Virus record (IMG/VR): IMGVR_UViG_3300050821_004409
Location: 1-48,963 of that record
Length of the DNA: 48,963 bases
Source of the DNA: a virus
Reading direction: 5' to 3' (one strand)
A program made the position numbers and the translations under genes. The notes under the pieces are model-generated. The model ran no database searches, was not told the origin of the DNA, and saw only the letters and a list, made by a program, of their open reading frames with translations. Positions within the stretch are counted from its first letter, which is position 1. Every line of letters starts with the position of its first letter. Positions 1 to 48,963 of the stretch are shown piece after piece.

Positions 1-93
1 TTCCAAACTGATAATCTTCTCGCGAAAGCAGTAGAAAGATACAGTTTTGGTGTTTCTAACTTCCGTGCTGCTTATGCGAGCTATGGTCCATAA
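1..93 (+). CDS. Major capsid protein, 3' end (duplicate of 48866-48958)
   Basis: Reading frame 1 encodes the last 30 residues and stop codon of the capsid protein, identical to the end of the gene at 48056-48958. It is the same gene cut by linearisation of a circular genome, not a second capsid gene. Confidence 0.95.
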   Translation, partial: FQTDNLLAKAVERYSFGVSNFRAAYASYGP

Positions 94-98
94 TTAGG
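1..98. repeat. Left copy of 98-bp terminal direct repeat
   Basis: Bases 1-98 are identical to 48866-48963. The repeat lies inside the 3' end of the capsid gene and its spacer, an unlikely place for a true packaging repeat. Its length fits the k-mer overlap of an assembled circular molecule. The unique genome would then be about 48,865 bp. Confidence 0.95.
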
Positions 99-108
99 AG
101 ACTTAATC

Positions 109-834
109 ATGGCCATTAATTTAATATCGCCAAGCGTTACTAATACTGCTGTCCTAATCGGAGACACCGGAACTGCGCCAGGAGGAGGAGCTTTTGATAC
201 TCCTCCTGTAATGACTACGGTTAACGGCGTTAATATTAGTGCGGCATTAGAAGTTCAGTCCACGGTGGGAGGATTTGTTCCTCCTCGTATGACAACTACT
301 CAGTTAAACGCAATCGTAACCCCTGTAGCTGGAATGCAGGTATATGATACTACTGCAAATGTAATGAAACTTTACACACCTGCTGGATGGGCAGCAGTTC
401 CTGGTATTGGAGTTCTAGCGTCAACAACTGTTGCGTTAACTGCGGTGCAAATTATTGCCATGGAAGCTGCTCCCGTTGTACTGCTTGCAGCTCCTGGTGC
501 AGGATTTATGTATCTTCCATACATTTGCATGATAGAAGTATCGGGAGGCGGCACTGCATTTACTGGCGGTGGCGCTGTTTCAATTCAATACGGTAATACT
601 GCTGCTGGTGCAGGCGATTTGTTTTATAACGTAATTCCTGCCCTTACCTTTACTACCCCTGTAGCTAATAAATATATTGTTAGTGAAATTGGGGATGTTA
701 ATGGAGGAGTGGCAGCCGTTTCTACTACTTTCAATAATGTAGGAATTTATATATCGAACGCAACCGCTCCATTTGCTGCTGGCAATGGAACTGCTTCTAT
801 TTATATGTCGTATGTGATTGTTCCAGTAACTTAA
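109..834 (+). CDS. Virion fibre or decoration protein, paralogue A
   Basis: The 241-residue product follows the capsid gene after a Shine-Dalgarno sequence (taggag). The N-terminal half carries a signature common in phage fibre and decoration proteins: AALEVQST-GGFVPPRMTT, then a GMQVYDTT-x-W stretch near residues 75-95. The C-terminal half (about 110-241) is glycine- and beta-rich, and reads like a jelly-roll or fibre-tip domain. Both halves are repeated in the next gene and the C-terminal half again in the third gene, so this is a tandem duplication. It is probably a surface-exposed capsid or tail decoration. The exact position in the virion cannot be read from the sequence. Confidence 0.7.
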   Translation: MAINLISPSVTNTAVLIGDTGTAPGGGAFDTPPVMTTVNGVNISAALEVQSTVGGFVPPRMTTTQLNAIVTPVAGMQVYDTTANVMKLYTPAGWAAVPGIGVLASTTVALTAVQIIAMEAAPVVLLAAPGAGFMYLPYICMIEVSGGGTAFTGGGAVSIQYGNTAAGAGDLFYNVIPALTFTTPVANKYIVSEIGDVNGGVAAVSTTFNNVGIYISNATAPFAAGNGTASIYMSYVIVPVT

Positions 835-852
835 ACCGGAATAGGAATATAG

Positions 853-1563
853 ATGGCTATTAATTTAATTACTCCATCCGTAACTCCTACTGCCTGTTTA
901 ATAGGCGATAGCGGAAGTGCGCCTGGAGTTTCTGATAGTTCTGCACAGTTGACTACGGTTAATAACGTTCCTATCAGTGCAGCGCTTGAAGTTCAGTCTA
1001 CGTTAGGGGGTTTTGTGCCCCCCAGAATGACGACCGCTCAGATAAATGCGATAGCCACTCCTTGCGTTGGAATGCAGGTATATGACAATACTATAGGAGT
1101 CTCTAAAACTTATAAGTCATATGTAGGATTTCCAGCTAGTTCTAACTTTTTTGCTGTTACTAATTCCTGGATAACCGTTTCCCTTACTGCCACTCAGATT
1201 TATGGAATGCGGACACCTTTTCAGCTTGCTCCTCCGCCTGGTGTTGGATTTTTTTATTATGTAAATAGTTGGGCAGTTTTAGGAATAGGGGGAAGCGTTT
1301 CTTTTACGGGGGGGGGTACTCTTTTTCTGGAATATGAAGCTGGAGTAGAAGCTGCTGCTTCTATTTCTGGCACCACACTTACCGATCCTTTAAATAATAC
1401 TTATTTTCAAGCGGCGGGATTGGCTGTAGGAGGTGGCGGCGTATTTATTAGCACAGATATAAATAACTTACCTCTTTTAATAGCTAATAATGGAGGGGCT
1501 TTTGCTAATGGAAACGGATCAGCCATTATTTATATTAATTATTCAATTCTTCCAGTACAGTGA
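853..1563 (+). CDS. Virion fibre or decoration protein, paralogue B
   Basis: The 236-residue product is homologous to the upstream 241-residue protein over its whole length: same MAINL start, the same ALEVQST-GGFVPPRMTT motif, the same GMQVYD segment, and a matching beta-rich C-terminal domain with a triple-glycine turn followed by a YE/YG pair. It is separated from the upstream gene by 18 bp and should be co-translated with it. The gene contains a run of nine G residues (1308-1316) encoding the triple glycine where paralogue A uses mixed codons. Such a tract is prone to slippage and could switch the C-terminal 85 residues on and off. Confidence 0.7.
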   Translation: MAINLITPSVTPTACLIGDSGSAPGVSDSSAQLTTVNNVPISAALEVQSTLGGFVPPRMTTAQINAIATPCVGMQVYDNTIGVSKTYKSYVGFPASSNFFAVTNSWITVSLTATQIYGMRTPFQLAPPPGVGFFYYVNSWAVLGIGGSVSFTGGGTLFLEYEAGVEAAASISGTTLTDPLNNTYFQAAGLAVGGGGVFISTDINNLPLLIANNGGAFANGNGSAIIYINYSILPVQ

Positions 1564-1601
1564 GGAATAATTAATATAAATTGGTATCCATAGGAGCTGT
1601 A

Positions 1602-2093
1602 ATGAGTGACAAAGAAATGATTGTTGAAAATATTAGACCATATTTACCCACTATTGTATGGGAAGTTAAAAAATTAAAGCCAGCTGATATTCTTGGAATT
1701 TATTCTTCTCCGATTCAGTTATCATCGGGCATCGATGTTGGAATGATTCCAGTGATAACTAGATGTTGTTTGCAAACCAGTATAGGAACCACTCCTTACG
1801 ATGTAAATTCAGGGGGCTCCTTAATATTGCAATATGGTAACGAACCTCACGGTGGTGGATTGCTTGCCGCTGCTGAAATATCTTCCGACATTCTGAGCGG
1901 TCCTTATTATTATGATAAATTTTTAACTACAGAGGGGCTAGGCGCAAAAGTGGACCCGATGCAGCTAGAAAGAGTAAACGGTCAATCCGTTTTTATTACC
2001 AATAGAGATGGTGCATTTACAGGGGGAGATACTACTTTATGGGTGACAATAAATTACTTTTTTATAAGGTTAAGTCAAGAGGATAGGACATAA
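1602..2093 (+). CDS. Virion protein with paralogous C-terminal domain, paralogue C
   Basis: The start is placed at ATG 1602 because aggag lies six bases upstream. An in-frame TTG at 1581 has no ribosome binding site. The 163-residue product lacks the fibre-type N-terminal half of the two upstream proteins but keeps the C-terminal domain: GGSLILQYGN near the middle and an AFTGGDTTLWVTINY end, matching AFAAGNGTASIYMSY and AFANGNGSAIIYINY. It is probably a partner or alternative tip to paralogues A and B in the virion. No enzymatic motif is visible. Confidence 0.6.
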   Translation: MSDKEMIVENIRPYLPTIVWEVKKLKPADILGIYSSPIQLSSGIDVGMIPVITRCCLQTSIGTTPYDVNSGGSLILQYGNEPHGGGLLAAAEISSDILSGPYYYDKFLTTEGLGAKVDPMQLERVNGQSVFITNRDGAFTGGDTTLWVTINYFFIRLSQEDRT

Positions 2094-2094
2094 A

Positions 2095-2310
2095 ATGTCA
2101 AACCTACTACAAACATTTGAAAAGAAATTAACAGAATGCGAAGCGCAACTAAAGACGCAGAGCCAATATGTAAATGAAATAGCGGCAGCTGTTGAAAAAT
2201 TGCTTTTAGATAAAGCTAACGCAACGAGCAATATTAGCATCTTGAATGGTGCTATTCAGGCATACACAGATGCGATTAAGGTTATAAACGAACCGCAAGG
2301 AAATGAATAA
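2095..2310 (+). CDS. Small coiled-coil protein
   Basis: The 71-residue product starts one base after the stop codon of the preceding gene. Its stop codon shares one base with the next start (TAATG), so the three genes are probably translationally coupled. The sequence is almost entirely helical with heptad-like hydrophobic spacing (LLQTFEKKL, VEKLLLDKA), typical of a short coiled coil. It is a structural or assembly factor by context only. I do not recognise the family. Confidence 0.6.
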   Translation: MSNLLQTFEKKLTECEAQLKTQSQYVNEIAAAVEKLLLDKANATSNISILNGAIQAYTDAIKVINEPQGNE

Positions 2311-2966
2311 TGGCACAACCATCCGTATATTTTTGGAGTGTGGATAGCGCATTATCAGTAGCGATTGCTCAAAGTCCGGGCGCGCCTAATTATGCGTATG
2401 TTTTAAATGGTGATCTCTCTTATGCACCAAATCCAGATAGCCCAAATAGAATTGCAAGTTTTGGAAACTGTTCTAGGACAGTGAGTGTTGCTTCTGGTTT
2501 TGATGATTCTACTAATAATTTCACTATTACCGGAACTTATCAAGGAAATCCGCAGACTGAAACAATTGCTGGTCCAAATAATGATACAGTTTATACTACA
2601 AAACTTTTTGATACTGTTACGAGTGTGACTGTGGATACTACGTTAGCAGGGGGTCCCGCTGATATAGGGGCTGGTGAAACGGGTCAAACTTGGTGGTTTA
2701 AACATAATCCATATTCAGTTCCTTCAGAAACCACTGTTCAGGTAGAAGTGACTGGAACCATTGAATATACATTAGTGTCTACTTTATACGATGTAGAAAA
2801 AGTTTCTAATCCTCCTACGTTTGAGTCGGTTTCAGACATGATAGCTGAAACTGCGAGTGAATTTGGCATAGTTTCTGTGCCAGCGCTTTACTCGGCAATT
2901 GTTATTAATAGCTCAACTCCTGGTGGAGGCTTAACGGCTACTTTCTTACAGCAAGGAATAACCTAA
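2310..2966 (+). CDS. Hypothetical beta-rich virion protein
   Basis: The 218-residue product overlaps its neighbours by one base on each side. Residues 1-135 are threonine-, serine- and glycine-rich with alternating hydrophobics, consistent with a beta-sandwich. The C-terminal third contains a short helical stretch (SVSDMIAETASEF). Its position between decoration proteins and the head-completion genes suggests a minor virion protein. No named family is recognised. Confidence 0.6.
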   Translation: MAQPSVYFWSVDSALSVAIAQSPGAPNYAYVLNGDLSYAPNPDSPNRIASFGNCSRTVSVASGFDDSTNNFTITGTYQGNPQTETIAGPNNDTVYTTKLFDTVTSVTVDTTLAGGPADIGAGETGQTWWFKHNPYSVPSETTVQVEVTGTIEYTLVSTLYDVEKVSNPPTFESVSDMIAETASEFGIVSVPALYSAIVINSSTPGGGLTATFLQQGIT

Positions 2967-3154
2967 TGTCTAGAGCGCGTAAAATGTGGATACAGTCTGC
3001 AATTAAACATCCGGGAGCATTACATAAGTCTCTACATGTACCTAAAAGAAATAAAATTCCTGAAGCAAAATTAGAACATGCAATGCATTCCAAGAATCCC
3101 ATTCTTAGAAAAAGGGCAAATTCGGCCTATACCCTTAAACGCATGCACCCTTAG
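2966..3154 (+). CDS. Small basic conserved phage protein
   Basis: The 62-residue product is rich in lysine, arginine and histidine. It matches a pattern common in phages: a start such as KMWIQSAIKHPGALHKSL, an IPEAKLEHA segment, and a C-terminal KRAN-x-A-x-TLK. Members are frequently found near capsid and adaptor genes, but their function is not established. It overlaps the preceding stop by one base (TAATG). The positive charge would allow DNA or capsid-interior contact. This is inference. Confidence 0.65.
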   Translation: MSRARKMWIQSAIKHPGALHKSLHVPKRNKIPEAKLEHAMHSKNPILRKRANSAYTLKRMHP

Positions 3155-3174
3155 GTCTTTAACAGGATGAATAG

Positions 3175-4239
3175 ATGTCTACGTCCGGCACTTATGAATT
3201 TGCTTCTCCTCAGAGTAAGGAGATTATAGAAGACGCTTACGAGCGTATCGGCATCATATCGCCTCAATTAGACCACACTAAAATATATGCAGCTCAGCGT
3301 TCTATTAACTTCACATTACAATCTTGGATTAACAGAGGTTTAAACCTGTGGACAGTTCAAACAGGAATGTTGGCCTTAACTCCTAACCAGAACACATATA
3401 ATCTTCCTTTATATATTAGTGATATTTTAGAAGCCACTATTAGGACTTCTACGCGCAATCTTGGTGGAACTGCATTTTCAAGCGCAGGTGGTGTAGCTGC
3501 GAATGCTTTCGACAACAATCCTGCAACAGCATGTACGCAAACGGCTCCTAACGGAAATATCAGTTATAATTGGGGAGCATTGCAATATCCTATTGCTATG
3601 GTTGGCGTTCAGTCTAATGCGACTCTGAATTATACATTATCGTTTCAATATTCTAACGATAATATAACATGGACCACGCTTAGTATGGCCCCTATTCAAA
3701 GCTATCCGGTAGGGGTCATACAGTGGTTTGTTATTCCGGTTCCTACTTTAGGAAACTGGTTTAGAGTATTAGAAACAGGGGGGGCTACCCTTAATGTACA
3801 AGAGTTGTATTTCAATACAACATTAGATGACACTATTGTTACTAGAATGTCTCGCGCAGAATATATAGCTACCCCTAATAAAAATAACCCTGCACGCCCT
3901 ACTAGTTTTTATGTATCGCGTTTAATTAATCCGACTGTTGCTATATGGCCTACGCCGACCGCTCAATACAATAATCTTTTTTATACCTATGTTTTACAGA
4001 TGCAAGATGTAGGTTCTATGGTTGATAGTGCGCAGATTCCAGCACGTTTCTTAGAAGCTTTATGCGCCACTACAGCTTTTAAATTAGGGATTAAAAATCC
4101 AAGCATTGTAGATATAAATAAACTTAATATGTTAAAGGCGTTAGCAGATGAAGAATATCATATTGCTGCTGAAGAAGACCGCGAACGTGTTCCATTAAGA
4201 ATCTATGGTGATTATACACAAGGATGGACCTCTGTATGA
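3175..4239 (+). CDS. Head-tail adaptor (gp4-like) with inserted discoidin-like domain
   Basis: The 354-residue product has the framework of podoviral head-completion adaptors. Residues 1-92 are helical followed by a YNLPLYISDILEA strand. Residues 216-354 resume with a polar region, an IWPTPT strand and a helical C-terminus rich in acidic residues. Between them, residues 95-215 form an extra domain that reads like an F5/8-type-C (discoidin, galactose-binding-like) module: GGVAANAFDNNPATA, a following W, VGVQSNATLNYTLSFQYS, then W-F-x-I-P and GNWFRVLE. In known proteins such modules bind sugars. Here it would sit at the portal-tail junction or project from it. The adaptor call is good and the discoidin call moderate. 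Confidence 0.7.
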   Translation: MSTSGTYEFASPQSKEIIEDAYERIGIISPQLDHTKIYAAQRSINFTLQSWINRGLNLWTVQTGMLALTPNQNTYNLPLYISDILEATIRTSTRNLGGTAFSSAGGVAANAFDNNPATACTQTAPNGNISYNWGALQYPIAMVGVQSNATLNYTLSFQYSNDNITWTTLSMAPIQSYPVGVIQWFVIPVPTLGNWFRVLETGGATLNVQELYFNTTLDDTIVTRMSRAEYIATPNKNNPARPTSFYVSRLINPTVAIWPTPTAQYNNLFYTYVLQMQDVGSMVDSAQIPARFLEALCATTAFKLGIKNPSIVDINKLNMLKALADEEYHIAAEEDRERVPLRIYGDYTQGWTSV

Positions 4240-4643
4240 CGTATAGACCGCATGGAAAGCATGTCGTTATTAATCAAGACAATCCTGAAGGTCTTGGAAT
4301 TTGCGATAAGACAGGATTTGTTTTTCCACATACCGATTTGGTTAAGCAAATGGAATGGCGTGGGAATGCGATAGTGTGGACCGGTTTCTATGTAGGGAGG
4401 CCTTATGCAGATAAGCCTAATGAGCAATTGCGTCCTCCTATATTACCGCCTGACCCAGTTCCATTGCGAAATCCACGAGTAAAGCAACCAACGAGTGGCA
4501 CATGGTCTAGGGGACAGAATGGTACGTGGGGAAATGTTCCATTTCCAGTATGGTCTGCATGGTCTGGCAGTCAAGATGGCATCCCTGCATTACCGGAAGC
4601 TGCGCGATTACAGCAATTACAGAATGTTTATTTTGGAGCTTAA
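4236..4643 (+). CDS. Conserved small phage protein near adaptor genes
   Basis: The start is placed at ATG 4236, which overlaps the preceding stop as ATGA. An earlier in-frame ATG at 4224 lies directly against the AAGG sequence and is less likely. The 135-residue product begins with a MTYRPHGKHVVINQDNPEG-type segment, then GICDKTGFVFPHTDLVKQMEW and a GFYVGRPYADKPNEQLRPP segment. That pattern is common in phages beside adaptor genes, where the cysteines are often more numerous and probably bind zinc. Only one cysteine remains here, so metal binding is doubtful. The C-terminus is rich in Trp, Gly and Pro. Confidence 0.6.
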   Translation: MTYRPHGKHVVINQDNPEGLGICDKTGFVFPHTDLVKQMEWRGNAIVWTGFYVGRPYADKPNEQLRPPILPPDPVPLRNPRVKQPTSGTWSRGQNGTWGNVPFPVWSAWSGSQDGIPALPEAARLQQLQNVYFGA

Positions 4644-5030
4644 ATGACACAGTTAACCAATTTAGATCCAAATGCTAGTTTTGGAGATTTATTAACCACT
4701 ACCAATATGGGAGGAGGATTATCTAATACTCTACAACCCGTACAAGATGGATTTGGAAATAATAGTCCAATGTCTATTGCTCTAAATGCAGTTAACTTTA
4801 ACAGAACGATTGGTCCTTTTCAGATAGATAGCGTTGCTCTTACGGCACCTATCGCTAACATTAATTCTATCTGTGGTTCTCCCTCTATTTATCCTGCTGG
4901 CATTTATTTGGTATTGCCTACTTGGACAACTGGAACTCGTCCTGGAGCTCCTCAGACTGGAATGATAGGACTAAACACTACTATTCCTCAAGTAGAAGCT
5001 TATTACAGTGGAGTATGGAATGCGCTATGA
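4644..5030 (+). CDS. Virion-associated protein with fibre-type motif
   Basis: The 128-residue product begins with a pattern recurrent in phage structural modules (GGGLSNTLQPVQDGFGNNSPM). It ends with RPGAPQTGMIGLNTT-x-YYSGVW, which resembles the PRMTTxQ-GMQVYDTT-W motif of the fibre/decoration proteins at 109-1563. It is probably the virion-anchoring segment of a minor fibre or decoration. It is packed tightly between two adaptor-type genes. Confidence 0.55.
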   Translation: MTQLTNLDPNASFGDLLTTTNMGGGLSNTLQPVQDGFGNNSPMSIALNAVNFNRTIGPFQIDSVALTAPIANINSICGSPSIYPAGIYLVLPTWTTGTRPGAPQTGMIGLNTTIPQVEAYYSGVWNAL

Positions 5031-5040
5031 GGAATCATAA

Positions 5041-5673
5041 ATGGTAATGACATATAACTCCCTTGTAAACCAAACCATGGACTACCTAGACCGTACGGAT
5101 ACCGATACGTTAAATGAAGTACCAAATTTCATTTATCAAGCAGAACAACGTATCGCTAGAGAATCTAAAACGCTTGGAATTGTAATATATGTCACGAACA
5201 CATTTACAGTGGGAGTCTCTGTTTATCAAAAACCAGCCAACTGGAGACGTAACCTTACTTTAAACTATGGGACTGGAACGGGTAGCAATACTAGAAATCA
5301 AATAAAAATAAGAAGCTATGAATTCATTCGAGACTATTGGCCTACCGATACACAAACTGGCCCTCCTAAATTTTACTGTGATTATGGTTTTTCTAATTTC
5401 TTAGTGGCGCCTACACCGGATATAGCCTATCCGTTTGAACTAGGATATCTCGCTTTGCCTGAACCTATCAGCGTAATAAATCAAACAAACTGGCTGACCA
5501 ATTATGCTCCAGATGTTTTGTTATATGCTACACTCTTGGAAGCGGTGCCGTTCTTAAAGAATGATGAACGAGTACCTATTTGGGAACGATATTACCAACG
5601 TGGGCTAGAAAGCATGAACGCACAAGATGATATGCGCATTACGGACAGAGCTTCTAACAGGGATGCAGATTAA
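5041..5673 (+). CDS. Tail adaptor / tubular-type protein
   Basis: The 210-residue product has the layout of short-tail adaptor proteins found in many podoviruses: an N-terminal helix with YLDRTDTDTLNEVPNFIYQAEQRIARE, central beta strands, and a C-terminal helical region with LLYATLLEAVPFLKNDERV followed by WERYYQRGLESM. It most likely completes the head-to-tail connector with the 354-residue adaptor. The start at 5041 is preceded by gagg at about ten bases. Its stop overlaps the next start (TAATG), indicating coupled translation with the 499-residue gene. Confidence 0.65.
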   Translation: MVMTYNSLVNQTMDYLDRTDTDTLNEVPNFIYQAEQRIARESKTLGIVIYVTNTFTVGVSVYQKPANWRRNLTLNYGTGTGSNTRNQIKIRSYEFIRDYWPTDTQTGPPKFYCDYGFSNFLVAPTPDIAYPFELGYLALPEPISVINQTNWLTNYAPDVLLYATLLEAVPFLKNDERVPIWERYYQRGLESMNAQDDMRITDRASNRDAD

Positions 5674-7172
5674 TGCCAGATAAAATCTATCCCTTAACAG
5701 TCCCTGCGGGTATACAGAAAGACGGTACACAGCTATCTGCGCGCCCGTGGATAGATGGAGAGTGGTGCCGTTTTTATAGAGGGCTCCCTAAGAAAATGGG
5801 TGGATATCTCCAGATAATAGGTGGGTTGCCTAATGTACCACGTGGAACATTTGTAATATCCAATGCTGGCAATTTCAATACCTATTTGGGAGATTTTCAA
5901 ACTCTTAAATACTTCACCATGAATGGTGATGGTCTTCCATTGAGCGGCTTAGTAGATAGGACTCCTTCTGGGATTGTGACTAACCCTTATAACGAATGGA
6001 CCTTTGATGGAATGTATTCAACGGTTAGTAATGCCGGAATCATTGTGGCTCATATAGCACCTAATTTATTTTCTATAGATAACACTGTAGAGGCCCCAAT
6101 TTATTATGGGGACGCTTTTTCGAACACTCCATTAATCTCTACTGGCATTTCTGTGTCGGGTGGAATGGTATCGCTCCATCCCTATCTCTTCATGTTTGGT
6201 AATGATGGAAATGTAATGTGGAGCAACGCAAACGATCCGACTACTGTCATGGATTCAGCCCGTGTAACCGACAAAAAGATTGTAGCTGGGTTAGCTACGC
6301 GCGGGGGTAATTCCAGTCCTGCTGGGCTCTTATGGAGCTTAGATGCACTGATTAGGGTGACTCAGGTCGGTAATAATCAGATTGCTTTTGCGTTTGATAC
6401 TGTGACCAGCGAGAGTTCTATTTTATCTAGCAAAGGAATTATTGAATATGATGGAATATTTTTTTGGGCTGGCGTTGATAGGTTTCTTTATTATAACGGT
6501 GTTGTGCAAGAGCTGCCCAATGATATGAATTTGAACTTTTTCTTTAATAATTTGAATTACGCACAGCGTCAAAAGGTGTGGGCTACTAAGCAGACCCGAT
6601 GGGGCGAGATTTGGTGGTTGTTCCCCTTCGGAAACAGTATTGAATGTAATCATGCGATTGTTTATAACGTGCGTGAAAAATCCTGGTATAACACGCCTAT
6701 CACTAGAGGAAGCGGTTATTTTGAACAAACATTCGCTTATCCAGTGTGGACCGATAGTGTCCCGGATGGTGGTGGCAATTATAATGTTTGGATGCATGAA
6801 CAGGGAAGCGACCAGAATATAGGAGGGGTTTTAACTGCTATCCCTTCCTATATAAAAACCCCAGATTTATCTTGGTGTTTAAAGGGGGCCGATGGACAGA
6901 TGCAGGGCCTCGACAGATGGTCGGATTTGTATCGGGTAGAACCAGATTTTATTCAATCAGGACAAATGAATTTACAGGTCGCAGGTAGAGAGTACGCAAA
7001 TAGCCCTGAGATTACTTTTCCTTTGGAGCCTTTTCTACCAACGGATGTAAAAATAGATATCCGTAAACAGCAGCGTTTTATGACCTTAACTTTTTCCAGC
7101 GATGTTATTGGTGGCGACTATGAGATGGGAACCGTTTTATTGGTAATGAGAGTGGGAGATGCGCGTCAATGA
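5673..7172 (+). CDS. gp10-like DNA stabilisation / tail hub protein
   Basis: The 499-residue product resembles the P22 gp10-type packaged-DNA stabilisation proteins, which close the portal channel below gp4 in podoviruses. It opens with YPLTVPAGIQKDGTQLSARPWIDGEWCRFYRGLPKKMGGY, typical of this family. Long beta-rich stretches follow, with repeated W/F-x-G turns consistent with a propeller: GIIEYDGIFFWAGVDRFLYYNG, WWLFPFGNS, HAIVYNVREKSWYN. The C-terminal part (about 400-499) is a further beta domain. The length is close to the family's usual size of about 470-500. Confidence 0.75.
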   Translation: MPDKIYPLTVPAGIQKDGTQLSARPWIDGEWCRFYRGLPKKMGGYLQIIGGLPNVPRGTFVISNAGNFNTYLGDFQTLKYFTMNGDGLPLSGLVDRTPSGIVTNPYNEWTFDGMYSTVSNAGIIVAHIAPNLFSIDNTVEAPIYYGDAFSNTPLISTGISVSGGMVSLHPYLFMFGNDGNVMWSNANDPTTVMDSARVTDKKIVAGLATRGGNSSPAGLLWSLDALIRVTQVGNNQIAFAFDTVTSESSILSSKGIIEYDGIFFWAGVDRFLYYNGVVQELPNDMNLNFFFNNLNYAQRQKVWATKQTRWGEIWWLFPFGNSIECNHAIVYNVREKSWYNTPITRGSGYFEQTFAYPVWTDSVPDGGGNYNVWMHEQGSDQNIGGVLTAIPSYIKTPDLSWCLKGADGQMQGLDRWSDLYRVEPDFIQSGQMNLQVAGREYANSPEITFPLEPFLPTDVKIDIRKQQRFMTLTFSSDVIGGDYEMGTVLLVMRVGDARQ

Positions 7173-7408
7173 CGTTACCTAAAGATATTGATATCAATAC
7201 ATGGTGGGCATCATTAGTGGTGGATTTTCCTAATGATGATATTCCATTTTTACATAATCCAGTAAAAGAGGATGCTTCCAGTTGGAAACAACAGGGAAGT
7301 TTTTTAATTGAAGAAAATACTTTTGCCGACAATGGTGCAGCTCTACCTACTGGAGCTAATGCGCAGGAGTGGGCACAAGCAGTTTTTAGATGTATGGCTA
7401 ATTTTTAG
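7169..7408 (+). CDS. Small hypothetical virion-module protein
   Basis: The 79-residue product overlaps the gp10-like gene by four bases (ATGA) and should be coupled to it. It is acidic and tryptophan-containing (INTWWASLVVDFPNDDIPF at the N-terminus, EWAQAVFRCMANF at the end). No domain is recognised. By position it is a small tail or ejection-machine accessory. Confidence 0.6.
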   Translation: MTLPKDIDINTWWASLVVDFPNDDIPFLHNPVKEDASSWKQQGSFLIEENTFADNGAALPTGANAQEWAQAVFRCMANF

Positions 7409-7423
7409 TAGGAGATAATTATT

Positions 7424-8290
7424 ATGGGTCTTTTTGATGCAATAAAAAGTTTTGCACCATCGTTAGGCGGAATCGTTAGTTCGTTAGCGCCTGCGGCGGG
7501 TGAATTTCTGGGTAATAAGTTTGGGGGAGCTTCAGGAGCAGCTATTGGCCGCTCGCTGGGGGGAATGGCTGGAAAAGCCGCTAAAAGCTTTACAGCTCCG
7601 CGCCCGCAGCCTGGGCAACAAATGCAACCGCAGCAAGGTGGCCCACAGCAATCTGCGGGACAGATGGGCGCATCTGCTATGAATTCATTTATCCCAGAAC
7701 AGTACCGTAATCAAAGCTTTGGACAAATGGCGCAAGGATTAGGACAGCAAGGAGCCGGGGCCATCAATAGTTTCTTTGGACCAAACTCAGGTATGGGCGA
7801 AGCAGTTATGGGAGGCTTAGGTGGGCTAGGAGGCGCATTTGGAAACTATTTAAGTAATCGTTTCCAGAATCAACTACCGCAGGGATTTAATTTCCAAAAC
7901 GCTATGGGGATGACTCCTTCTGATATGACTCAACAAATGGGCAACACAGCCGACCAATATATGCAACGTGGAGCAAACATGCTTCAGGGTCCTCAGCAAG
8001 GGTATGGCCAACAACAAGGATATGGTCAAGGTGGTGGCTACGGACAACAAGGCTATGGTCAACAGCAACAGGGTGGTTATGGCCAAGAACAGTTCTCGCC
8101 TAACCAAGGTTATGCTGGAGGTGGCTTCGTAAGCATGGGTGGTGCGCCTATGGGTGCGAATCGAATGATGCCAGGAGGAGCACGCCTTGAAGGGTCACGA
8201 CCAGGAATGGGGCGCCAACCTTGGGCTGCGCGTTTGCTGCAACCAGGCTTAAATATGCAACAAATGGTTGACATGATGCCGCACGGTTAA
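7424..8290 (+). CDS. Glycine/glutamine-rich internal virion protein with prion-like tract
   Basis: The 288-residue product begins with an amphipathic, alanine/glycine-rich helix region (about 1-55) of the kind that inserts into membranes. A long low-complexity region follows. Residues 190-235 are built of Tyr-Gly-Gln repeats (YGQQQGYGQGGGYGQQ and similar), strikingly like the FUS-type prion-like domains of eukaryotic RNA-binding proteins. The C-terminal 60 residues are rich in Met, Gly and Arg. It is the first of a run of proteins likely carried inside the head and ejected with the DNA. The ejection role is inferred from position and composition. Confidence 0.6.
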   Translation: MGLFDAIKSFAPSLGGIVSSLAPAAGEFLGNKFGGASGAAIGRSLGGMAGKAAKSFTAPRPQPGQQMQPQQGGPQQSAGQMGASAMNSFIPEQYRNQSFGQMAQGLGQQGAGAINSFFGPNSGMGEAVMGGLGGLGGAFGNYLSNRFQNQLPQGFNFQNAMGMTPSDMTQQMGNTADQYMQRGANMLQGPQQGYGQQQGYGQGGGYGQQGYGQQQQGGYGQEQFSPNQGYAGGGFVSMGGAPMGANRMMPGGARLEGSRPGMGRQPWAARLLQPGLNMQQMVDMMPHG

Positions 8291-8299
8291 GGAGCTAAT

Positions 8300-9451
8300 A
8301 TGGGTGGTTTCTTAGGAAGCATATTTGGTAAAAAGACAACTGACCCCAATACGGGTGAACAGCATAGGTCTGGTCTGCGTGGAATGGTTCATGGCTTACA
8401 TGGATTAGAACGCGGAATACGACCTATTGCTAAAACTGCGTTACCCATAGTGGGGTCATTAGCGGGAGGCATGTTCGGCGGTCCTATGGGCTCTATGGCC
8501 GGAGGCGCTCTAGGGGGCGCTTTAAGTTCTAAGAGGCATCCGTTAGACCATGCGTTAGGCGGAGCAGGGGTAGGATTAGGAAATGCGTTCCTTGGCCCTA
8601 AAATAGGGAAAATGTTTGGTGTTAACCCTGAAGGTACGATGGGTAACCTGATGATGATGAATCATCCCACTATGATGGACCAAATGGGCAGCATTTTAGG
8701 TCCGGCAGCTTTTGCTGGAAAAGGATTAGGATATGGAGCTAAATCTCCGCCTTCGGCAGCCCAATCTGGAATGCTTCAACAATTGGGACTTAGCGGAAAA
8801 GACCTATTAGATGCAGCATTGTTTGGTACCAGCATTGCTGGTATTGCTGGTGGTCGCTCTAAAGCTTCTAGCCAACCATCTCTTGATGAAGTGATGAAAG
8901 CTAATCGCCCTAAGTGGGGCCCAGAAGACCAGCCGCGCCCTAAAAAGAATGCTACTCGTAAATATATCCAACCCGCTCCGGACTATATGCCAGGAAAGCA
9001 TGGAGAGCATCTCTATTTTGAAGAACAACCCTATGCTAGAGGGGGCCATGTAAAAGGCGGTGAATACATTAAAGGAATTGGGGGTGGTCAGCAGGACAAT
9101 GTTCCCAAGAATATTCCTGAAGGTTCCTTTGTGATGGATGCTACTACGGTTTCTTTGTTAGGGGATGGTAATTCAGAAAATGGTAAAAAGAGATTAGAGC
9201 AGATAGCTTCTAAGTATGCACGAGGGGGAACTACAAGTGATTCCACTTCCAGGCACGCTAGACATATTCCTGCCAAGGTTTCATCTGGAGAGTTTATATT
9301 TCTTCCGCATGTTGTTTCCAATATGGGAAACGGTAGCAATGCAAGGGGTAGCGCACTTTTAAATAAGATGAGAATAAATATTCGTAAACAGAAAGGGGTA
9401 CAGAAGTTCTTGCCACCTAAGTCTAAACATTTCGAACATTATACGAGGTAA
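8300..9451 (+). CDS. Putative internal virion / injection protein
   Basis: The 383-residue product has a glycine/methionine-rich N-terminal half (about 45-170) with membrane-active character (GSLAGGMFGGPMGSMAGGALGG). Its C-terminal region carries two related motifs known from many podoviral structural proteins: NVPKNIPEGSFVMDATTVS-x-GDG near 265-295, and HIPAKVSSGEFIFLPHVVS-x-GNG near 325-350, each preceded by an ARGG element. These motifs recur in the 477-residue protein at 43577 only as the RGG part. Function is probably inside the virion or during DNA ejection. No catalytic motif is seen. Confidence 0.6.
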   Translation: MGGFLGSIFGKKTTDPNTGEQHRSGLRGMVHGLHGLERGIRPIAKTALPIVGSLAGGMFGGPMGSMAGGALGGALSSKRHPLDHALGGAGVGLGNAFLGPKIGKMFGVNPEGTMGNLMMMNHPTMMDQMGSILGPAAFAGKGLGYGAKSPPSAAQSGMLQQLGLSGKDLLDAALFGTSIAGIAGGRSKASSQPSLDEVMKANRPKWGPEDQPRPKKNATRKYIQPAPDYMPGKHGEHLYFEEQPYARGGHVKGGEYIKGIGGGQQDNVPKNIPEGSFVMDATTVSLLGDGNSENGKKRLEQIASKYARGGTTSDSTSRHARHIPAKVSSGEFIFLPHVVSNMGNGSNARGSALLNKMRINIRKQKGVQKFLPPKSKHFEHYTR

Positions 9452-9454
9452 AGT

Positions 9455-10297
9455 ATGCCATTATTTTCTGGCGCATCTGAATCTGACTTACCACCTTGGT
9501 TAAAGGCGGAATATCGTGACATAGCGGAACGAAGCTCAGCTCAATCGCGTGCTCCTTATACTGGATATAGAGGAGAAAGGTTAGCACCTATTCCACAATC
9601 TATCCGCGAAGCGCATCAAATGGCTTCCGTGAAGAATACTTACTTACCTTATTTAGAAAAGTCTACTAATTTATTAGGAAAGACTGCTACTCCTTTTTAT
9701 CAGGAATATAGGAATTATTTAAATCCTTTTACAGAGAATGTAGTAGAAGATATTGCTAAGCAAGGGAATCGTAATTTTAAACAAAATATCTTACCTGCGT
9801 TAGAAGCACAGTTTGTACGTCTGGGACAGCATGGTTCTTCTCGTCATGAGAAATTAATGAGAAGAGCAGCTCGGGATACCCAGAAAGAAATATTATCTAA
9901 TCAGAAGCATGCTTTAATGAGCGGTTATCAACAAGCAGCTCAAACGTTTAATGCTGACCAGGCTAGAGCCGTTGAAACTGCCAGGGAATTAGGAAACTTA
10001 AGTGCGTTACGACAAGCTGGACATTTATCAGATGTAGCGGCATTAGAAGGCAGAGGCAGATATGAACAACAGCAAGACCAAGCTGCAAGAGAGCTTGCTT
10101 ATCAAGATTTCTTAAGGCAGCAAAATTACCCAATGGAAGCGATAGAAAGACAAGCAGCATTATTGCATGGAATTCCCGCACCAACACAAAACATGAATTA
10201 TTACCAAACACCTGCTTCACCGCAGTTAAATGTTTTGGGACAATTAGGGAATTTAGCCACTAATGTGTATGCTGCACGCATGATGCAACCAAGATAA
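9455..10297 (+). CDS. Helical internal virion / ejection protein
   Basis: The 280-residue product starts three bases after the preceding stop. It opens with LPPWLKAEYRDIAERSSAQSRAPYTGYRGERLAPIP, a pattern repeatedly seen in podoviral ejection modules. The rest is almost wholly helical with many Gln, Ala and Arg residues (FNADQARAVETARELGNLSALRQAGH, REQ-type coils). The end is short and hydrophobic. It probably belongs to the set of proteins packaged in the head and released with DNA. Confidence 0.6.
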   Translation: MPLFSGASESDLPPWLKAEYRDIAERSSAQSRAPYTGYRGERLAPIPQSIREAHQMASVKNTYLPYLEKSTNLLGKTATPFYQEYRNYLNPFTENVVEDIAKQGNRNFKQNILPALEAQFVRLGQHGSSRHEKLMRRAARDTQKEILSNQKHALMSGYQQAAQTFNADQARAVETARELGNLSALRQAGHLSDVAALEGRGRYEQQQDQAARELAYQDFLRQQNYPMEAIERQAALLHGIPAPTQNMNYYQTPASPQLNVLGQLGNLATNVYAARMMQPR

Positions 10298-10314
10298 CAT
10301 TGGGAGATTGATAT

Positions 10315-11076
10315 ATGTTTAGTAATGAAGAAGGTGAAAGATTTAGACAACAGTGGTCAACTCCTGAGGCTATCCCACATCTTGATACAGGAATAGCTAC
10401 CCTTGAGCAAAGAATACAAAATGCTAATGCAAGGTATGGTAGCTATAAGTATCCAACCCAAGACGATTACATTAGAAATCGACAGGAAAACGATATTAAT
10501 AATGCATATTTAGAAATTTTAAAATCTTTAAAACCGCGTCCTTTGGGTGCTATTGATTCTGGGATTAATGCTTTTACTAAGGAAAATCTTAGCAATGAAC
10601 AATTGCAAAATCAGATTGATTATTTAAAGAAATCATATAATGAACATTTTCAACCTGAATACAAGTATGATTTGGAAGCTCATGAAAATGAATTAATGAA
10701 AAGACAAGGTATAGATGTAGCTGCTAACAGAGAAAGAGAAAGAGTTGAAGAGCGTCATAGATTACAGCGCGAAGAAGAAGGAATACGCCAACAGATACTA
10801 GGCGAAAACCTTCCCAATCAAGGAGCGCAACAACCCAATCAACCTATTAGGGTTATAAATCATCCCATTCAACATATGTACAATATAGCTGAAGCGCAAG
10901 CGTTAGCTCCTTATGCACTCGAGCAATTAATGAATCCAGGAGCATCTCCCATACTTGGGCACGCACCGCCTCCTAGGAGAGATATTTCTGGGAACATATT
11001 GGCGCATTTTGCGCCTGAAATATATAGTTTTGAAGATTTACAAAATATAGGTGGAGGTCATGGAAATGGTGCCTAA
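10315..11076 (+). CDS. Hypothetical helical virion protein
   Basis: The 253-residue product is hydrophilic and helical. Arg/Glu-rich coiled-coil stretches (NRERERVEERHRLQREEEG) occupy the middle, followed by a Pro/His-rich C-terminal part. It is framed by ejection-type proteins and is probably one of them. Its last bases overlap the next gene: the sequence ggaggt (11053-11058), which serves as the ribosome binding site of that gene, lies within this coding region. Confidence 0.55.
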   Translation: MFSNEEGERFRQQWSTPEAIPHLDTGIATLEQRIQNANARYGSYKYPTQDDYIRNRQENDINNAYLEILKSLKPRPLGAIDSGINAFTKENLSNEQLQNQIDYLKKSYNEHFQPEYKYDLEAHENELMKRQGIDVAANRERERVEERHRLQREEEGIRQQILGENLPNQGAQQPNQPIRVINHPIQHMYNIAEAQALAPYALEQLMNPGASPILGHAPPPRRDISGNILAHFAPEIYSFEDLQNIGGGHGNGA

Positions 11077-12316
11077 TCCAGCAATGCAAAAATATCGTAT
11101 GTTGCAACAGATGCAACAAAACCAGCAAGCTCAGCAAAATCCTGAAAGTGGTCAAGGTACTCCACAAATGCCTGGAGGTCCTCTTTCTGCTGGCAGCATG
11201 CAAGGAATAGAAGCTGCACGTAATTCTATAGGAGCGGCTTCTCAAGCTATTCGTCCCACCGATATTCAGAATAATAGAGCTTTAGGGATGGCTTTAATGC
11301 ATTTCGCTAATCGACCAGTTCCTGAAGCGGGAAGTGGATTTGCCGGGAATCTTGGCTCGGTTAATGCAGCATTTTTACCGGCTGCACAGGCTTATCAGCA
11401 AGAACAGAATAATGCTGAAAATATTAATGCTCAATTATTACAATACCAACAGAGGTTACAGCACCAACGAGTGCAAGAAGAAGCTCGGAAAGAAACACAA
11501 CGGGCAAGACTAGAAGCCGCAGAGCGTCCCTACAGACAAATGACTGCGTATCAGCAAGCAATGCTGAATAGAGCACCAAAAGAAAGCAAAGAAGAACACC
11601 AATATGCTAACGCTGAAAAACGCCGAGCATCATTGCAAGCGCAAGGGGTATTACCTGAGGGTGCTGTGCTGTTCGATGAAATACCTGATAAGGACTTACG
11701 TAAAGCTAAAATCAAAGAAGTAGAGACAGCTAAAAATATGTATCCGGCGGCTGTTGAGAATATCCGCTCTTTAGATGAAATGCAAAAAATAATTAATAGG
11801 AACCCTAGGTTATGGAAACAATACTCTACAATACTATCCGCAGAGGTAGACGCAGATAATAATCCTGGATTATTTAAGAAATTAGTTTCTAATATTTCAG
11901 AAAAAGATAAATCTGATTTTCAATTGTTAGAAAAATATAAATCAGATTTAACGATAAATACTATAAAAACATTGCCAGGTCGTCCCACTGATTTAGTCAA
12001 GAAAGAAGTTATTAAAAGTCTTGCAGGTAGTGGTACAACCCCGAAGGCATTTGCAGGCATTCGAAAAAAGATGACTCGGGTTAATCAACATACAGCTCGA
12101 CAAGCTAAACAGGCTAGAAGCGCATGGGAGCATGGGTACTCAGTTCCGTTTGATAATAGTTCATTAGACGAATACGTGACTCAAAGGGAAGCTCCTGGAT
12201 ACGAAGAATCCATGAATGCGCCACAATCAGCACAAAATCCTAATGCGGCTATAGATGCAGAAATTGAACAATTGAAAGCGCAATATCAACAATTGGCAAA
12301 TTCTCCCGATGAATAA
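11066..12316 (+). CDS. Helical internal virion / ejection protein
   Basis: The start is set at ATG 11066 because a perfect ggaggt sits seven bases upstream. A GTG at 11051 and an ATG at 11060 are in frame, but the first lacks such a site and the second is too close to it. The 416-residue product has a Gln-rich N-terminal coil (MLQQMQQNQQAQQN). A central region resembles podoviral ejection proteins (RALGMALMHFANRPVPEAGSGFAGNLGSVNAAFLPAAQAYQQE), and a long charged helical C-terminus follows. It overlaps the upstream gene by 11 bp and the downstream gene by 8 bp. Confidence 0.6.
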   Translation: MVPNPAMQKYRMLQQMQQNQQAQQNPESGQGTPQMPGGPLSAGSMQGIEAARNSIGAASQAIRPTDIQNNRALGMALMHFANRPVPEAGSGFAGNLGSVNAAFLPAAQAYQQEQNNAENINAQLLQYQQRLQHQRVQEEARKETQRARLEAAERPYRQMTAYQQAMLNRAPKESKEEHQYANAEKRRASLQAQGVLPEGAVLFDEIPDKDLRKAKIKEVETAKNMYPAAVENIRSLDEMQKIINRNPRLWKQYSTILSAEVDADNNPGLFKKLVSNISEKDKSDFQLLEKYKSDLTINTIKTLPGRPTDLVKKEVIKSLAGSGTTPKAFAGIRKKMTRVNQHTARQAKQARSAWEHGYSVPFDNSSLDEYVTQREAPGYEESMNAPQSAQNPNAAIDAEIEQLKAQYQQLANSPDE

Positions 12317-15044
12317 ACAAGAACAGTTACAAGCTATACGGCAACGCATATCGGACCTTGAAGCATTAAGGCATACCAACGCGCCTGCGTTGGAAAGTCC
12401 TAGCATCGTTAATGAAGGGGGGACACAAAATGCCTCTCCCCTTAGTGCAAAACAACAGCAGCTTCAAGCTATTCAACAGCGTATTGCGCAACTTGAAGCG
12501 CAGAAGGCTGAAGCATCTGAATTCAGCTATCCACGATTTATTGCTGAACAAGCTGGAAAGGGTGCATTAGGTTTACCAGATATGGCTTTGGAAGGTCTAG
12601 GCGCAGGCCAAGAATTTATGGAATCAGTTGGCAGAAGGCTCAATAAAGGTATAAACCCTGATACAGATTACGTTTCGCAATGGGGTTCACCAGTTCAATC
12701 TCAATTTCAACAGTTAACGGGTCTTGAGCGCCCCAGCGATATAGTACCGGAAACCCAATACCCTACTACTCCAACTCAGCGCGTGGTAGGTCACGCTGCT
12801 AGGGGTGCAGGTGCGGCTTTGGTACCGTTTCCTGGGTCGTCTCTGGCCTCCATTCCTAGAACAATGGCCATTACAGGGGGAGGAGGAGCTCTTAGCGGCG
12901 GTTTACAAGAAGCGGGTGTACCAGGGCTTCCTTCAGAATTAATAGGCCTAGCGGGCTCAGCGTTAGCTCCTGGAATGGTTGCTAAAGGCATCCGAAGGAT
13001 GAGAGGCCCTCAACCAGGAGCATTATCTGCAAAAGAAGCAGAGATAGCAGAGTTCTTGCGTGAAAAGATGGGACAACAGGAAGTTCCTAATGCGTATCAA
13101 GCATTAGAAGCGCATAAGCCAAGTCCTATTGGATACGAACCCACCACGGCTGAAATTGCTCAAAGTCCTACGCTTGCTCAATACCATAGAGCTATGCAAG
13201 AAGTCCCTGGGAGCGGCATTTCTGAGAAGCTTGGAATAGGTAATAGGCTCTTACATGCAGAAGCTGAAAAACATTTACAAGGCCCAGGGATAGGTGCCAC
13301 TCAGGAAGCGGTAGGCCGTCAATTAGAGGGATTAGAATCCAATGTAGAAAGAGCAAAGCAGGGATTAGGAGAAATTGGGGATGTCACTAAAGCAGGCGAG
13401 AGCATTCAGGAAGCATTACAGCATGAATTAAAGAAACGAAAAGATATACGCCATAAAGAAACTAGTCACTTATATGGCGAATTAGAAAAAATGACTGGTG
13501 AGATACACCCTACGCATGTTCAGGATTTTATTAAGAACAAAGTGGTAAAGGGAGATTTAGAAACAGAGCTTAATTATGTAAAGAAATTAATTGCTCCCGC
13601 TAAAGGAAAATTAAGCACAGAAGACATAAATTATCGAAAGATGTACGAATCTGTGATAAAGGAGAATGCTCCATTAGGTCAAAAAGCATTAGATACAATA
13701 TTAGAAGGAATGCCACAACCTAAGAGTGCGGCTCCTACCATAGCGGAATTATCTGCTGCTAGAGCTGCCATTAATGCGCGCCTTAAGCCGTACGCAAGAG
13801 AAGGTAAGGAAGCCCAAGCTAAAATCTTAAAGGATGCCAGAAAGGCCCTAGATAAAGATTTAGAGCAAGTTCCACAGAAAAGGGAAGCCGATGCGCTTTA
13901 CCATCAATATTCTAAACCTATTTCAGAAATTACAGGTCATCCCACTTTAGGAAAGATTGCCAGAAGAAATTCTAAAACAGAAGGGTTCCAAATGAATGCT
14001 TCTGAGGTTCCTAATGAGTTCTTAAAAAAGGCTTACGGCTCTATAGATAACGCCAGAGCTCTAGTGAAGCAAATAGGCCACAACAAAGAAGCCATGGGAA
14101 ATCTTAGAGAAGAAATTAACCGAAGAACTTTGAATGAAATAATTGACGGAAAAACTGGGCGCGTAAGCACTAATGCTATTAATGAATTCAAGCATAATCA
14201 TCCGGGGGTAGAGGCCCTTTATCCTGACTTATTTAATACCAAGCTAAAGAATATTCATAATGCTCAAATGGCTGCTAATCATTTCATGGCTGATACTGCC
14301 AAGATTTATAGAACTCTTGAAAAAGATGCGTTAGGTAAATATGTTCCAAAATCTAACACAAATATAGCATCCGATATATTCAATAAACATGCAGAAGATA
14401 ACATTAATTCTCTTATGAAGAGTATTGGAAATGATAAACTAGCAATGCAAGGACTGAGGCAAGAAGGTATTGATTACTTTATGCACTCTATCAAGAATGA
14501 TGCTACTCAAGGAGGAGTAAATAAGCTCTCCCCCTATAAGATGAGTAAGTTTCTAAAACAGAATGGAAAAGCATTTGATAAACTCTTAACAGCGCCACAA
14601 AAAGAGTTGGTAACAGAAATTGAAAAGGCGTTAAAGGGTAGACGTTATGCGGAAGCGGAAAGCTTAGGCCAAGGGTCTGCTACAGCTTCAAGAACAGCGC
14701 TTAGGGAAGAAGCGCAAAGAAGATTTTCTGGAGCTCCCGATATATATTGGGGACCAATCCCTATCCATAAAAATCCAAAAAAATATCTAGGCACTATAGG
14801 AAAAAGCTTACCTGGAATAAGTGAGTTTTTCAAACAAGCCGCTGAAAAGAGGACGTCTGAATTAACGAACGTGCTCAATAAAGCCCTAATTGACCCATCC
14901 TTAGCCAAACGTATGATGTCGCCAACTTTCAAAAGTCAAAGAGACTTTAATGATTTTATGAATAACATACAACGTCAGTCTATCCCGTTTATTACTATAC
15001 AAGCGAGCAAGAAAGCTCACAGCTCTGAATCCGAGGAGGATTAG
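12309..15044 (+). CDS. Large internal virion protein (DNA ejection candidate)
   Basis: The 911-residue product is the largest encoded here. Residues 1-75 contain two copies of a short coiled-coil repeat (QLQAIRQRISDLEA and QLQAIQQRIAQLEA). Residues 85-235 are Gly/Ala/Pro-rich with hydrophobic stretches (GAGAALVPFPGSSLASIP, GLAGSALAPGMVAKG) that could insert into membranes. The remainder is a long charged helical region. The layout, an N-terminal coil, a membrane-active segment and an extended helix, is that of podoviral ejection proteins forming a conduit across the cell envelope. No lytic transglycosylase motif is visible, unlike T7 gp16. Confidence 0.65.
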   Translation: MNKQEQLQAIRQRISDLEALRHTNAPALESPSIVNEGGTQNASPLSAKQQQLQAIQQRIAQLEAQKAEASEFSYPRFIAEQAGKGALGLPDMALEGLGAGQEFMESVGRRLNKGINPDTDYVSQWGSPVQSQFQQLTGLERPSDIVPETQYPTTPTQRVVGHAARGAGAALVPFPGSSLASIPRTMAITGGGGALSGGLQEAGVPGLPSELIGLAGSALAPGMVAKGIRRMRGPQPGALSAKEAEIAEFLREKMGQQEVPNAYQALEAHKPSPIGYEPTTAEIAQSPTLAQYHRAMQEVPGSGISEKLGIGNRLLHAEAEKHLQGPGIGATQEAVGRQLEGLESNVERAKQGLGEIGDVTKAGESIQEALQHELKKRKDIRHKETSHLYGELEKMTGEIHPTHVQDFIKNKVVKGDLETELNYVKKLIAPAKGKLSTEDINYRKMYESVIKENAPLGQKALDTILEGMPQPKSAAPTIAELSAARAAINARLKPYAREGKEAQAKILKDARKALDKDLEQVPQKREADALYHQYSKPISEITGHPTLGKIARRNSKTEGFQMNASEVPNEFLKKAYGSIDNARALVKQIGHNKEAMGNLREEINRRTLNEIIDGKTGRVSTNAINEFKHNHPGVEALYPDLFNTKLKNIHNAQMAANHFMADTAKIYRTLEKDALGKYVPKSNTNIASDIFNKHAEDNINSLMKSIGNDKLAMQGLRQEGIDYFMHSIKNDATQGGVNKLSPYKMSKFLKQNGKAFDKLLTAPQKELVTEIEKALKGRRYAEAESLGQGSATASRTALREEAQRRFSGAPDIYWGPIPIHKNPKKYLGTIGKSLPGISEFFKQAAEKRTSELTNVLNKALIDPSLAKRMMSPTFKSQRDFNDFMNNIQRQSIPFITIQASKKAHSSESEED

Positions 15045-16775
15045 ATGTCAACTTATACTAATGTGTTTTCAGGAAATATTATTCAGGTAACCCCTAACAG
15101 TTATACAGCAATTTCATTAAGCGCCAATACTACACTAGCGTGGTCTACACAGTTTCAAGATATATTAGGGACTGTAGCTAATATTATGGATGTAAGCCCT
15201 ACCGGTGGCGGATTTAGCCTTACTTTACCGGATACTACTATGACAGGAGTAGGGACTTCTTTTATTTTAAATAATCCTACGGGAACTTCATTTACCTTGA
15301 AAAGAAATGATGGAACCACTTTAGCAACTATATTAGCTACCACTATTAATTTATTTTACCTTATAGATAATACAACAGCAGCTGGTACGTGGCGTGATGG
15401 ACCTTTTGGAGGCGGTTATACTGCTGTTACCTCTGTAGCGGCTACCTCTAGTACGCCTGATATAGTCATTGGGGGCTCTCCCATTACTACGAGTGGCACC
15501 TTTACATTTGCGCTAGGAGCTGATTTAGCAGCTTTAGCGGGGTTTAATGCAAGCGTTGGAATAGCTGCACGCACTGCGGCTACTACCTGGTCATTAGTTA
15601 CCTTAACGGGAACCAATAATCAAATTGTTGTAGTGAACGGACAAGGGGTTGCTGGAAATCCTACATTTTCATTAGCATCTAATATTACCGGAGTTGCCAC
15701 CATACAAGTTGGAAATATTCAGATAGGCGCTAATACAATCTCATCCATTAATACCAACGGTAATATTAATTTAGCTCCAGTTGGCACAGGGATGGTTACG
15801 GTTCAAAATGGAAGTCCATTGGCATTTTATGACCCAGCTAATAGTAATTATATTTCTTTTGCGGCAGGAAATATGGCAACGAATGTTCCATTAACGCTGC
15901 CTACGGTAGCACCCGTTGCGACACAGGTTCTTCAAGCGGTAACTTCTACTACTTTAGGGTGGGCAGACGTGACAACGTTTGGGGGACCCAGCACAGTAAA
16001 TGCTATTGCTCGTTTTAGCAATTTAATAGGAAGCCTTGCAAATTCAGGGGTATTATTAGATAACTCTAACAATATAACGGGTGCAAATTCTTTCCAGGTA
16101 GGGAACATTAATTTAGGGGTTGTAGATTCCAATACGATAGCCACCACTAATGCAAATGGCAACCTTAATCTAGATCCTAATGGAATTGGAGAGGTATATT
16201 CTCTGTCCAACATAGGCATTCGACTAGGTAAATCATTGAAAATATTCAATGCAGCCAATAGTGCTTATAATTTTTTCAATGCGGCTAATACTAATATCAC
16301 GACTGGGTGGAGTTTACCTGCTTTTGAAGGCGCAGCTAATTCCATGTGGAAGACAGACGGCGCTGGTGATTTAAGCTTTTCTACCATTATAGATTCGTAT
16401 GCTACTAAGGCCCAGCTACAGCTAAATCCTCCTACCAGCACTATAAATCCAGTAGTGCCTGCCACAGTGCAGTATCACTTAGGCGTAGCTAAAGCATGGA
16501 TAGTATTTGACGGAACTGCTGGTGGACCCGTAGCGGCAGCTTCTTACAATATTGCCTCTATCGTAAAAAATGGTACTGGCGATTACACTATAAATTTTAC
16601 GACTGCCTTTGCAAACACAAATTATACAGTAGTAGGTGGATTAAATGCGCTTGCTATTTTGTTCAACGCCAGCGCTAGCAATACCGTAAGTGCGGCTAGA
16701 ATTAGTACACAGACCTATTTAGGTGTAGCCACCGATTATACTAAGATATCGGTAGAATTTTTTGGAAATCAGTAA
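15045..16775 (+). CDS. Tail fibre protein
   Basis: The 576-residue product is Ser/Thr/Asn/Gly-rich and beta-structured throughout. It has the repetitive Ile/Asn-Gly-Asn pattern of trimeric fibres (SINTNGNINLAPVGTG, TTNANGNLNLDPNGIG). The N-terminal 110 residues probably attach to the tail. The C-terminal 90 residues (from about AKAWIVFDG to the end) match a receptor-binding tip found in many marine and freshwater phages: W-x-F-G..., ASYNIASIVKNGTGDYTINF, then a YTVVGG strand. It starts directly after the preceding stop with a strong gaggagg site and is the last gene of the rightward virion operon. Confidence 0.75.
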   Translation: MSTYTNVFSGNIIQVTPNSYTAISLSANTTLAWSTQFQDILGTVANIMDVSPTGGGFSLTLPDTTMTGVGTSFILNNPTGTSFTLKRNDGTTLATILATTINLFYLIDNTTAAGTWRDGPFGGGYTAVTSVAATSSTPDIVIGGSPITTSGTFTFALGADLAALAGFNASVGIAARTAATTWSLVTLTGTNNQIVVVNGQGVAGNPTFSLASNITGVATIQVGNIQIGANTISSINTNGNINLAPVGTGMVTVQNGSPLAFYDPANSNYISFAAGNMATNVPLTLPTVAPVATQVLQAVTSTTLGWADVTTFGGPSTVNAIARFSNLIGSLANSGVLLDNSNNITGANSFQVGNINLGVVDSNTIATTNANGNLNLDPNGIGEVYSLSNIGIRLGKSLKIFNAANSAYNFFNAANTNITTGWSLPAFEGAANSMWKTDGAGDLSFSTIIDSYATKAQLQLNPPTSTINPVVPATVQYHLGVAKAWIVFDGTAGGPVAAASYNIASIVKNGTGDYTINFTTAFANTNYTVVGGLNALAILFNASASNTVSAARISTQTYLGVATDYTKISVEFFGNQ

Positions 16776-16779
16776 AGTA

Positions 16780-16896
16780 TTACTGCCATCCCAATAATGC
16801 TATTATCATAATATATCCACACCCAACTGTTAGTAGAGGATATATTAAGTAGGTAATCGTATTATCTATAATTTCTTTAACATTAACGTTTTTCAT
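16780..16896 (-). CDS. 38-residue single-span membrane peptide
   Basis: This short minus-strand gene starts at ATG 16896-16894 with ggag six bases upstream. Its product is a short charged N-terminus (MKNVNVKEIIDNT) followed by one hydrophobic segment (about 14-35) and ends with Trp-Gln. It is the last gene of the Sak4 operon and converges with the tail-fibre gene, four bases apart. The size and single membrane span would suit a holin-like or regulatory membrane peptide. Nothing in the sequence proves either. Confidence 0.5.
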   Translation of the reverse strand: MKNVNVKEIIDNTITYLIYPLLTVGCGYIMIIALLGWQ

Positions 16897-16946
16897 AAAT
16901 ACTCCATTGTATTGTGATAACTTCCATTGTTGATTAAATGCGTATA

Positions 16947-17861
16947 TTATGCGGACTGGACTTCTTCCTGGCTATTATATTTTTTGTTTAACATCTCAAG
17001 TAGTTTTCTTATTTGGTGGTCTGAGAGCTCATCCAACGATGAAACATTCGCGGCAGTAATCCATTTTTCTTGCATTTCCCATGGAACACTATAATATTCT
17101 ACTGCATATTTAATTTCTCTTTGTAACTGATATCCGTCATCTTCGCTTTGTAGCTGTGCAAATGACCTTACTTTATTAGGAACCGTTTCTAATATTGGAA
17201 CTGATTCCCCTTCTAAAATATCCTGGCCATATAAATTTTGAATAGATTCATAGTTAAATGGTATTTCTTCATTTGCAGGAATAGTAGAGATACGAGACTT
17301 CTTGATGACTCCTTTATGCTCTTTTCCTACAATTTTAGATTCTATTACTAAATCGAATATGAAAGGAAGTTTTTTATAAGCATCAAAGGTGTTTCCAATA
17401 ACGGCCATGTCGCTACCATATTCTTTCTTACCATGCGCTGTAATTACTACATTCATATCTATTCTTAATAGTAAATCCAATAGTCTTTCAAACTCTTTAT
17501 TGGCTTCTCCGTAGTGTCTACCATGCGCTATACCAACTTTTTTGGAACATGCTTCTACTAAATTAGCGTAGATAGGAGTGATAGGGTCAATCACTAAAGT
17601 TTCAAAAGAATGCTTCTCTGTTGCAAGTGTTCTCACTTCTTGAAACAAGTCTTGGAAATCTCTAGTTTGATATACCATTCCTCCTTTCTGCTCTAGAATT
17701 TTAATATATTGACTGTGCTCACTTCCTTTTTCCGTGTCAATATAATAAGGCTTAGGAAAGTTGATAGCGCAGGTAGTCTTGCCACTCCCTGCTTCTCCGT
17801 AAAAGAAAGCTTTTACCCGTTTTCTAATATGTGTTCCAGGCTTCCCTCTGAGTTTACTCAT
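16947..17861 (-). CDS. Sak4-like RecA-fold ATPase (AAA_24), recombination
   Basis: The start is chosen at 17861, where aaggggaaaacg precedes ATG; a further in-frame ATG at 17882 would overlap the upstream gene by 29 bp. The 304-residue product has Walker A GEAGSGKT (residues 22-29), a Walker B strand ending LVID (D92), and a following VVITAHGKKE segment. These are features of the PF13479 (AAA_24) ATPases that include phage Sak4, a RecA-core single-strand annealing protein. Sak4 proteins work with a phage SSB, and an SSB-like gene lies nearby at 19489. It should promote homologous pairing during recombination-dependent replication. The gene overlaps its upstream partner by 8 bp. Confidence 0.8.
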   Translation of the reverse strand: MSKLRGKPGTHIRKRVKAFFYGEAGSGKTTCAINFPKPYYIDTEKGSEHSQYIKILEQKGGMVYQTRDFQDLFQEVRTLATEKHSFETLVIDPITPIYANLVEACSKKVGIAHGRHYGEANKEFERLLDLLLRIDMNVVITAHGKKEYGSDMAVIGNTFDAYKKLPFIFDLVIESKIVGKEHKGVIKKSRISTIPANEEIPFNYESIQNLYGQDILEGESVPILETVPNKVRSFAQLQSEDDGYQLQREIKYAVEYYSVPWEMQEKWITAANVSSLDELSDHQIRKLLEMLNKKYNSQEEVQSA

Positions 17862-18273
17862 CGTTTTCCCCTTCGCATTCATCTTGCAGTTGTTTTACTG
17901 CGCCAAAATATCTATCTGTAGCATCTATGAACCAGCTAGTAATTAAGCGTTCCATATTGACATAAAATTGCGGTGAGTTATCAAAAGGTATTTCCATTTT
18001 TTTCATAATACTTATTCTTTCATCAATAGCTTCCGATATAATCTCTATCAGGTCAGCTGTCACTCTTTCTCTTTGTTCATCAATTGCATCTCCCTGTGGA
18101 TTTTTTAAAGTATCAATAAAATCTTCTATGGATGAGTTTGTTGCCTTTATTTGTTGTAGCAGATTATTTACTTCCTCTCCCAAGCGATTTTCCGCTTCAT
18201 TCTTTCTAACCGGGTAACTTACTTCTAATACCTTCTTCCACCATGCGCCTAGTGATTCTTGATTGTCTCTCAT
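17854..18273 (-). CDS. Hypothetical helical protein in Sak4 operon
   Basis: The 139-residue product is acidic and helical (many Glu, Asp and Lys; no cysteine cluster), with an aromatic segment near residues 100-125. It is the promoter-proximal gene of the leftward operon and its end overlaps the Sak4 start. The leader carries a TTGACA-type promoter at 18328-18355. Nothing identifies the family. By context it may assist the annealing ATPase. Confidence 0.65.
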   Translation of the reverse strand: MRDNQESLGAWWKKVLEVSYPVRKNEAENRLGEEVNNLLQQIKATNSSIEDFIDTLKNPQGDAIDEQRERVTADLIEIISEAIDERISIMKKMEIPFDNSPQFYVNMERLITSWFIDATDRYFGAVKQLQDECEGENDE

Positions 18274-18303
18274 TTCTTTCTCCTTAGTACGTTGATTTAT
18301 CTA

Positions 18304-18332
18304 TTGACACCCTCATTTAATATCTTTATGAT
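18304..18332 (+). promoter_or_regulatory. Strong sigma70-type promoter for the RHH gene
   Basis: TTGACA (18304-18309), a 17-base spacer and TATGAT (18327-18332) precede the start at 18374 by about 40 bases. The -10 overlaps that of an opposing promoter and lies in a near-palindrome (TATGATATCA), a plausible operator. Confidence 0.75.
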
Positions 18333-18355
18333 ATCAGATATATATAGATTGTCAA
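18328..18355 (-). promoter_or_regulatory. Opposing strong promoter for the Sak4 operon
   Basis: On the minus strand TTGACA (18355-18350), a 16-base spacer and TATCAT (18333-18328) precede the start at 18273. The two promoters face each other and share their -10 bases, so they cannot both be occupied by polymerase. Confidence 0.7.
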
Positions 18356-18373
18356 GCATTAACGGGGAAAAAT

Positions 18374-18553
18374 ATGAAAAGAGATAAAAAAGACCCAAAG
18401 GGGAAGAAGGAGACGAGATACCCTTATCAGATAGGAGTGAGGGTTAGTAAAGAAATGTTGGACTATGTGACGAAGTATTGCTGGCAACGCAATATAGGGC
18501 AAGCCACGGGGATACGTCAGATTATAGAGCAGGCTATGAGAAGGGATAATTAG
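18374..18553 (+). CDS. Ribbon-helix-helix DNA-binding protein
   Basis: The 59-residue product has a basic N-terminus (about 1-18), then a beta-strand type sequence YQIGVRVSKEMLDYV and two helices ending IRQIIEQAMRRDN. That is the pattern of small Arc/MetJ-type (RHH) repressors. It is transcribed from the face-to-face promoter pair immediately upstream. It is therefore the natural candidate for binding the palindromic -10 region and deciding between itself and the Sak4 operon. The RHH assignment is from pattern only. Confidence 0.6.
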   Translation: MKRDKKDPKGKKETRYPYQIGVRVSKEMLDYVTKYCWQRNIGQATGIRQIIEQAMRRDN

Positions 18554-18583
18554 GTGTATAGTAGGAATATCCGTAAAAATAAT

Positions 18584-18751
18584 ATGAATCATTCTGAAAA
18601 GATTGAATCTTATATTAATAAGAATTTCAAACAAGGGTCATGGGATTTTCTAAGAATAGGTTATAGGAGTGAAAAAAATGTTAACAACAATGAAGTGGCG
18701 TTTCATGTTAAAGATGAAGAGAATAAAAGAGGGTATGGTAAAAACTTATAA
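18584..18751 (+). CDS. Possible 55-residue protein overlapping the next gene
   Basis: The ORF encodes a hydrophilic 55-residue protein (MNHSEKIESYINKNFKQG at the start) directly after the RHH gene. It has no strong ribosome binding site for ATG 18584; a GTG at 18554 abuts the RHH stop and would give 65 residues. It overlaps the first 74 bases of the 269-residue gene in another frame. Either this ORF or the early start of its neighbour is wrong. Confidence 0.35.
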   Translation: MNHSEKIESYINKNFKQGSWDFLRIGYRSEKNVNNNEVAFHVKDEENKRGYGKNL

Positions 18752-19487
18752 AAAAGTAATTCAATTAGTAGCAATATTAGAATTTGCTGGGAAATTTGCT
18801 GGGAAAGCAGTTGTTAGCTTTTTTCGTCTTATGTTCGCACTTATAAAGATGGCCATAAGAAGATCAACACTGCTTTCTTTTGATAGGGTAATAAATTATA
18901 AATGGTTATTTCCTGAATGGAAAGCTGCATGCGGTGAAGATTATAAGAAAATAGGTATTTTATGGCCAGATTTTATAGCCCATCATTTATGGAATGGGAG
19001 TTGGCGAACTGATACTGCTCCCCTTATATTTTACGATAAATATGCTAATAGACTAGGAAGGAAAAGAGGTAATTTAGGAAAATATAAAGAGAAATATGTT
19101 ACTTATAAGTCGGCCGGAATTCCTGAAGCGTTTGCGCCTGTTCGTTCAGACTACACAAAAGCCACACTAGAATATACAAAATTAGGTGAATCACCCACCA
19201 TTAAATTAATAACCGATGAAATAAGGAGAGAAAATAAAAGAAAATCGGCTATTATGGTAGATGCCTTATATGTAAGTTGCTTTGAATTCTTAATATGGTA
19301 TATTTTTGAAAATAGAAAAGTTAAGAAATGGGTAAAGGACTGCGGCAACGCTCGGCCTGGAACCATAATAGATGAGAAAGATTTTTCATTTAAAATTTAT
19401 TCTTTGGGAAACTTCATAACAATGGAGAAAGAATATTTACCTAACCCTCCCTCTGTTGACCACCTAATTAAATCTGACAGGAGCTAA
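18678..19487 (+). CDS. Hypothetical protein with hydrophobic N-terminal helix
   Basis: The start is placed at ATG 18678, eight bases after aggag. Later in-frame ATGs (18690, 18714, 18735) are possible. The 269-residue product has a basic N-terminus and a hydrophobic helix (VVSFFRLMFALIKMAI, near residues 47-62) that may associate with membrane. A soluble, Lys/Tyr-rich body follows with a conserved-looking WKAACGEDYKKIGILWPDF segment. It precedes the SSB-like gene by one base. No family is recognised. Confidence 0.6.
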   Translation: MLTTMKWRFMLKMKRIKEGMVKTYKKVIQLVAILEFAGKFAGKAVVSFFRLMFALIKMAIRRSTLLSFDRVINYKWLFPEWKAACGEDYKKIGILWPDFIAHHLWNGSWRTDTAPLIFYDKYANRLGRKRGNLGKYKEKYVTYKSAGIPEAFAPVRSDYTKATLEYTKLGESPTIKLITDEIRRENKRKSAIMVDALYVSCFEFLIWYIFENRKVKKWVKDCGNARPGTIIDEKDFSFKIYSLGNFITMEKEYLPNPPSVDHLIKSDRS

Positions 19488-19488
19488 C

Positions 19489-20001
19489 ATGCACACATCA
19501 TATACGCAACGACCATTATTAGAGCCAGGCTGGGGTTATTTTCAAATAAGTAGGGTGGATACTCTTACTAAAGACGGAAAGCCTCTTGTGTCTAAAAAGG
19601 GGAACCCTATGCTCAAGGTTAACCTCCAGGTAACCGATTCAAGAGGAGCTACAGAATTTGTAACAGATTGGATAGTTTCTGATTTAGACTGGAAAATAGC
19701 CAACGTTCAGGAAGCGTTACAGATTACTAACCTATACGACAAACAGACAGGAAGGTTTGATATAGCGTTACTGCAAAACAAGTGTGGCGCATGTTCCTTG
19801 GATATTCAGAGTAGCGACCAGTACGGAGATAGCGTGCGTATAAAGATGTATGTACCTATGGAGTTTATTAAGATGTTGAACCAGGAAGAAAAGGTTGAAG
19901 CACTTCCCCTCAAAACTAAGAATGACTACTCTCCTCCCGTTCCGGCATATGTTTCTTCGCAAGCTAGCGATAATAGTATTGACGATGATATCCCTTTCTA
20001 G
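19489..20001 (+). CDS. SSB-like single-stranded DNA-binding protein
   Basis: The 170-residue product begins with beta-rich sequence (GWGYFQISRVDTLTKDGKPLVSKKGNPM-type, then LKVNLQVTDSRG, FVTDWIV), consistent with an OB-like fold. It ends in a flexible region closing with DDDIPF, the acidic, Phe-terminated tail that bacterial and phage SSBs use to recruit partner proteins. In phages with Sak4 ATPases a dedicated SSB stimulates annealing, and the Sak4 gene is 1.6 kb away. The fold resembles the DUF669/SSB-like group rather than the canonical SSB sequence. An aggagc site lies just upstream. Confidence 0.7.
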   Translation: MHTSYTQRPLLEPGWGYFQISRVDTLTKDGKPLVSKKGNPMLKVNLQVTDSRGATEFVTDWIVSDLDWKIANVQEALQITNLYDKQTGRFDIALLQNKCGACSLDIQSSDQYGDSVRIKMYVPMEFIKMLNQEEKVEALPLKTKNDYSPPVPAYVSSQASDNSIDDDIPF

Positions 20002-20011
20002 GAGTAAAAAA

Positions 20012-20287
20012 ATGCCTAATACCCCTAAAGAAGAAAAACGTACTGAAGAAATGAAAAGGCTTGGGGCACAAGCATGGAATAAGATGTACCACCAATTGAT
20101 AAGATATAAGGAGCAGTATGGAGCAGCTCATTGTCCCATTAAAAAAGGCCAAAAAGATGCTACGCTAAAGAAGCTTGCTACCTGGTGCGCTACCCAACGA
20201 TATAATCTTAAGTGGGGATGGCTACCCAAAGAAAGAGAAGAGTTATTAAATTTAATAGACTTTAAATGGCGTAAAGAAAAAGAATAA
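20012..20287 (+). CDS. Stand-alone helicase-associated (HA) domain protein
   Basis: The start is fixed by ggag eight bases before ATG 20012. The 91-residue product fits one HA domain (PF03457) over residues 25-88: W-x-KMYHQLIRYKEQYG, then a charged turn, LKKLATWCATQRYNLKWGWLPKEREELLNLIDFKW. HA domains occur in bacteria in tandem at the C-termini of helicase-like proteins and are thought to bind nucleic acid. A single free copy beside an SSB gene suggests a small DNA-binding accessory to replication or recombination. Confidence 0.65.
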   Translation: MPNTPKEEKRTEEMKRLGAQAWNKMYHQLIRYKEQYGAAHCPIKKGQKDATLKKLATWCATQRYNLKWGWLPKEREELLNLIDFKWRKEKE

Positions 20288-20294
20288 GAGGTAT

Positions 20295-20510
20295 TTATTC
20301 CTCTAGAGGAATACTCTCTTTCTCAATACATTCACGCACTGTTAAACCTTCACACCCAATAGAGGAAGTAGTCATATCTTTATGAATATAATAAGCGGCA
20401 TATTTTATCAGACTCATTCCCCCTATAATAACTCCGAGCACTAACGCCAGGGAAGCTAAGAAAGTTAAGATATTTAAACATATTTCTTTCATTTCAGATG
20501 GTACTTTCAT
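20295..20510 (-). CDS. Single-span membrane protein next to endolysin (holin candidate)
   Basis: The 71-residue product has one strong hydrophobic segment (residues 11-37, NILTFLASLALVLGVIIGGMSLI) and an acidic C-terminus with two cysteines. It lies directly downstream of the lysozyme-type gene on the same strand. Lysis cassettes commonly pair an endolysin with a small membrane protein, so a pinholin-, holin- or spanin-like role is plausible. No lipobox or signal anchor diagnostic of a spanin is visible. Confidence 0.55.
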   Translation of the reverse strand: MKVPSEMKEICLNILTFLASLALVLGVIIGGMSLIKYAAYYIHKDMTTSSIGCEGLTVRECIEKESIPLEE

Positions 20511-20519
20511 ATTTCCTCC

Positions 20520-21047
20520 TTAAAACCAAGGGAATCCTGCGTAGTTGTAGTAATTTTTAATAAATTCCTTACTGCTCTCTTCATTTTTTTCTTTAAAGCC
20601 CCAGTTTTCGTTATAAAATTCCCATATTTTATTTATATCGTCATGAGGGGGTAGCTTGTCAGGAATAAGCTGATAATAAAGAGCGCTCATTAAAGTTGCA
20701 GTAGATAAATTTGTAATAATTTCCCTAGGATTGCTAGGAAAATAATAATGGCTTCCGTCCGCTAATATTATTTCAATATTATTATACAGTTTATCTATTA
20801 TATCTTGATAAGTTTGGGAATGCATTTGATAAACACCCAGACTACGGGTTCTTTTATTTTTTGGACATAAAAATGTACCACCTTGGCTTTCATGAGCGAT
20901 TGTGGCTATTAATATTTCTTCCATATTCATAGAATAAATGGGAACTAAATCATGCAAACCTTCGCCTCTTGGACTTTTTCTTTTCAAAAAAACATTTTGC
21001 AGTGTATCTCTAATCACATATTCCCTAAATTGTTCACAGTCTATCAT
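20520..21047 (-). CDS. Endolysin, lysozyme/transglycosylase-like fold
   Basis: The 175-residue product contains IATIAHESQGGTF (residues 47-59) with a likely catalytic glutamate E53. It is followed at 69-75 by SLGVYQM, the equivalent of the G-x-x-Q-M motif of soluble lytic transglycosylases. Helical sequence completes a lysozyme-like fold. There is no N-terminal signal, so it would need a holin; a membrane peptide gene follows nine bases downstream. It is probably the cell-wall hydrolase for host lysis. The exact bond cleaved is not certain. Confidence 0.65.
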   Translation of the reverse strand: MIDCEQFREYVIRDTLQNVFLKRKSPRGEGLHDLVPIYSMNMEEILIATIAHESQGGTFLCPKNKRTRSLGVYQMHSQTYQDIIDKLYNNIEIILADGSHYYFPSNPREIITNLSTATLMSALYYQLIPDKLPPHDDINKIWEFYNENWGFKEKNEESSKEFIKNYYNYAGFPWF

Positions 21048-21050
21048 TTT

Positions 21051-21425
21051 CTACTCCTTTGGTTCCTGTAGGTAATCTGTTACCATCTTGGTAGCAGATT
21101 CAATACTATAGCACACTTCCACTTTATAGTTCTGATTTTTTAGTAATTCTATCAATTTTTGCTGCTGGATAGATAGGCGCCCTTTCAGGCTTTTAAATTC
21201 TATAAAGAAGCCGTTATAGCCGTGCCGAGCTACACAGATAAGTACATCTGGTATTCCGGCTGTCATCCCCTCACTCTTGAGCTTCTTACCCGCAGTCCAT
21301 GTTCTACGGCCCCCGTTGGGAATAGCAAATGTAACACTGCGCACCTCAGCATAGTTCCAGGCTAACCACTCTAGGAAAGTAGATTGTATTTGTGTTTCTG
21401 AAATAGGCAAAGATTTTATTGACAT
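21051..21425 (-). CDS. VRR-NUC domain nuclease
   Basis: The 124-residue product is a single VRR-NUC (PF08774) domain. It has a GIPDV motif at 57-61 with D60, then FFIEFK at 73-78 with E76 and K78, followed by GRLSIQQQ at 82-89. These are the PD-(D/E)xK active-site residues, all present. Small stand-alone phage members have been linked to Holliday-junction or flap-type cleavage; the substrate here is not shown. It is the first gene of a leftward operon with the endolysin, separated by three bases. Confidence 0.8.
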   Translation of the reverse strand: MSIKSLPISETQIQSTFLEWLAWNYAEVRSVTFAIPNGGRRTWTAGKKLKSEGMTAGIPDVLICVARHGYNGFFIEFKSLKGRLSIQQQKLIELLKNQNYKVEVCYSIESATKMVTDYLQEPKE

Positions 21426-21595
21426 ACATTTTATAGCTTTAAATATAGGTTACAGTATTATACAATCGCACACGGGTCAAGTAATACGTACTCATTCTAA
21501 CTTCCCCGCACACGTTAGAAAAAGTTATTGCTTGACCCGATTACAGTCTGTATATTGCCCTCCCACCAGGGAAGATTAAATAAGAAAAGGGCAAA
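21426..21595. promoter_or_regulatory. Divergent promoter region with inverted 13-bp boxes
   Basis: Two inverted copies of ATTRCTTGACCCG lie at about 21473-21485 and 21527-21539. On the plus strand TTGCTT (21528-21533) is 17 bases from TATATT (21551-21556), leading to the winged-helix gene. On the minus strand TTACTT is 16 bases from TATAAT (21462-21457), leading to the VRR-NUC gene. CGCACACG also occurs twice between the boxes. The symmetry suggests one regulator controls both directions. Confidence 0.6.
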
Positions 21596-21898
21596 ATGAG
21601 TTTGCGGATATCCAACTTAGTTTGGAAGCACAGGAGTGCAACTTTAAAACCAATAGAACGGCTCGTATTAGCTCGTATGGCTTCGCTGTGCGACAAAGAA
21701 GGGGGATGTATCTTTCCGAGCTATAAGCGCTTAGCTGGAGATTCCGGTATCTCTAAGTGGCATATCATGAGAGTAGTAAAAGAGCTCGTAGGTAAGCAGT
21801 ATATCTCCCTATTTCACCGATGCAGCTCGATAGAGGGCAAGAAATCATATCTTTCTAATTATTATGTTATTAACTTGAATAACTTGCGCAACCCCTAA
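21596..21898 (+). CDS. Winged-helix replication-type protein (short)
   Basis: The 100-residue product matches the winged helix-turn-helix found at the N-terminus of phage and plasmid replication initiators (PF13730-like). Helix 1 is ERLVLARMASLCDKEG, then CIFPSYKRLAGDSGISKWHIMRVVKELVGKQYI, with a C-terminal wing. It stops after the wing, so no helicase-loader or O-protein-like second domain follows. It ends about 180 bp before a pair of DnaA boxes. It could be an origin-binding initiator or a short regulator derived from one. Confidence 0.6.
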   Translation: MSLRISNLVWKHRSATLKPIERLVLARMASLCDKEGGCIFPSYKRLAGDSGISKWHIMRVVKELVGKQYISLFHRCSSIEGKKSYLSNYYVINLNNLRNP

Positions 21899-21900
21899 TT

Positions 21901-21955
21901 CGCCTTCTCTATCGTGAAAGTTTCCTAGGACGTTCAGAGGGAGAAAAGGCGTTTT
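21901..21955 (+). terminator. Possible factor-independent terminator after the winged-helix gene
   Basis: CGCCTT (21901-21906) pairs with AAGGCG (21946-21951), followed by TTTT. Weaker complementarity extends inward (CTCT with AGAG). The loop is long, so the strength is doubtful. Confidence 0.35.
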
Positions 21956-22078
21956 AAGGTTTTATGAAGGAATTCTATCAATGAAATAGAACACTCACTA
22001 TTTTTACTCAAAATATTCACATTGTCAACTGCTATTTCTTAAATATCTCACTTTTATACTAAGTTATTTACTATACAC

Positions 22079-22128
22079 TATAACCTGTGGATAAGTATGT
22101 GTATAACCTGTGGATAAGTTGTTGATAA
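22079..22128. other. Candidate replication origin with DnaA boxes
   Basis: An 18-bp sequence TATAACCTGTGGATAAGT is repeated exactly at 22079-22096 and 22102-22119. Each copy contains a perfect DnaA box (TGTGGATAA, at 22086-22094 and 22109-22117). A third box with one mismatch (TGTTGATAA) follows at 22120-22128, giving an array of three in one orientation. The preceding 120 bases are strongly AT-rich and could be the unwinding element. The rest of 21956-22400 has no gene. Further AT-rich sequence and a small ACCTT/AAGGT hairpin are all I see there. Confidence 0.65.
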
Positions 22129-22284
22129 GTATTTTGACACATTACCAAAGGGGCTGTGCTTTCCATGAGGGTGACCTTTAATTAAGGTAATATTTAATTA
22201 CTATCTTAAAATCTTAATTATAATAACGGGACCCCAAAATCGGAGCTATTTACTTTATGTTGGAATGCTGTCAAAATACCAAGC

Positions 22285-22299
22285 GTGTTGGGTAGCGAA
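22285..22299 (+). repeat. 15-bp intergenic motif, copy 1
   Basis: GTGTTGGGTAGCGAA recurs with one change at 34943-34957, also in a non-coding stretch and in the same orientation. Both copies are followed about 20 bases later by GCTCCT. The function is unknown. Confidence 0.5.
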
Positions 22300-22419
22300 T
22301 TTCTTTGATGACTGCGCTCCTAAAAAAATTGAGATATAGCGTTTTTATTTGAAAAGTGTCACTCAGGTATATGTTTCAATTTAAAATGGCACCACGGACT
22401 TAAAATGAGGCTTAAAACT

Positions 22420-22791
22420 ATGGAAAAATTGGATACATTCTCTAATGGAGACTCAAGCGTACCTAGTAATCCAGAAATGAACACTTTTTCAGAGGGTAGT
22501 TATAAAAATGACATTTTTCATAAAGCTAGCACAGAATGGTGTCGTAAATGGTTTAGGAATTTGAGTGACGAAAAGAAGTTAGATATATTTTTGCAGGTAA
22601 CTAGTAAGCAATGGAACTTCGCTCAGTTGTTAGAGGGTGCTAACTTGAGTTGTTTGGATGATAAGTTTATAGAAAGTTCTTTCTTTGGAATATTTGTAGA
22701 AGTGGTAAATGCCATTCGGGAGGATGTCTTTCGAGAGCAATCCCAGAAATATGCCAAGCTACTGGCAACGCCGATAGAGAAAAAGGGTTGA
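22420..22791 (+). CDS. Hypothetical protein
   Basis: The start is set at ATG 22420, nine bases after gagg; an ATG at 22405 lacks a site. The 123-residue product has a disordered N-terminus followed by a helical part with aromatic residues (STEWCRKWFRNLSDEKKLDIFLQ, FFGIFVEVVNAIRED). The segment LDDKF recurs as CLDDKFEELFFI in the next gene, a hint of common origin. It is the first gene after the origin. No family is recognised. Confidence 0.55.
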   Translation: MEKLDTFSNGDSSVPSNPEMNTFSEGSYKNDIFHKASTEWCRKWFRNLSDEKKLDIFLQVTSKQWNFAQLLEGANLSCLDDKFIESSFFGIFVEVVNAIREDVFREQSQKYAKLLATPIEKKG

Positions 22792-22816
22792 CATCTTCGT
22801 TTGATAGCATTATGAT
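22788..22816 (+). promoter_or_regulatory. Sigma70-type promoter
   Basis: TTGACA (22788-22793), a 17-base spacer and TATGAT (22811-22816) followed by ATC. The -35 overlaps the stop codon of the preceding gene. The leader before 22933 includes a CCTGC/GCAGG hairpin. The -10 shares the palindromic TATGATATC form with four other promoters. Confidence 0.7.
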
Positions 22817-22932
22817 ATCGTAGTAGTGTATATTTCCTATATCTTTATTCCTTAGGATGAAAAGGTTATCGTAGTTTTGATCCTTACCTGCGATAGGCTT
22901 GCAGGGGGTATGCGCTACGTTTAAGGAGAATT

Positions 22933-23544
22933 ATGAAAATCGTTCATTGGGTAAAAAGAAAATTTAAAGATATTTATAACCGAAGGCTTATTTCGGTAGG
23001 AGAAGCCGTTATTGTAATTAATGATTTTACGGGGGCTGCTTGGGATTCTCCTAAAATGGAAGGAAGATGCCCTATAGCACACAGAGCCTATCTTAGAAAA
23101 TATTGTATTGCGCAGTTGGTTAAGTTATGGAAGGAAAAAGAATTAAAAATATATGAAAAGATATATGAAGTTTTTGCCCTGTGTGAGAGTTCTTGTTCTA
23201 TTAAAAGAATATATGAAGGTAAAAGTTGTTTGGATGATAAGTTTGAAGAATTATTTTTTATAAATAAATATGAATTAAGGAAAGTATTAAAGAAACAAAA
23301 GAAATTATTTATAAAGGACGCAAAATTATTTGAACAAATACAGTCGTATGAAGGAAAGTTAACAGGGGTTCTCGACTATGACTATAAAGAAAAAATAACA
23401 GCTAATATACATATCTGTTCCATGGCATCATCGGTTCGCAAGAAAAGAAGAGCTCTGGTTGAAAAAAATATTAAAGTGTTGGAAGTAAAAAAACAGAAAT
23501 TAAGTGAGAGGTTATATCTTTATTTTGCAGATGGAAAATATTGA
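22933..23544 (+). CDS. Hypothetical lysine-rich helical protein
   Basis: The 203-residue product is highly basic and helical with an N-terminal segment rich in Lys/Arg/Trp (HWVKRKFKDIYNRR), four cysteines and a C-terminal charged coil (KKRRALVEKNIKVLEVKKQKL). It has a strong aaggaga site and its own promoter. The internal CLDDKF segment resembles the preceding gene. It could bind nucleic acid. I recognise no domain. Confidence 0.55.
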   Translation: MKIVHWVKRKFKDIYNRRLISVGEAVIVINDFTGAAWDSPKMEGRCPIAHRAYLRKYCIAQLVKLWKEKELKIYEKIYEVFALCESSCSIKRIYEGKSCLDDKFEELFFINKYELRKVLKKQKKLFIKDAKLFEQIQSYEGKLTGVLDYDYKEKITANIHICSMASSVRKKRRALVEKNIKVLEVKKQKLSERLYLYFADGKY

Positions 23545-23747
23545 TGAAGGCTGAGTTGAAGGGAAGTGACTTAAATGAAGTTTTGAAACAGCTAATTATG
23601 TTTAAAATGGAGAATCATACGGGAAAAAAATTGGTTGTTCCTTATGAGAATTATAAATATGTCTATAGATATATAATAAGCCCAAGGAAGAAGAAAATAA
23701 TCACCAAGAACAGAAGGCTCTTGAGAAGGTTAGGGAGGGGTAAGTGA
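23544..23747 (+). CDS. Small basic protein
   Basis: ATG 23544 overlaps the preceding stop (TGATG), giving coupled translation. The 67-residue product ends in a very basic tail with KIITKNRRLLRRLG. The same motif, KIITKNWRFYKRLG, occurs in the 72-residue protein at 24812, so the two are probably paralogues. The gene faces the tRNA, which lies on the other strand 22 bases away. Confidence 0.5.
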   Translation: MKAELKGSDLNEVLKQLIMFKMENHTGKKLVVPYENYKYVYRYIISPRKKKIITKNRRLLRRLGRGK

Positions 23748-23768
23748 AGATACACACTTTCGTGAGAT

Positions 23769-23845
23769 TGGTGGCCAGAGAAAGAATCGAACTTCCCACG
23801 CGTGGATTTTCAGCCCACCGCTCTACCATCTGAGCTATCTGGCCA
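23769..23845 (-). tRNA. tRNA-Phe (GAA), CCA encoded
   Basis: Reading the minus strand from 23845, all cloverleaf parts are present. The acceptor TGGCCAG/CTGGCCA is perfect. The D-stem is AGCTC/GAGC, the anticodon stem GTGGG/TCCAC has one G-U pair, and the seven-base loop CTGAAAA has anticodon GAA (23811-23809). The T-stem is GGAAG/CTTTC with loop TTCGATT, and CCA is encoded. The U1-A72 first pair is unusual for tRNA-Phe. It is the only tRNA in the genome and sits antisense to the surrounding rightward genes. Confidence 0.93.
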
Positions 23846-23852
23846 TAGGAGG

Positions 23853-24019
23853 GGTGATAGGCAGGAGTTCCACCCGCACGGGACTTGCCTTCTTCACTAA
23901 CAAACAAAGCTCCCTTACCTACTCTAGGCGTTCTTAGTAACCCTATTTCGATAATCTCTCGTTCTTCCCCGGAGAGAGTCCATGATACTAAGCATGGGCA
24001 CGAACGTGCTTCTATCACC
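23853..24019 (-). ncRNA. Candidate structured RNA upstream of tRNA-Phe
   Basis: The 167-base region holds no convincing gene and folds as a nested structure. GGTGATAG (23853-23860) pairs with CTATCACC (24012-24019) and closes it. Inside, CTTAGTA (23933-23939) pairs with TACTAAG (23986-23992), which encloses TCTCTC/GAGAGA (23955-23960/23972-23977). Small hairpins lie at 23918-23928, 23998-24009 and 23861-23888. On the minus strand TATTAT lies about 12 bases upstream of the 5' arm, suggesting co-transcription with the tRNA eight bases downstream. It lacks the signatures of RNase P RNA, tmRNA or a group I intron as far as I can tell. Confidence 0.4.
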
Positions 24020-24162
24020 TTGAGGAAGGATAATATATTTAATTGATAAAGTAAATAGAGAGTGGTAAGGTGGGAACCACCGCAATCAGGAAGGAGAGGC
24101 ACAATAAAAATGGGTAAAGATGATGCTATTGGTTATATTTTTTTAATTTGGAGGAGTAATTT

Positions 24163-24408
24163 ATGAACAAAAAGATATTGGTATTAAATAGAAGTTGGAA
24201 TTTAGTAGGAGATTTAGAAATTGATGGAGATTTTTATCTATTATTTAATGGTAATGTAATCAGAAGATGGGGTACTTCTCAGGGTTTGGGTGAATTGGCT
24301 ATTAAAGGCCCCCTTCCAGACACTATATTAGATCCTCTTCCGTTAACTAAAATTCATAAAGATCAACTAATTTTTACTATCAATTGCGAAGAATCAAAAT
24401 GGAAGTAA
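24163..24408 (+). CDS. Hypothetical protein
   Basis: The 81-residue product starts after a strong ggaggag site. It opens with MNKKILVLNRSWNLVG and has an IKGPLPD-x-ILDPLPLTK centre, suggesting a compact alpha/beta protein. Its stop overlaps the next start (TAATG). The non-coding stretch before it (23748-24162) holds the tRNA, the candidate RNA and a GGTGG/CCACC hairpin near 24070. Confidence 0.5.
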   Translation: MNKKILVLNRSWNLVGDLEIDGDFYLLFNGNVIRRWGTSQGLGELAIKGPLPDTILDPLPLTKIHKDQLIFTINCEESKWK

Positions 24409-24620
24409 TGATTGGTGAAAATGGCTATGGGGCTGGCTATGGCTATGGCTATAGGACTGGTAATGGCCATGGGTGCGGTAATGGTAATGGCTCTGGTAAT
24501 GGCGATGGGTATGGCGATTCCTATGGGTCCGGGAATGGGTATGGATGTGGTAATGGCGATGGCTATGGATGTGGTAATGGCTACGGTAATGGCTATCGTA
24601 ATGGTAATGGCTATGGTTAA
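24408..24620 (+). CDS. Gly-X repeat protein
   Basis: ATG 24408 overlaps the preceding stop; ATG 24399 is an alternative. The 70-residue product is almost entirely Gly alternating with Tyr, Asn, Asp, Cys, Ser and His (GYGYGYRTGNG-type). At DNA level it is an imperfect hexamer array of GGCTAT and GGTAAT units, which leaves most frames open. That makes coding less certain, but glycine at every second residue with a varied partner is what one would expect from a selected frame. Alternating Gly/Tyr proteins form flexible or adhesive assemblies elsewhere. Confidence 0.45.
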   Translation: MIGENGYGAGYGYGYRTGNGHGCGNGNGSGNGDGYGDSYGSGNGYGCGNGDGYGCGNGYGNGYRNGNGYG

Positions 24621-24623
24621 TAC

Positions 24624-24809
24624 ATGAGTTACAAACGTCCTAATTGTACTGATTATTGTTTGAAATGCCAAACAGATATAAGGAAAGAATATTTGGGTGA
24701 GTTGCCGGAAGTATCCCTCCCTAAAAAGAAGGTTAATCTTAGTCTTGTTGCGCAGTGGTTAAGTTATAAAGGGTTAAGCGGTGCTTTTGAGGATGAGGAA
24801 GATAATTAA
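24624..24809 (+). CDS. Small CxxC protein
   Basis: The 61-residue product starts four bases after the Gly-X gene. It has cysteines at C8, C12 and C15 (CTDYCLKC), a possible half zinc site, then a Lys-rich and a Trp-containing helical part, and an acidic end. No ribosome binding site stronger than ggttaa is visible, so it may depend on coupling. No family is recognised. Confidence 0.45.
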   Translation: MSYKRPNCTDYCLKCQTDIRKEYLGELPEVSLPKKKVNLSLVAQWLSYKGLSGAFEDEEDN

Positions 24810-24811
24810 AT

Positions 24812-25030
24812 ATGCCGATAGTAGATAGTGAATCTATACGACAGTGTGTGAGGCTGGGATTGGCATCTGTTTTTATGGATAGATTTTATTGGCATAAAAT
24901 ATTTTATCGACATAAGATAATAACTAAAAATTGGAGATTCTATAAGAGATTAGGGTTGAAACAAAAGAAAAGAGCGATAAAGCCGCCTAATTTCAGAAGT
25001 TATTTAGAAAACATAAAAAGAGAGGTTTAA
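24812..25030 (+). CDS. Small basic protein, paralogue of the 67-residue protein
   Basis: The 72-residue product starts two bases after the preceding stop. Its centre, KIITKNWRFYKRLG, matches KIITKNRRLLRRLG of the protein at 23544. Both are basic and could contact nucleic acid. The duplication is separated by the tRNA region and three other genes. Confidence 0.45.
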   Translation: MPIVDSESIRQCVRLGLASVFMDRFYWHKIFYRHKIITKNWRFYKRLGLKQKKRAIKPPNFRSYLENIKREV

Positions 25031-25036
25031 GGGAAG

Positions 25037-25609
25037 ATGGGAGAGATTATACCAAAGCAAAGATATGCGGGTAATCCTAATTGGGTAAAGGGAATGGCTT
25101 GCGCTAATCCTGGCGGCAGACTGGCTGGCCTCAGTGTTATCCGTGATAAGGCTTTAACTATTAGCATAGAGGGATTAGCGATTCTTCGGAAGATTATATT
25201 AGATGAAGGAGAGGATACGCGTAATAGATTAGCAGCGTTGAATATGTGCTTAGATAGAGCTTGTGGAAAGCCCTTGCAACCTATGCAGATTGAAGAGAGC
25301 AACAAGCCAGTCAATGCTCAGAACCTAACCACTAGCGAGTTAAGCTTATTGGTTAATGGTAAAGCGGAAGACTTTCTACGGTCATTATTTTTGAATGGTA
25401 GCTTGATGGGATATGTGCAGAAGTTTGCAGAGGAGAAGGGAGAAGAAAATGATTTGCGCGATGCTGGTAGTAGTGCTGATGATAGTAGTAATAATGGGAG
25501 CAATCATTGTGGGGAGCACTCAGGCAACGGAATGGTTAGAGAGAAGCATAAAACGGATTCAAGGGGGACAGCTGGTAAAGAGAGGAAGAAAATAAATGGT
25601 AAGAAATGA
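25037..25609 (+). CDS. DUF5681-like protein, candidate small terminase
   Basis: The 190-residue product opens with the N-P-x-W-x-K-G-x-x-x-x-N-P-G-G-R signature (NPNWVKGMACANPGGR, residues 13-28) characteristic of DUF5681-type phage proteins. A helical part with RNRLAALNMCLDRACGKPLQPMQ follows, which resembles the LDRAxGKP motif of small-terminase-like proteins. The C-terminus is a disordered Gly/Asn/Ser tail. No other small terminase candidate is apparent. Its location 10 kb upstream of the large subunit is unusual, so the role remains inferred. Confidence 0.5.
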   Translation: MGEIIPKQRYAGNPNWVKGMACANPGGRLAGLSVIRDKALTISIEGLAILRKIILDEGEDTRNRLAALNMCLDRACGKPLQPMQIEESNKPVNAQNLTTSELSLLVNGKAEDFLRSLFLNGSLMGYVQKFAEEKGEENDLRDAGSSADDSSNNGSNHCGEHSGNGMVREKHKTDSRGTAGKERKKINGKK

Positions 25610-26057
25610 ACTTTCCCCTATTGAAAATTATATTTTTAATAATCTTAAACTAGAAATAGGAGAATTTGTGTATGAGAACAAAAAGTTGTTTGGGTTATCT
25701 AATGTAAAATTTTTTGAGGAGATGAACGGATTTAACATAAAGAGATTGCTTGATGTTAAGGAAGGAAGACTTAACATGACATTGAAAACTTTAGTGAGGT
25801 TGGGTAATATATTTAATAGGAGACCACATATTGTCTGGGTAACAATAGAAGATTCTATTAAGGAAAATATAGGAGAGAAAATGAGGAATGATAAAGATTA
25901 TGATAAGATTTATAGGGTAAAGAGACCGCCTAGCGCGTGGATTTATAATCCCATTGAGCTCATCCCTGCTCCTGGGCCAGGTTTGTCTGTGCAGGTAATT
26001 GGAAATGATACTCGTACGGGTGAACTTATGTATGTAATTGTAAGGAGTGAAAAATAA
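25596..26057 (+). CDS. Putative Xre-like DNA-binding protein
   Basis: The gene overlaps the preceding one by 14 bp. Residues 38-78 of the 153-residue product (VKFFEEMNGFNIKRLLDVKEGRLNMTLKTLVRLGNIF) are laid out like a degenerate Cro/C1-type helix-turn-helix. The C-terminal 40 residues (WIYNPIELIPAPGPGLSVQVIG) form a beta-rich segment. It may be a regulator. The helix-turn-helix match is weak. Confidence 0.45.
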   Translation: MVRNELSPIENYIFNNLKLEIGEFVYENKKLFGLSNVKFFEEMNGFNIKRLLDVKEGRLNMTLKTLVRLGNIFNRRPHIVWVTIEDSIKENIGEKMRNDKDYDKIYRVKRPPSAWIYNPIELIPAPGPGLSVQVIGNDTRTGELMYVIVRSEK

Positions 26058-26058
26058 A

Positions 26059-26202
26059 ATGTCCATAACAACGATAATATTATTGATACTAGCCTTCCCA
26101 TTCCTACTGCTGGGAGTAATCTCGATATGGGCACTAATGATGTGGGTAATAGCAATGATTGGAATGGGGATACAGAAAGTGCTGGAAGAGTTGAGGAAGT
26201 AG
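26059..26202 (+). CDS. 47-residue membrane peptide A
   Basis: The product is a hydrophobic span of about 30 residues (TIILLILAFPFLLLGVIS through WVIAMIG) with a charged C-terminus KVLEELRK. It is preceded by aaggag. The next gene encodes a similar peptide with the same LILA-type start and P in the membrane segment. These are tandem paralogues of unknown role. Confidence 0.5.
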   Translation: MSITTIILLILAFPFLLLGVISIWALMMWVIAMIGMGIQKVLEELRK

Positions 26203-26215
26203 AGAGGGAAAAATA

Positions 26216-26386
26216 ATGGGTACGATTGATGTGATAGTACTGATTATATTATCGATACTGGCCCTTCCCTTAATTGTATTATCCTTGTTGGGAATTATAG
26301 TGTGGGTAACAGCATTTTTTTGTTTTTGGAGCACGATGATTTTGGGATTTATTAAAAAGATAGCAGAGATATTTGGGAAGAGTTAA
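26216..26386 (+). CDS. 56-residue membrane peptide B
   Basis: The product has one or two hydrophobic spans (VIVLIILSILALPLIVL and GIIVWVTAFFCFW) and a basic C-terminus (FIKKIAEIFGKS). It follows peptide A by 13 bases with gagaggg as the ribosome binding site. It resembles peptide A over the first half. Membrane peptides in pairs can act as holin-antiholin sets, but these are 5 kb from the endolysin. Confidence 0.5.
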   Translation: MGTIDVIVLIILSILALPLIVLSLLGIIVWVTAFFCFWSTMILGFIKKIAEIFGKS

Positions 26387-26388
26387 CC

Positions 26389-26853
26389 GTGCGAAAAGAA
26401 TCCCCGCAAGAATTTCTGGAACGCATTAAGAATATTCCTTATTATAATTATAGTAGGGATAATGAAAAGTGGCGTACCCATTCTTTTGAGACATGGCGCA
26501 TTGCCAGTAAGTTTAACTCCGCAATTGAAAGAGGATGGGAGAGATATTTGCAGACGGCAAATAGAGAGGAGAAAATAATGGATGAAAAATCACGCGCACG
26601 AAAGGAGAGGATTCAGGAAAGAAACATACGTATGAATATGTGTATTTATCCTAATAGGGAAGGGTTAGAAGAAATGTTAGTGGATAACCTGACGGAAAAT
26701 ATAGATAATATTAAGATTAAATATATTGGGAATACGCGTTCTGACGGGTCTACTAGTTTTTGGCATGAAGTTCTTGGAATCCCTTCAGGGACTTTATATT
26801 TAGTGATAGGTAGTCCTCCTAAAGAATTGGAAACATCCTTATGTTTAGAATGA
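26389..26853 (+). CDS. Hypothetical protein
   Basis: The gene starts with GTG 26389, three bases after the preceding stop, with gggaagag upstream. The 154-residue product has a Glu/Arg-rich N-terminal half (SPQEFLERIKNIPYYNYSRDNEKWRTHSFETWRIASKF) and a C-terminal beta-rich half (SFWHEVLGIPSGTLYLVIGSP). No domain is recognised. Confidence 0.5.
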   Translation: MRKESPQEFLERIKNIPYYNYSRDNEKWRTHSFETWRIASKFNSAIERGWERYLQTANREEKIMDEKSRARKERIQERNIRMNMCIYPNREGLEEMLVDNLTENIDNIKIKYIGNTRSDGSTSFWHEVLGIPSGTLYLVIGSPPKELETSLCLE

Positions 26854-27044
26854 AAATAATGAAAAAAGGAGGTTACTGGGAAGCTCTAGCAAGAAAGAGA
26901 ATCAATGAAGCGCAGGAATCTGTTAAAAAAATTGAAGACAGAAATCGGAGGAGAAAAGAAGAATATGGATATATTGATAAAATAATATCTTCTATGGAAG
27001 AGCATTATAAAGAAATTTTACGGGCCGAAGGGGGTATTAAATGA
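26850..27044 (+). CDS. Small charged helical protein
   Basis: ATG 26850 overlaps the preceding stop as ATGA; the alternative ATG at 26859 is also in frame. The product of about 64 residues is a single charged helix (ARKRINEAQESVKKIEDRNRRRKEEYG). It overlaps the following gene by four bases. No family is recognised. Confidence 0.5.
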   Translation: MKIMKKGGYWEALARKRINEAQESVKKIEDRNRRRKEEYGYIDKIISSMEEHYKEILRAEGGIK

Positions 27045-27277
27045 ATGGTTTATCCGATGAAGAAATATGTGAAGTAAACGAAGCAAATGTAATACTAGAG
27101 GCTTTACACCGCAAAAGAGAGGCCGCAGGAATCGCCGGACGAGACGCGTTGGCCGCAAGATTAGGGAAGATGACTCGAGAAGAATTAAAGAAATGGGCAT
27201 TAAGGAATGACAATAATGGAGACGAAGAAATATGTGAACATGGCAACGAACCAGCTCTGGAAGAGTTTGATGAATAA
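27041..27277 (+). CDS. Small acidic helical protein
   Basis: The gene overlaps both neighbours, the upstream one as ATGA. The 78-residue product is helical with an ALHRKREAAGIAGRDALAARLGKM centre and an acidic end containing two Cys residues. It has the look of a small three-helix protein. Nothing identifies a function. Confidence 0.5.
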   Translation: MNGLSDEEICEVNEANVILEALHRKREAAGIAGRDALAARLGKMTREELKKWALRNDNNGDEEICEHGNEPALEEFDE

Positions 27278-27578
27278 GGAACTACTATATTTCATATATG
27301 GGACAGCAGAGGGAAGGGGAGCATATTTTATAGAATACTGTTATGGAAAAGCTAGTGGGACTGGCGCAAAGTATGAAGACATATTTCCTACACTCGGAGG
27401 CGTTTATCATACCGGAGGGTGGGGAGGCGGGATACAATCTGAGGATGGCGATGGAAATTTCCAGATTCCCTGGCACAATCAATGGAATATGCAATCAGAT
27501 AATCCAGAGAAGAATAAAACCATAGTAAAATCTTTATTACCCGAAGATTATGATAAGAAGGCTATATATGGCACCTAA
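27270..27578 (+). CDS. Hypothetical protein
   Basis: The start is placed at ATG 27270, which overlaps the preceding stop and has ggaag six bases upstream; earlier in-frame ATGs lack a site. The 102-residue product is rich in Gly, Tyr and Asp (GRGAYFIEYCYGKASG, GGVYHTGGWGGGIQ) and beta-like. No family is recognised. Confidence 0.5.
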   Translation: MNKELLYFIYGTAEGRGAYFIEYCYGKASGTGAKYEDIFPTLGGVYHTGGWGGGIQSEDGDGNFQIPWHNQWNMQSDNPEKNKTIVKSLLPEDYDKKAIYGT

Positions 27579-27590
27579 GAAATCACCGCA

Positions 27591-28064
27591 ATGGAGATGA
27601 ATGACGGAAGCTGGATACCATTCACTGGTACATCTCGAGAGTTAATGGAGTATGTCCAGCGAAAATATATTGAACTTGAGATTAGGAAGGAAAAAGAAAT
27701 GAGTCAACATGTATGCGATGCGAAAGAAAATGATACAGTAACAATACTGGGAAGACCGGGAGCTTATAAGCACCCCTACACGGGAAAATACGTTCTAGTT
27801 CGGTCGTACGCATCTGGCGTACACGTGGGTATTCTTAAAGAATATGACGCTTATGCGCGGCACGTCTTTCTGACAGAGACGCGTAGATTGTGGTGCTATG
27901 AGGGGGCTTTCACTATGTCGGCAGTTGCGATTAATGGATTTAGAGATGGAAAGATGAGTCTGGAGATACCTGAAATAATGGTGTGTCAAGTAGAAGAACT
28001 TATTCCTACGAGTCCCACCTCAGAGAAACAATTCAGGGAATGGTCACCCCATGAAGTTGGGTAG
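27591..28064 (+). CDS. DUF6948-like protein
   Basis: The 157-residue product contains from about residue 62 a pattern widespread in phages and named DUF6948: YVLVRSYASGVHVGIL, then a VFLTETRRLWCYEGAFTMSAVAINGF segment and a C-terminal EIMVCQVEELIPTS. Function is unknown. An internal ATG at 27699 with aagga upstream could give a 121-residue form close to the family's length, so the first 36 residues may be an added segment or not translated. It overlaps the next gene by 14 bp. Confidence 0.6.
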   Translation: MEMNDGSWIPFTGTSRELMEYVQRKYIELEIRKEKEMSQHVCDAKENDTVTILGRPGAYKHPYTGKYVLVRSYASGVHVGILKEYDAYARHVFLTETRRLWCYEGAFTMSAVAINGFRDGKMSLEIPEIMVCQVEELIPTSPTSEKQFREWSPHEVG

Positions 28065-28509
28065 ATTTTTTGAGAGAAAAGCCAATCGTAATATACATGG
28101 GGATTGGTGCAACCGTATCTTCAACAAAGAAGGTAATCCTGATATCGTTAGCTTTACAAATGGGGCTGCAATTGATTGTGGTACTTCTATCCATGGTAAC
28201 GTTAGTCAAGCGTATCGTTTCTCTGATGGATGTTTGTATGGTCGTGATTATTGTGCAGGAATGGCTTCTGGCGCCTGTTTAAGGGATGGATACGGATATG
28301 GGGGAGGAACAGCTGTGGGTTATGGAAATCCAGAAAGTTATGAGCAACTCTCTCAATTATACATATATGAGTCTACAGTAAATACAGGAAAAGCAAAGAT
28401 TAAATATTTAAAAGAAGTGGAAGAATATGAGGAATGGACGCGCCTATGGAAAGAAGGAAAAGGGAAAGCTCCCTGGATTGCGCAGTATGAAAATCGGACT
28501 AAAACATAA
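28051..28509 (+). CDS. Hypothetical Gly/Tyr-containing protein
   Basis: The 152-residue product overlaps the DUF6948-like gene. The central part has cysteines and Gly/Tyr runs (GCLYGRDYCAGMASGACLRDGYGYGGGTAVGYG), reminiscent of the Gly-X protein at 24408. The C-terminus is a charged helix with tryptophans. It is the last gene before a convergent repressor gene. Confidence 0.5.
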   Translation: MKLGRFFERKANRNIHGDWCNRIFNKEGNPDIVSFTNGAAIDCGTSIHGNVSQAYRFSDGCLYGRDYCAGMASGACLRDGYGYGGGTAVGYGNPESYEQLSQLYIYESTVNTGKAKIKYLKEVEEYEEWTRLWKEGKGKAPWIAQYENRTKT

Positions 28510-28549
28510 ATGATGAGATAATATCCAAAGATAAATAAGATGCTTAAAG

Positions 28550-28927
28550 TTAACTCAAAGAATTCTCAGGTGCAGGATTAAGTATCCCAGCCGTATGTTC
28601 AATGGCTCGTATAATAGCTTTTTCGTACCTAGCGTGCCTCATTTTCCCTTTCCCCAATCTGTCACGTAGACGTTCCCCTTTCTTCCAGTTCTCTCCTCTC
28701 TGAGGCCTGGGTCTCAACTCTAAAGACTTTACCTTTCCTTTCGTTAGTTTCTCTATACGATTAGCGACAAACTGTGAAACAGGTGTTTTGTTATATAGAA
28801 GATGAGAAATATAAGATGGAGAACACGGGATAGCTATCGCCAGGAAGGATGAACCTCCTAATAGCGCGCACGCCTCTTGTAATAATGGCTTATCTATTGG
28901 CTTGGTAGGCTGTTTACCTCTAGGCAT
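28550..28927 (-). CDS. Cro/YdaS-type repressor
   Basis: The 125-residue product contains residues 15-65 matching the YdaS/Cro-like helix-turn-helix family: LLQEACALLGGSSFLAIAIPCSPSYISHLLYN, then VSQFVANRIEKLTKGKVKSLELRP. A basic C-terminal part follows. It is the only leftward gene in the 22-34 kb rightward block and faces a plus-strand promoter at 28962-28990. It therefore probably represses the genes to its right. It is the strongest lysis-lysogeny type regulator in the genome. Confidence 0.7.
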   Translation of the reverse strand: MPRGKQPTKPIDKPLLQEACALLGGSSFLAIAIPCSPSYISHLLYNKTPVSQFVANRIEKLTKGKVKSLELRPRPQRGENWKKGERLRDRLGKGKMRHARYEKAIIRAIEHTAGILNPAPENSLS

Positions 28928-28961
28928 ATTAATTTCCGTTGTATTGATTAGTATATTGTAT

Positions 28962-28990
28962 TTGACTTTGTTAATTGTGTTAGGTAGAGT
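28962..28990 (+). promoter_or_regulatory. Promoter for the 29016 operon
   Basis: TTGACT (28962-28967), a 17-base spacer and TAGAGT (28985-28990) lie 26 bases before ATG 29016. The region between it and the divergent repressor gene (28927) is only 35 bp and is the likely operator. Confidence 0.55.
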
Positions 28991-29015
28991 ATATCGGAGT
29001 TAAAAGGGGAAGTAA

Positions 29016-29162
29016 ATGATTAACGTATTAACAGGAATGCTATTAGGGGCTTTTTTCTTGCTTCTTTGTGCGGTGGCTACCGTTTACGGAGAAAAAATAA
29101 GAGCAATAGAAAAAGAAATCCAGGAGATAAGAATAATTCTTGATGAGAAAAACGCTAAGTAA
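29016..29162 (+). CDS. 48-residue membrane-anchored coiled-coil peptide
   Basis: The product has a hydrophobic N-terminal span (MLLGAFFLLLCAVATVYG) and a charged helical tail (KIRAIEKEIQEIRIILDEK). The start has aggggaagta upstream. Its stop overlaps the next start (TAATG). The architecture is shared with the 55-residue gene at 29366. Confidence 0.5.
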   Translation: MINVLTGMLLGAFFLLLCAVATVYGEKIRAIEKEIQEIRIILDEKNAK

Positions 29163-29365
29163 TGGATATGGATATGGATATGGATATGGAAAATGCAACA
29201 ATTAATAATATAAAATATTATACCGTTAGGGAATTATTGGAAGAGCTGAATAAGAGGATCGCGTTATCTCCTCCATTACTTGATAAACACGTTATTTATA
29301 GAGAAATTCATAAATCTGCTATAGCATGTGATGTGGTTATTGATATGAGAGAAGAGAGGAAGTAA
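29162..29365 (+). CDS. Small protein with Met-Asp repeat
   Basis: The 67-residue product begins with four Met-Asp pairs encoded by tandem ATGGAT/GGATAT hexamers (29162-29189). A soluble helical domain follows (VRELLEELNKRIALSPPLLDKHVIYREIHKS). The repeat also supplies alternative in-frame start codons, so the N-terminus may vary. No family is recognised. Confidence 0.5.
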   Translation: MDMDMDMDMENATINNIKYYTVRELLEELNKRIALSPPLLDKHVIYREIHKSAIACDVVIDMREERK

Positions 29366-29533
29366 ATGAATATACTAGAAGCTATAATAATAGGAGTCAT
29401 CCTATTTGGATTAGTTACGGTACTTAAGCTGGAGAAAAAAGTAGAGAAACTTGAAAAGCAATATGAAATACTTAATAGGTTAATAGGAAATAAAGATGAT
29501 CAAGAAGAAAGAAGTGAAAAAGAAAATATTTGA
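29366..29533 (+). CDS. 55-residue membrane-anchored coiled-coil peptide
   Basis: ATG 29366 follows the preceding stop directly. The product has an N-terminal hydrophobic span (IIIGVILFGLVTVL) and a charged coil (EKKVEKLEKQYEILNRL), like the 48-residue product at 29016. The last 38 bases overlap the next gene. Confidence 0.5.
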   Translation: MNILEAIIIGVILFGLVTVLKLEKKVEKLEKQYEILNRLIGNKDDQEERSEKENI

Positions 29534-30209
29534 ACCTAAGGGGCCAAAAGTAAAATTGTCAAAAGTAGGGAAAGGGAAACCCTTGTATTCTATAAGCCAT
29601 CCTGTAGAAAAGGCTAAGGAAAATGTCAGCAAGTCTAGCAAAGCTACGATTAAGATAATAAAAGGTAAAAAGAAGGGAGATGCTGAAAGAACGCTGCGAA
29701 TTCAAGATTTTACAATGCGCGAGTATCTTAAATCCCCATCTTATGCTAAAGCGCTAAAAAAGTTTACAAATGAGATAATAGCTGGGCGCCCTTTCTCCAA
29801 TGAAAAGATTACCACTAAGAGAAGAATGAATGACAAGAAGTTCGCCCCTAAGAAGCGCTTTATTGACCAGGAAGGTATTATAGACGAAATACATCATGTA
29901 GCTAACGAAAAAGGCTATTTAATTCTCTATACCTTTAAGAACTGGGTGTTCTTCATTAAGAAGATAAAGGTATCGATTAATCGTGAGCTAAATCAGGAAG
30001 GGTTTCAGCCTTATCAGAATAAGGAAGATAAGGAGATATGGACTGGAAGCGTGATTAACTGTGGAGAAGATTTGAACTATGGATTCAAAACTGGTTCCTT
30101 CCCGGATTCAGATAAAATTAACTGGATAGCAAGATTGGAGGAAGCGGGGATTCCTTTCCATCATGTACAAACAGTGGAAGGAGTTGAAGCGGCGATGGAG
30201 AAGTATTAA
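29496..30209 (+). CDS. Hypothetical basic protein
   Basis: The 237-residue product has a Lys-rich, probably disordered N-terminal 60 residues, a helical middle (FTMREYLKSPSYAKALKKFTNEI), and a beta-rich C-terminal half containing KGYLILYTFKNWVFFIKK and aromatic residues. It is strongly basic and may bind nucleic acid. No family is recognised. Confidence 0.5.
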   Translation: MIKKKEVKKKIFEPKGPKVKLSKVGKGKPLYSISHPVEKAKENVSKSSKATIKIIKGKKKGDAERTLRIQDFTMREYLKSPSYAKALKKFTNEIIAGRPFSNEKITTKRRMNDKKFAPKKRFIDQEGIIDEIHHVANEKGYLILYTFKNWVFFIKKIKVSINRELNQEGFQPYQNKEDKEIWTGSVINCGEDLNYGFKTGSFPDSDKINWIARLEEAGIPFHHVQTVEGVEAAMEKY

Positions 30210-30211
30210 AT

Positions 30212-30478
30212 ATGCTAAAGATGCTAAAAAAATTAAGATGTAAGCATCTCTGGGAAAAGCATCATAAACCATTAGTAGTTAATATGCCTGTAAGTGGGAT
30301 AAATATCCCGGTAGGTTATCCTTTTTATAAATGTATAAAATGCCACAAAGGATGGATAGATAATAAAAAAATGAAAGATAAATATTTATTGGAATGTTTG
30401 GAAGCGGAGAAAAATAATGAGTGTCTGAAAGGATTGTTAGAGAAAGATGAGGACTTATATGATAATATTTTCCAGTAA
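30212..30478 (+). CDS. Small zinc-ribbon-like protein
   Basis: The 88-residue product has C10-x-H12 and CIKC (residues 40-43, followed by HKGW), a spacing suitable for one zinc. Between them lies a beta-like stretch (PLVVNMPVSGINIPVGYPFYK). The C-terminus is an acidic helix. The gene begins two bases after the preceding stop. Confidence 0.5.
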   Translation: MLKMLKKLRCKHLWEKHHKPLVVNMPVSGINIPVGYPFYKCIKCHKGWIDNKKMKDKYLLECLEAEKNNECLKGLLEKDEDLYDNIFQ

Positions 30479-30492
30479 TAGGAATGATAAGT

Positions 30493-30894
30493 ATGAGCAC
30501 TGATTATTACGGTATCTGTAGGAGTTGCAGGGCAACAACGGATGATAGCATGTTTAGCAATCATTGCGATTTTCAGATAGAATTTGCGGTATTCCTCATG
30601 CACCATACATTATGGTGTGGAACTAATAAGGTAACAATTATTGATGAACATGAATACTACGATTTGCCAACACGTCAAAATAAGAGGGAAAAAATAGAGA
30701 TAGATTATGGAGATGATTATTACGCTGAACATAGGCATCTTCTGGAAATTTATAAAGCACTTGGGGAAATGGGATACTTCAAGTATAAGAAATTATTTGA
30801 AGAAATTACAGCGTATTATAAAGAAAAATTTAATAAAAATGAATACGTTGAATGGTACGGAAAGTACGTTGGAGTAGAGGATACTATCAAATGA
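30493..30894 (+). CDS. Hypothetical CxxC protein
   Basis: ATG 30493 is chosen because agga lies nine bases upstream. The 133-residue product opens with CRSC and a DFQIEFAVFLMHHTLWC segment. A similar layout (CSEC, then NFELSAVKLYLFLKNHTHW) is found in the 33455 gene. This shared module suggests common ancestry. The C-terminal half is acidic and helical. It overlaps the next gene by four bases. Confidence 0.5.
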   Translation: MSTDYYGICRSCRATTDDSMFSNHCDFQIEFAVFLMHHTLWCGTNKVTIIDEHEYYDLPTRQNKREKIEIDYGDDYYAEHRHLLEIYKALGEMGYFKYKKLFEEITAYYKEKFNKNEYVEWYGKYVGVEDTIK

Positions 30895-31253
30895 ACATAA
30901 CTGACTGGTGGAAAGAAAATAAACATTCCATAAAGAATCATGACTTGGAAGAAGCTTTTCTTAACTATGGAGACCATGAAGTAATCCATCATACTATTAT
31001 GGACTGTTCTTCGAGTTTACAGGTTGTTCACTTGCTTCTTAAGCAGCCACCTAAGTTTCTTACGGAGACTCGTGATAATAAGTATCTCTATATGGCTTAT
31101 GGAGTAATGGGTGGAATAGGAATGTCAGAGCTGGCCACTCTGGAAGATGCGCGTTCTAGATATGATAGCTGCATTAGAGATATGCAGGATGCAATAAAAC
31201 AGATAGTAGAAGAGCAGGAAGCATTGTCTATTAGGAGCAGAGTTCTGCATTAA
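30891..31253 (+). CDS. Hypothetical protein, paralogous group member 1
   Basis: ATG 30891 overlaps the preceding stop (ATGA). The 120-residue product contains YGDHEVIHHTIMDC, then QVVHLLLKQP and a C-terminal Y-x-x-x-I-x-DMQDAIKQI helix. The same layout occurs in the proteins at 31556 and 31998 (FGDWTV / WGDWEV, then SIYFLLSKK / LIYFLLRKR). The similarity is low but positionally consistent. Function is unknown. Confidence 0.5.
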   Translation: MNITDWWKENKHSIKNHDLEEAFLNYGDHEVIHHTIMDCSSSLQVVHLLLKQPPKFLTETRDNKYLYMAYGVMGGIGMSELATLEDARSRYDSCIRDMQDAIKQIVEEQEALSIRSRVLH

Positions 31254-31261
31254 AATAAATG

Positions 31262-31289
31262 TTGACTCTTAAAAATAATATGGTATCAT
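31262..31289 (+). promoter_or_regulatory. Extended -10 promoter
   Basis: TTGACT (31262-31267), a 16-base spacer, TGG and TATCAT (31284-31289) precede the gene at 31327. The TATCATAAAG sequence matches the -10 region of the Sak4-operon promoter. Confidence 0.7.
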
Positions 31290-31326
31290 AAAGGTATTAT
31301 ATAGTAAGGGATTGGGAAAAAACATA

Positions 31327-31536
31327 ATGGACACTAAAGATAATTGCGAGCATAAATGTGAGAAATGTATTGCTGAAGAAGAAAGGGGTGGGTTAGAGAA
31401 GCCTTTACGCAAGGAGAAGGCCCGCAAAGAAGGCTTGCGGCATATTGAAAATTTAAAATCTCATGGGTTGCATGAGAGTGATAGTATAGAGAGGATAAAA
31501 TCTGTATTTAAGGCGGTTTATGAGGAAGAATTGTAA
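31327..31536 (+). CDS. Small Cys-containing charged protein
   Basis: The 69-residue product starts with a C-x3-C-x2-C cluster (CEHKCEKC, from residue 6), then a Lys/Glu-rich helix (KPLRKEKARKEGLRHIENLKSHGL). An in-frame TTG at 31312 close to aaggga is an alternative start. It is the first gene after the 31262 promoter. No family is recognised. Confidence 0.5.
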   Translation: MDTKDNCEHKCEKCIAEEERGGLEKPLRKEKARKEGLRHIENLKSHGLHESDSIERIKSVFKAVYEEEL

Positions 31537-31555
31537 AACAAAAGGAGAAATAAGG

Positions 31556-31996
31556 ATGTTAAGTAACGTAATAGATTTCACCACGGAGAGAAACAAAAGA
31601 GTTAGACCGAAAGAAGATGAAAGCTTTTATGCTAATTCTCTAAAAGCATTTTTTAAGTTGCCGCTAGGGAACGAGAATTACACGGGACACGATAGAGAGA
31701 CGTTATATAGTTTATTTGGGGACTGGACTGTGCATGATAAGGATGTATTTTATTCACAACTTGATGATAGTTCAGGATTGAGTAAGCAGTCCATTTATTT
31801 TTTATTAAGCAAAAAGAAGAAAAATGGATTCTGGTTTTGCTGTATATGTTCAGGAAATGATGGGAAATTTTCTTATTCTGATAGAGAAGCATCGGGCGAA
31901 AAAGCTCAAAATTTATATATTGAATATATTAAGGATTTAAATATAAGACATTTTAGGCATATATGGCTCTCTAGGCCGACTTTGATAGGAGATTAA
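31556..31996 (+). CDS. Hypothetical protein, paralogous group member 2
   Basis: ATG 31556 has aaggag eight bases upstream. The 146-residue product contains FGDWTV and QSIYFLLSKKKK followed by a beta-rich stretch (GFWFCCICSGNDGKFSYS) and AQNLYIEYIKDL. The next gene has the same order of motifs (WGDWEV, QLIYFLLRKR, DIFINIRTD, AKQVYDHSIKKA), so the two are tandem paralogues. Confidence 0.5.
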   Translation: MLSNVIDFTTERNKRVRPKEDESFYANSLKAFFKLPLGNENYTGHDRETLYSLFGDWTVHDKDVFYSQLDDSSGLSKQSIYFLLSKKKKNGFWFCCICSGNDGKFSYSDREASGEKAQNLYIEYIKDLNIRHFRHIWLSRPTLIGD

Positions 31997-31997
31997 T

Positions 31998-32462
31998 ATG
32001 GGAAAATTTACTGATACATTCTTAACTGATGAAAGACATCCTCCTTTGAAGAGAATGCTTATCCGGAATTCTGCGTCTATATATGGAGGCCATCCATTAG
32101 AACGTCTTATGGAGAAGTGGGGAGACTGGGAAGTAATGAATTTTTTTGGATTCAATATAGAGATGGGAGCACAACAAGGTCAGCTTATTTACTTTCTTTT
32201 AAGGAAGAGAAGTCTAATCATTACGCTTTCTAATAAAAGTGCTTCTTCTAACGGGGATATATTTATCAATATTAGAACGGATACAAATGGAATGATAAGT
32301 CAGTCTAGAGAGTTTACTGATTATAGTGTAGCAAAGCAGGTGTATGACCATAGTATTAAGAAGGCTGAAGAGGTGTCGTCTAAGACTACTCTTTATGATG
32401 TGTCAAAAAATAGCAATGATAAGAAAGTGTTAGATGTTCCTTCTGGAGATAATGCAGCATGA
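31998..32462 (+). CDS. Hypothetical protein, paralogous group member 3
   Basis: The 154-residue product follows its paralogue by one base with ggag in the coding end of that gene. It has the WGDWEV and IYFLLRKR motifs in the middle and a Ser/Lys-rich C-terminus. It overlaps the next gene by four bases (ATGA). No known domain is seen. Confidence 0.5.
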   Translation: MGKFTDTFLTDERHPPLKRMLIRNSASIYGGHPLERLMEKWGDWEVMNFFGFNIEMGAQQGQLIYFLLRKRSLIITLSNKSASSNGDIFINIRTDTNGMISQSREFTDYSVAKQVYDHSIKKAEEVSSKTTLYDVSKNSNDKKVLDVPSGDNAA

Positions 32463-32908
32463 GAGATTTATGGTTGGAACGCGAGAATGAATTAAAAATA
32501 CCTTCCTGGGTAAATAATAAATTTTTAAATGGTGCCAGAACCATGAGGCATTTAAAGTATATAAGCTATTTATCCGATGATGAGCTGCAAATTTTAATAG
32601 ATAAAGGAAAGGAAGGTTATAAACCAATAGCTTTTGAATATTTATCGAGAGATGCTCAAGATGTAGTGATGACACCCGCGAAAGGCGCTTGCTGGACGCA
32701 TGATAGTGAATTTGTTATATATGAAGGAAATATTTTATGTTTTAAGGACACTTCTTTTTCATCCATTAAAAAGCAAAGCAGGATTAAAGGAATGATAAAT
32801 TATGTTTCTTTTAAGGTACGATATGCATGGCTAGAAATTAAAGATAGAGTTATTTATTTGTTCACAGGTAAAACAGGTAGATATAATTGTGATTGTGATG
32901 ATTATTAA
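32459..32908 (+). CDS. Hypothetical protein
   Basis: The 149-residue product is coupled to the preceding gene through ATGA. It has a helical first half (YISYLSDDELQILIDKGKEG), a beta-like middle (CWTHDSEFVIYEGNILCF) and a C-terminal hydrophobic beta segment ending in CDCDD. No family is recognised. Confidence 0.5.
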   Translation: MRDLWLERENELKIPSWVNNKFLNGARTMRHLKYISYLSDDELQILIDKGKEGYKPIAFEYLSRDAQDVVMTPAKGACWTHDSEFVIYEGNILCFKDTSFSSIKKQSRIKGMINYVSFKVRYAWLEIKDRVIYLFTGKTGRYNCDCDDY

Positions 32909-32928
32909 GATATGTTAGGAGATAAAAT

Positions 32929-33477
32929 ATGTTAACTTGTAATGATGAAACAGTAATTGAAAGTTTCAATTCAAAATTATTGGCTATAGAAAGCAGTATG
33001 GATAAAATTCAGAAAGCTATTCTAAAAAAAATAGTACTTACTAATCACGAACTTGCTAAAGAATTGGTGAACTGTAAGAATAAAATGATTCTCGTAGAAA
33101 GGAAGCTTTTACAAGAAATAATGGACGGCGCCGTTTCTAGCGAGATAAAATTAATTACAGAAAAAATTGTTACTTATAAAAATATTATTAATGACCTAAG
33201 TACATCCGTATGTAAAATTACTTTACCAGATGAGATGGAACAGATATGTATATTAAATGATAGTTTAAACGAAAGAATGAGAAACATATGTAAGCAAACT
33301 GATAATATTTCTCCTGAGCCACAGGCTGATACTTCAGTAAAGTATGATAGCGAAACAGTTAAAAACAACTTCCTACATCTATATTCAGCCCATGAAGAAG
33401 GAAATAAATTACTTAAGCATATGCAGTTTAATCTTCATGTTGAATGGGATGAAAATGGAAAACCAAAGCTTAACTGA
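32929..33477 (+). CDS. Hypothetical coiled-coil protein
   Basis: The 182-residue product is largely helical with heptad-type spacing (SKLLAIESSMDKIQKAILKKI, CKNKMILVERKLLQEIM, EKIVTYKNIINDL), suggesting a long coiled coil. It has a taggag site. Its end overlaps the next gene by about 23 bases. Confidence 0.5.
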   Translation: MLTCNDETVIESFNSKLLAIESSMDKIQKAILKKIVLTNHELAKELVNCKNKMILVERKLLQEIMDGAVSSEIKLITEKIVTYKNIINDLSTSVCKITLPDEMEQICILNDSLNERMRNICKQTDNISPEPQADTSVKYDSETVKNNFLHLYSAHEEGNKLLKHMQFNLHVEWDENGKPKLN

Positions 33478-34096
33478 TAGTCAAGATAAACTCTATAACT
33501 ACATCACGGTTGGTGTAGAAAAGGCAGAAGAATGTGTCTTAAATGGATGGGAACCAATGCATACATTCAAGTTTAGAGGAATAGATTACGAAATGATGAG
33601 AAAGGAAATAACGGAAGATAAATATATAGTTTGCCATAATTGTTCTATAGATTCAGGAACATCTGATATTGATAGTTACAAATTAAAGATTGTAAGTGAA
33701 TTCCCTAACTTTGACATAAAAAACGCTATCATTAATTTATATCATTTTACTCTGAAACATTCCGCTTGTTACGAAAAAGACCATTGGAGAGATTGGTCGT
33801 TTGTGATAATGAGAAAAAGTCAAATAACAGATGAAATAGAAGATAAGTTTTTAGAGAGTGACACCACCTTAGCGCGGTGGAGTCATATTGTATGTTCCGA
33901 GTGTACAGTTAAGATTGAAATGGACGGTAAAAATTTTGAGTTATCGGCAGTTAAATTGTATCTATTTCTAAAAAATCATACTCATTGGAATGGTCTATCT
34001 TTACATGATATACGTTCTGATGAGTATTACTTTAATCATAAAAATGAAGAAATAGAGGAAAGCCTGTTGCAAAAATATTTAGAATTATTAAGGTAA
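33455..34096 (+). CDS. Hypothetical two-CxxC protein
   Basis: The start is uncertain: ATG 33449 and 33455 are both possible, within the end of the preceding gene. The product of about 213 residues carries CHNC and, later, CSEC, each followed by an acidic beta stretch; the second is followed by NFELSAVKLYLFLKNHTHW. Two CxxC pairs could bind one zinc ion. The second module resembles that of the 30493 gene. Confidence 0.5.
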   Translation: MENQSLTDSQDKLYNYITVGVEKAEECVLNGWEPMHTFKFRGIDYEMMRKEITEDKYIVCHNCSIDSGTSDIDSYKLKIVSEFPNFDIKNAIINLYHFTLKHSACYEKDHWRDWSFVIMRKSQITDEIEDKFLESDTTLARWSHIVCSECTVKIEMDGKNFELSAVKLYLFLKNHTHWNGLSLHDIRSDEYYFNHKNEEIEESLLQKYLELLR

Positions 34097-34100
34097 GATA

Positions 34101-34415
34101 ATGAAAACAATAAATACTCATTGTGTCGATAAGAATTATTCTTCTACCCTTGTGACTGGGATGAGTGAAGGAAAGTATACGCTCCTTTGCATAAAATGCA
34201 CCACATGTGGCGAATTAGTTCTATGGGAAGATAAAGACAAAGAATGTCCTGGGATGCCTACGCATGTTTTTGAGCGCTCCATTATAACGAGGGACCGAGA
34301 AAATTATTATTGTAGTTATATTGATTCCTTTAAATGCGTTCAATGCAAGAAGATTATGCCGTACGCTGAGCTAGAAAAAAAGTGTGATGGATTCTTACGG
34401 AAAGTTAAAACTTAA
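34101..34415 (+). CDS. Small zinc-ribbon protein
   Basis: The 104-residue product has CIKCTTC in the first half and CVQC in the second, followed by KKC near the end. This is enough for two zinc sites. Each cluster is followed by a similar turn (GELVLWEDKDKECPG and KKIMPYAELEKKCDG), so the protein is an internal duplication. It is followed by a convergent gene whose end overlaps its own by 11 bp. Confidence 0.55.
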   Translation: MKTINTHCVDKNYSSTLVTGMSEGKYTLLCIKCTTCGELVLWEDKDKECPGMPTHVFERSIITRDRENYYCSYIDSFKCVQCKKIMPYAELEKKCDGFLRKVKT

Positions 34416-34692
34416 ATTTCTTTTCCTGTAAGCATTTATTTATCAATGTCCTTTCTCTATGGCTAGCCATGATTTCTTCGGTAATCTTCATAGATTGTCT
34501 TTCTATTTGGTGTTGATATTGCTGATACTGGAATAAGCTATCCGTGTGATGTTTCTTTCCGGCCGCTCTTTCCATTTGATGCATTAGGTCTTTGACTGCT
34601 AATCCTTCATTAGCTTGACGAAGGATTCTGTCCCAGTCTCTAGATTGGCAGATAGATGGTTTTTGCTTGATGGGCAGAATATCTTTTTGCAT
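34405..34692 (-). CDS. Hypothetical helical protein
   Basis: The 95-residue minus-strand gene has a good ribosome binding site (aggaagg, five bases before ATG). The product is helical and rich in Gln, His and Lys (DWDRILRQANEGLAVKDLMHQMERAAGKKHH). It lies between accessory genes and the large terminase and is transcribed away from the latter. No family is recognised. Confidence 0.55.
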   Translation of the reverse strand: MQKDILPIKQKPSICQSRDWDRILRQANEGLAVKDLMHQMERAAGKKHHTDSLFQYQQYQHQIERQSMKITEEIMASHRERTLINKCLQEKKFKF

Positions 34693-34724
34693 AATAACCT
34701 TCCTGGTTCATATGTCTTACAAAG

Positions 34725-34754
34725 TTGACATATTGATTAATTTTATATTAATAT
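34725..34754 (+). promoter_or_regulatory. Promoter candidate for the terminase operon
   Basis: GTTGACATA with TTGACA at 34725-34730 and TAATAT (34749-34754) at 18 bases. A TATGAT follows at 34754. The GTTGACATA start is shared with the candidates before the outer-membrane gene and the portal. Confidence 0.5.
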
Positions 34755-34852
34755 ATGATATATAACAATAGGAGCGATAGCTGGTAGTAGAAGCCTAAAA
34801 GCTCATTCGTGATGTTGCTTTTTGTATTTATAATTGGTAAAATTTTCAGGTG

Positions 34853-34930
34853 GGGATACGAAGATGGCCAAGTCTGAAAGATATTTCCAAACATGCGGGA
34901 ATGTCTCTTTTTCATAAAAAGTGGTATCCC
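34853..34930 (+). ncRNA. Candidate cloverleaf-like leader before the large terminase
   Basis: The 316-base stretch 34693-35008 has no convincing gene. GGGATAC (34853-34859) pairs with GTATCCC (34924-34930), a span of 78 bases. Inside are short stems AGA/TCT, GAAA/TTTC, ACAT/ATGT and CTTTTT/AAAAAG. The span is tRNA-sized but no anticodon arm or T-loop fits, so it is at best a tRNA-like or decayed element. A GTGTT/AACAC hairpin follows at 34943-34961. Confidence 0.3.
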
Positions 34931-34942
34931 TATGCAGTAGCG

Positions 34943-34957
34943 GTGTTGGGTAGTGAA
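34943..34957 (+). repeat. 15-bp intergenic motif, copy 2
   Basis: GTGTTGGGTAGTGAA differs in one base from 22285-22299. Here it forms the 5' part and loop of the hairpin GTGTT/AACAC in the leader of the large terminase gene. Confidence 0.5.
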
Positions 34958-35008
34958 ACACATCTGGCCTATTGCTCCTTCTAGTATTACCATCTACCAT
35001 ACTCACCT

Positions 35009-36628
35009 ATGCAATCATTACAATTACCAGAATTCTCAGCAGAAGAACTAACATACGTTGAAGAATATAATAAAAGAGAGTTAGCTACCAATTCATTACA
35101 TGAGTTTGCGCGTCAAGCGTGGAGCCATGTGGAAGGGGATATCCCTTTCATTGATGGATGGCACATAGGGGCTATCTGTGAGCACCTAGAAGCCGTGGTA
35201 AGGCGTGAAATACGCAATCTACTTATATTAATTCCTCCCCGCTGTATGAAGTCTACGTTAGTTTCTGTGATGTGGCCCGCTTGGGTATGGATACATGCGC
35301 CTCAGGAAAGATTCCTATTTACTTCCTATGCTGCTTCTCTATCGAGACGCGATTCTTTAGGGTGTAGACGCTTAATTATGTCCGAGTGGTATCAGGCTAG
35401 ATGGGGAGACAGATATAAGTTAAGAAAAGACCAGAACACTAAAGGGAGATTCGATAACGATATGAATGGGTATCGGTTGGCTACTTCTGTTATGGGTTCT
35501 TCGACAGGAGAAGGGGGAAGCTTCCTGGTATTTGATGATGCTAACAATGCTAAGGATGGAGAGTCAGAAGTAAAGCGCGAAGGTACAAATGACTGGTGGT
35601 CGCAGGTGATGAGTACTCGGCTTAACGACCCTAAAAAAGGATGTAAAGTTGGAGTGCAACAGCGCCTTCATGAGAGAGATTTAGCGGGTTACATCATGGA
35701 AAATGATGTATATAAGCAATGGACACGCTTAATCTTGCCAATGGAATTTGAAGGGTCGAGAAAAGCTAAGACTATTATTCTTCCTTCTACTAAAGGAAAG
35801 ATATGGGAAGACCCTCGCACCAAAGAAGGTGAACTTTTATGGGAACCAAGAATAGGCAAGCATGAATTAAAAGTTCTTAAGGCAGAACTGAGAACAGAAT
35901 ATCGCATAGCTGGCCAGTTACAACAACGGCCAGCTCCGGCATCAGGTGGCATTATCAAGAAATCTTGGTTCAAGTGGTGGAAAGAAGAACGTCCGCCTAA
36001 GCTTATTCAGATTATCCAATCGTGGGATACAGCCCTAGAGACTAACGAAACTAATTCTTATTCAGCCTGTACTACGTGGGGTTACTTTTATGATATCCAT
36101 AAAGTACCATGTATAATCTTATTGGCTCTCTGGCGTGGTCGGGTAGAATACCCAGACCTTAGAAAGCTAGCGCGTAATCTCTTTGAAGATTATCGTAATG
36201 ATGGGACGCGTGAGATTACTCCTAATGTGCATCACGCTTCAGATATTGTATTGGTAGAAGCTAAGGCATCAGGGATTTCGCTCATTCAGGATTTCCGTAG
36301 AGGGGGAATAAATGCGTTTAAGTTTGACCCAACCCCTTACGGAGATAAGACACAGAGAGTTCGGGTAGCCAGTGTTTACATAGAAGAGGGTCAGGTATTT
36401 GTACCTGCATTAGGTCCAAGCTATACTTCATTGACGCCAATATCTCACACGTTGTTGGAGCTATGTAGTACATTTGGACCGGACGTTGGCGCTCGAGACG
36501 TAGTGGATACTATGAGTCAAGTAATACTGAGACTTGCGTCTAATGGATTATTAACGCATAGGAAAGACCCTAAACATTTAGAGGGGGCTTCTTCTAGAGC
36601 TAAGGGGGCGTTTTATGATGATTATTAA
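35009..36628 (+). CDS. terL: Terminase large subunit
   Basis: The 539-residue product is a packaging motor. The ATPase part has a Walker A variant PPRCMKST (residues 76-83), typical of podoviral terminases, and Walker B SFLVFDD (171-177). The C-terminal nuclease domain has SWDTA (D340), VEAKASG (E417) and DVVDTMS (D497/D500), the three acidic motifs of the RNase H-like fold. All key residues are present and the length is normal. It would pump DNA through the portal at 41130. The small subunit is not adjacent; the DUF5681-like protein at 25037 is the only candidate. Confidence 0.92.
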   Translation: MQSLQLPEFSAEELTYVEEYNKRELATNSLHEFARQAWSHVEGDIPFIDGWHIGAICEHLEAVVRREIRNLLILIPPRCMKSTLVSVMWPAWVWIHAPQERFLFTSYAASLSRRDSLGCRRLIMSEWYQARWGDRYKLRKDQNTKGRFDNDMNGYRLATSVMGSSTGEGGSFLVFDDANNAKDGESEVKREGTNDWWSQVMSTRLNDPKKGCKVGVQQRLHERDLAGYIMENDVYKQWTRLILPMEFEGSRKAKTIILPSTKGKIWEDPRTKEGELLWEPRIGKHELKVLKAELRTEYRIAGQLQQRPAPASGGIIKKSWFKWWKEERPPKLIQIIQSWDTALETNETNSYSACTTWGYFYDIHKVPCIILLALWRGRVEYPDLRKLARNLFEDYRNDGTREITPNVHHASDIVLVEAKASGISLIQDFRRGGINAFKFDPTPYGDKTQRVRVASVYIEEGQVFVPALGPSYTSLTPISHTLLELCSTFGPDVGARDVVDTMSQVILRLASNGLLTHRKDPKHLEGASSRAKGAFYDDY

Positions 36629-36639
36629 GAGAGCAACCA

Positions 36640-37740
36640 ATGCGTAACTTAGCTTCCATTCGAGTTATTAAAGAAATAAATCCCATTGAAGGCGCTGATA
36701 ATATTGAACAGGCCATCATTGATGGTTGGAGCTGTGTAGTTAAGAAGGGAGATTTCATTGTAGGACAATCCTGCGTTTATTTTGAAATAGATTCTTTCTT
36801 ACCTATTAGGCCAGAGTTTGAATTCTTAAGGAAAAGCTCTTACCGTAAGATGGGAGACCAAGAAGGGTTTAGACTAAAGACAATTAGATTGAAAGGAACT
36901 TTGTCGCAAGGATTAGCGTTACCGCTTTCTATTTTGGACGCTATCATTGACGAAGAAGGTAAAACGCCCGCAGTTACTAACGGTTGCGAATCTTGGAAGG
37001 AATGGAACCAAAAAAACTATCACGTCTATTTTCCAGTAGGGAGAGATGTTACTGAATTTTTAGGCGTCATTAAATACGACCCACCTATCCCCGCGCAATT
37101 AGCAGGCATAGCCAAAGGAAACTTTCCTTCCTTCATTAGAAAAACAGACCAAGAAAGAATTCAGAACCTATGGGATAAAGTTAAAGAGATGCCAGATTCA
37201 TGGGAGGTAACCGAAAAACTGGATGGTGCAAGTTGTACGTATTATTGGAATGAAGGCATTTTTGGAGTCTGTTCTCGTAATATGGAACTCATAGAGAATG
37301 AAGACAATACCTTATGGAAAATAGCAAAAAGATACAATATTGAAGAATTGTTGAAAACTTATGGAAAAAATGTAGCATTACAAGGAGAGGTAATTGGAGA
37401 AGGTATCCAAGGTAATCCATATAAAATAAAAGGACAGGATTTTTATTTATTTGATATATGGGATATTGATAAGCAAGAGTATTATCCCCAGGATGAGCGG
37501 TGCGCCCTTCATTTACAATGGGAGCGCCTTAGCGGTATGAAACGTGCACCTATTATATGTTTTCCTTTACCTATTAGCGAAAGCTTTAATCAGGGAATTA
37601 ATGATATGTTAGAGTTCGCAGATGACGAGTCTTGCGTAGGAGATTGGCTAGCTCGCGAAGGGGTTGTGTTTAAATCTTTAAATGGTAAATTTAGTTTTAA
37701 AGTAATATCTAACGCATATCTATTGAAGAATGATTTATAA
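36640..37740 (+). CDS. RNA ligase, Rnl5 (DRB0094) type
   Basis: The 366-residue product joins RNA (or RNA-DNA) ends through an AMP intermediate. The N-terminal 150 residues (LASIRVIKEINPIEGADNIEQAIIDGW, then VYFEIDSFLP) match the OB domain of the Deinococcus DraRnl-type ligases (TIGR02306). All nucleotidyltransferase motifs are present: I EKLDGAS with nucleophile K193, Ia SRN, III LQGEVIGEGIQGN (E250), IIIa FDIW, IV EGVVFKS (340-346), and V SFKVIS (K354). DraRnl seals nicks with a 3' ribonucleotide. The gene follows the terminase by 11 bases and is co-transcribed. It may repair the phage tRNA, host tRNAs cut in defence, or nicks in DNA-RNA duplexes. Confidence 0.85.
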   Translation: MRNLASIRVIKEINPIEGADNIEQAIIDGWSCVVKKGDFIVGQSCVYFEIDSFLPIRPEFEFLRKSSYRKMGDQEGFRLKTIRLKGTLSQGLALPLSILDAIIDEEGKTPAVTNGCESWKEWNQKNYHVYFPVGRDVTEFLGVIKYDPPIPAQLAGIAKGNFPSFIRKTDQERIQNLWDKVKEMPDSWEVTEKLDGASCTYYWNEGIFGVCSRNMELIENEDNTLWKIAKRYNIEELLKTYGKNVALQGEVIGEGIQGNPYKIKGQDFYLFDIWDIDKQEYYPQDERCALHLQWERLSGMKRAPIICFPLPISESFNQGINDMLEFADDESCVGDWLAREGVVFKSLNGKFSFKVISNAYLLKNDL

Positions 37741-37741
37741 G

Positions 37742-37834
37742 TTGACATACTTACAATAATATAAATACCATTGGTCTAAACATTACCGTATTGAATTCTA
37801 CCTTCAATATTATTACTAATAACTGTAATTACAG
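37742..37834 (+). promoter_or_regulatory. Promoter and palindrome before the outer-membrane gene
   Basis: GTTGACATACTTA with TTGACA at 37742-37747 resembles the portal promoter. A clear -10 is not assigned. A perfect 12-bp palindrome CTGTAATTACAG lies at 37823-37834, directly before the ribosome binding site, and may be an operator. Confidence 0.4.
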
Positions 37835-37846
37835 ATAGGAATATTT

Positions 37847-38524
37847 ATGAAACACTTTAAATTATTAGCAGCTGCCATTCTGATGCTAAGCGCATCTACC
37901 GTTAAGGCTGACGATTATTTAGAAAAAATGAAAGCTGGCCCTCTGGAAGGTCTCTACATAGGAGTATCGTTCCAGGCCCACTGTATGGATTTTAAGGGAA
38001 ACTTCGGAAACAACATTGCTCCAAATATGAATGCTTATGTAGGTTTAAAGGTTGCCGAATCGCTAGGAATAGAAGGCGGTTACGAAACTGCTAACATAAG
38101 TACCTCTATCTTAAAGAGTGGCCACACTGCTGTGGTTAACAATGGTCATCCTGGACCTAGAACTATAACTAGGTTCCCTGGAATTTTTAAAAGCACAGCT
38201 AAATTAAGAGGGCCATATCTGGAAGCGGTAGGATTTTTTGCTCCTTACGAAGAGTCTTCCATAAAGCTGATGGGAGGTTTTGGTATATCAAGTATTCGAG
38301 GCACATTTGAGCATCAGATTTTACAATTAAGCGGCTTAAATAAATATAGCGGCGGAAATAAGTTGAGCCAACGTAAATCAGTTCTGCGGTTAGTGGGTGG
38401 ACTTCAATATATGTTTGATGACCATTTCGGTGCTAGAGCTACTGTACGATGGGTTAACACTGCTAAGATTGCAACATTTGCTAATACCACTTCTTATGGA
38501 TTTGGAGTAGTTTGGGCTTTTTGA
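37847..38524 (+). CDS. Outer-membrane beta-barrel protein with signal peptide
   Basis: The 225-residue precursor has a clear signal peptide (KHFKLLAAAILMLSASTVKA, cleavage after A21). The mature 204 residues alternate hydrophobic and polar positions in amphipathic strands (GLYIGVSFQAH, MNAYVGLKVAESLGIEGGYE, SSIKLMGGFGISSIRG, RLVGGLQYMF, GARATVRWV). The chain ends SYGFGVVWAF with a terminal Phe, the signature recognised by the BAM machinery. It is an eight-strand OmpA/opacity-type barrel. Phage-borne barrels such as Lom change the lysogen surface or block superinfection. That role is inference. It has its own promoter, so it may be expressed separately from virion genes. Confidence 0.8.
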   Translation: MKHFKLLAAAILMLSASTVKADDYLEKMKAGPLEGLYIGVSFQAHCMDFKGNFGNNIAPNMNAYVGLKVAESLGIEGGYETANISTSILKSGHTAVVNNGHPGPRTITRFPGIFKSTAKLRGPYLEAVGFFAPYEESSIKLMGGFGISSIRGTFEHQILQLSGLNKYSGGNKLSQRKSVLRLVGGLQYMFDDHFGARATVRWVNTAKIATFANTTSYGFGVVWAF

Positions 38525-38530
38525 ATAAAG

Positions 38531-38562
38531 CAACGTTAGGGGATACATATCCCCTAACGTTG
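38531..38562. terminator. Perfect 15-bp inverted repeat between convergent operons
   Basis: CAACGTTAGGGGATA (38531-38545) and its exact complement (38548-38562) are separated by two bases; the hairpin would open to a loop of about four to eight bases. It lies between the outer-membrane gene and the convergent minus-strand operon. There is no T-tract on the plus strand; on the minus strand it is followed by CTTTATTC. It is a bidirectional terminator or a protein-binding palindrome. Confidence 0.55.
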
Positions 38563-38615
38563 GCGATAACGCTAGTAGCATTGAGTGGTATTTACTGGCG
38601 AGTTCGTTCCCCATT

Positions 38616-38695
38616 GTTTCTAGACCTAGAAACTGTAAACCCTTAGCACATGCATGTATCGCTGTCTAGACTTATAAACGGACTATTCTAGACTT
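38616..38695. repeat. Palindrome-rich cluster with TCTAGAC repeats
   Basis: Within 38525-38739, which has no gene, lie GTTTCTAG/CTAGAAAC (38616-38633), the perfect palindrome ACATGCATGT (38648-38657) and TCTAGACTT twice (38665-38673 and 38687-38695, 22 bp apart), plus a third TCTAGAC at 38619. GAATAG/CTATTC follows at 38721-38745. The spacing suggests a multimeric protein-binding site. The function is unknown. Confidence 0.5.
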
Positions 38696-38739
38696 TCGCT
38701 CACTAACGTTACCGATTCCAGAATAGCATAACATTTATA

Positions 38740-39030
38740 CTATTCCAAAATTTTTTTATCTTTAATAAAATCAGTTTTTTGCTTATTTGGAATATGCGCG
38801 CCTAGAAGAGTATCGGCAGGCACATCGTATGTATTATCATCTTTAATGATAAACAGTATGGGTGCCTGACCTAACATTTCCCAGTTACGACCTAAATCGC
38901 AAGATTGCATGAATTTAGCTATGTCTTTGGTGATTAATCTTTCCCATGACTTATGTAATTTGGCTGCACGCAGAGCTTCTATGCCTGTATAGATAGTTCC
39001 TTTGATTTGTATACCCACTATTTCTTGCAT
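38740..39030 (-). CDS. Hypothetical protein
   Basis: The 96-residue product is the last gene of the leftward operon and starts one base before the stop of its neighbour at 39031. It has an alpha/beta look (IVGIQIKGTIYTGIEALRAAKLH, then NWEMLGQAPILFIIKDDNTYDV) and a Lys-rich C-terminus. No family is recognised. Confidence 0.55.
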   Translation of the reverse strand: MQEIVGIQIKGTIYTGIEALRAAKLHKSWERLITKDIAKFMQSCDLGRNWEMLGQAPILFIIKDDNTYDVPADTLLGAHIPNKQKTDFIKDKKILE

Positions 39031-39300
39031 TTAGCCCTCCTGAATCATTTTCAATACTTCATTCACTTTTATACAGTATTCGTGGAATTGATTAAAGGTC
39101 AGCGTAAAACAATCTTTGGTGATTATGGTAATTTCATGATGAGAAGAACTAGATTGATATATAACAGTAATCTCTCTTTGACGACCGTTAAATATAGGGC
39201 TACCGTCTTCCGTTCTTGCTACCTCTTCACTGTCTGGCGTCAAATTAAATTTATATATCTCTTTAGTCTGGGTCTCGCAAGTAATTATTTTGTCTATCAT
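39031..39300 (-). CDS. Hypothetical protein sharing a peptide with the portal
   Basis: The 89-residue product contains SEEVARTEDGSPIFNG (residues 24-39). The portal's N-terminus has IEEVGRTEDGSPIFDV. At DNA level 34 of 39 bases agree (39190-39228 and 41220-41258), with four of five differences synonymous. The rest of the protein is beta-rich (REITVIYQSSSSHHEITIITKD) with a helical end. The shared peptide may be a docking or regulatory epitope. Otherwise no domain is recognised. Confidence 0.55.
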   Translation of the reverse strand: MIDKIITCETQTKEIYKFNLTPDSEEVARTEDGSPIFNGRQREITVIYQSSSSHHEITIITKDCFTLTFNQFHEYCIKVNEVLKMIQEG

Positions 39301-39329
39301 TTTATAACTCCCTAATTAAATCTTTACCG

Positions 39330-39608
39330 TCATATTTTCAAATGTATCGCTTTGTTTTGTAATATTTTCTCTAATCTTCCTTTAAGGCAATTTTTAAATG
39401 TACTAATCATCTTTTGTGAAAATTCTTCTACGAATTCTGGAATATCTTTCGGATCATTTATGTCTGCACTCTCAGCCATCATTGCTAAAAAAAGAGAAGA
39501 CAGCACAGATAGAGCTGTTCCATAAGAATATGGCTCGAGACAGATATATAATTTTTCAAAAAGTTCTTCTTTTAATTCTAGCTCGGTCTTTTCATCTTCT
39601 TTATTCAT
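39330..39608 (-). CDS. Small helical protein, paralogue of the 39673 gene
   Basis: The 92-residue product (ATG 39608, with a GTG three bases earlier) starts NKEDEKTELELKEELFEKL and is helical, containing a hydrophobic Ala/Ser/Leu segment (GTALSVLSSLFLAMMAES). The 39673 gene starts NKEDKKSLDLVLNEMK and has a matching ALGMAFSGSLCQAIQAA segment. The two are probably paralogues. Function is unknown. Confidence 0.5.
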   Translation of the reverse strand: MNKEDEKTELELKEELFEKLYICLEPYSYGTALSVLSSLFLAMMAESADINDPKDIPEFVEEFSQKMISTFKNCLKGRLEKILQNKAIHLKI

Positions 39609-39672
39609 CACCTTTTTCCTCTAAGTATGTATTACCGTCTCTGTAATATTGCAGGTATGCCGTATTGCGGCC

Positions 39673-39897
39673 TCAATGCTCATATTTGTTCATCTCTACA
39701 CTATTTCTAATAGTTTCTATTGCTGCTTCCAGGATAAATTCTTTTTTATCAGGAGCTGCCGCCTGTATTGCCTGACAGAGGCTGCCGCTAAAAGCCATTC
39801 CTAGCGCTATCATCGCTATATTTAAAGGGCGTTTATCTAAGATTGTTTTCATTTCATTTAGTACTAAATCAAGACTTTTTTTATCTTCTTTATTCAC
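39673..39897 (-). CDS. Small helical protein
   Basis: The gene starts with GTG 39897, seven bases after aggaag, and overlaps the preceding stop by eight bases. The 74-residue product is helical with a central Ala/Gly-rich amphipathic stretch (NIAMIALGMAFSGSLCQAIQAAA). It is paralogous in layout to the 39330 gene. Confidence 0.5.
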   Translation of the reverse strand: MNKEDKKSLDLVLNEMKTILDKRPLNIAMIALGMAFSGSLCQAIQAAAPDKKEFILEAAIETIRNSVEMNKYEH

Positions 39898-40114
39898 TTA
39901 TTTCTTCCTTCCTTTTGAATATGTTTCTTACATGTACGCGGTCTAATGCCATTGAAGAAACCATGGTACCATATTTATCTGTGATATTTTTTATCTCATT
40001 CTCAAGTTCTTTTATTAATAAGTATTCTCTTAAGGAAAGATCTTCTTCATCTTCAGGACTTATTCCTAATATTTCCAGCAGTCTTCTTTCAAAAGGTTTT
40101 AGAGTATCTAACAT
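39890..40114 (-). CDS. Small charged helical protein
   Basis: The start is set at ATG 40114, which has ggag just upstream and overlaps the preceding stop. The 74-residue product has DTLKPFERRLLEILGISPEDEEDLSLREYL, then a helical region ending in a basic segment. It may be a two-helix DNA- or protein-binding factor. No family is recognised. Confidence 0.5.
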   Translation of the reverse strand: MLDTLKPFERRLLEILGISPEDEEDLSLREYLLIKELENEIKNITDKYGTMVSSMALDRVHVRNIFKRKEEISE

Positions 40115-40389
40115 TTTTTCTCCATTATTTCGCAAATTTTATTTAAATTGGTGCCAACATAATTTATCTTGTCGCAAAATTCTTTAAAATAACTTTTATT
40201 TATAAGAATAGGGTCCGCTGGTAAGCCCGGGTAATTAAACGATATAGCAATAATATCATACGTTTCACATCCCCTAACTTTAACTTCATGGCCACTACTA
40301 TCAGTAAACGTATAGTTATATTCGCCATTATCGGAAAATACATATATTCCATCTATCATTTCCGCCAAGGTAGTATATTTTATCTCCAT
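40108..40389 (-). CDS. Hypothetical protein
   Basis: The 93-residue product has a beta-rich N-terminal half (MIDGIYVFSDNGEYNYTFTDSSGHEVKVRG) and a helical C-terminal half (KSYFKEFCDKINYVGTNLNKICEIM). The layout, strands then a helix with FxxFCxKI, is also seen in the 39031 gene (FNQFHEYCIKVNEVLKMI). The two may be distant paralogues. Confidence 0.55.
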   Translation of the reverse strand: MEIKYTTLAEMIDGIYVFSDNGEYNYTFTDSSGHEVKVRGCETYDIIAISFNYPGLPADPILINKSYFKEFCDKINYVGTNLNKICEIMEKKC

Positions 40390-40391
40390 TA

Positions 40392-40700
40392 TTAATGGCT
40401 CGTTCCGTTATTTTGATGCGCTCGTTGAATAGCTAACTGTATTTTTTCAATTGTTTTTTCTTTTAAGTAGTGGGCGGCAAATTCAGTTAATTTTATTGCA
40501 GCTTCTTCTGAGATATTCCATTCCTGGATTGCATCTAATATAACGACACAATGCAGTACATTAAGTGTATCCAGTTTAGTTTGAACTGGATATTGGTCAA
40601 CAATACTTGATAATTTATCTAAACATTCTTGCACCTCAGCTACATATTCCGATGTATCTGGGTTTCTAAGATTTACATGTTCAAGTAATGGTATTTTCAT
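40392..40700 (-). CDS. Hypothetical helical protein
   Basis: The 102-residue product is helical with an acidic N-terminal half (SEYVAEVQECLDKLSSIVDQYP) and a C-terminal KEKTIEKIQLAIQRAHQ helix. It overlaps the first gene of the operon by four bases. No family is recognised. Confidence 0.55.
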   Translation of the reverse strand: MKIPLLEHVNLRNPDTSEYVAEVQECLDKLSSIVDQYPVQTKLDTLNVLHCVVILDAIQEWNISEEAAIKLTEFAAHYLKEKTIEKIQLAIQRAHQNNGTSH

Positions 40701-40843
40701 ATTTTAACCTCTACACTATGCATGGCTTCTATGGCAATATAACAAAGATTTATACTATGCCCTTCTAAAGCAGTTTTTATGTCATCTATCAACTTGGGCA
40801 TCCCCGCTTTCTGTTCATGCCATTCTTTTGGAAGTTCTTCCAT
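40697..40843 (-). CDS. 48-residue leader gene of the leftward operon
   Basis: The short gene starts at ATG 40843 with aggag seven bases upstream. The product (MEELPKEWHEQKAGMPKLI at the start) is soluble and helical. It overlaps the next gene by ATGA. It is the promoter-proximal gene of eight. Confidence 0.5.
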   Translation of the reverse strand: MEELPKEWHEQKAGMPKLIDDIKTALEGHSINLCYIAIEAMHSVEVKI

Positions 40844-40877
40844 AACTTTCTCCTTACCTCGTTTCTAACTTAAGATA

Positions 40878-40905
40878 ATGATATCATCATAATATCATTT
40901 GTCAA
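40878..40905 (-). promoter_or_regulatory. Promoter of the leftward operon
   Basis: On the minus strand TTGACA (40905-40900), 16 bases, TATCAT (40883-40878). The -10 lies in a perfect ATGATATCAT palindrome (40878-40887), the fullest form of the motif shared with the promoters at 18304, 18355, 22788 and 31262. Confidence 0.75.
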
Positions 40906-40976
40906 GTATATTTTAAGAAATAGTAGATGACCTGCGACCTACTTTAAACACCAAAAGACATAACAACAAATATATG

Positions 40977-41080
40977 TTGACATACTAATAAAGATATATA
41001 AAAATAGTCATGGATTTATTGTTAGTCTTTAGAAAGTCGTTCTTTTGGTATGCAGTCCTTCGAGTAGCAACAATAAGTCC
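40977..41080 (+). promoter_or_regulatory. Portal-operon promoter and leader hairpin
   Basis: GTTGACATACTAA with TTGACA at 40977-40982 is followed by TATAAA-like bases. In the leader GGATTTATTGTT (41012-41023) pairs with AACAATAAGTCC (41069-41080) over 12 bp with one G-U pair and a 45-base loop. The remaining bases up to 41129 hold no further feature. Confidence 0.45.
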
Positions 41081-41129
41081 AACAACATCATAGTAAGATA
41101 ATTTACTTAGTTACATTATTGGATAATAA

Positions 41130-43580
41130 ATGTCTGCTATTTCCCCGTTCGATGACAGTATATATGAATCTCAGGCACCTTCTCATGAGGAGGCTGCCAA
41201 TATTCCTGTGGAGAACATTGAAGAGGTAGGAAGAACGGAAGATGGGAGTCCTATCTTTGATGTTAAAGATGAAAATAAGAAAGAAGAAAAGCGTCCCTCC
41301 GAAGATGATTTCTATGCCAATCTTGCCCTAGAGTTAGATGACGCAAGCCTTAGAGGGCTAGCAGGGTCGTTACTAGAAGAAATCAAGGAAGACCTTGAAT
41401 CCAGAAAAGGATGGGAAAAGACCATTAATCTAGCGTTGAAGTATTTAGGGCATGCCATTGAAGAAGACCGTACGGTACCCTTTTTAAGGGCGTGTGCGGC
41501 TTTTGACTCTACCTTGTCGAGTGCAGTACTCACTTCTTATTCGGTGGCCAGGGCAGAGCTATTTCCGGCTTCTGGACCAGCTAGAGCTGAGATTGAAGGT
41601 ATGCCAACTCCTGAGAACGAAGACCAAGGAGAGCGTGTAAAGTATTTTCTTAACTATTTCCTAACTAAGATAGACCGAGGTTATTACCCAGACTCAGATA
41701 GATTACTGATGTATTTAATCTTGTGCGGAAGCGCTGTACGGAAGGTCTATCAAGACCCCATCCTAGGTCGTCCTAATCCGCGCTTTATAAAACCTCAAGA
41801 TTTTATTATTAACCATAACGCTATCAGCGTACTAGACAGTACGCGGCTAACCGAAAGAATCCTTTTAAGCAAGAAAGATATCATATTAAAAGAAAGAAGT
41901 GGGGACTTCACTATAGAAGATACCCCTGATATAAACGAAGAAGAAGAACCGAGCTCCATTGCGAAAACAATAAAAAAAATAGAGGGAGTATCTACAGATG
42001 CGCATCAAAATAAGAGTCTATTTGACTTTTATGAAGTACATGTAGAATTAACCCAAGAAGAAGTAGAAGGTAAAAAACTTCTTAAATCAAAAACCAACAA
42101 GAAAAATAAAAAAGAGAAAGACTTACCAAAACCTTACGTTGTCATGATTGATGTTAGCAAAAAGAAAGTTCGGTCAATCAAACGTAACTGGAAAGAGAAG
42201 GATGAGAAATACAAACGATTAGAGTGTTTTGTGCTTTATCAATACCTTACTGGTTTTGGCATATATGGTTTGGGTCTAGCGCATTTAATGGGCTCAAATG
42301 CGATTGTATTGACCCAAATACTAAGGCAATCCGTGGATGCTGCTGTTTTACAGAGCTTTCCAGGCGGCATAAAGACACGCGGAATGAAGGCAGAAAATAA
42401 TGATAAAGCCATTGGTCCTACTGAGTTTTTAGAAGTAGAAACTGGAGGGCAACCTATCCGTGACTGCTTTATGTTGATGCCTTACGCTGGACCTTCTCAG
42501 CCTTTGTTGCAACTTAGAAATGAAATCAAGCAAGAAACAGCTCAGGGTGGCTCCGCTGCTGAAGCCCCTTTACCAGAGAATGGTACCAATACTCCGGTGG
42601 GAACCACCTTAGCGATGCTAGAGGTAGCTAATAGGGTACAGTCTTCGGTATTACGGTCCTTGCATGTTTCGTTAGGGTATGAACTTCAACTTATCTTTAA
42701 TTTATTCGCTGAATATTTAGAAGATGAGCCATATCCTTTTTCAGTTCCAGGGAAAGATGTCACCATTATGCGGCAGGACTTTAATGACAAAGTGTCAATT
42801 ATGCCTGTATCCGACCCTAATGTTCTTACTAGCACTCATAGATTGCTAAGAACAGAAGCAGAACTGAAGCTTGCACAAAGCGCGCCTGAGATATACGACA
42901 TGAAAGAAGCGCATCGCCGAATGTTGCGTGCCATGAACGTAGAAGGCATTGAAAAACTAATCCCTGATGAAGATGAACCTCAAGCGCTTGACCCTACTAC
43001 TGAAAATATATTTTTCATGAATGGCAAGCCAATAACAGTAGGTTCTTTTCAGGACGATGAAGCACATCTTATTGTGCATAGAAGGTTCTTAGAAGAAATA
43101 CAGAATAATCCACAATTATTCAACCTTCAGGTTATTAATACAATAAAGATGCACATTCAAAAACATGAAGCTTATAAGATATATAAGCAACTAAAACAAT
43201 ATATGAATGTGCATATAAAAGAAGAAGAAATCATGAGTAATCACCAAATTCAGAACATGCTTGCAATGCAAGATGCTCAAAATGTAATGCAAATAATGCA
43301 ACAAGAACAACAACAGCAACAAGAAGCAGCAGAGGCTCAGAAAAACCAACTAGACCCCAATGCTGTCATGATGGCTGATATCGAACAACATAGAGAAGCT
43401 TCTCATCTAAAAGATGAAGAAGCCAAATTAAAAGCTGAGACAGAAGCTTTTAAAGCTCAATTAAAATTTGAGAGTGAAACCTCAAAAATTGAAGCTGACA
43501 AGGAAATGGCGGTCAACAAGAATGAAGTTGACTTAACCATTGCACACTCTAAACAACCAACTCAGGAGCCTATGCTATGA
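41130..43580 (+). CDS. Portal protein, P22-like
   Basis: The 816-residue product forms the dodecameric DNA channel. Residues 1-60 are acidic and disordered and carry the EEVGRTEDGSPIF peptide. Residues 65-560 have the typical podoviral portal core: WEKTINLALKYLG, AELFPASGPARAEI, YFLNYFLTKIDRGYYPDSDRLLMYLILCGSAVRKVYQDP, RFIKPQDFIIN, and later PLPENGTNTPVGTTLAMLEVANRVQSSVLRSLH. The C-terminal 150 residues are a Gln/Glu/Lys-rich coiled coil, compatible with the barrel of P22 portals. It overlaps the next gene by four bases. The length is normal for the P22 type. Confidence 0.88.
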   Translation: MSAISPFDDSIYESQAPSHEEAANIPVENIEEVGRTEDGSPIFDVKDENKKEEKRPSEDDFYANLALELDDASLRGLAGSLLEEIKEDLESRKGWEKTINLALKYLGHAIEEDRTVPFLRACAAFDSTLSSAVLTSYSVARAELFPASGPARAEIEGMPTPENEDQGERVKYFLNYFLTKIDRGYYPDSDRLLMYLILCGSAVRKVYQDPILGRPNPRFIKPQDFIINHNAISVLDSTRLTERILLSKKDIILKERSGDFTIEDTPDINEEEEPSSIAKTIKKIEGVSTDAHQNKSLFDFYEVHVELTQEEVEGKKLLKSKTNKKNKKEKDLPKPYVVMIDVSKKKVRSIKRNWKEKDEKYKRLECFVLYQYLTGFGIYGLGLAHLMGSNAIVLTQILRQSVDAAVLQSFPGGIKTRGMKAENNDKAIGPTEFLEVETGGQPIRDCFMLMPYAGPSQPLLQLRNEIKQETAQGGSAAEAPLPENGTNTPVGTTLAMLEVANRVQSSVLRSLHVSLGYELQLIFNLFAEYLEDEPYPFSVPGKDVTIMRQDFNDKVSIMPVSDPNVLTSTHRLLRTEAELKLAQSAPEIYDMKEAHRRMLRAMNVEGIEKLIPDEDEPQALDPTTENIFFMNGKPITVGSFQDDEAHLIVHRRFLEEIQNNPQLFNLQVINTIKMHIQKHEAYKIYKQLKQYMNVHIKEEEIMSNHQIQNMLAMQDAQNVMQIMQQEQQQQQEAAEAQKNQLDPNAVMMADIEQHREASHLKDEEAKLKAETEAFKAQLKFESETSKIEADKEMAVNKNEVDLTIAHSKQPTQEPML

Positions 43581-45010
43581 ACAAAGAAGAACGCGAAAGA
43601 CATCTTTCTGGATATTCTGGAAAAGATTCGCTACGTGATAATGCCAAGAGAATGTTTGGCGCTGAATTAACTGGGCGCGGAGTTCGAGAAGGATTTCCCG
43701 CATCATTTTCTGCGCCAGGTCGTGAAAAGGCTCGCCTTTATAAGAAAGGTGGTGCAGTCGCCCATGAGATGCCTGATTATCAAACCAATTTACGATTGCC
43801 GCGTAGAGTGCCTACTCCTCGTTTAGATCAGCAGGATTTACATACCGCACAAGTTATGAAACGAGGTGGGCATGCTAAAAGGCATTATGCTGATGGCGGC
43901 CTTTTAGGAAAACTTGGGGGCGTTGGCGACAGTGTACGCGGTCAACTAGGTGACCACATAAATACTCTTTTAGGGAGACTTGGGCCATTCGGAGGAGTAA
44001 TAAGAACTGTTAAAGATAGTTTAGGATTTGAACGAGGGGGGTATGTAAAACGAGGTCATCGTGGTTATAGGCGCCATAGAGCAGAAGGCGGCGAATTAGA
44101 AGGAACTCAGACTTCTACTATGACTTCAGAACATCCTGATATGCCTCATATGGAAGAGAAGCGTGCTGATATGCCTGAAGCTCATCATGAGCCAGAGCCA
44201 CATCATGAAGAAGCGTACCATATTCCAGATGCACCGCCGCCGCCTCCCATCAAAAAGGCGAAAAAAATTGAGCCCGAAATTCATCATGAAGAGGAGGCTT
44301 ATCATATTCCAGATGCGCCCCCTCCTCCTCCTGAAAAAAAGATGAAGATTAAGAAAAGTCTGCTAGGTTCCCCTGTGGAAGCTTCTATCGCATCGCCAGC
44401 TAAAGGACAGATGTTTCAAAGACATCATGAGGGCCGTAGAGGAAGAGCCATGGGAGCAGGTAGAGGAATGGCACTCGTTGGAAGAGCAAGACGATATAAA
44501 GATGGCGGACCTGCTCAACACTATGACTTTGGAGGAATCGTAAAAGGAATTGGGAATGTCGCTTTACATTTACTGCCTTCACTTATTCCAATGTTAATGA
44601 AAAAAGAAGGAGGCCAAGTCAACATGCAGCATTTACATAGACAACTCGAAAGCGCGCTTACGACTGAAAAACGTAGAGGTGGCCACTTAAGACAAGGGCA
44701 CAAGGGTCATCATTACGCTAAAGGCGGCAGCGTTTATGAAAGCATGATGGTTGGCGAGCCTGGACATTCTAAAAGAGCTCCTAGAAACAATTGGGAGTCT
44801 GTAATGAGAGGTGAGCATGCTCAACGTTCTCCAGAAGGAAGAAAGTCTGCTAGGCATCCTGGAGAAGATATGTCGCATGGAACCGTTTTCAAACGCGGTG
44901 GAAGAATGGCAGCTGGAGGAGTTGCTAAAATTCGGCATGATGTAGCCAATAAAAGAGGGCGCCCCATGCACGCAGCACATATTCAAAGAACTCCAAATTT
45001 GTTTGATTAA
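43577..45010 (+). CDS. Putative internal head protein with His/Pro repeat
   Basis: The 477-residue product is basic with many Arg, His and Gly. It contains repeated KRGGHAKRHYADGG-type segments, and in the middle a duplicated unit of acidic HHEEAYHIPDAPPPPP followed by KK (about residues 205-255). Similar RGG-type segments occur in the ejection-module protein at 8300. The proline and histidine repeats look like flexible linkers. It is probably a virion-internal, DNA-associated protein. No enzymatic domain is recognised. Confidence 0.5.
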   Translation: MNKEERERHLSGYSGKDSLRDNAKRMFGAELTGRGVREGFPASFSAPGREKARLYKKGGAVAHEMPDYQTNLRLPRRVPTPRLDQQDLHTAQVMKRGGHAKRHYADGGLLGKLGGVGDSVRGQLGDHINTLLGRLGPFGGVIRTVKDSLGFERGGYVKRGHRGYRRHRAEGGELEGTQTSTMTSEHPDMPHMEEKRADMPEAHHEPEPHHEEAYHIPDAPPPPPIKKAKKIEPEIHHEEEAYHIPDAPPPPPEKKMKIKKSLLGSPVEASIASPAKGQMFQRHHEGRRGRAMGAGRGMALVGRARRYKDGGPAQHYDFGGIVKGIGNVALHLLPSLIPMLMKKEGGQVNMQHLHRQLESALTTEKRRGGHLRQGHKGHHYAKGGSVYESMMVGEPGHSKRAPRNNWESVMRGEHAQRSPEGRKSARHPGEDMSHGTVFKRGGRMAAGGVAKIRHDVANKRGRPMHAAHIQRTPNLFD

Positions 45011-45029
45011 ATAAATTTAGGAACTTTGG

Positions 45030-45263
45030 ATGAACCTTAGGTTTTGTGAAAATTTGTTGGTAAGGATAAGAGAAAGGCAGGGAGTATATGCAGACCGTAT
45101 ACTCTCTGGCACTTTTGATAAAATTGAAGACTATAAGTTTGTTGTTGGTAAGTGGCAAGCAATGCGTGAAGCAGAAGAAATTATTTGCCGTTTATACAAG
45201 GACATGTTTGACACCAAATATTTAAGTAAAGAGGGAAATAATGAAGAATTTGAAACAGATTAG
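45030..45263 (+). CDS. Small head-module protein
   Basis: The 77-residue product contains DYKFVVGKWQAMREAEEIICRLYKD, a pattern common to a small helical protein found between portal and scaffold in many podoviruses. Function is unestablished. The last 23 bases overlap the next gene. Confidence 0.6.
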   Translation: MNLRFCENLLVRIRERQGVYADRILSGTFDKIEDYKFVVGKWQAMREAEEIICRLYKDMFDTKYLSKEGNNEEFETD

Positions 45264-45672
45264 TTATATAGAAGAACATGAAGAAGAAGAAGCAATACGT
45301 TTCGTAGAAGAAAAACTTGGATGTGAACGTCCAAGAGTGTGCGGCCCCTGGTTAGCGGTAATGCTTTATACCCGACATGAAGAAACCTATGTAACGAAAG
45401 AAGGGGAGAAAAGCCAGATAGTAGTACCTGGAAGTGTTGCAGATAATGATACATTTTCAAGTATGACTGGATTAGTGCTCTCTATTGGGCACGGTGCCTA
45501 TAAGGGCGAACAATTTAAAGAGTACGGCCCTACTTGTAAAGTGGGTGATTGGATAACTTTCCCTCGTCACGAAGGCGTAAGAGCTTGGTATAAAGGAAGG
45601 CCAATTTACTACCTCTACGATGACAAGATTATGCAAGTCGTAAAAGACCCTGCGGACGTTACGAGAGATTAA
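45241..45672 (+). CDS. GroES-like co-chaperonin
   Basis: The 143-residue product matches the Cpn10 fold in its C-terminal two thirds: GLVLSIGHGAYKG (77-89), CKVGDWITFPRH (99-110), then a YKG turn and YDDKIMQVVKDPADV (126-140). Residues 49-75 (ETYVTKEGEKSQIVVPGS) are placed where the mobile loop that contacts GroEL lies, and the first 30 residues are an acidic extension. T4 gp31 is the classic phage example; it replaces GroES for capsid folding. Its place between portal and scaffold fits a role in capsid protein folding. The gene has its own agaggg site. Confidence 0.75.
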   Translation: MKNLKQISYIEEHEEEEAIRFVEEKLGCERPRVCGPWLAVMLYTRHEETYVTKEGEKSQIVVPGSVADNDTFSSMTGLVLSIGHGAYKGEQFKEYGPTCKVGDWITFPRHEGVRAWYKGRPIYYLYDDKIMQVVKDPADVTRD

Positions 45673-45693
45673 TTATTATAAAGAGGAAATAAC

Positions 45694-46650
45694 ATGCAAA
45701 CATACAACGAAGAAGATGTACGAGAATTTGGTGGAGGGGAAGAAGAATTACCCCTTGAAGCAGAACAGGAAGAACTAGAAGAGGAGCTCGGTGAAGAGCC
45801 GGAATTAGAAGAAGAGGAAAGTTCAGAACCCGAAACCCCGGCGCAGCGCATAGCGGCAGAAGATGCTCATCAAAAGAAAATTAAGACGCGCTTAAATCAA
45901 GTACAACGTGAAAAGTACCAAGCCTTAGATGAGCTAGCTAGAACGCGTGACGAGTTAGAAAAAACTCGTGCTATGGCAGATTTAACAGCACAATCTGCTA
46001 TGAGACATTATGACGATAATGTTATTCAGAGATTAGAGAAGGCTCGTCAATTAAAAGCTAGTGCATATGAATCTGGTGATATTCAATCACAAGTAGATGC
46101 AGATGTAGAGCTTTCGATAGCTACCAATGAACTTCACAATTTAAATACTTGGAAAGTCCAGCAAAGTTATAGACAGCCAATTCAAGAACCTTCCTACGCA
46201 CCTTCTCCTTATGCGGGCAAGGAGCCTGTTATACAGGATTGGATAAGGGATAACTCTTGGGTGAATCCTCAATCTAATGATTACGACCCAGACTTGACAG
46301 ACCAAGTAGCACGTTATTGTCAAGAATACGACAATAATCTTATAAATGCGGGATATGGGGATGCTATTTTCTCAGAACAATATCGAGAAAAGATTAATGA
46401 GTTTGTAGATCATTTCCGTCAAAGCAACTATCACCAAGGCAGGAGAGAACTAAATATGAGAACTAGCAGAAGCCCAGTATCCCCTGTTAGAAGCAGTGGG
46501 CAAAATTATCAACAATCTTCACAGACAAGAGGAGCGTTGAATGCAGACGAAAAAGATATGGCTAGAAGATTAGGTATAAGTGAGAAAGAAATGTATGCGG
46601 CCGTATTAAACGATAAAAGAACAAACGCACAAAAAAGAGGAGGAAGATAA
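45694..46650 (+). CDS. Scaffolding protein
   Basis: The 318-residue product has a very acidic N-terminus (about residues 1-50, mostly Glu), a long coiled-coil middle (VQREKYQALDELARTRDELEKTRAM, then RLEKARQLKASAYESGD) and a basic, Ser/Arg-rich C-terminus. Acidic, helical, coiled proteins located just upstream of the capsid gene are the hallmark of phage scaffolds; the basic C-terminus would bind the capsid interior. The C-terminal helix (DEKDMARRLGISEKEMYAAV) is a likely contact. It is removed or lost on maturation in other phages. Confidence 0.7.
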   Translation: MQTYNEEDVREFGGGEEELPLEAEQEELEEELGEEPELEEEESSEPETPAQRIAAEDAHQKKIKTRLNQVQREKYQALDELARTRDELEKTRAMADLTAQSAMRHYDDNVIQRLEKARQLKASAYESGDIQSQVDADVELSIATNELHNLNTWKVQQSYRQPIQEPSYAPSPYAGKEPVIQDWIRDNSWVNPQSNDYDPDLTDQVARYCQEYDNNLINAGYGDAIFSEQYREKINEFVDHFRQSNYHQGRRELNMRTSRSPVSPVRSSGQNYQQSSQTRGALNADEKDMARRLGISEKEMYAAVLNDKRTNAQKRGGR

Positions 46651-46652
46651 TC

Positions 46653-47147
46653 ATGGAAAAAGTAAAAAATCCACGAAAGAGTCGAATTGAATCTACCCGT
46701 AGAACACAAGAACGTCAAAATGTAGATAGACCTAAACAAAAAATGTTCTTTCAAAATATTGATGATATCGATCCGAGGTCGATTCCAGCAGGGATGGAAT
46801 ATTATCGCGCTCGCGTTCAAATTGGGGAACACGATGACACAGGGCGCCTTCCCGACATGATGCGTAAAGGATGGACGCTGGTTCCTGCTGATAGACATCC
46901 TGAAATGGCATTTTCAGACCCATTGGGAAGACTGACTACTTATAAAGGGTATATCTACCACAAAGGAGGCATTCTCTGCGAACGCCCAATAGAGCTCGGA
47001 AAACAAGAGTATGACAGACTACATGATAGAAATATGAGTGACTTACTAAATATGCCGGGTACGGATAACTTTTTAGGAGAGCCTAGTATTCCTGGAGCAG
47101 TTCAGTATCAAACTTATGTTACCAAAAATGCTACCTTTGGAAGATAA
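46653..47147 (+). CDS. Hypothetical head-module protein
   Basis: The 164-residue product starts after gaggaggaag. The N-terminus is basic and disordered. The core (IPAGMEYYRARVQIGEHDDTGRLPDMMRKGWTLVPADRHPEM, then KGGILCERPIELGKQEYDRL) resembles a protein found next to capsid genes in several podoviruses. Its function is unknown. It precedes the structured leader of the next gene. Confidence 0.55.
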   Translation: MEKVKNPRKSRIESTRRTQERQNVDRPKQKMFFQNIDDIDPRSIPAGMEYYRARVQIGEHDDTGRLPDMMRKGWTLVPADRHPEMAFSDPLGRLTTYKGYIYHKGGILCERPIELGKQEYDRLHDRNMSDLLNMPGTDNFLGEPSIPGAVQYQTYVTKNATFGR

Positions 47148-47162
47148 AAAATAATTTTAAAA

Positions 47163-47218
47163 GACTAGTATCTAAATATAAATTTGGTGTATACTCATCA
47201 CTAGTTTAGATGCTAGTC
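47163..47218 (+). ncRNA. 14-bp hairpin in the capsid-region leader
   Basis: GACTAGTATCTAAA (47163-47176) pairs with TTTAGATGCTAGTC (47205-47218), with one G-U pair. The loop holds a possible -10 (TATACT, 47190-47195). No T-tract follows, so it is not a simple terminator. It may be an RNA processing site, as with RNase III, or a 5' stabiliser for the capsid messages. Confidence 0.45.
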
Positions 47219-47230
47219 ATAGTTTCTAAA

Positions 47231-47365
47231 AGACGGACCTGAGTCTTCAAACGGTCGGAGCCATAATCTCCCGGTCATCTGGGCCATAAATCAGAAGGGC
47301 GGACCTGAGCCCTAAAAGCGGTCGAGAGCAATCTCTAAGTTTTAACTGATTTATTATCGGAGATT
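47231..47365 (+). ncRNA. Tandem pseudoknot-like RNA elements in a virion leader
   Basis: Two copies of one structure lie at 47231-47271 and 47297-47335. In each, a 4-bp stem (AGAC/GTCT or GGGC/GCCC) holds an identical eight-base loop GGACCTGA. Loop bases GACC pair with a downstream GGTC (47253-47256 or 47320-47323), an H-type pseudoknot. A hairpin follows (GGAG/CTCC or GAGA-GCAA-TCTC). Copy 2 is enclosed by AAATCAG/CTGATTT (47288-47294/47346-47352). AATCTCT (47330-47336) can alternatively pair with GGAGATT (47359-47365), the ribosome binding site of the 47371 gene. Confidence 0.6.
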
Positions 47366-47370
47366 TTTTT

Positions 47371-48036
47371 ATGGCTTACGGCAATGCGACCAATTCCCCT
47401 TTTGGGTTTCGCCCATCTCAATATTTGAATGGTAGTTTATATACGGGCCAACAAAGTCCTTATTTGATTGCTTCTGGCTATGCTGCTTCTATTTATCAAG
47501 GCGATTTAGTAATTCAGGCTAATAACGGCACTATTAACGTAGCTGCTGCTGGTGGCACTATTCTGGGTGTTTTTGCTGGGTGTAAATTTATAGATGCTAA
47601 TGGCGTTGCACAATACTTAAAGTATTGGCCTGCCAATCAAGTAACGATGGGTGCTGTTAATGCAGAAGCATTCATAATTGACGATCCGGATGTGCTCTTT
47701 GATGTTCAAACTTCTAACAGCACAAACGTAGCATCTGCAATTAATACCGTTTCTATTTCAACTGTTCAACTCTATCTAAATGCTAACTTAGGATTAGCAG
47801 GTGGTGGTGCAGCTGGCCCATTGGCACCCGCCAATCCTGCGACCGGTTCTACCATTAGCGGACAATCTGCCATGTATTTGGATTACAACACTCTCAATAC
47901 TACAGCGACCCTACAGTTGAAAATCGTTCGGTTTACGCCAGTTCCAGGCAATGCTAGCGCAGTATTGTTTAACAATACGTTGGTATTAATCAATAACCAT
48001 GTTTACAAAGGCGGCACCGGAACTTTGGGCGTATAA
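47371..48036 (+). CDS. Putative capsid decoration / head protein
   Basis: The 221-residue product resembles a group of proteins found just before the capsid gene in many podoviruses: AYGNATNSPFGFRPSQYLNGSLYTGQ at the start, then YLIASGYAASIYQGDLVIQANNG. The rest is beta-rich. Its ribosome binding site (47359-47362) is in the structured leader described above. It likely decorates or stabilises the capsid shell. Translation is probably controlled by the leader. Confidence 0.6.
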   Translation: MAYGNATNSPFGFRPSQYLNGSLYTGQQSPYLIASGYAASIYQGDLVIQANNGTINVAAAGGTILGVFAGCKFIDANGVAQYLKYWPANQVTMGAVNAEAFIIDDPDVLFDVQTSNSTNVASAINTVSISTVQLYLNANLGLAGGGAAGPLAPANPATGSTISGQSAMYLDYNTLNTTATLQLKIVRFTPVPGNASAVLFNNTLVLINNHVYKGGTGTLGV

Positions 48037-48055
48037 GATTTAGGAGAATATAAAA

Positions 48056-48958
48056 ATGGCAATTAATACTACGTCAATAGCTAACCTACTTCGACCAGGA
48101 TTAGCTGCGGTATTTGGTGATTATCCAATGTACCCAAGTCAATGGTCCGAAATATATAGCGTATACGATTCAGATAAGGCAGTTGAAATCGAAGTAGAAA
48201 TGAGAATGTTGGGTCTAGCACAACTTAGACCAGAAGGTTCTCCTACGGCGGTTGATACGATGGGCCAACGGATTACCACCAACTACACGCATAAGTATGT
48301 TGCTTTATCCTTCAATATCACTAGACAGGCTCTAGTTGATAATTTGTATAAAACGAAGTTTCCATTAATGGTACGCGCATTGAAAGATTCTATGGCTCAA
48401 ACCAAAGAAATTTTAGGTGCTTCCGTATTAAACAATGGTAACAACGCAGCATTTCCAATTGGTGATGGCCAACCATTATTCAGTTTAAATCACCCGATTG
48501 ATACTGGAGTTGTTGCAAATACTCCAACTATCCAAACGGATTTAACAGAAGGTTCTCTGGAAGCCGGATTGATAGCAATTCAGCAATTCCGTAACCAAGC
48601 TGGTTTGATTGTTCAAACTAAACCTAAGAAGCTTATTGTTCCACCATTAGGACAATTTGTTGCTGAACGTTTATTAGCGTCTGCATTTAGAACGGGCACA
48701 AACGTGAACGATATAAGTGCGACATATAATCTAACAGCAGTTCCTGAAGGGTACAGGGTCAACCAGTTCTTAAATGCAAATAATGCATGGTTCTTATTGA
48801 CCGATGCTAATGACGGGTTCAAACACTATGTCAGAGAAAGTCTGGAAACAGATGTATATACTGATTTCCAAACTGATAATCTTCTCGCGAAAGCAGTAGA
48901 AAGATACAGTTTTGGTGTTTCTAACTTCCGTGCTGCTTATGCGAGCTATGGTCCATAA
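48056..48958 (+). CDS. Major capsid protein
   Basis: The 300-residue product reads like the HK97-fold capsid proteins of the phage Mu gpT type. It has an N-terminal helix region (TTSIANLLRPGLAAVFGDYP), a YVALSFNITRQALVDNLYKTKFPLMVRALKDSMAQTKEILGASVLNNG core, a P-domain-like turn with DGQPLFSLNHP, and C-terminal AVERYSFGVSNFRAAYASYGP. It follows the 221-residue gene by 19 bases with aggag. The last 98 bases of the window repeat its end at the left edge, so it is split only by linearisation. Confidence 0.85.
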   Translation: MAINTTSIANLLRPGLAAVFGDYPMYPSQWSEIYSVYDSDKAVEIEVEMRMLGLAQLRPEGSPTAVDTMGQRITTNYTHKYVALSFNITRQALVDNLYKTKFPLMVRALKDSMAQTKEILGASVLNNGNNAAFPIGDGQPLFSLNHPIDTGVVANTPTIQTDLTEGSLEAGLIAIQQFRNQAGLIVQTKPKKLIVPPLGQFVAERLLASAFRTGTNVNDISATYNLTAVPEGYRVNQFLNANNAWFLLTDANDGFKHYVRESLETDVYTDFQTDNLLAKAVERYSFGVSNFRAAYASYGP

Positions 48959-48963
48959 TTAGG
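48866..48963. repeat. Right copy of 98-bp terminal direct repeat
   Basis: Identical to bases 1-98. It lets the contig close to a circle in which the capsid gene is continuous. Confidence 0.95.

Follow-up and report, generated by a model that had tools for sequence, protein, structure and literature searches.

Tandem pseudoknots ahead of phage decoration and capsid genes point to an undescribed RNA control element in the capsid mRNA leader

Introduction

Promoters and ribosome binding sites are usually seen as what balances head protein synthesis in tailed phages. In RNA phages, the MS2-type coat-protein operator, a single protein-binding hairpin, reports free coat protein. The H-type pseudoknot is a fold that aptamers often use. 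Phages with gpT-type capsid genes can carry the Mu-gpT-DE RNA (RF03012) downstream of gpT, a position that we take to define the family. In the gene 32 operators of phages T4 and RB69, gp32 binding over the ribosome binding site is nucleated by a leader pseudoknot, and the sequences of the two operators diverge while the fold stays similar (PMC535899).

Here we analyze the leader of a decoration and capsid gene pair in a virus record of 48,963 bases (hereafter the window, meaning this whole stretch of DNA), together with the corresponding leaders of related phages. The data suggest that the leader of a phage capsid mRNA harbors an RNA control element not yet described.

Results

A run of head genes near the end of the window encodes, in order, a portal protein, a GroES-like co-chaperonin, two further proteins and, after a 223-nt gap, a 221-aa protein (47371..48036, + strand) followed by a 300-aa Mu gpT-type major capsid protein (48056..48958, + strand; PHROGs major head protein, E 2e-15). 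The 221-aa protein falls in PHROG 37556, of unknown function, and has no named family; its AlphaFold model (mean pLDDT 80) matches, with modest scores, mainly decoration, stabilizing and capsid chains of phage heads (HFTV1, T1, Sf11, TW1, Pam3 and P21 SHP; Z 5.4-7.4). The original prediction had called this a decoration gene, a name that the decoration-like predicted fold supports and that we keep. The GroES-like gene (45241-45672) lies inside the head cluster and is kept in several relatives; between it and the portal gene, a 477-aa protein rich in G, K, R and H repeats (43577-45010) has no PHROGs match. Elsewhere, a tRNA-Phe gene (anticodon GAA; 23769-23844, minus strand) is the sole Rfam match of the whole window.

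The 223-nt gap upstream of the decoration gene holds two H-type pseudoknots on the + strand, 66 nt apart and each with a hairpin directly 3' of it, at 47230-47335. Copy 1 reads AAGAC-[G GACC TGA]-GTCTT-CAAAC-GGTC-GGAG-CCATAAT-CTCC, and copy 2 reads AGGGC-[G GACC TGA]-GCCCT-AAAAGC-GGTC-GAGA-GCAA-TCTC. Pseudoknot 1 (47230..47256) consists of hairpin stem P1 (AAGAC/GTCTT, 47230-47234 with 47243-47247) and helix P2 (GACC/GGTC, 47236-47239 with 47253-47256), with an A-rich connector; hairpin P3 of this copy (47257..47271) abuts P2 directly. Pseudoknot 2 (47296..47323) is built in the same way from P1 (AGGGC/GCCCT, 47296-47300 with 47309-47313) and P2 (GACC/GGTC, 47302-47305 with 47320-47323), followed by its own P3 hairpin (47324..47335). 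The loop GGACCTGA is identical in both copies, and its GACC faces the GGTC 3' of the stem. Reading the sequence thus confirmed what had been predicted here: two copies 66 nt apart with the same loop and compensating stem differences, GACC/GGTC pairing from loop to tail in both, and the hairpins that follow. An inter-knot hairpin (47278..47295; TCTG-GGCCATAAAT-CAGA) competes with a helix around pseudoknot 2, which we call P5 (47286..47354), in which ATAAATCAG (47286-47294) pairs with CTGATTTAT (47346-47354) at 9 of 9 positions. Hairpins with an [A/G]GCYAYAA sequence like that of the inter-knot hairpin were read in six other leaders (L004, L088, L172, L243, L252 and L001). The element ends about 35 nt 5' of the decoration gene start codon, and the Shine-Dalgarno sequence and start codon themselves occupy 47359..47373 (GGAG, 47359-47362; ATG, 47371-47373).

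Just upstream of the leader, a 14-nt inverted repeat (47163..47218; GACTAGTATCTAAA / TTTAGATGCTAGTC, arms at 47163-47176 and 47205-47218, 13/14 or 93% complementary) surrounds a TATACT box and, judged by its sequence, is a possible promoter or operator region. No sigma-70-like site was found on the + strand of the window leader (best hexamer pair p 0.67), nor any intrinsic terminator. The idea that a sigma-70 promoter precedes all such leaders was dropped, a clear one (p <=0.05) being present only in L085, L104, L001, L008, L103, L224 and L243; in these, the first pseudoknot (PK1) lies 8-42 nt past the likely -10 box.

Searches with the capsid and decoration proteins yielded more than 200 IMG/VR loci, two from one actinobacterial MAG, and 19 phage records; the regions upstream of the decoration gene were extracted and near-copies removed, leaving 95 non-redundant leaders. 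From 26 of these (27 with L311, below) we curated 43 pseudoknot units by reading. Paired cells made up 164/170 for P1, 168/172 for P2 and 157/164 for P3 (96-98%), figures that are inflated because the units were picked partly for forming the structure. When 3' strands were swapped between units, mean pairing fell to 61% for P1, 71% for P2 and 61% for P3, with maxima over 2000 swaps of 73%, 81% and 71%. Both helices that make an H-type pseudoknot, the hairpin stem P1 and the loop-to-3'-tail helix P2, show compensating changes.

Three independent controls address the selection of units. A sequence-only MAFFT alignment of nine units left 97.2% of cells paired, with 5 of 8 pairs changed on both sides (double changes at 3 of the 4 P1 pairs); none of 500 shuffles did as well, and sliding the register by 1-3 columns reduced pairing to 11-43%. 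An automatic unit finder averaged 1.04 units per leader, compared with 0.28 for dinucleotide shuffles and 0.58 for coding controls. Finally, a covariance model of the nine units gave strong matches only in this leader, both in 22 whole records and over 403 kb of loci. At least two units were present in 34/62 leaders (55%) under relaxed criteria, compared with 6% of dinucleotide shuffles, and in 30% of the 95 leaders under stricter criteria, compared with 3.5% of shuffles and 15% of coding controls. With covariation present in P1, P2 and P3 and model matches confined to the leader, the central idea of tandem pseudoknots with compensating differences is strongly supported, as related phages change all three helices in compensating fashion.

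The 43 units use 14 combinations of P2 strands, among them GACC/GGTC, TACC/GGTA, GACA/TGTC, GGCC/GGCC, AGCC/GGCT, CGAC/GTCG, GCGA/TCGC, ACCG/CGGT and GGTA/TACC, together with variable loops and variable connectors that are A-rich (52% A). Tandem knots also differ within single leaders (GACC/GGTC and TACC/GGTA in L004, AGCC/GGCT and CGAC/GTCG in L091, TACC/GGTA and GACC/GGTC in L173), which places the pairing inside each unit. Spacing from unit to unit is mostly 63-84 nt, and one leader (L311) reads as three units in a row (GACC/GGTC, GACA/TGTC, GACC/GGTC). What is conserved is the structure, whereas the sequence changes; the element is specific to this leader.

When all IMG/VR contigs were scanned with a pattern, 12 stretches matched, five of them being one terminase-like coding sequence. 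Three others stand before a decoration-gpT pair when read in context, two of them (L309, L312) in phages already in our set and one (L311) in a new phage; the last four come from contigs that we had already included. Across the 22 records and the IMG/VR scan, the motif stands only before decoration-gpT genes, bar the one terminase coding match. Position, specificity across genomes and the decoration-like predicted fold downstream all support assigning the leader to the decoration and capsid genes. A scan of IMG/VR for the tandem GGACCTGA..GGTC..GGACCTGA was set aside: its 73 stretches are close to the count estimated for chance, and none has the full hairpin-plus-GGTC layout with a stem of 5. 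Among INPHARED phages, with gpT up to 47% identity, no such leader was seen in the intergenic regions of HTVC027P, CRP-902 or ct7L0027, those of the former two being short. The element is absent from Rfam 15, where the matches of the leader are weak chance ones (E 5.7 or worse). We found no description of it in the open-licence literature, and one may exist elsewhere.

All 27 leaders of the window type fall within one supported clade, of 51 rows, in a maximum-likelihood tree built from 91 gpT proteins. A further 17 leaders of the same clade were detected as carrying a second type of pseudoknot, with hairpin loops like CTACG, pairing of TACGA/TCGTA, TACGT/ACGTA or TGCGA/TCGCA and P3 often absent, a few of these assignments being doubtful (e.g. 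L272). Second-type pseudoknots in tandem were noted in L136, L141, L145, L147, L150, L152-L157, L161, L257 and L277, where loop segments CTACG/CTGCG and AGGCGA pair with TCGTA/GCGTA/CGTCT, pairs change in compensating fashion and P3 is usually absent.

Outside the 51-row clade, 25 leaders carry 57 hairpins with the loop U[C/U]ACGUA[U/C], mostly two or three in tandem (L108, L162, L163, L178, L185, L187, L189, L192, L198, L212, L216, L217, L221 and L245 are among these leaders). The 8-nt loop is invariant, the stems of 4-7 pairs differ from copy to copy in covarying fashion, and the hairpins lie 45-150 nt upstream of the decoration gene; outside the leaders, the same loci contained none in 1.1 Mb, and Rfam gave no match in the invariant-loop loci tested. 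These hairpins of sister clades are a second undescribed element at the same place, and the combination of invariant loop and free stem looks like that of a protein- or RNA-binding loop. The ACGU within the loop is self-complementary, making loop-loop kissing possible.

The prediction had further coupled the pseudoknots to a ribosome-binding-site switch in which the last hairpin strand of copy 2 pairs with the ribosome binding site. That pairing exists in the window, where 47330-47336 (AATCTCT) can form six Watson-Crick pairs and one G-U pair with the Shine-Dalgarno region at 47359-47365 (GGAGATT). It is not the strongest alternative: in a pseudoknot-free fold, 47260-47271 (GCCATAATCTCC, comprising loop and 3' strand of the copy 1 hairpin) pairs with the start codon as well as the Shine-Dalgarno sequence. 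Enforcing the knots frees the start codon but leaves the Shine-Dalgarno sequence paired, its partner now being the 5' end of the leader. The Shine-Dalgarno sequence of the window has a p_unpaired of 0.00, but its burial is not a conserved property, with no excess over shuffles in 26 leaders (mean rank 0.52). The part of the switch that stands, at modest conservation, is burial of the start codon, which is 0.25 unpaired in the 26 leaders compared with 0.41 in shuffles (Wilcoxon p = 0.005; pseudoknot-free folding program); 26 control leaders showed no such effect (p = 1.0).

Pairing between the flanks of the last knot exceeds expectation in the window (z -3.6) and in L091 (-4.6), L103 (-4.0), L173 (-3.8), L177 (-3.0) and L008 (-2.6). 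A helix around the last curated pseudoknot is not general, reaching z < -1 in 6/24 leaders with the others near zero, and the leaders that have it are chiefly those whose last knot ends <40 nt from the start. Together, the computed start-codon and flank pairing are suggestive of translational control. We rejected a conserved complementarity between the inter-knot hairpin loop and the start codon, as the mean run of 5.74 against 5.40 in shuffles is no excess for the group; individual values reach 8/8 in the window and L004 and 7 in L104, and the cases of L087 and L102, read by eye, appear better explained by a second pseudoknot with a hairpin in its connector. Within the last 25 nt before the start in L085, L104 and L170, the Shine-Dalgarno sequence sits in the loop of a TTGAC-nGGAGA-GTCAA hairpin.

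Discussion

We propose that the element is a post-transcriptional regulator of decoration and capsid translation and that its knots most likely form a two-site operator for a virion protein, a reading to which we assign a probability of roughly 0.4. The element would be the structured leader at the 5' end of the decoration and major capsid mRNA. It would act post-transcriptionally, at the step where translation of the decoration gene is initiated, and local folding of knots and hairpins would compete with long-range pairing over the start codon. The two knots could then offer two sites to an oligomeric virion protein, either decoration or capsid, whose binding would report the amount of unassembled protein, as T4 gp32 does through a single leader pseudoknot. 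Tandem invariant-loop hairpins at the same place in sister clades are expected if this slot holds binding sites. The lack of an intrinsic terminator on the + strand of the leader also speaks for this reading. On the other side, the knot sequences are too divergent between phages for base-by-base reading by one protein, which would need to recognize shape instead or to co-evolve with them; burial of the Shine-Dalgarno sequence is not conserved; the folding model takes no account of pseudoknots; and a clear sigma-70-like promoter is present in some leaders but not in the window. Among the readings considered, a protein-binding leader nevertheless appears the best option.

The main rival is an mRNA stabilizer, in which compact 5' knots block 5'-end-dependent decay or a 5'-3' exonuclease. 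It holds that rank because a function needing shape and not sequence suits the absence of sequence conservation well; A-rich connectors, the tandem arrangement, placement before the genes needed in largest amounts and, where the promoter is clear, the short distance from -10 box to PK1 fit it too. The excess of start-codon pairing and helix P5 would, however, be left unexplained, and no other gene of these phages carries the element; we take stabilization to be unlikely, if a serious contender. Structured RNA near the promoter in some leaders, ahead of a long run of structural genes, would also suit a cis antitermination signal acting on RNA polymerase for the late operon, like the put RNAs of phage HK022. 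Such a signal is improbable here, given that only one such leader was found per genome and that a put RNA is made of two stem-loops whose sequence is conserved.

A riboswitch in which two aptamers cooperate in binding a small molecule, a form of one of the two options raised originally, would account for the tandem copies and for the possible alternative ribosome-binding-site pairing in the window. It is disfavored because 14 P2 strand combinations, with variable loops and connectors, leave no invariant core for a pocket, and no invariant core nucleotides for a ligand were found across the 43 units; with Shine-Dalgarno burial unconserved and no Rfam match, we hold it to be highly improbable. 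That the repeats act as DNA (a protein-binding or packaging site) or are due to chance is scarcely credible: the 14-nt inverted repeat just upstream would speak for it, but compensating changes keep the pseudoknot pairing, shuffles and register slides fail to do so, and 10 G-U pairs against 5 A-C mismatches expected from the other strand are a weak sign of + strand RNA.

A more ambitious version, tentative and rather unlikely as a whole, is a new class of phage autoregulatory RNA in which serial pseudoknots recognize unassembled head protein through shape and match decoration and capsid synthesis to assembly demand, sister clades relying on serial invariant-loop hairpins to the same end. A structured leader RNA found across an environmental phage clade and absent from Rfam makes RNA-level capsid feedback directly testable, and covarying pseudoknots with almost no sequence conservation provide natural sets for benchmarking pseudoknot prediction.

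Membership in Mu-gpT-DE, which had been raised for the window element, can be rejected. Both RNAs occur in phages with gpT-type capsid genes, and Mu-gpT-DE ends at a ribosome binding site; that RNA, however, lies downstream of gpT, is strongly sequence-conserved and forms a single nested hairpin, whereas the window element lies upstream of the decoration gene. The window gave no Mu-gpT-DE match at the gathering threshold (49 bits), and none at E up to 10 in 47140-47400; as a positive control, a relative (L168, Roseobacter phage CRP-902) has a true Mu-gpT-DE at 3496-3548 (72 bits), after its gpT at 2501-3403. The preQ1-I and SAM-II riboswitches resemble the element in having a hairpin whose loop reaches over an A-rich connector to pair with sequence on its 3' side; here, by contrast, there are no invariant pocket nucleotides, the knots are in tandem with P3 hairpins, and no Rfam model matches. 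The MS2-type operator hairpin resembles the tandem invariant-loop hairpins of the sister clades, but the elements of the window type are pseudoknots in double-stranded DNA phages and are candidate binding sites. By analogy, the nearest working precedent would be the gene 32 operator of T4 and RB69, where an H-type pseudoknot likewise precedes the ribosome binding site of a phage gene; there the product is a single-strand-binding protein, whereas here two or three tandem knots with adjoining hairpins precede decoration and capsid genes.
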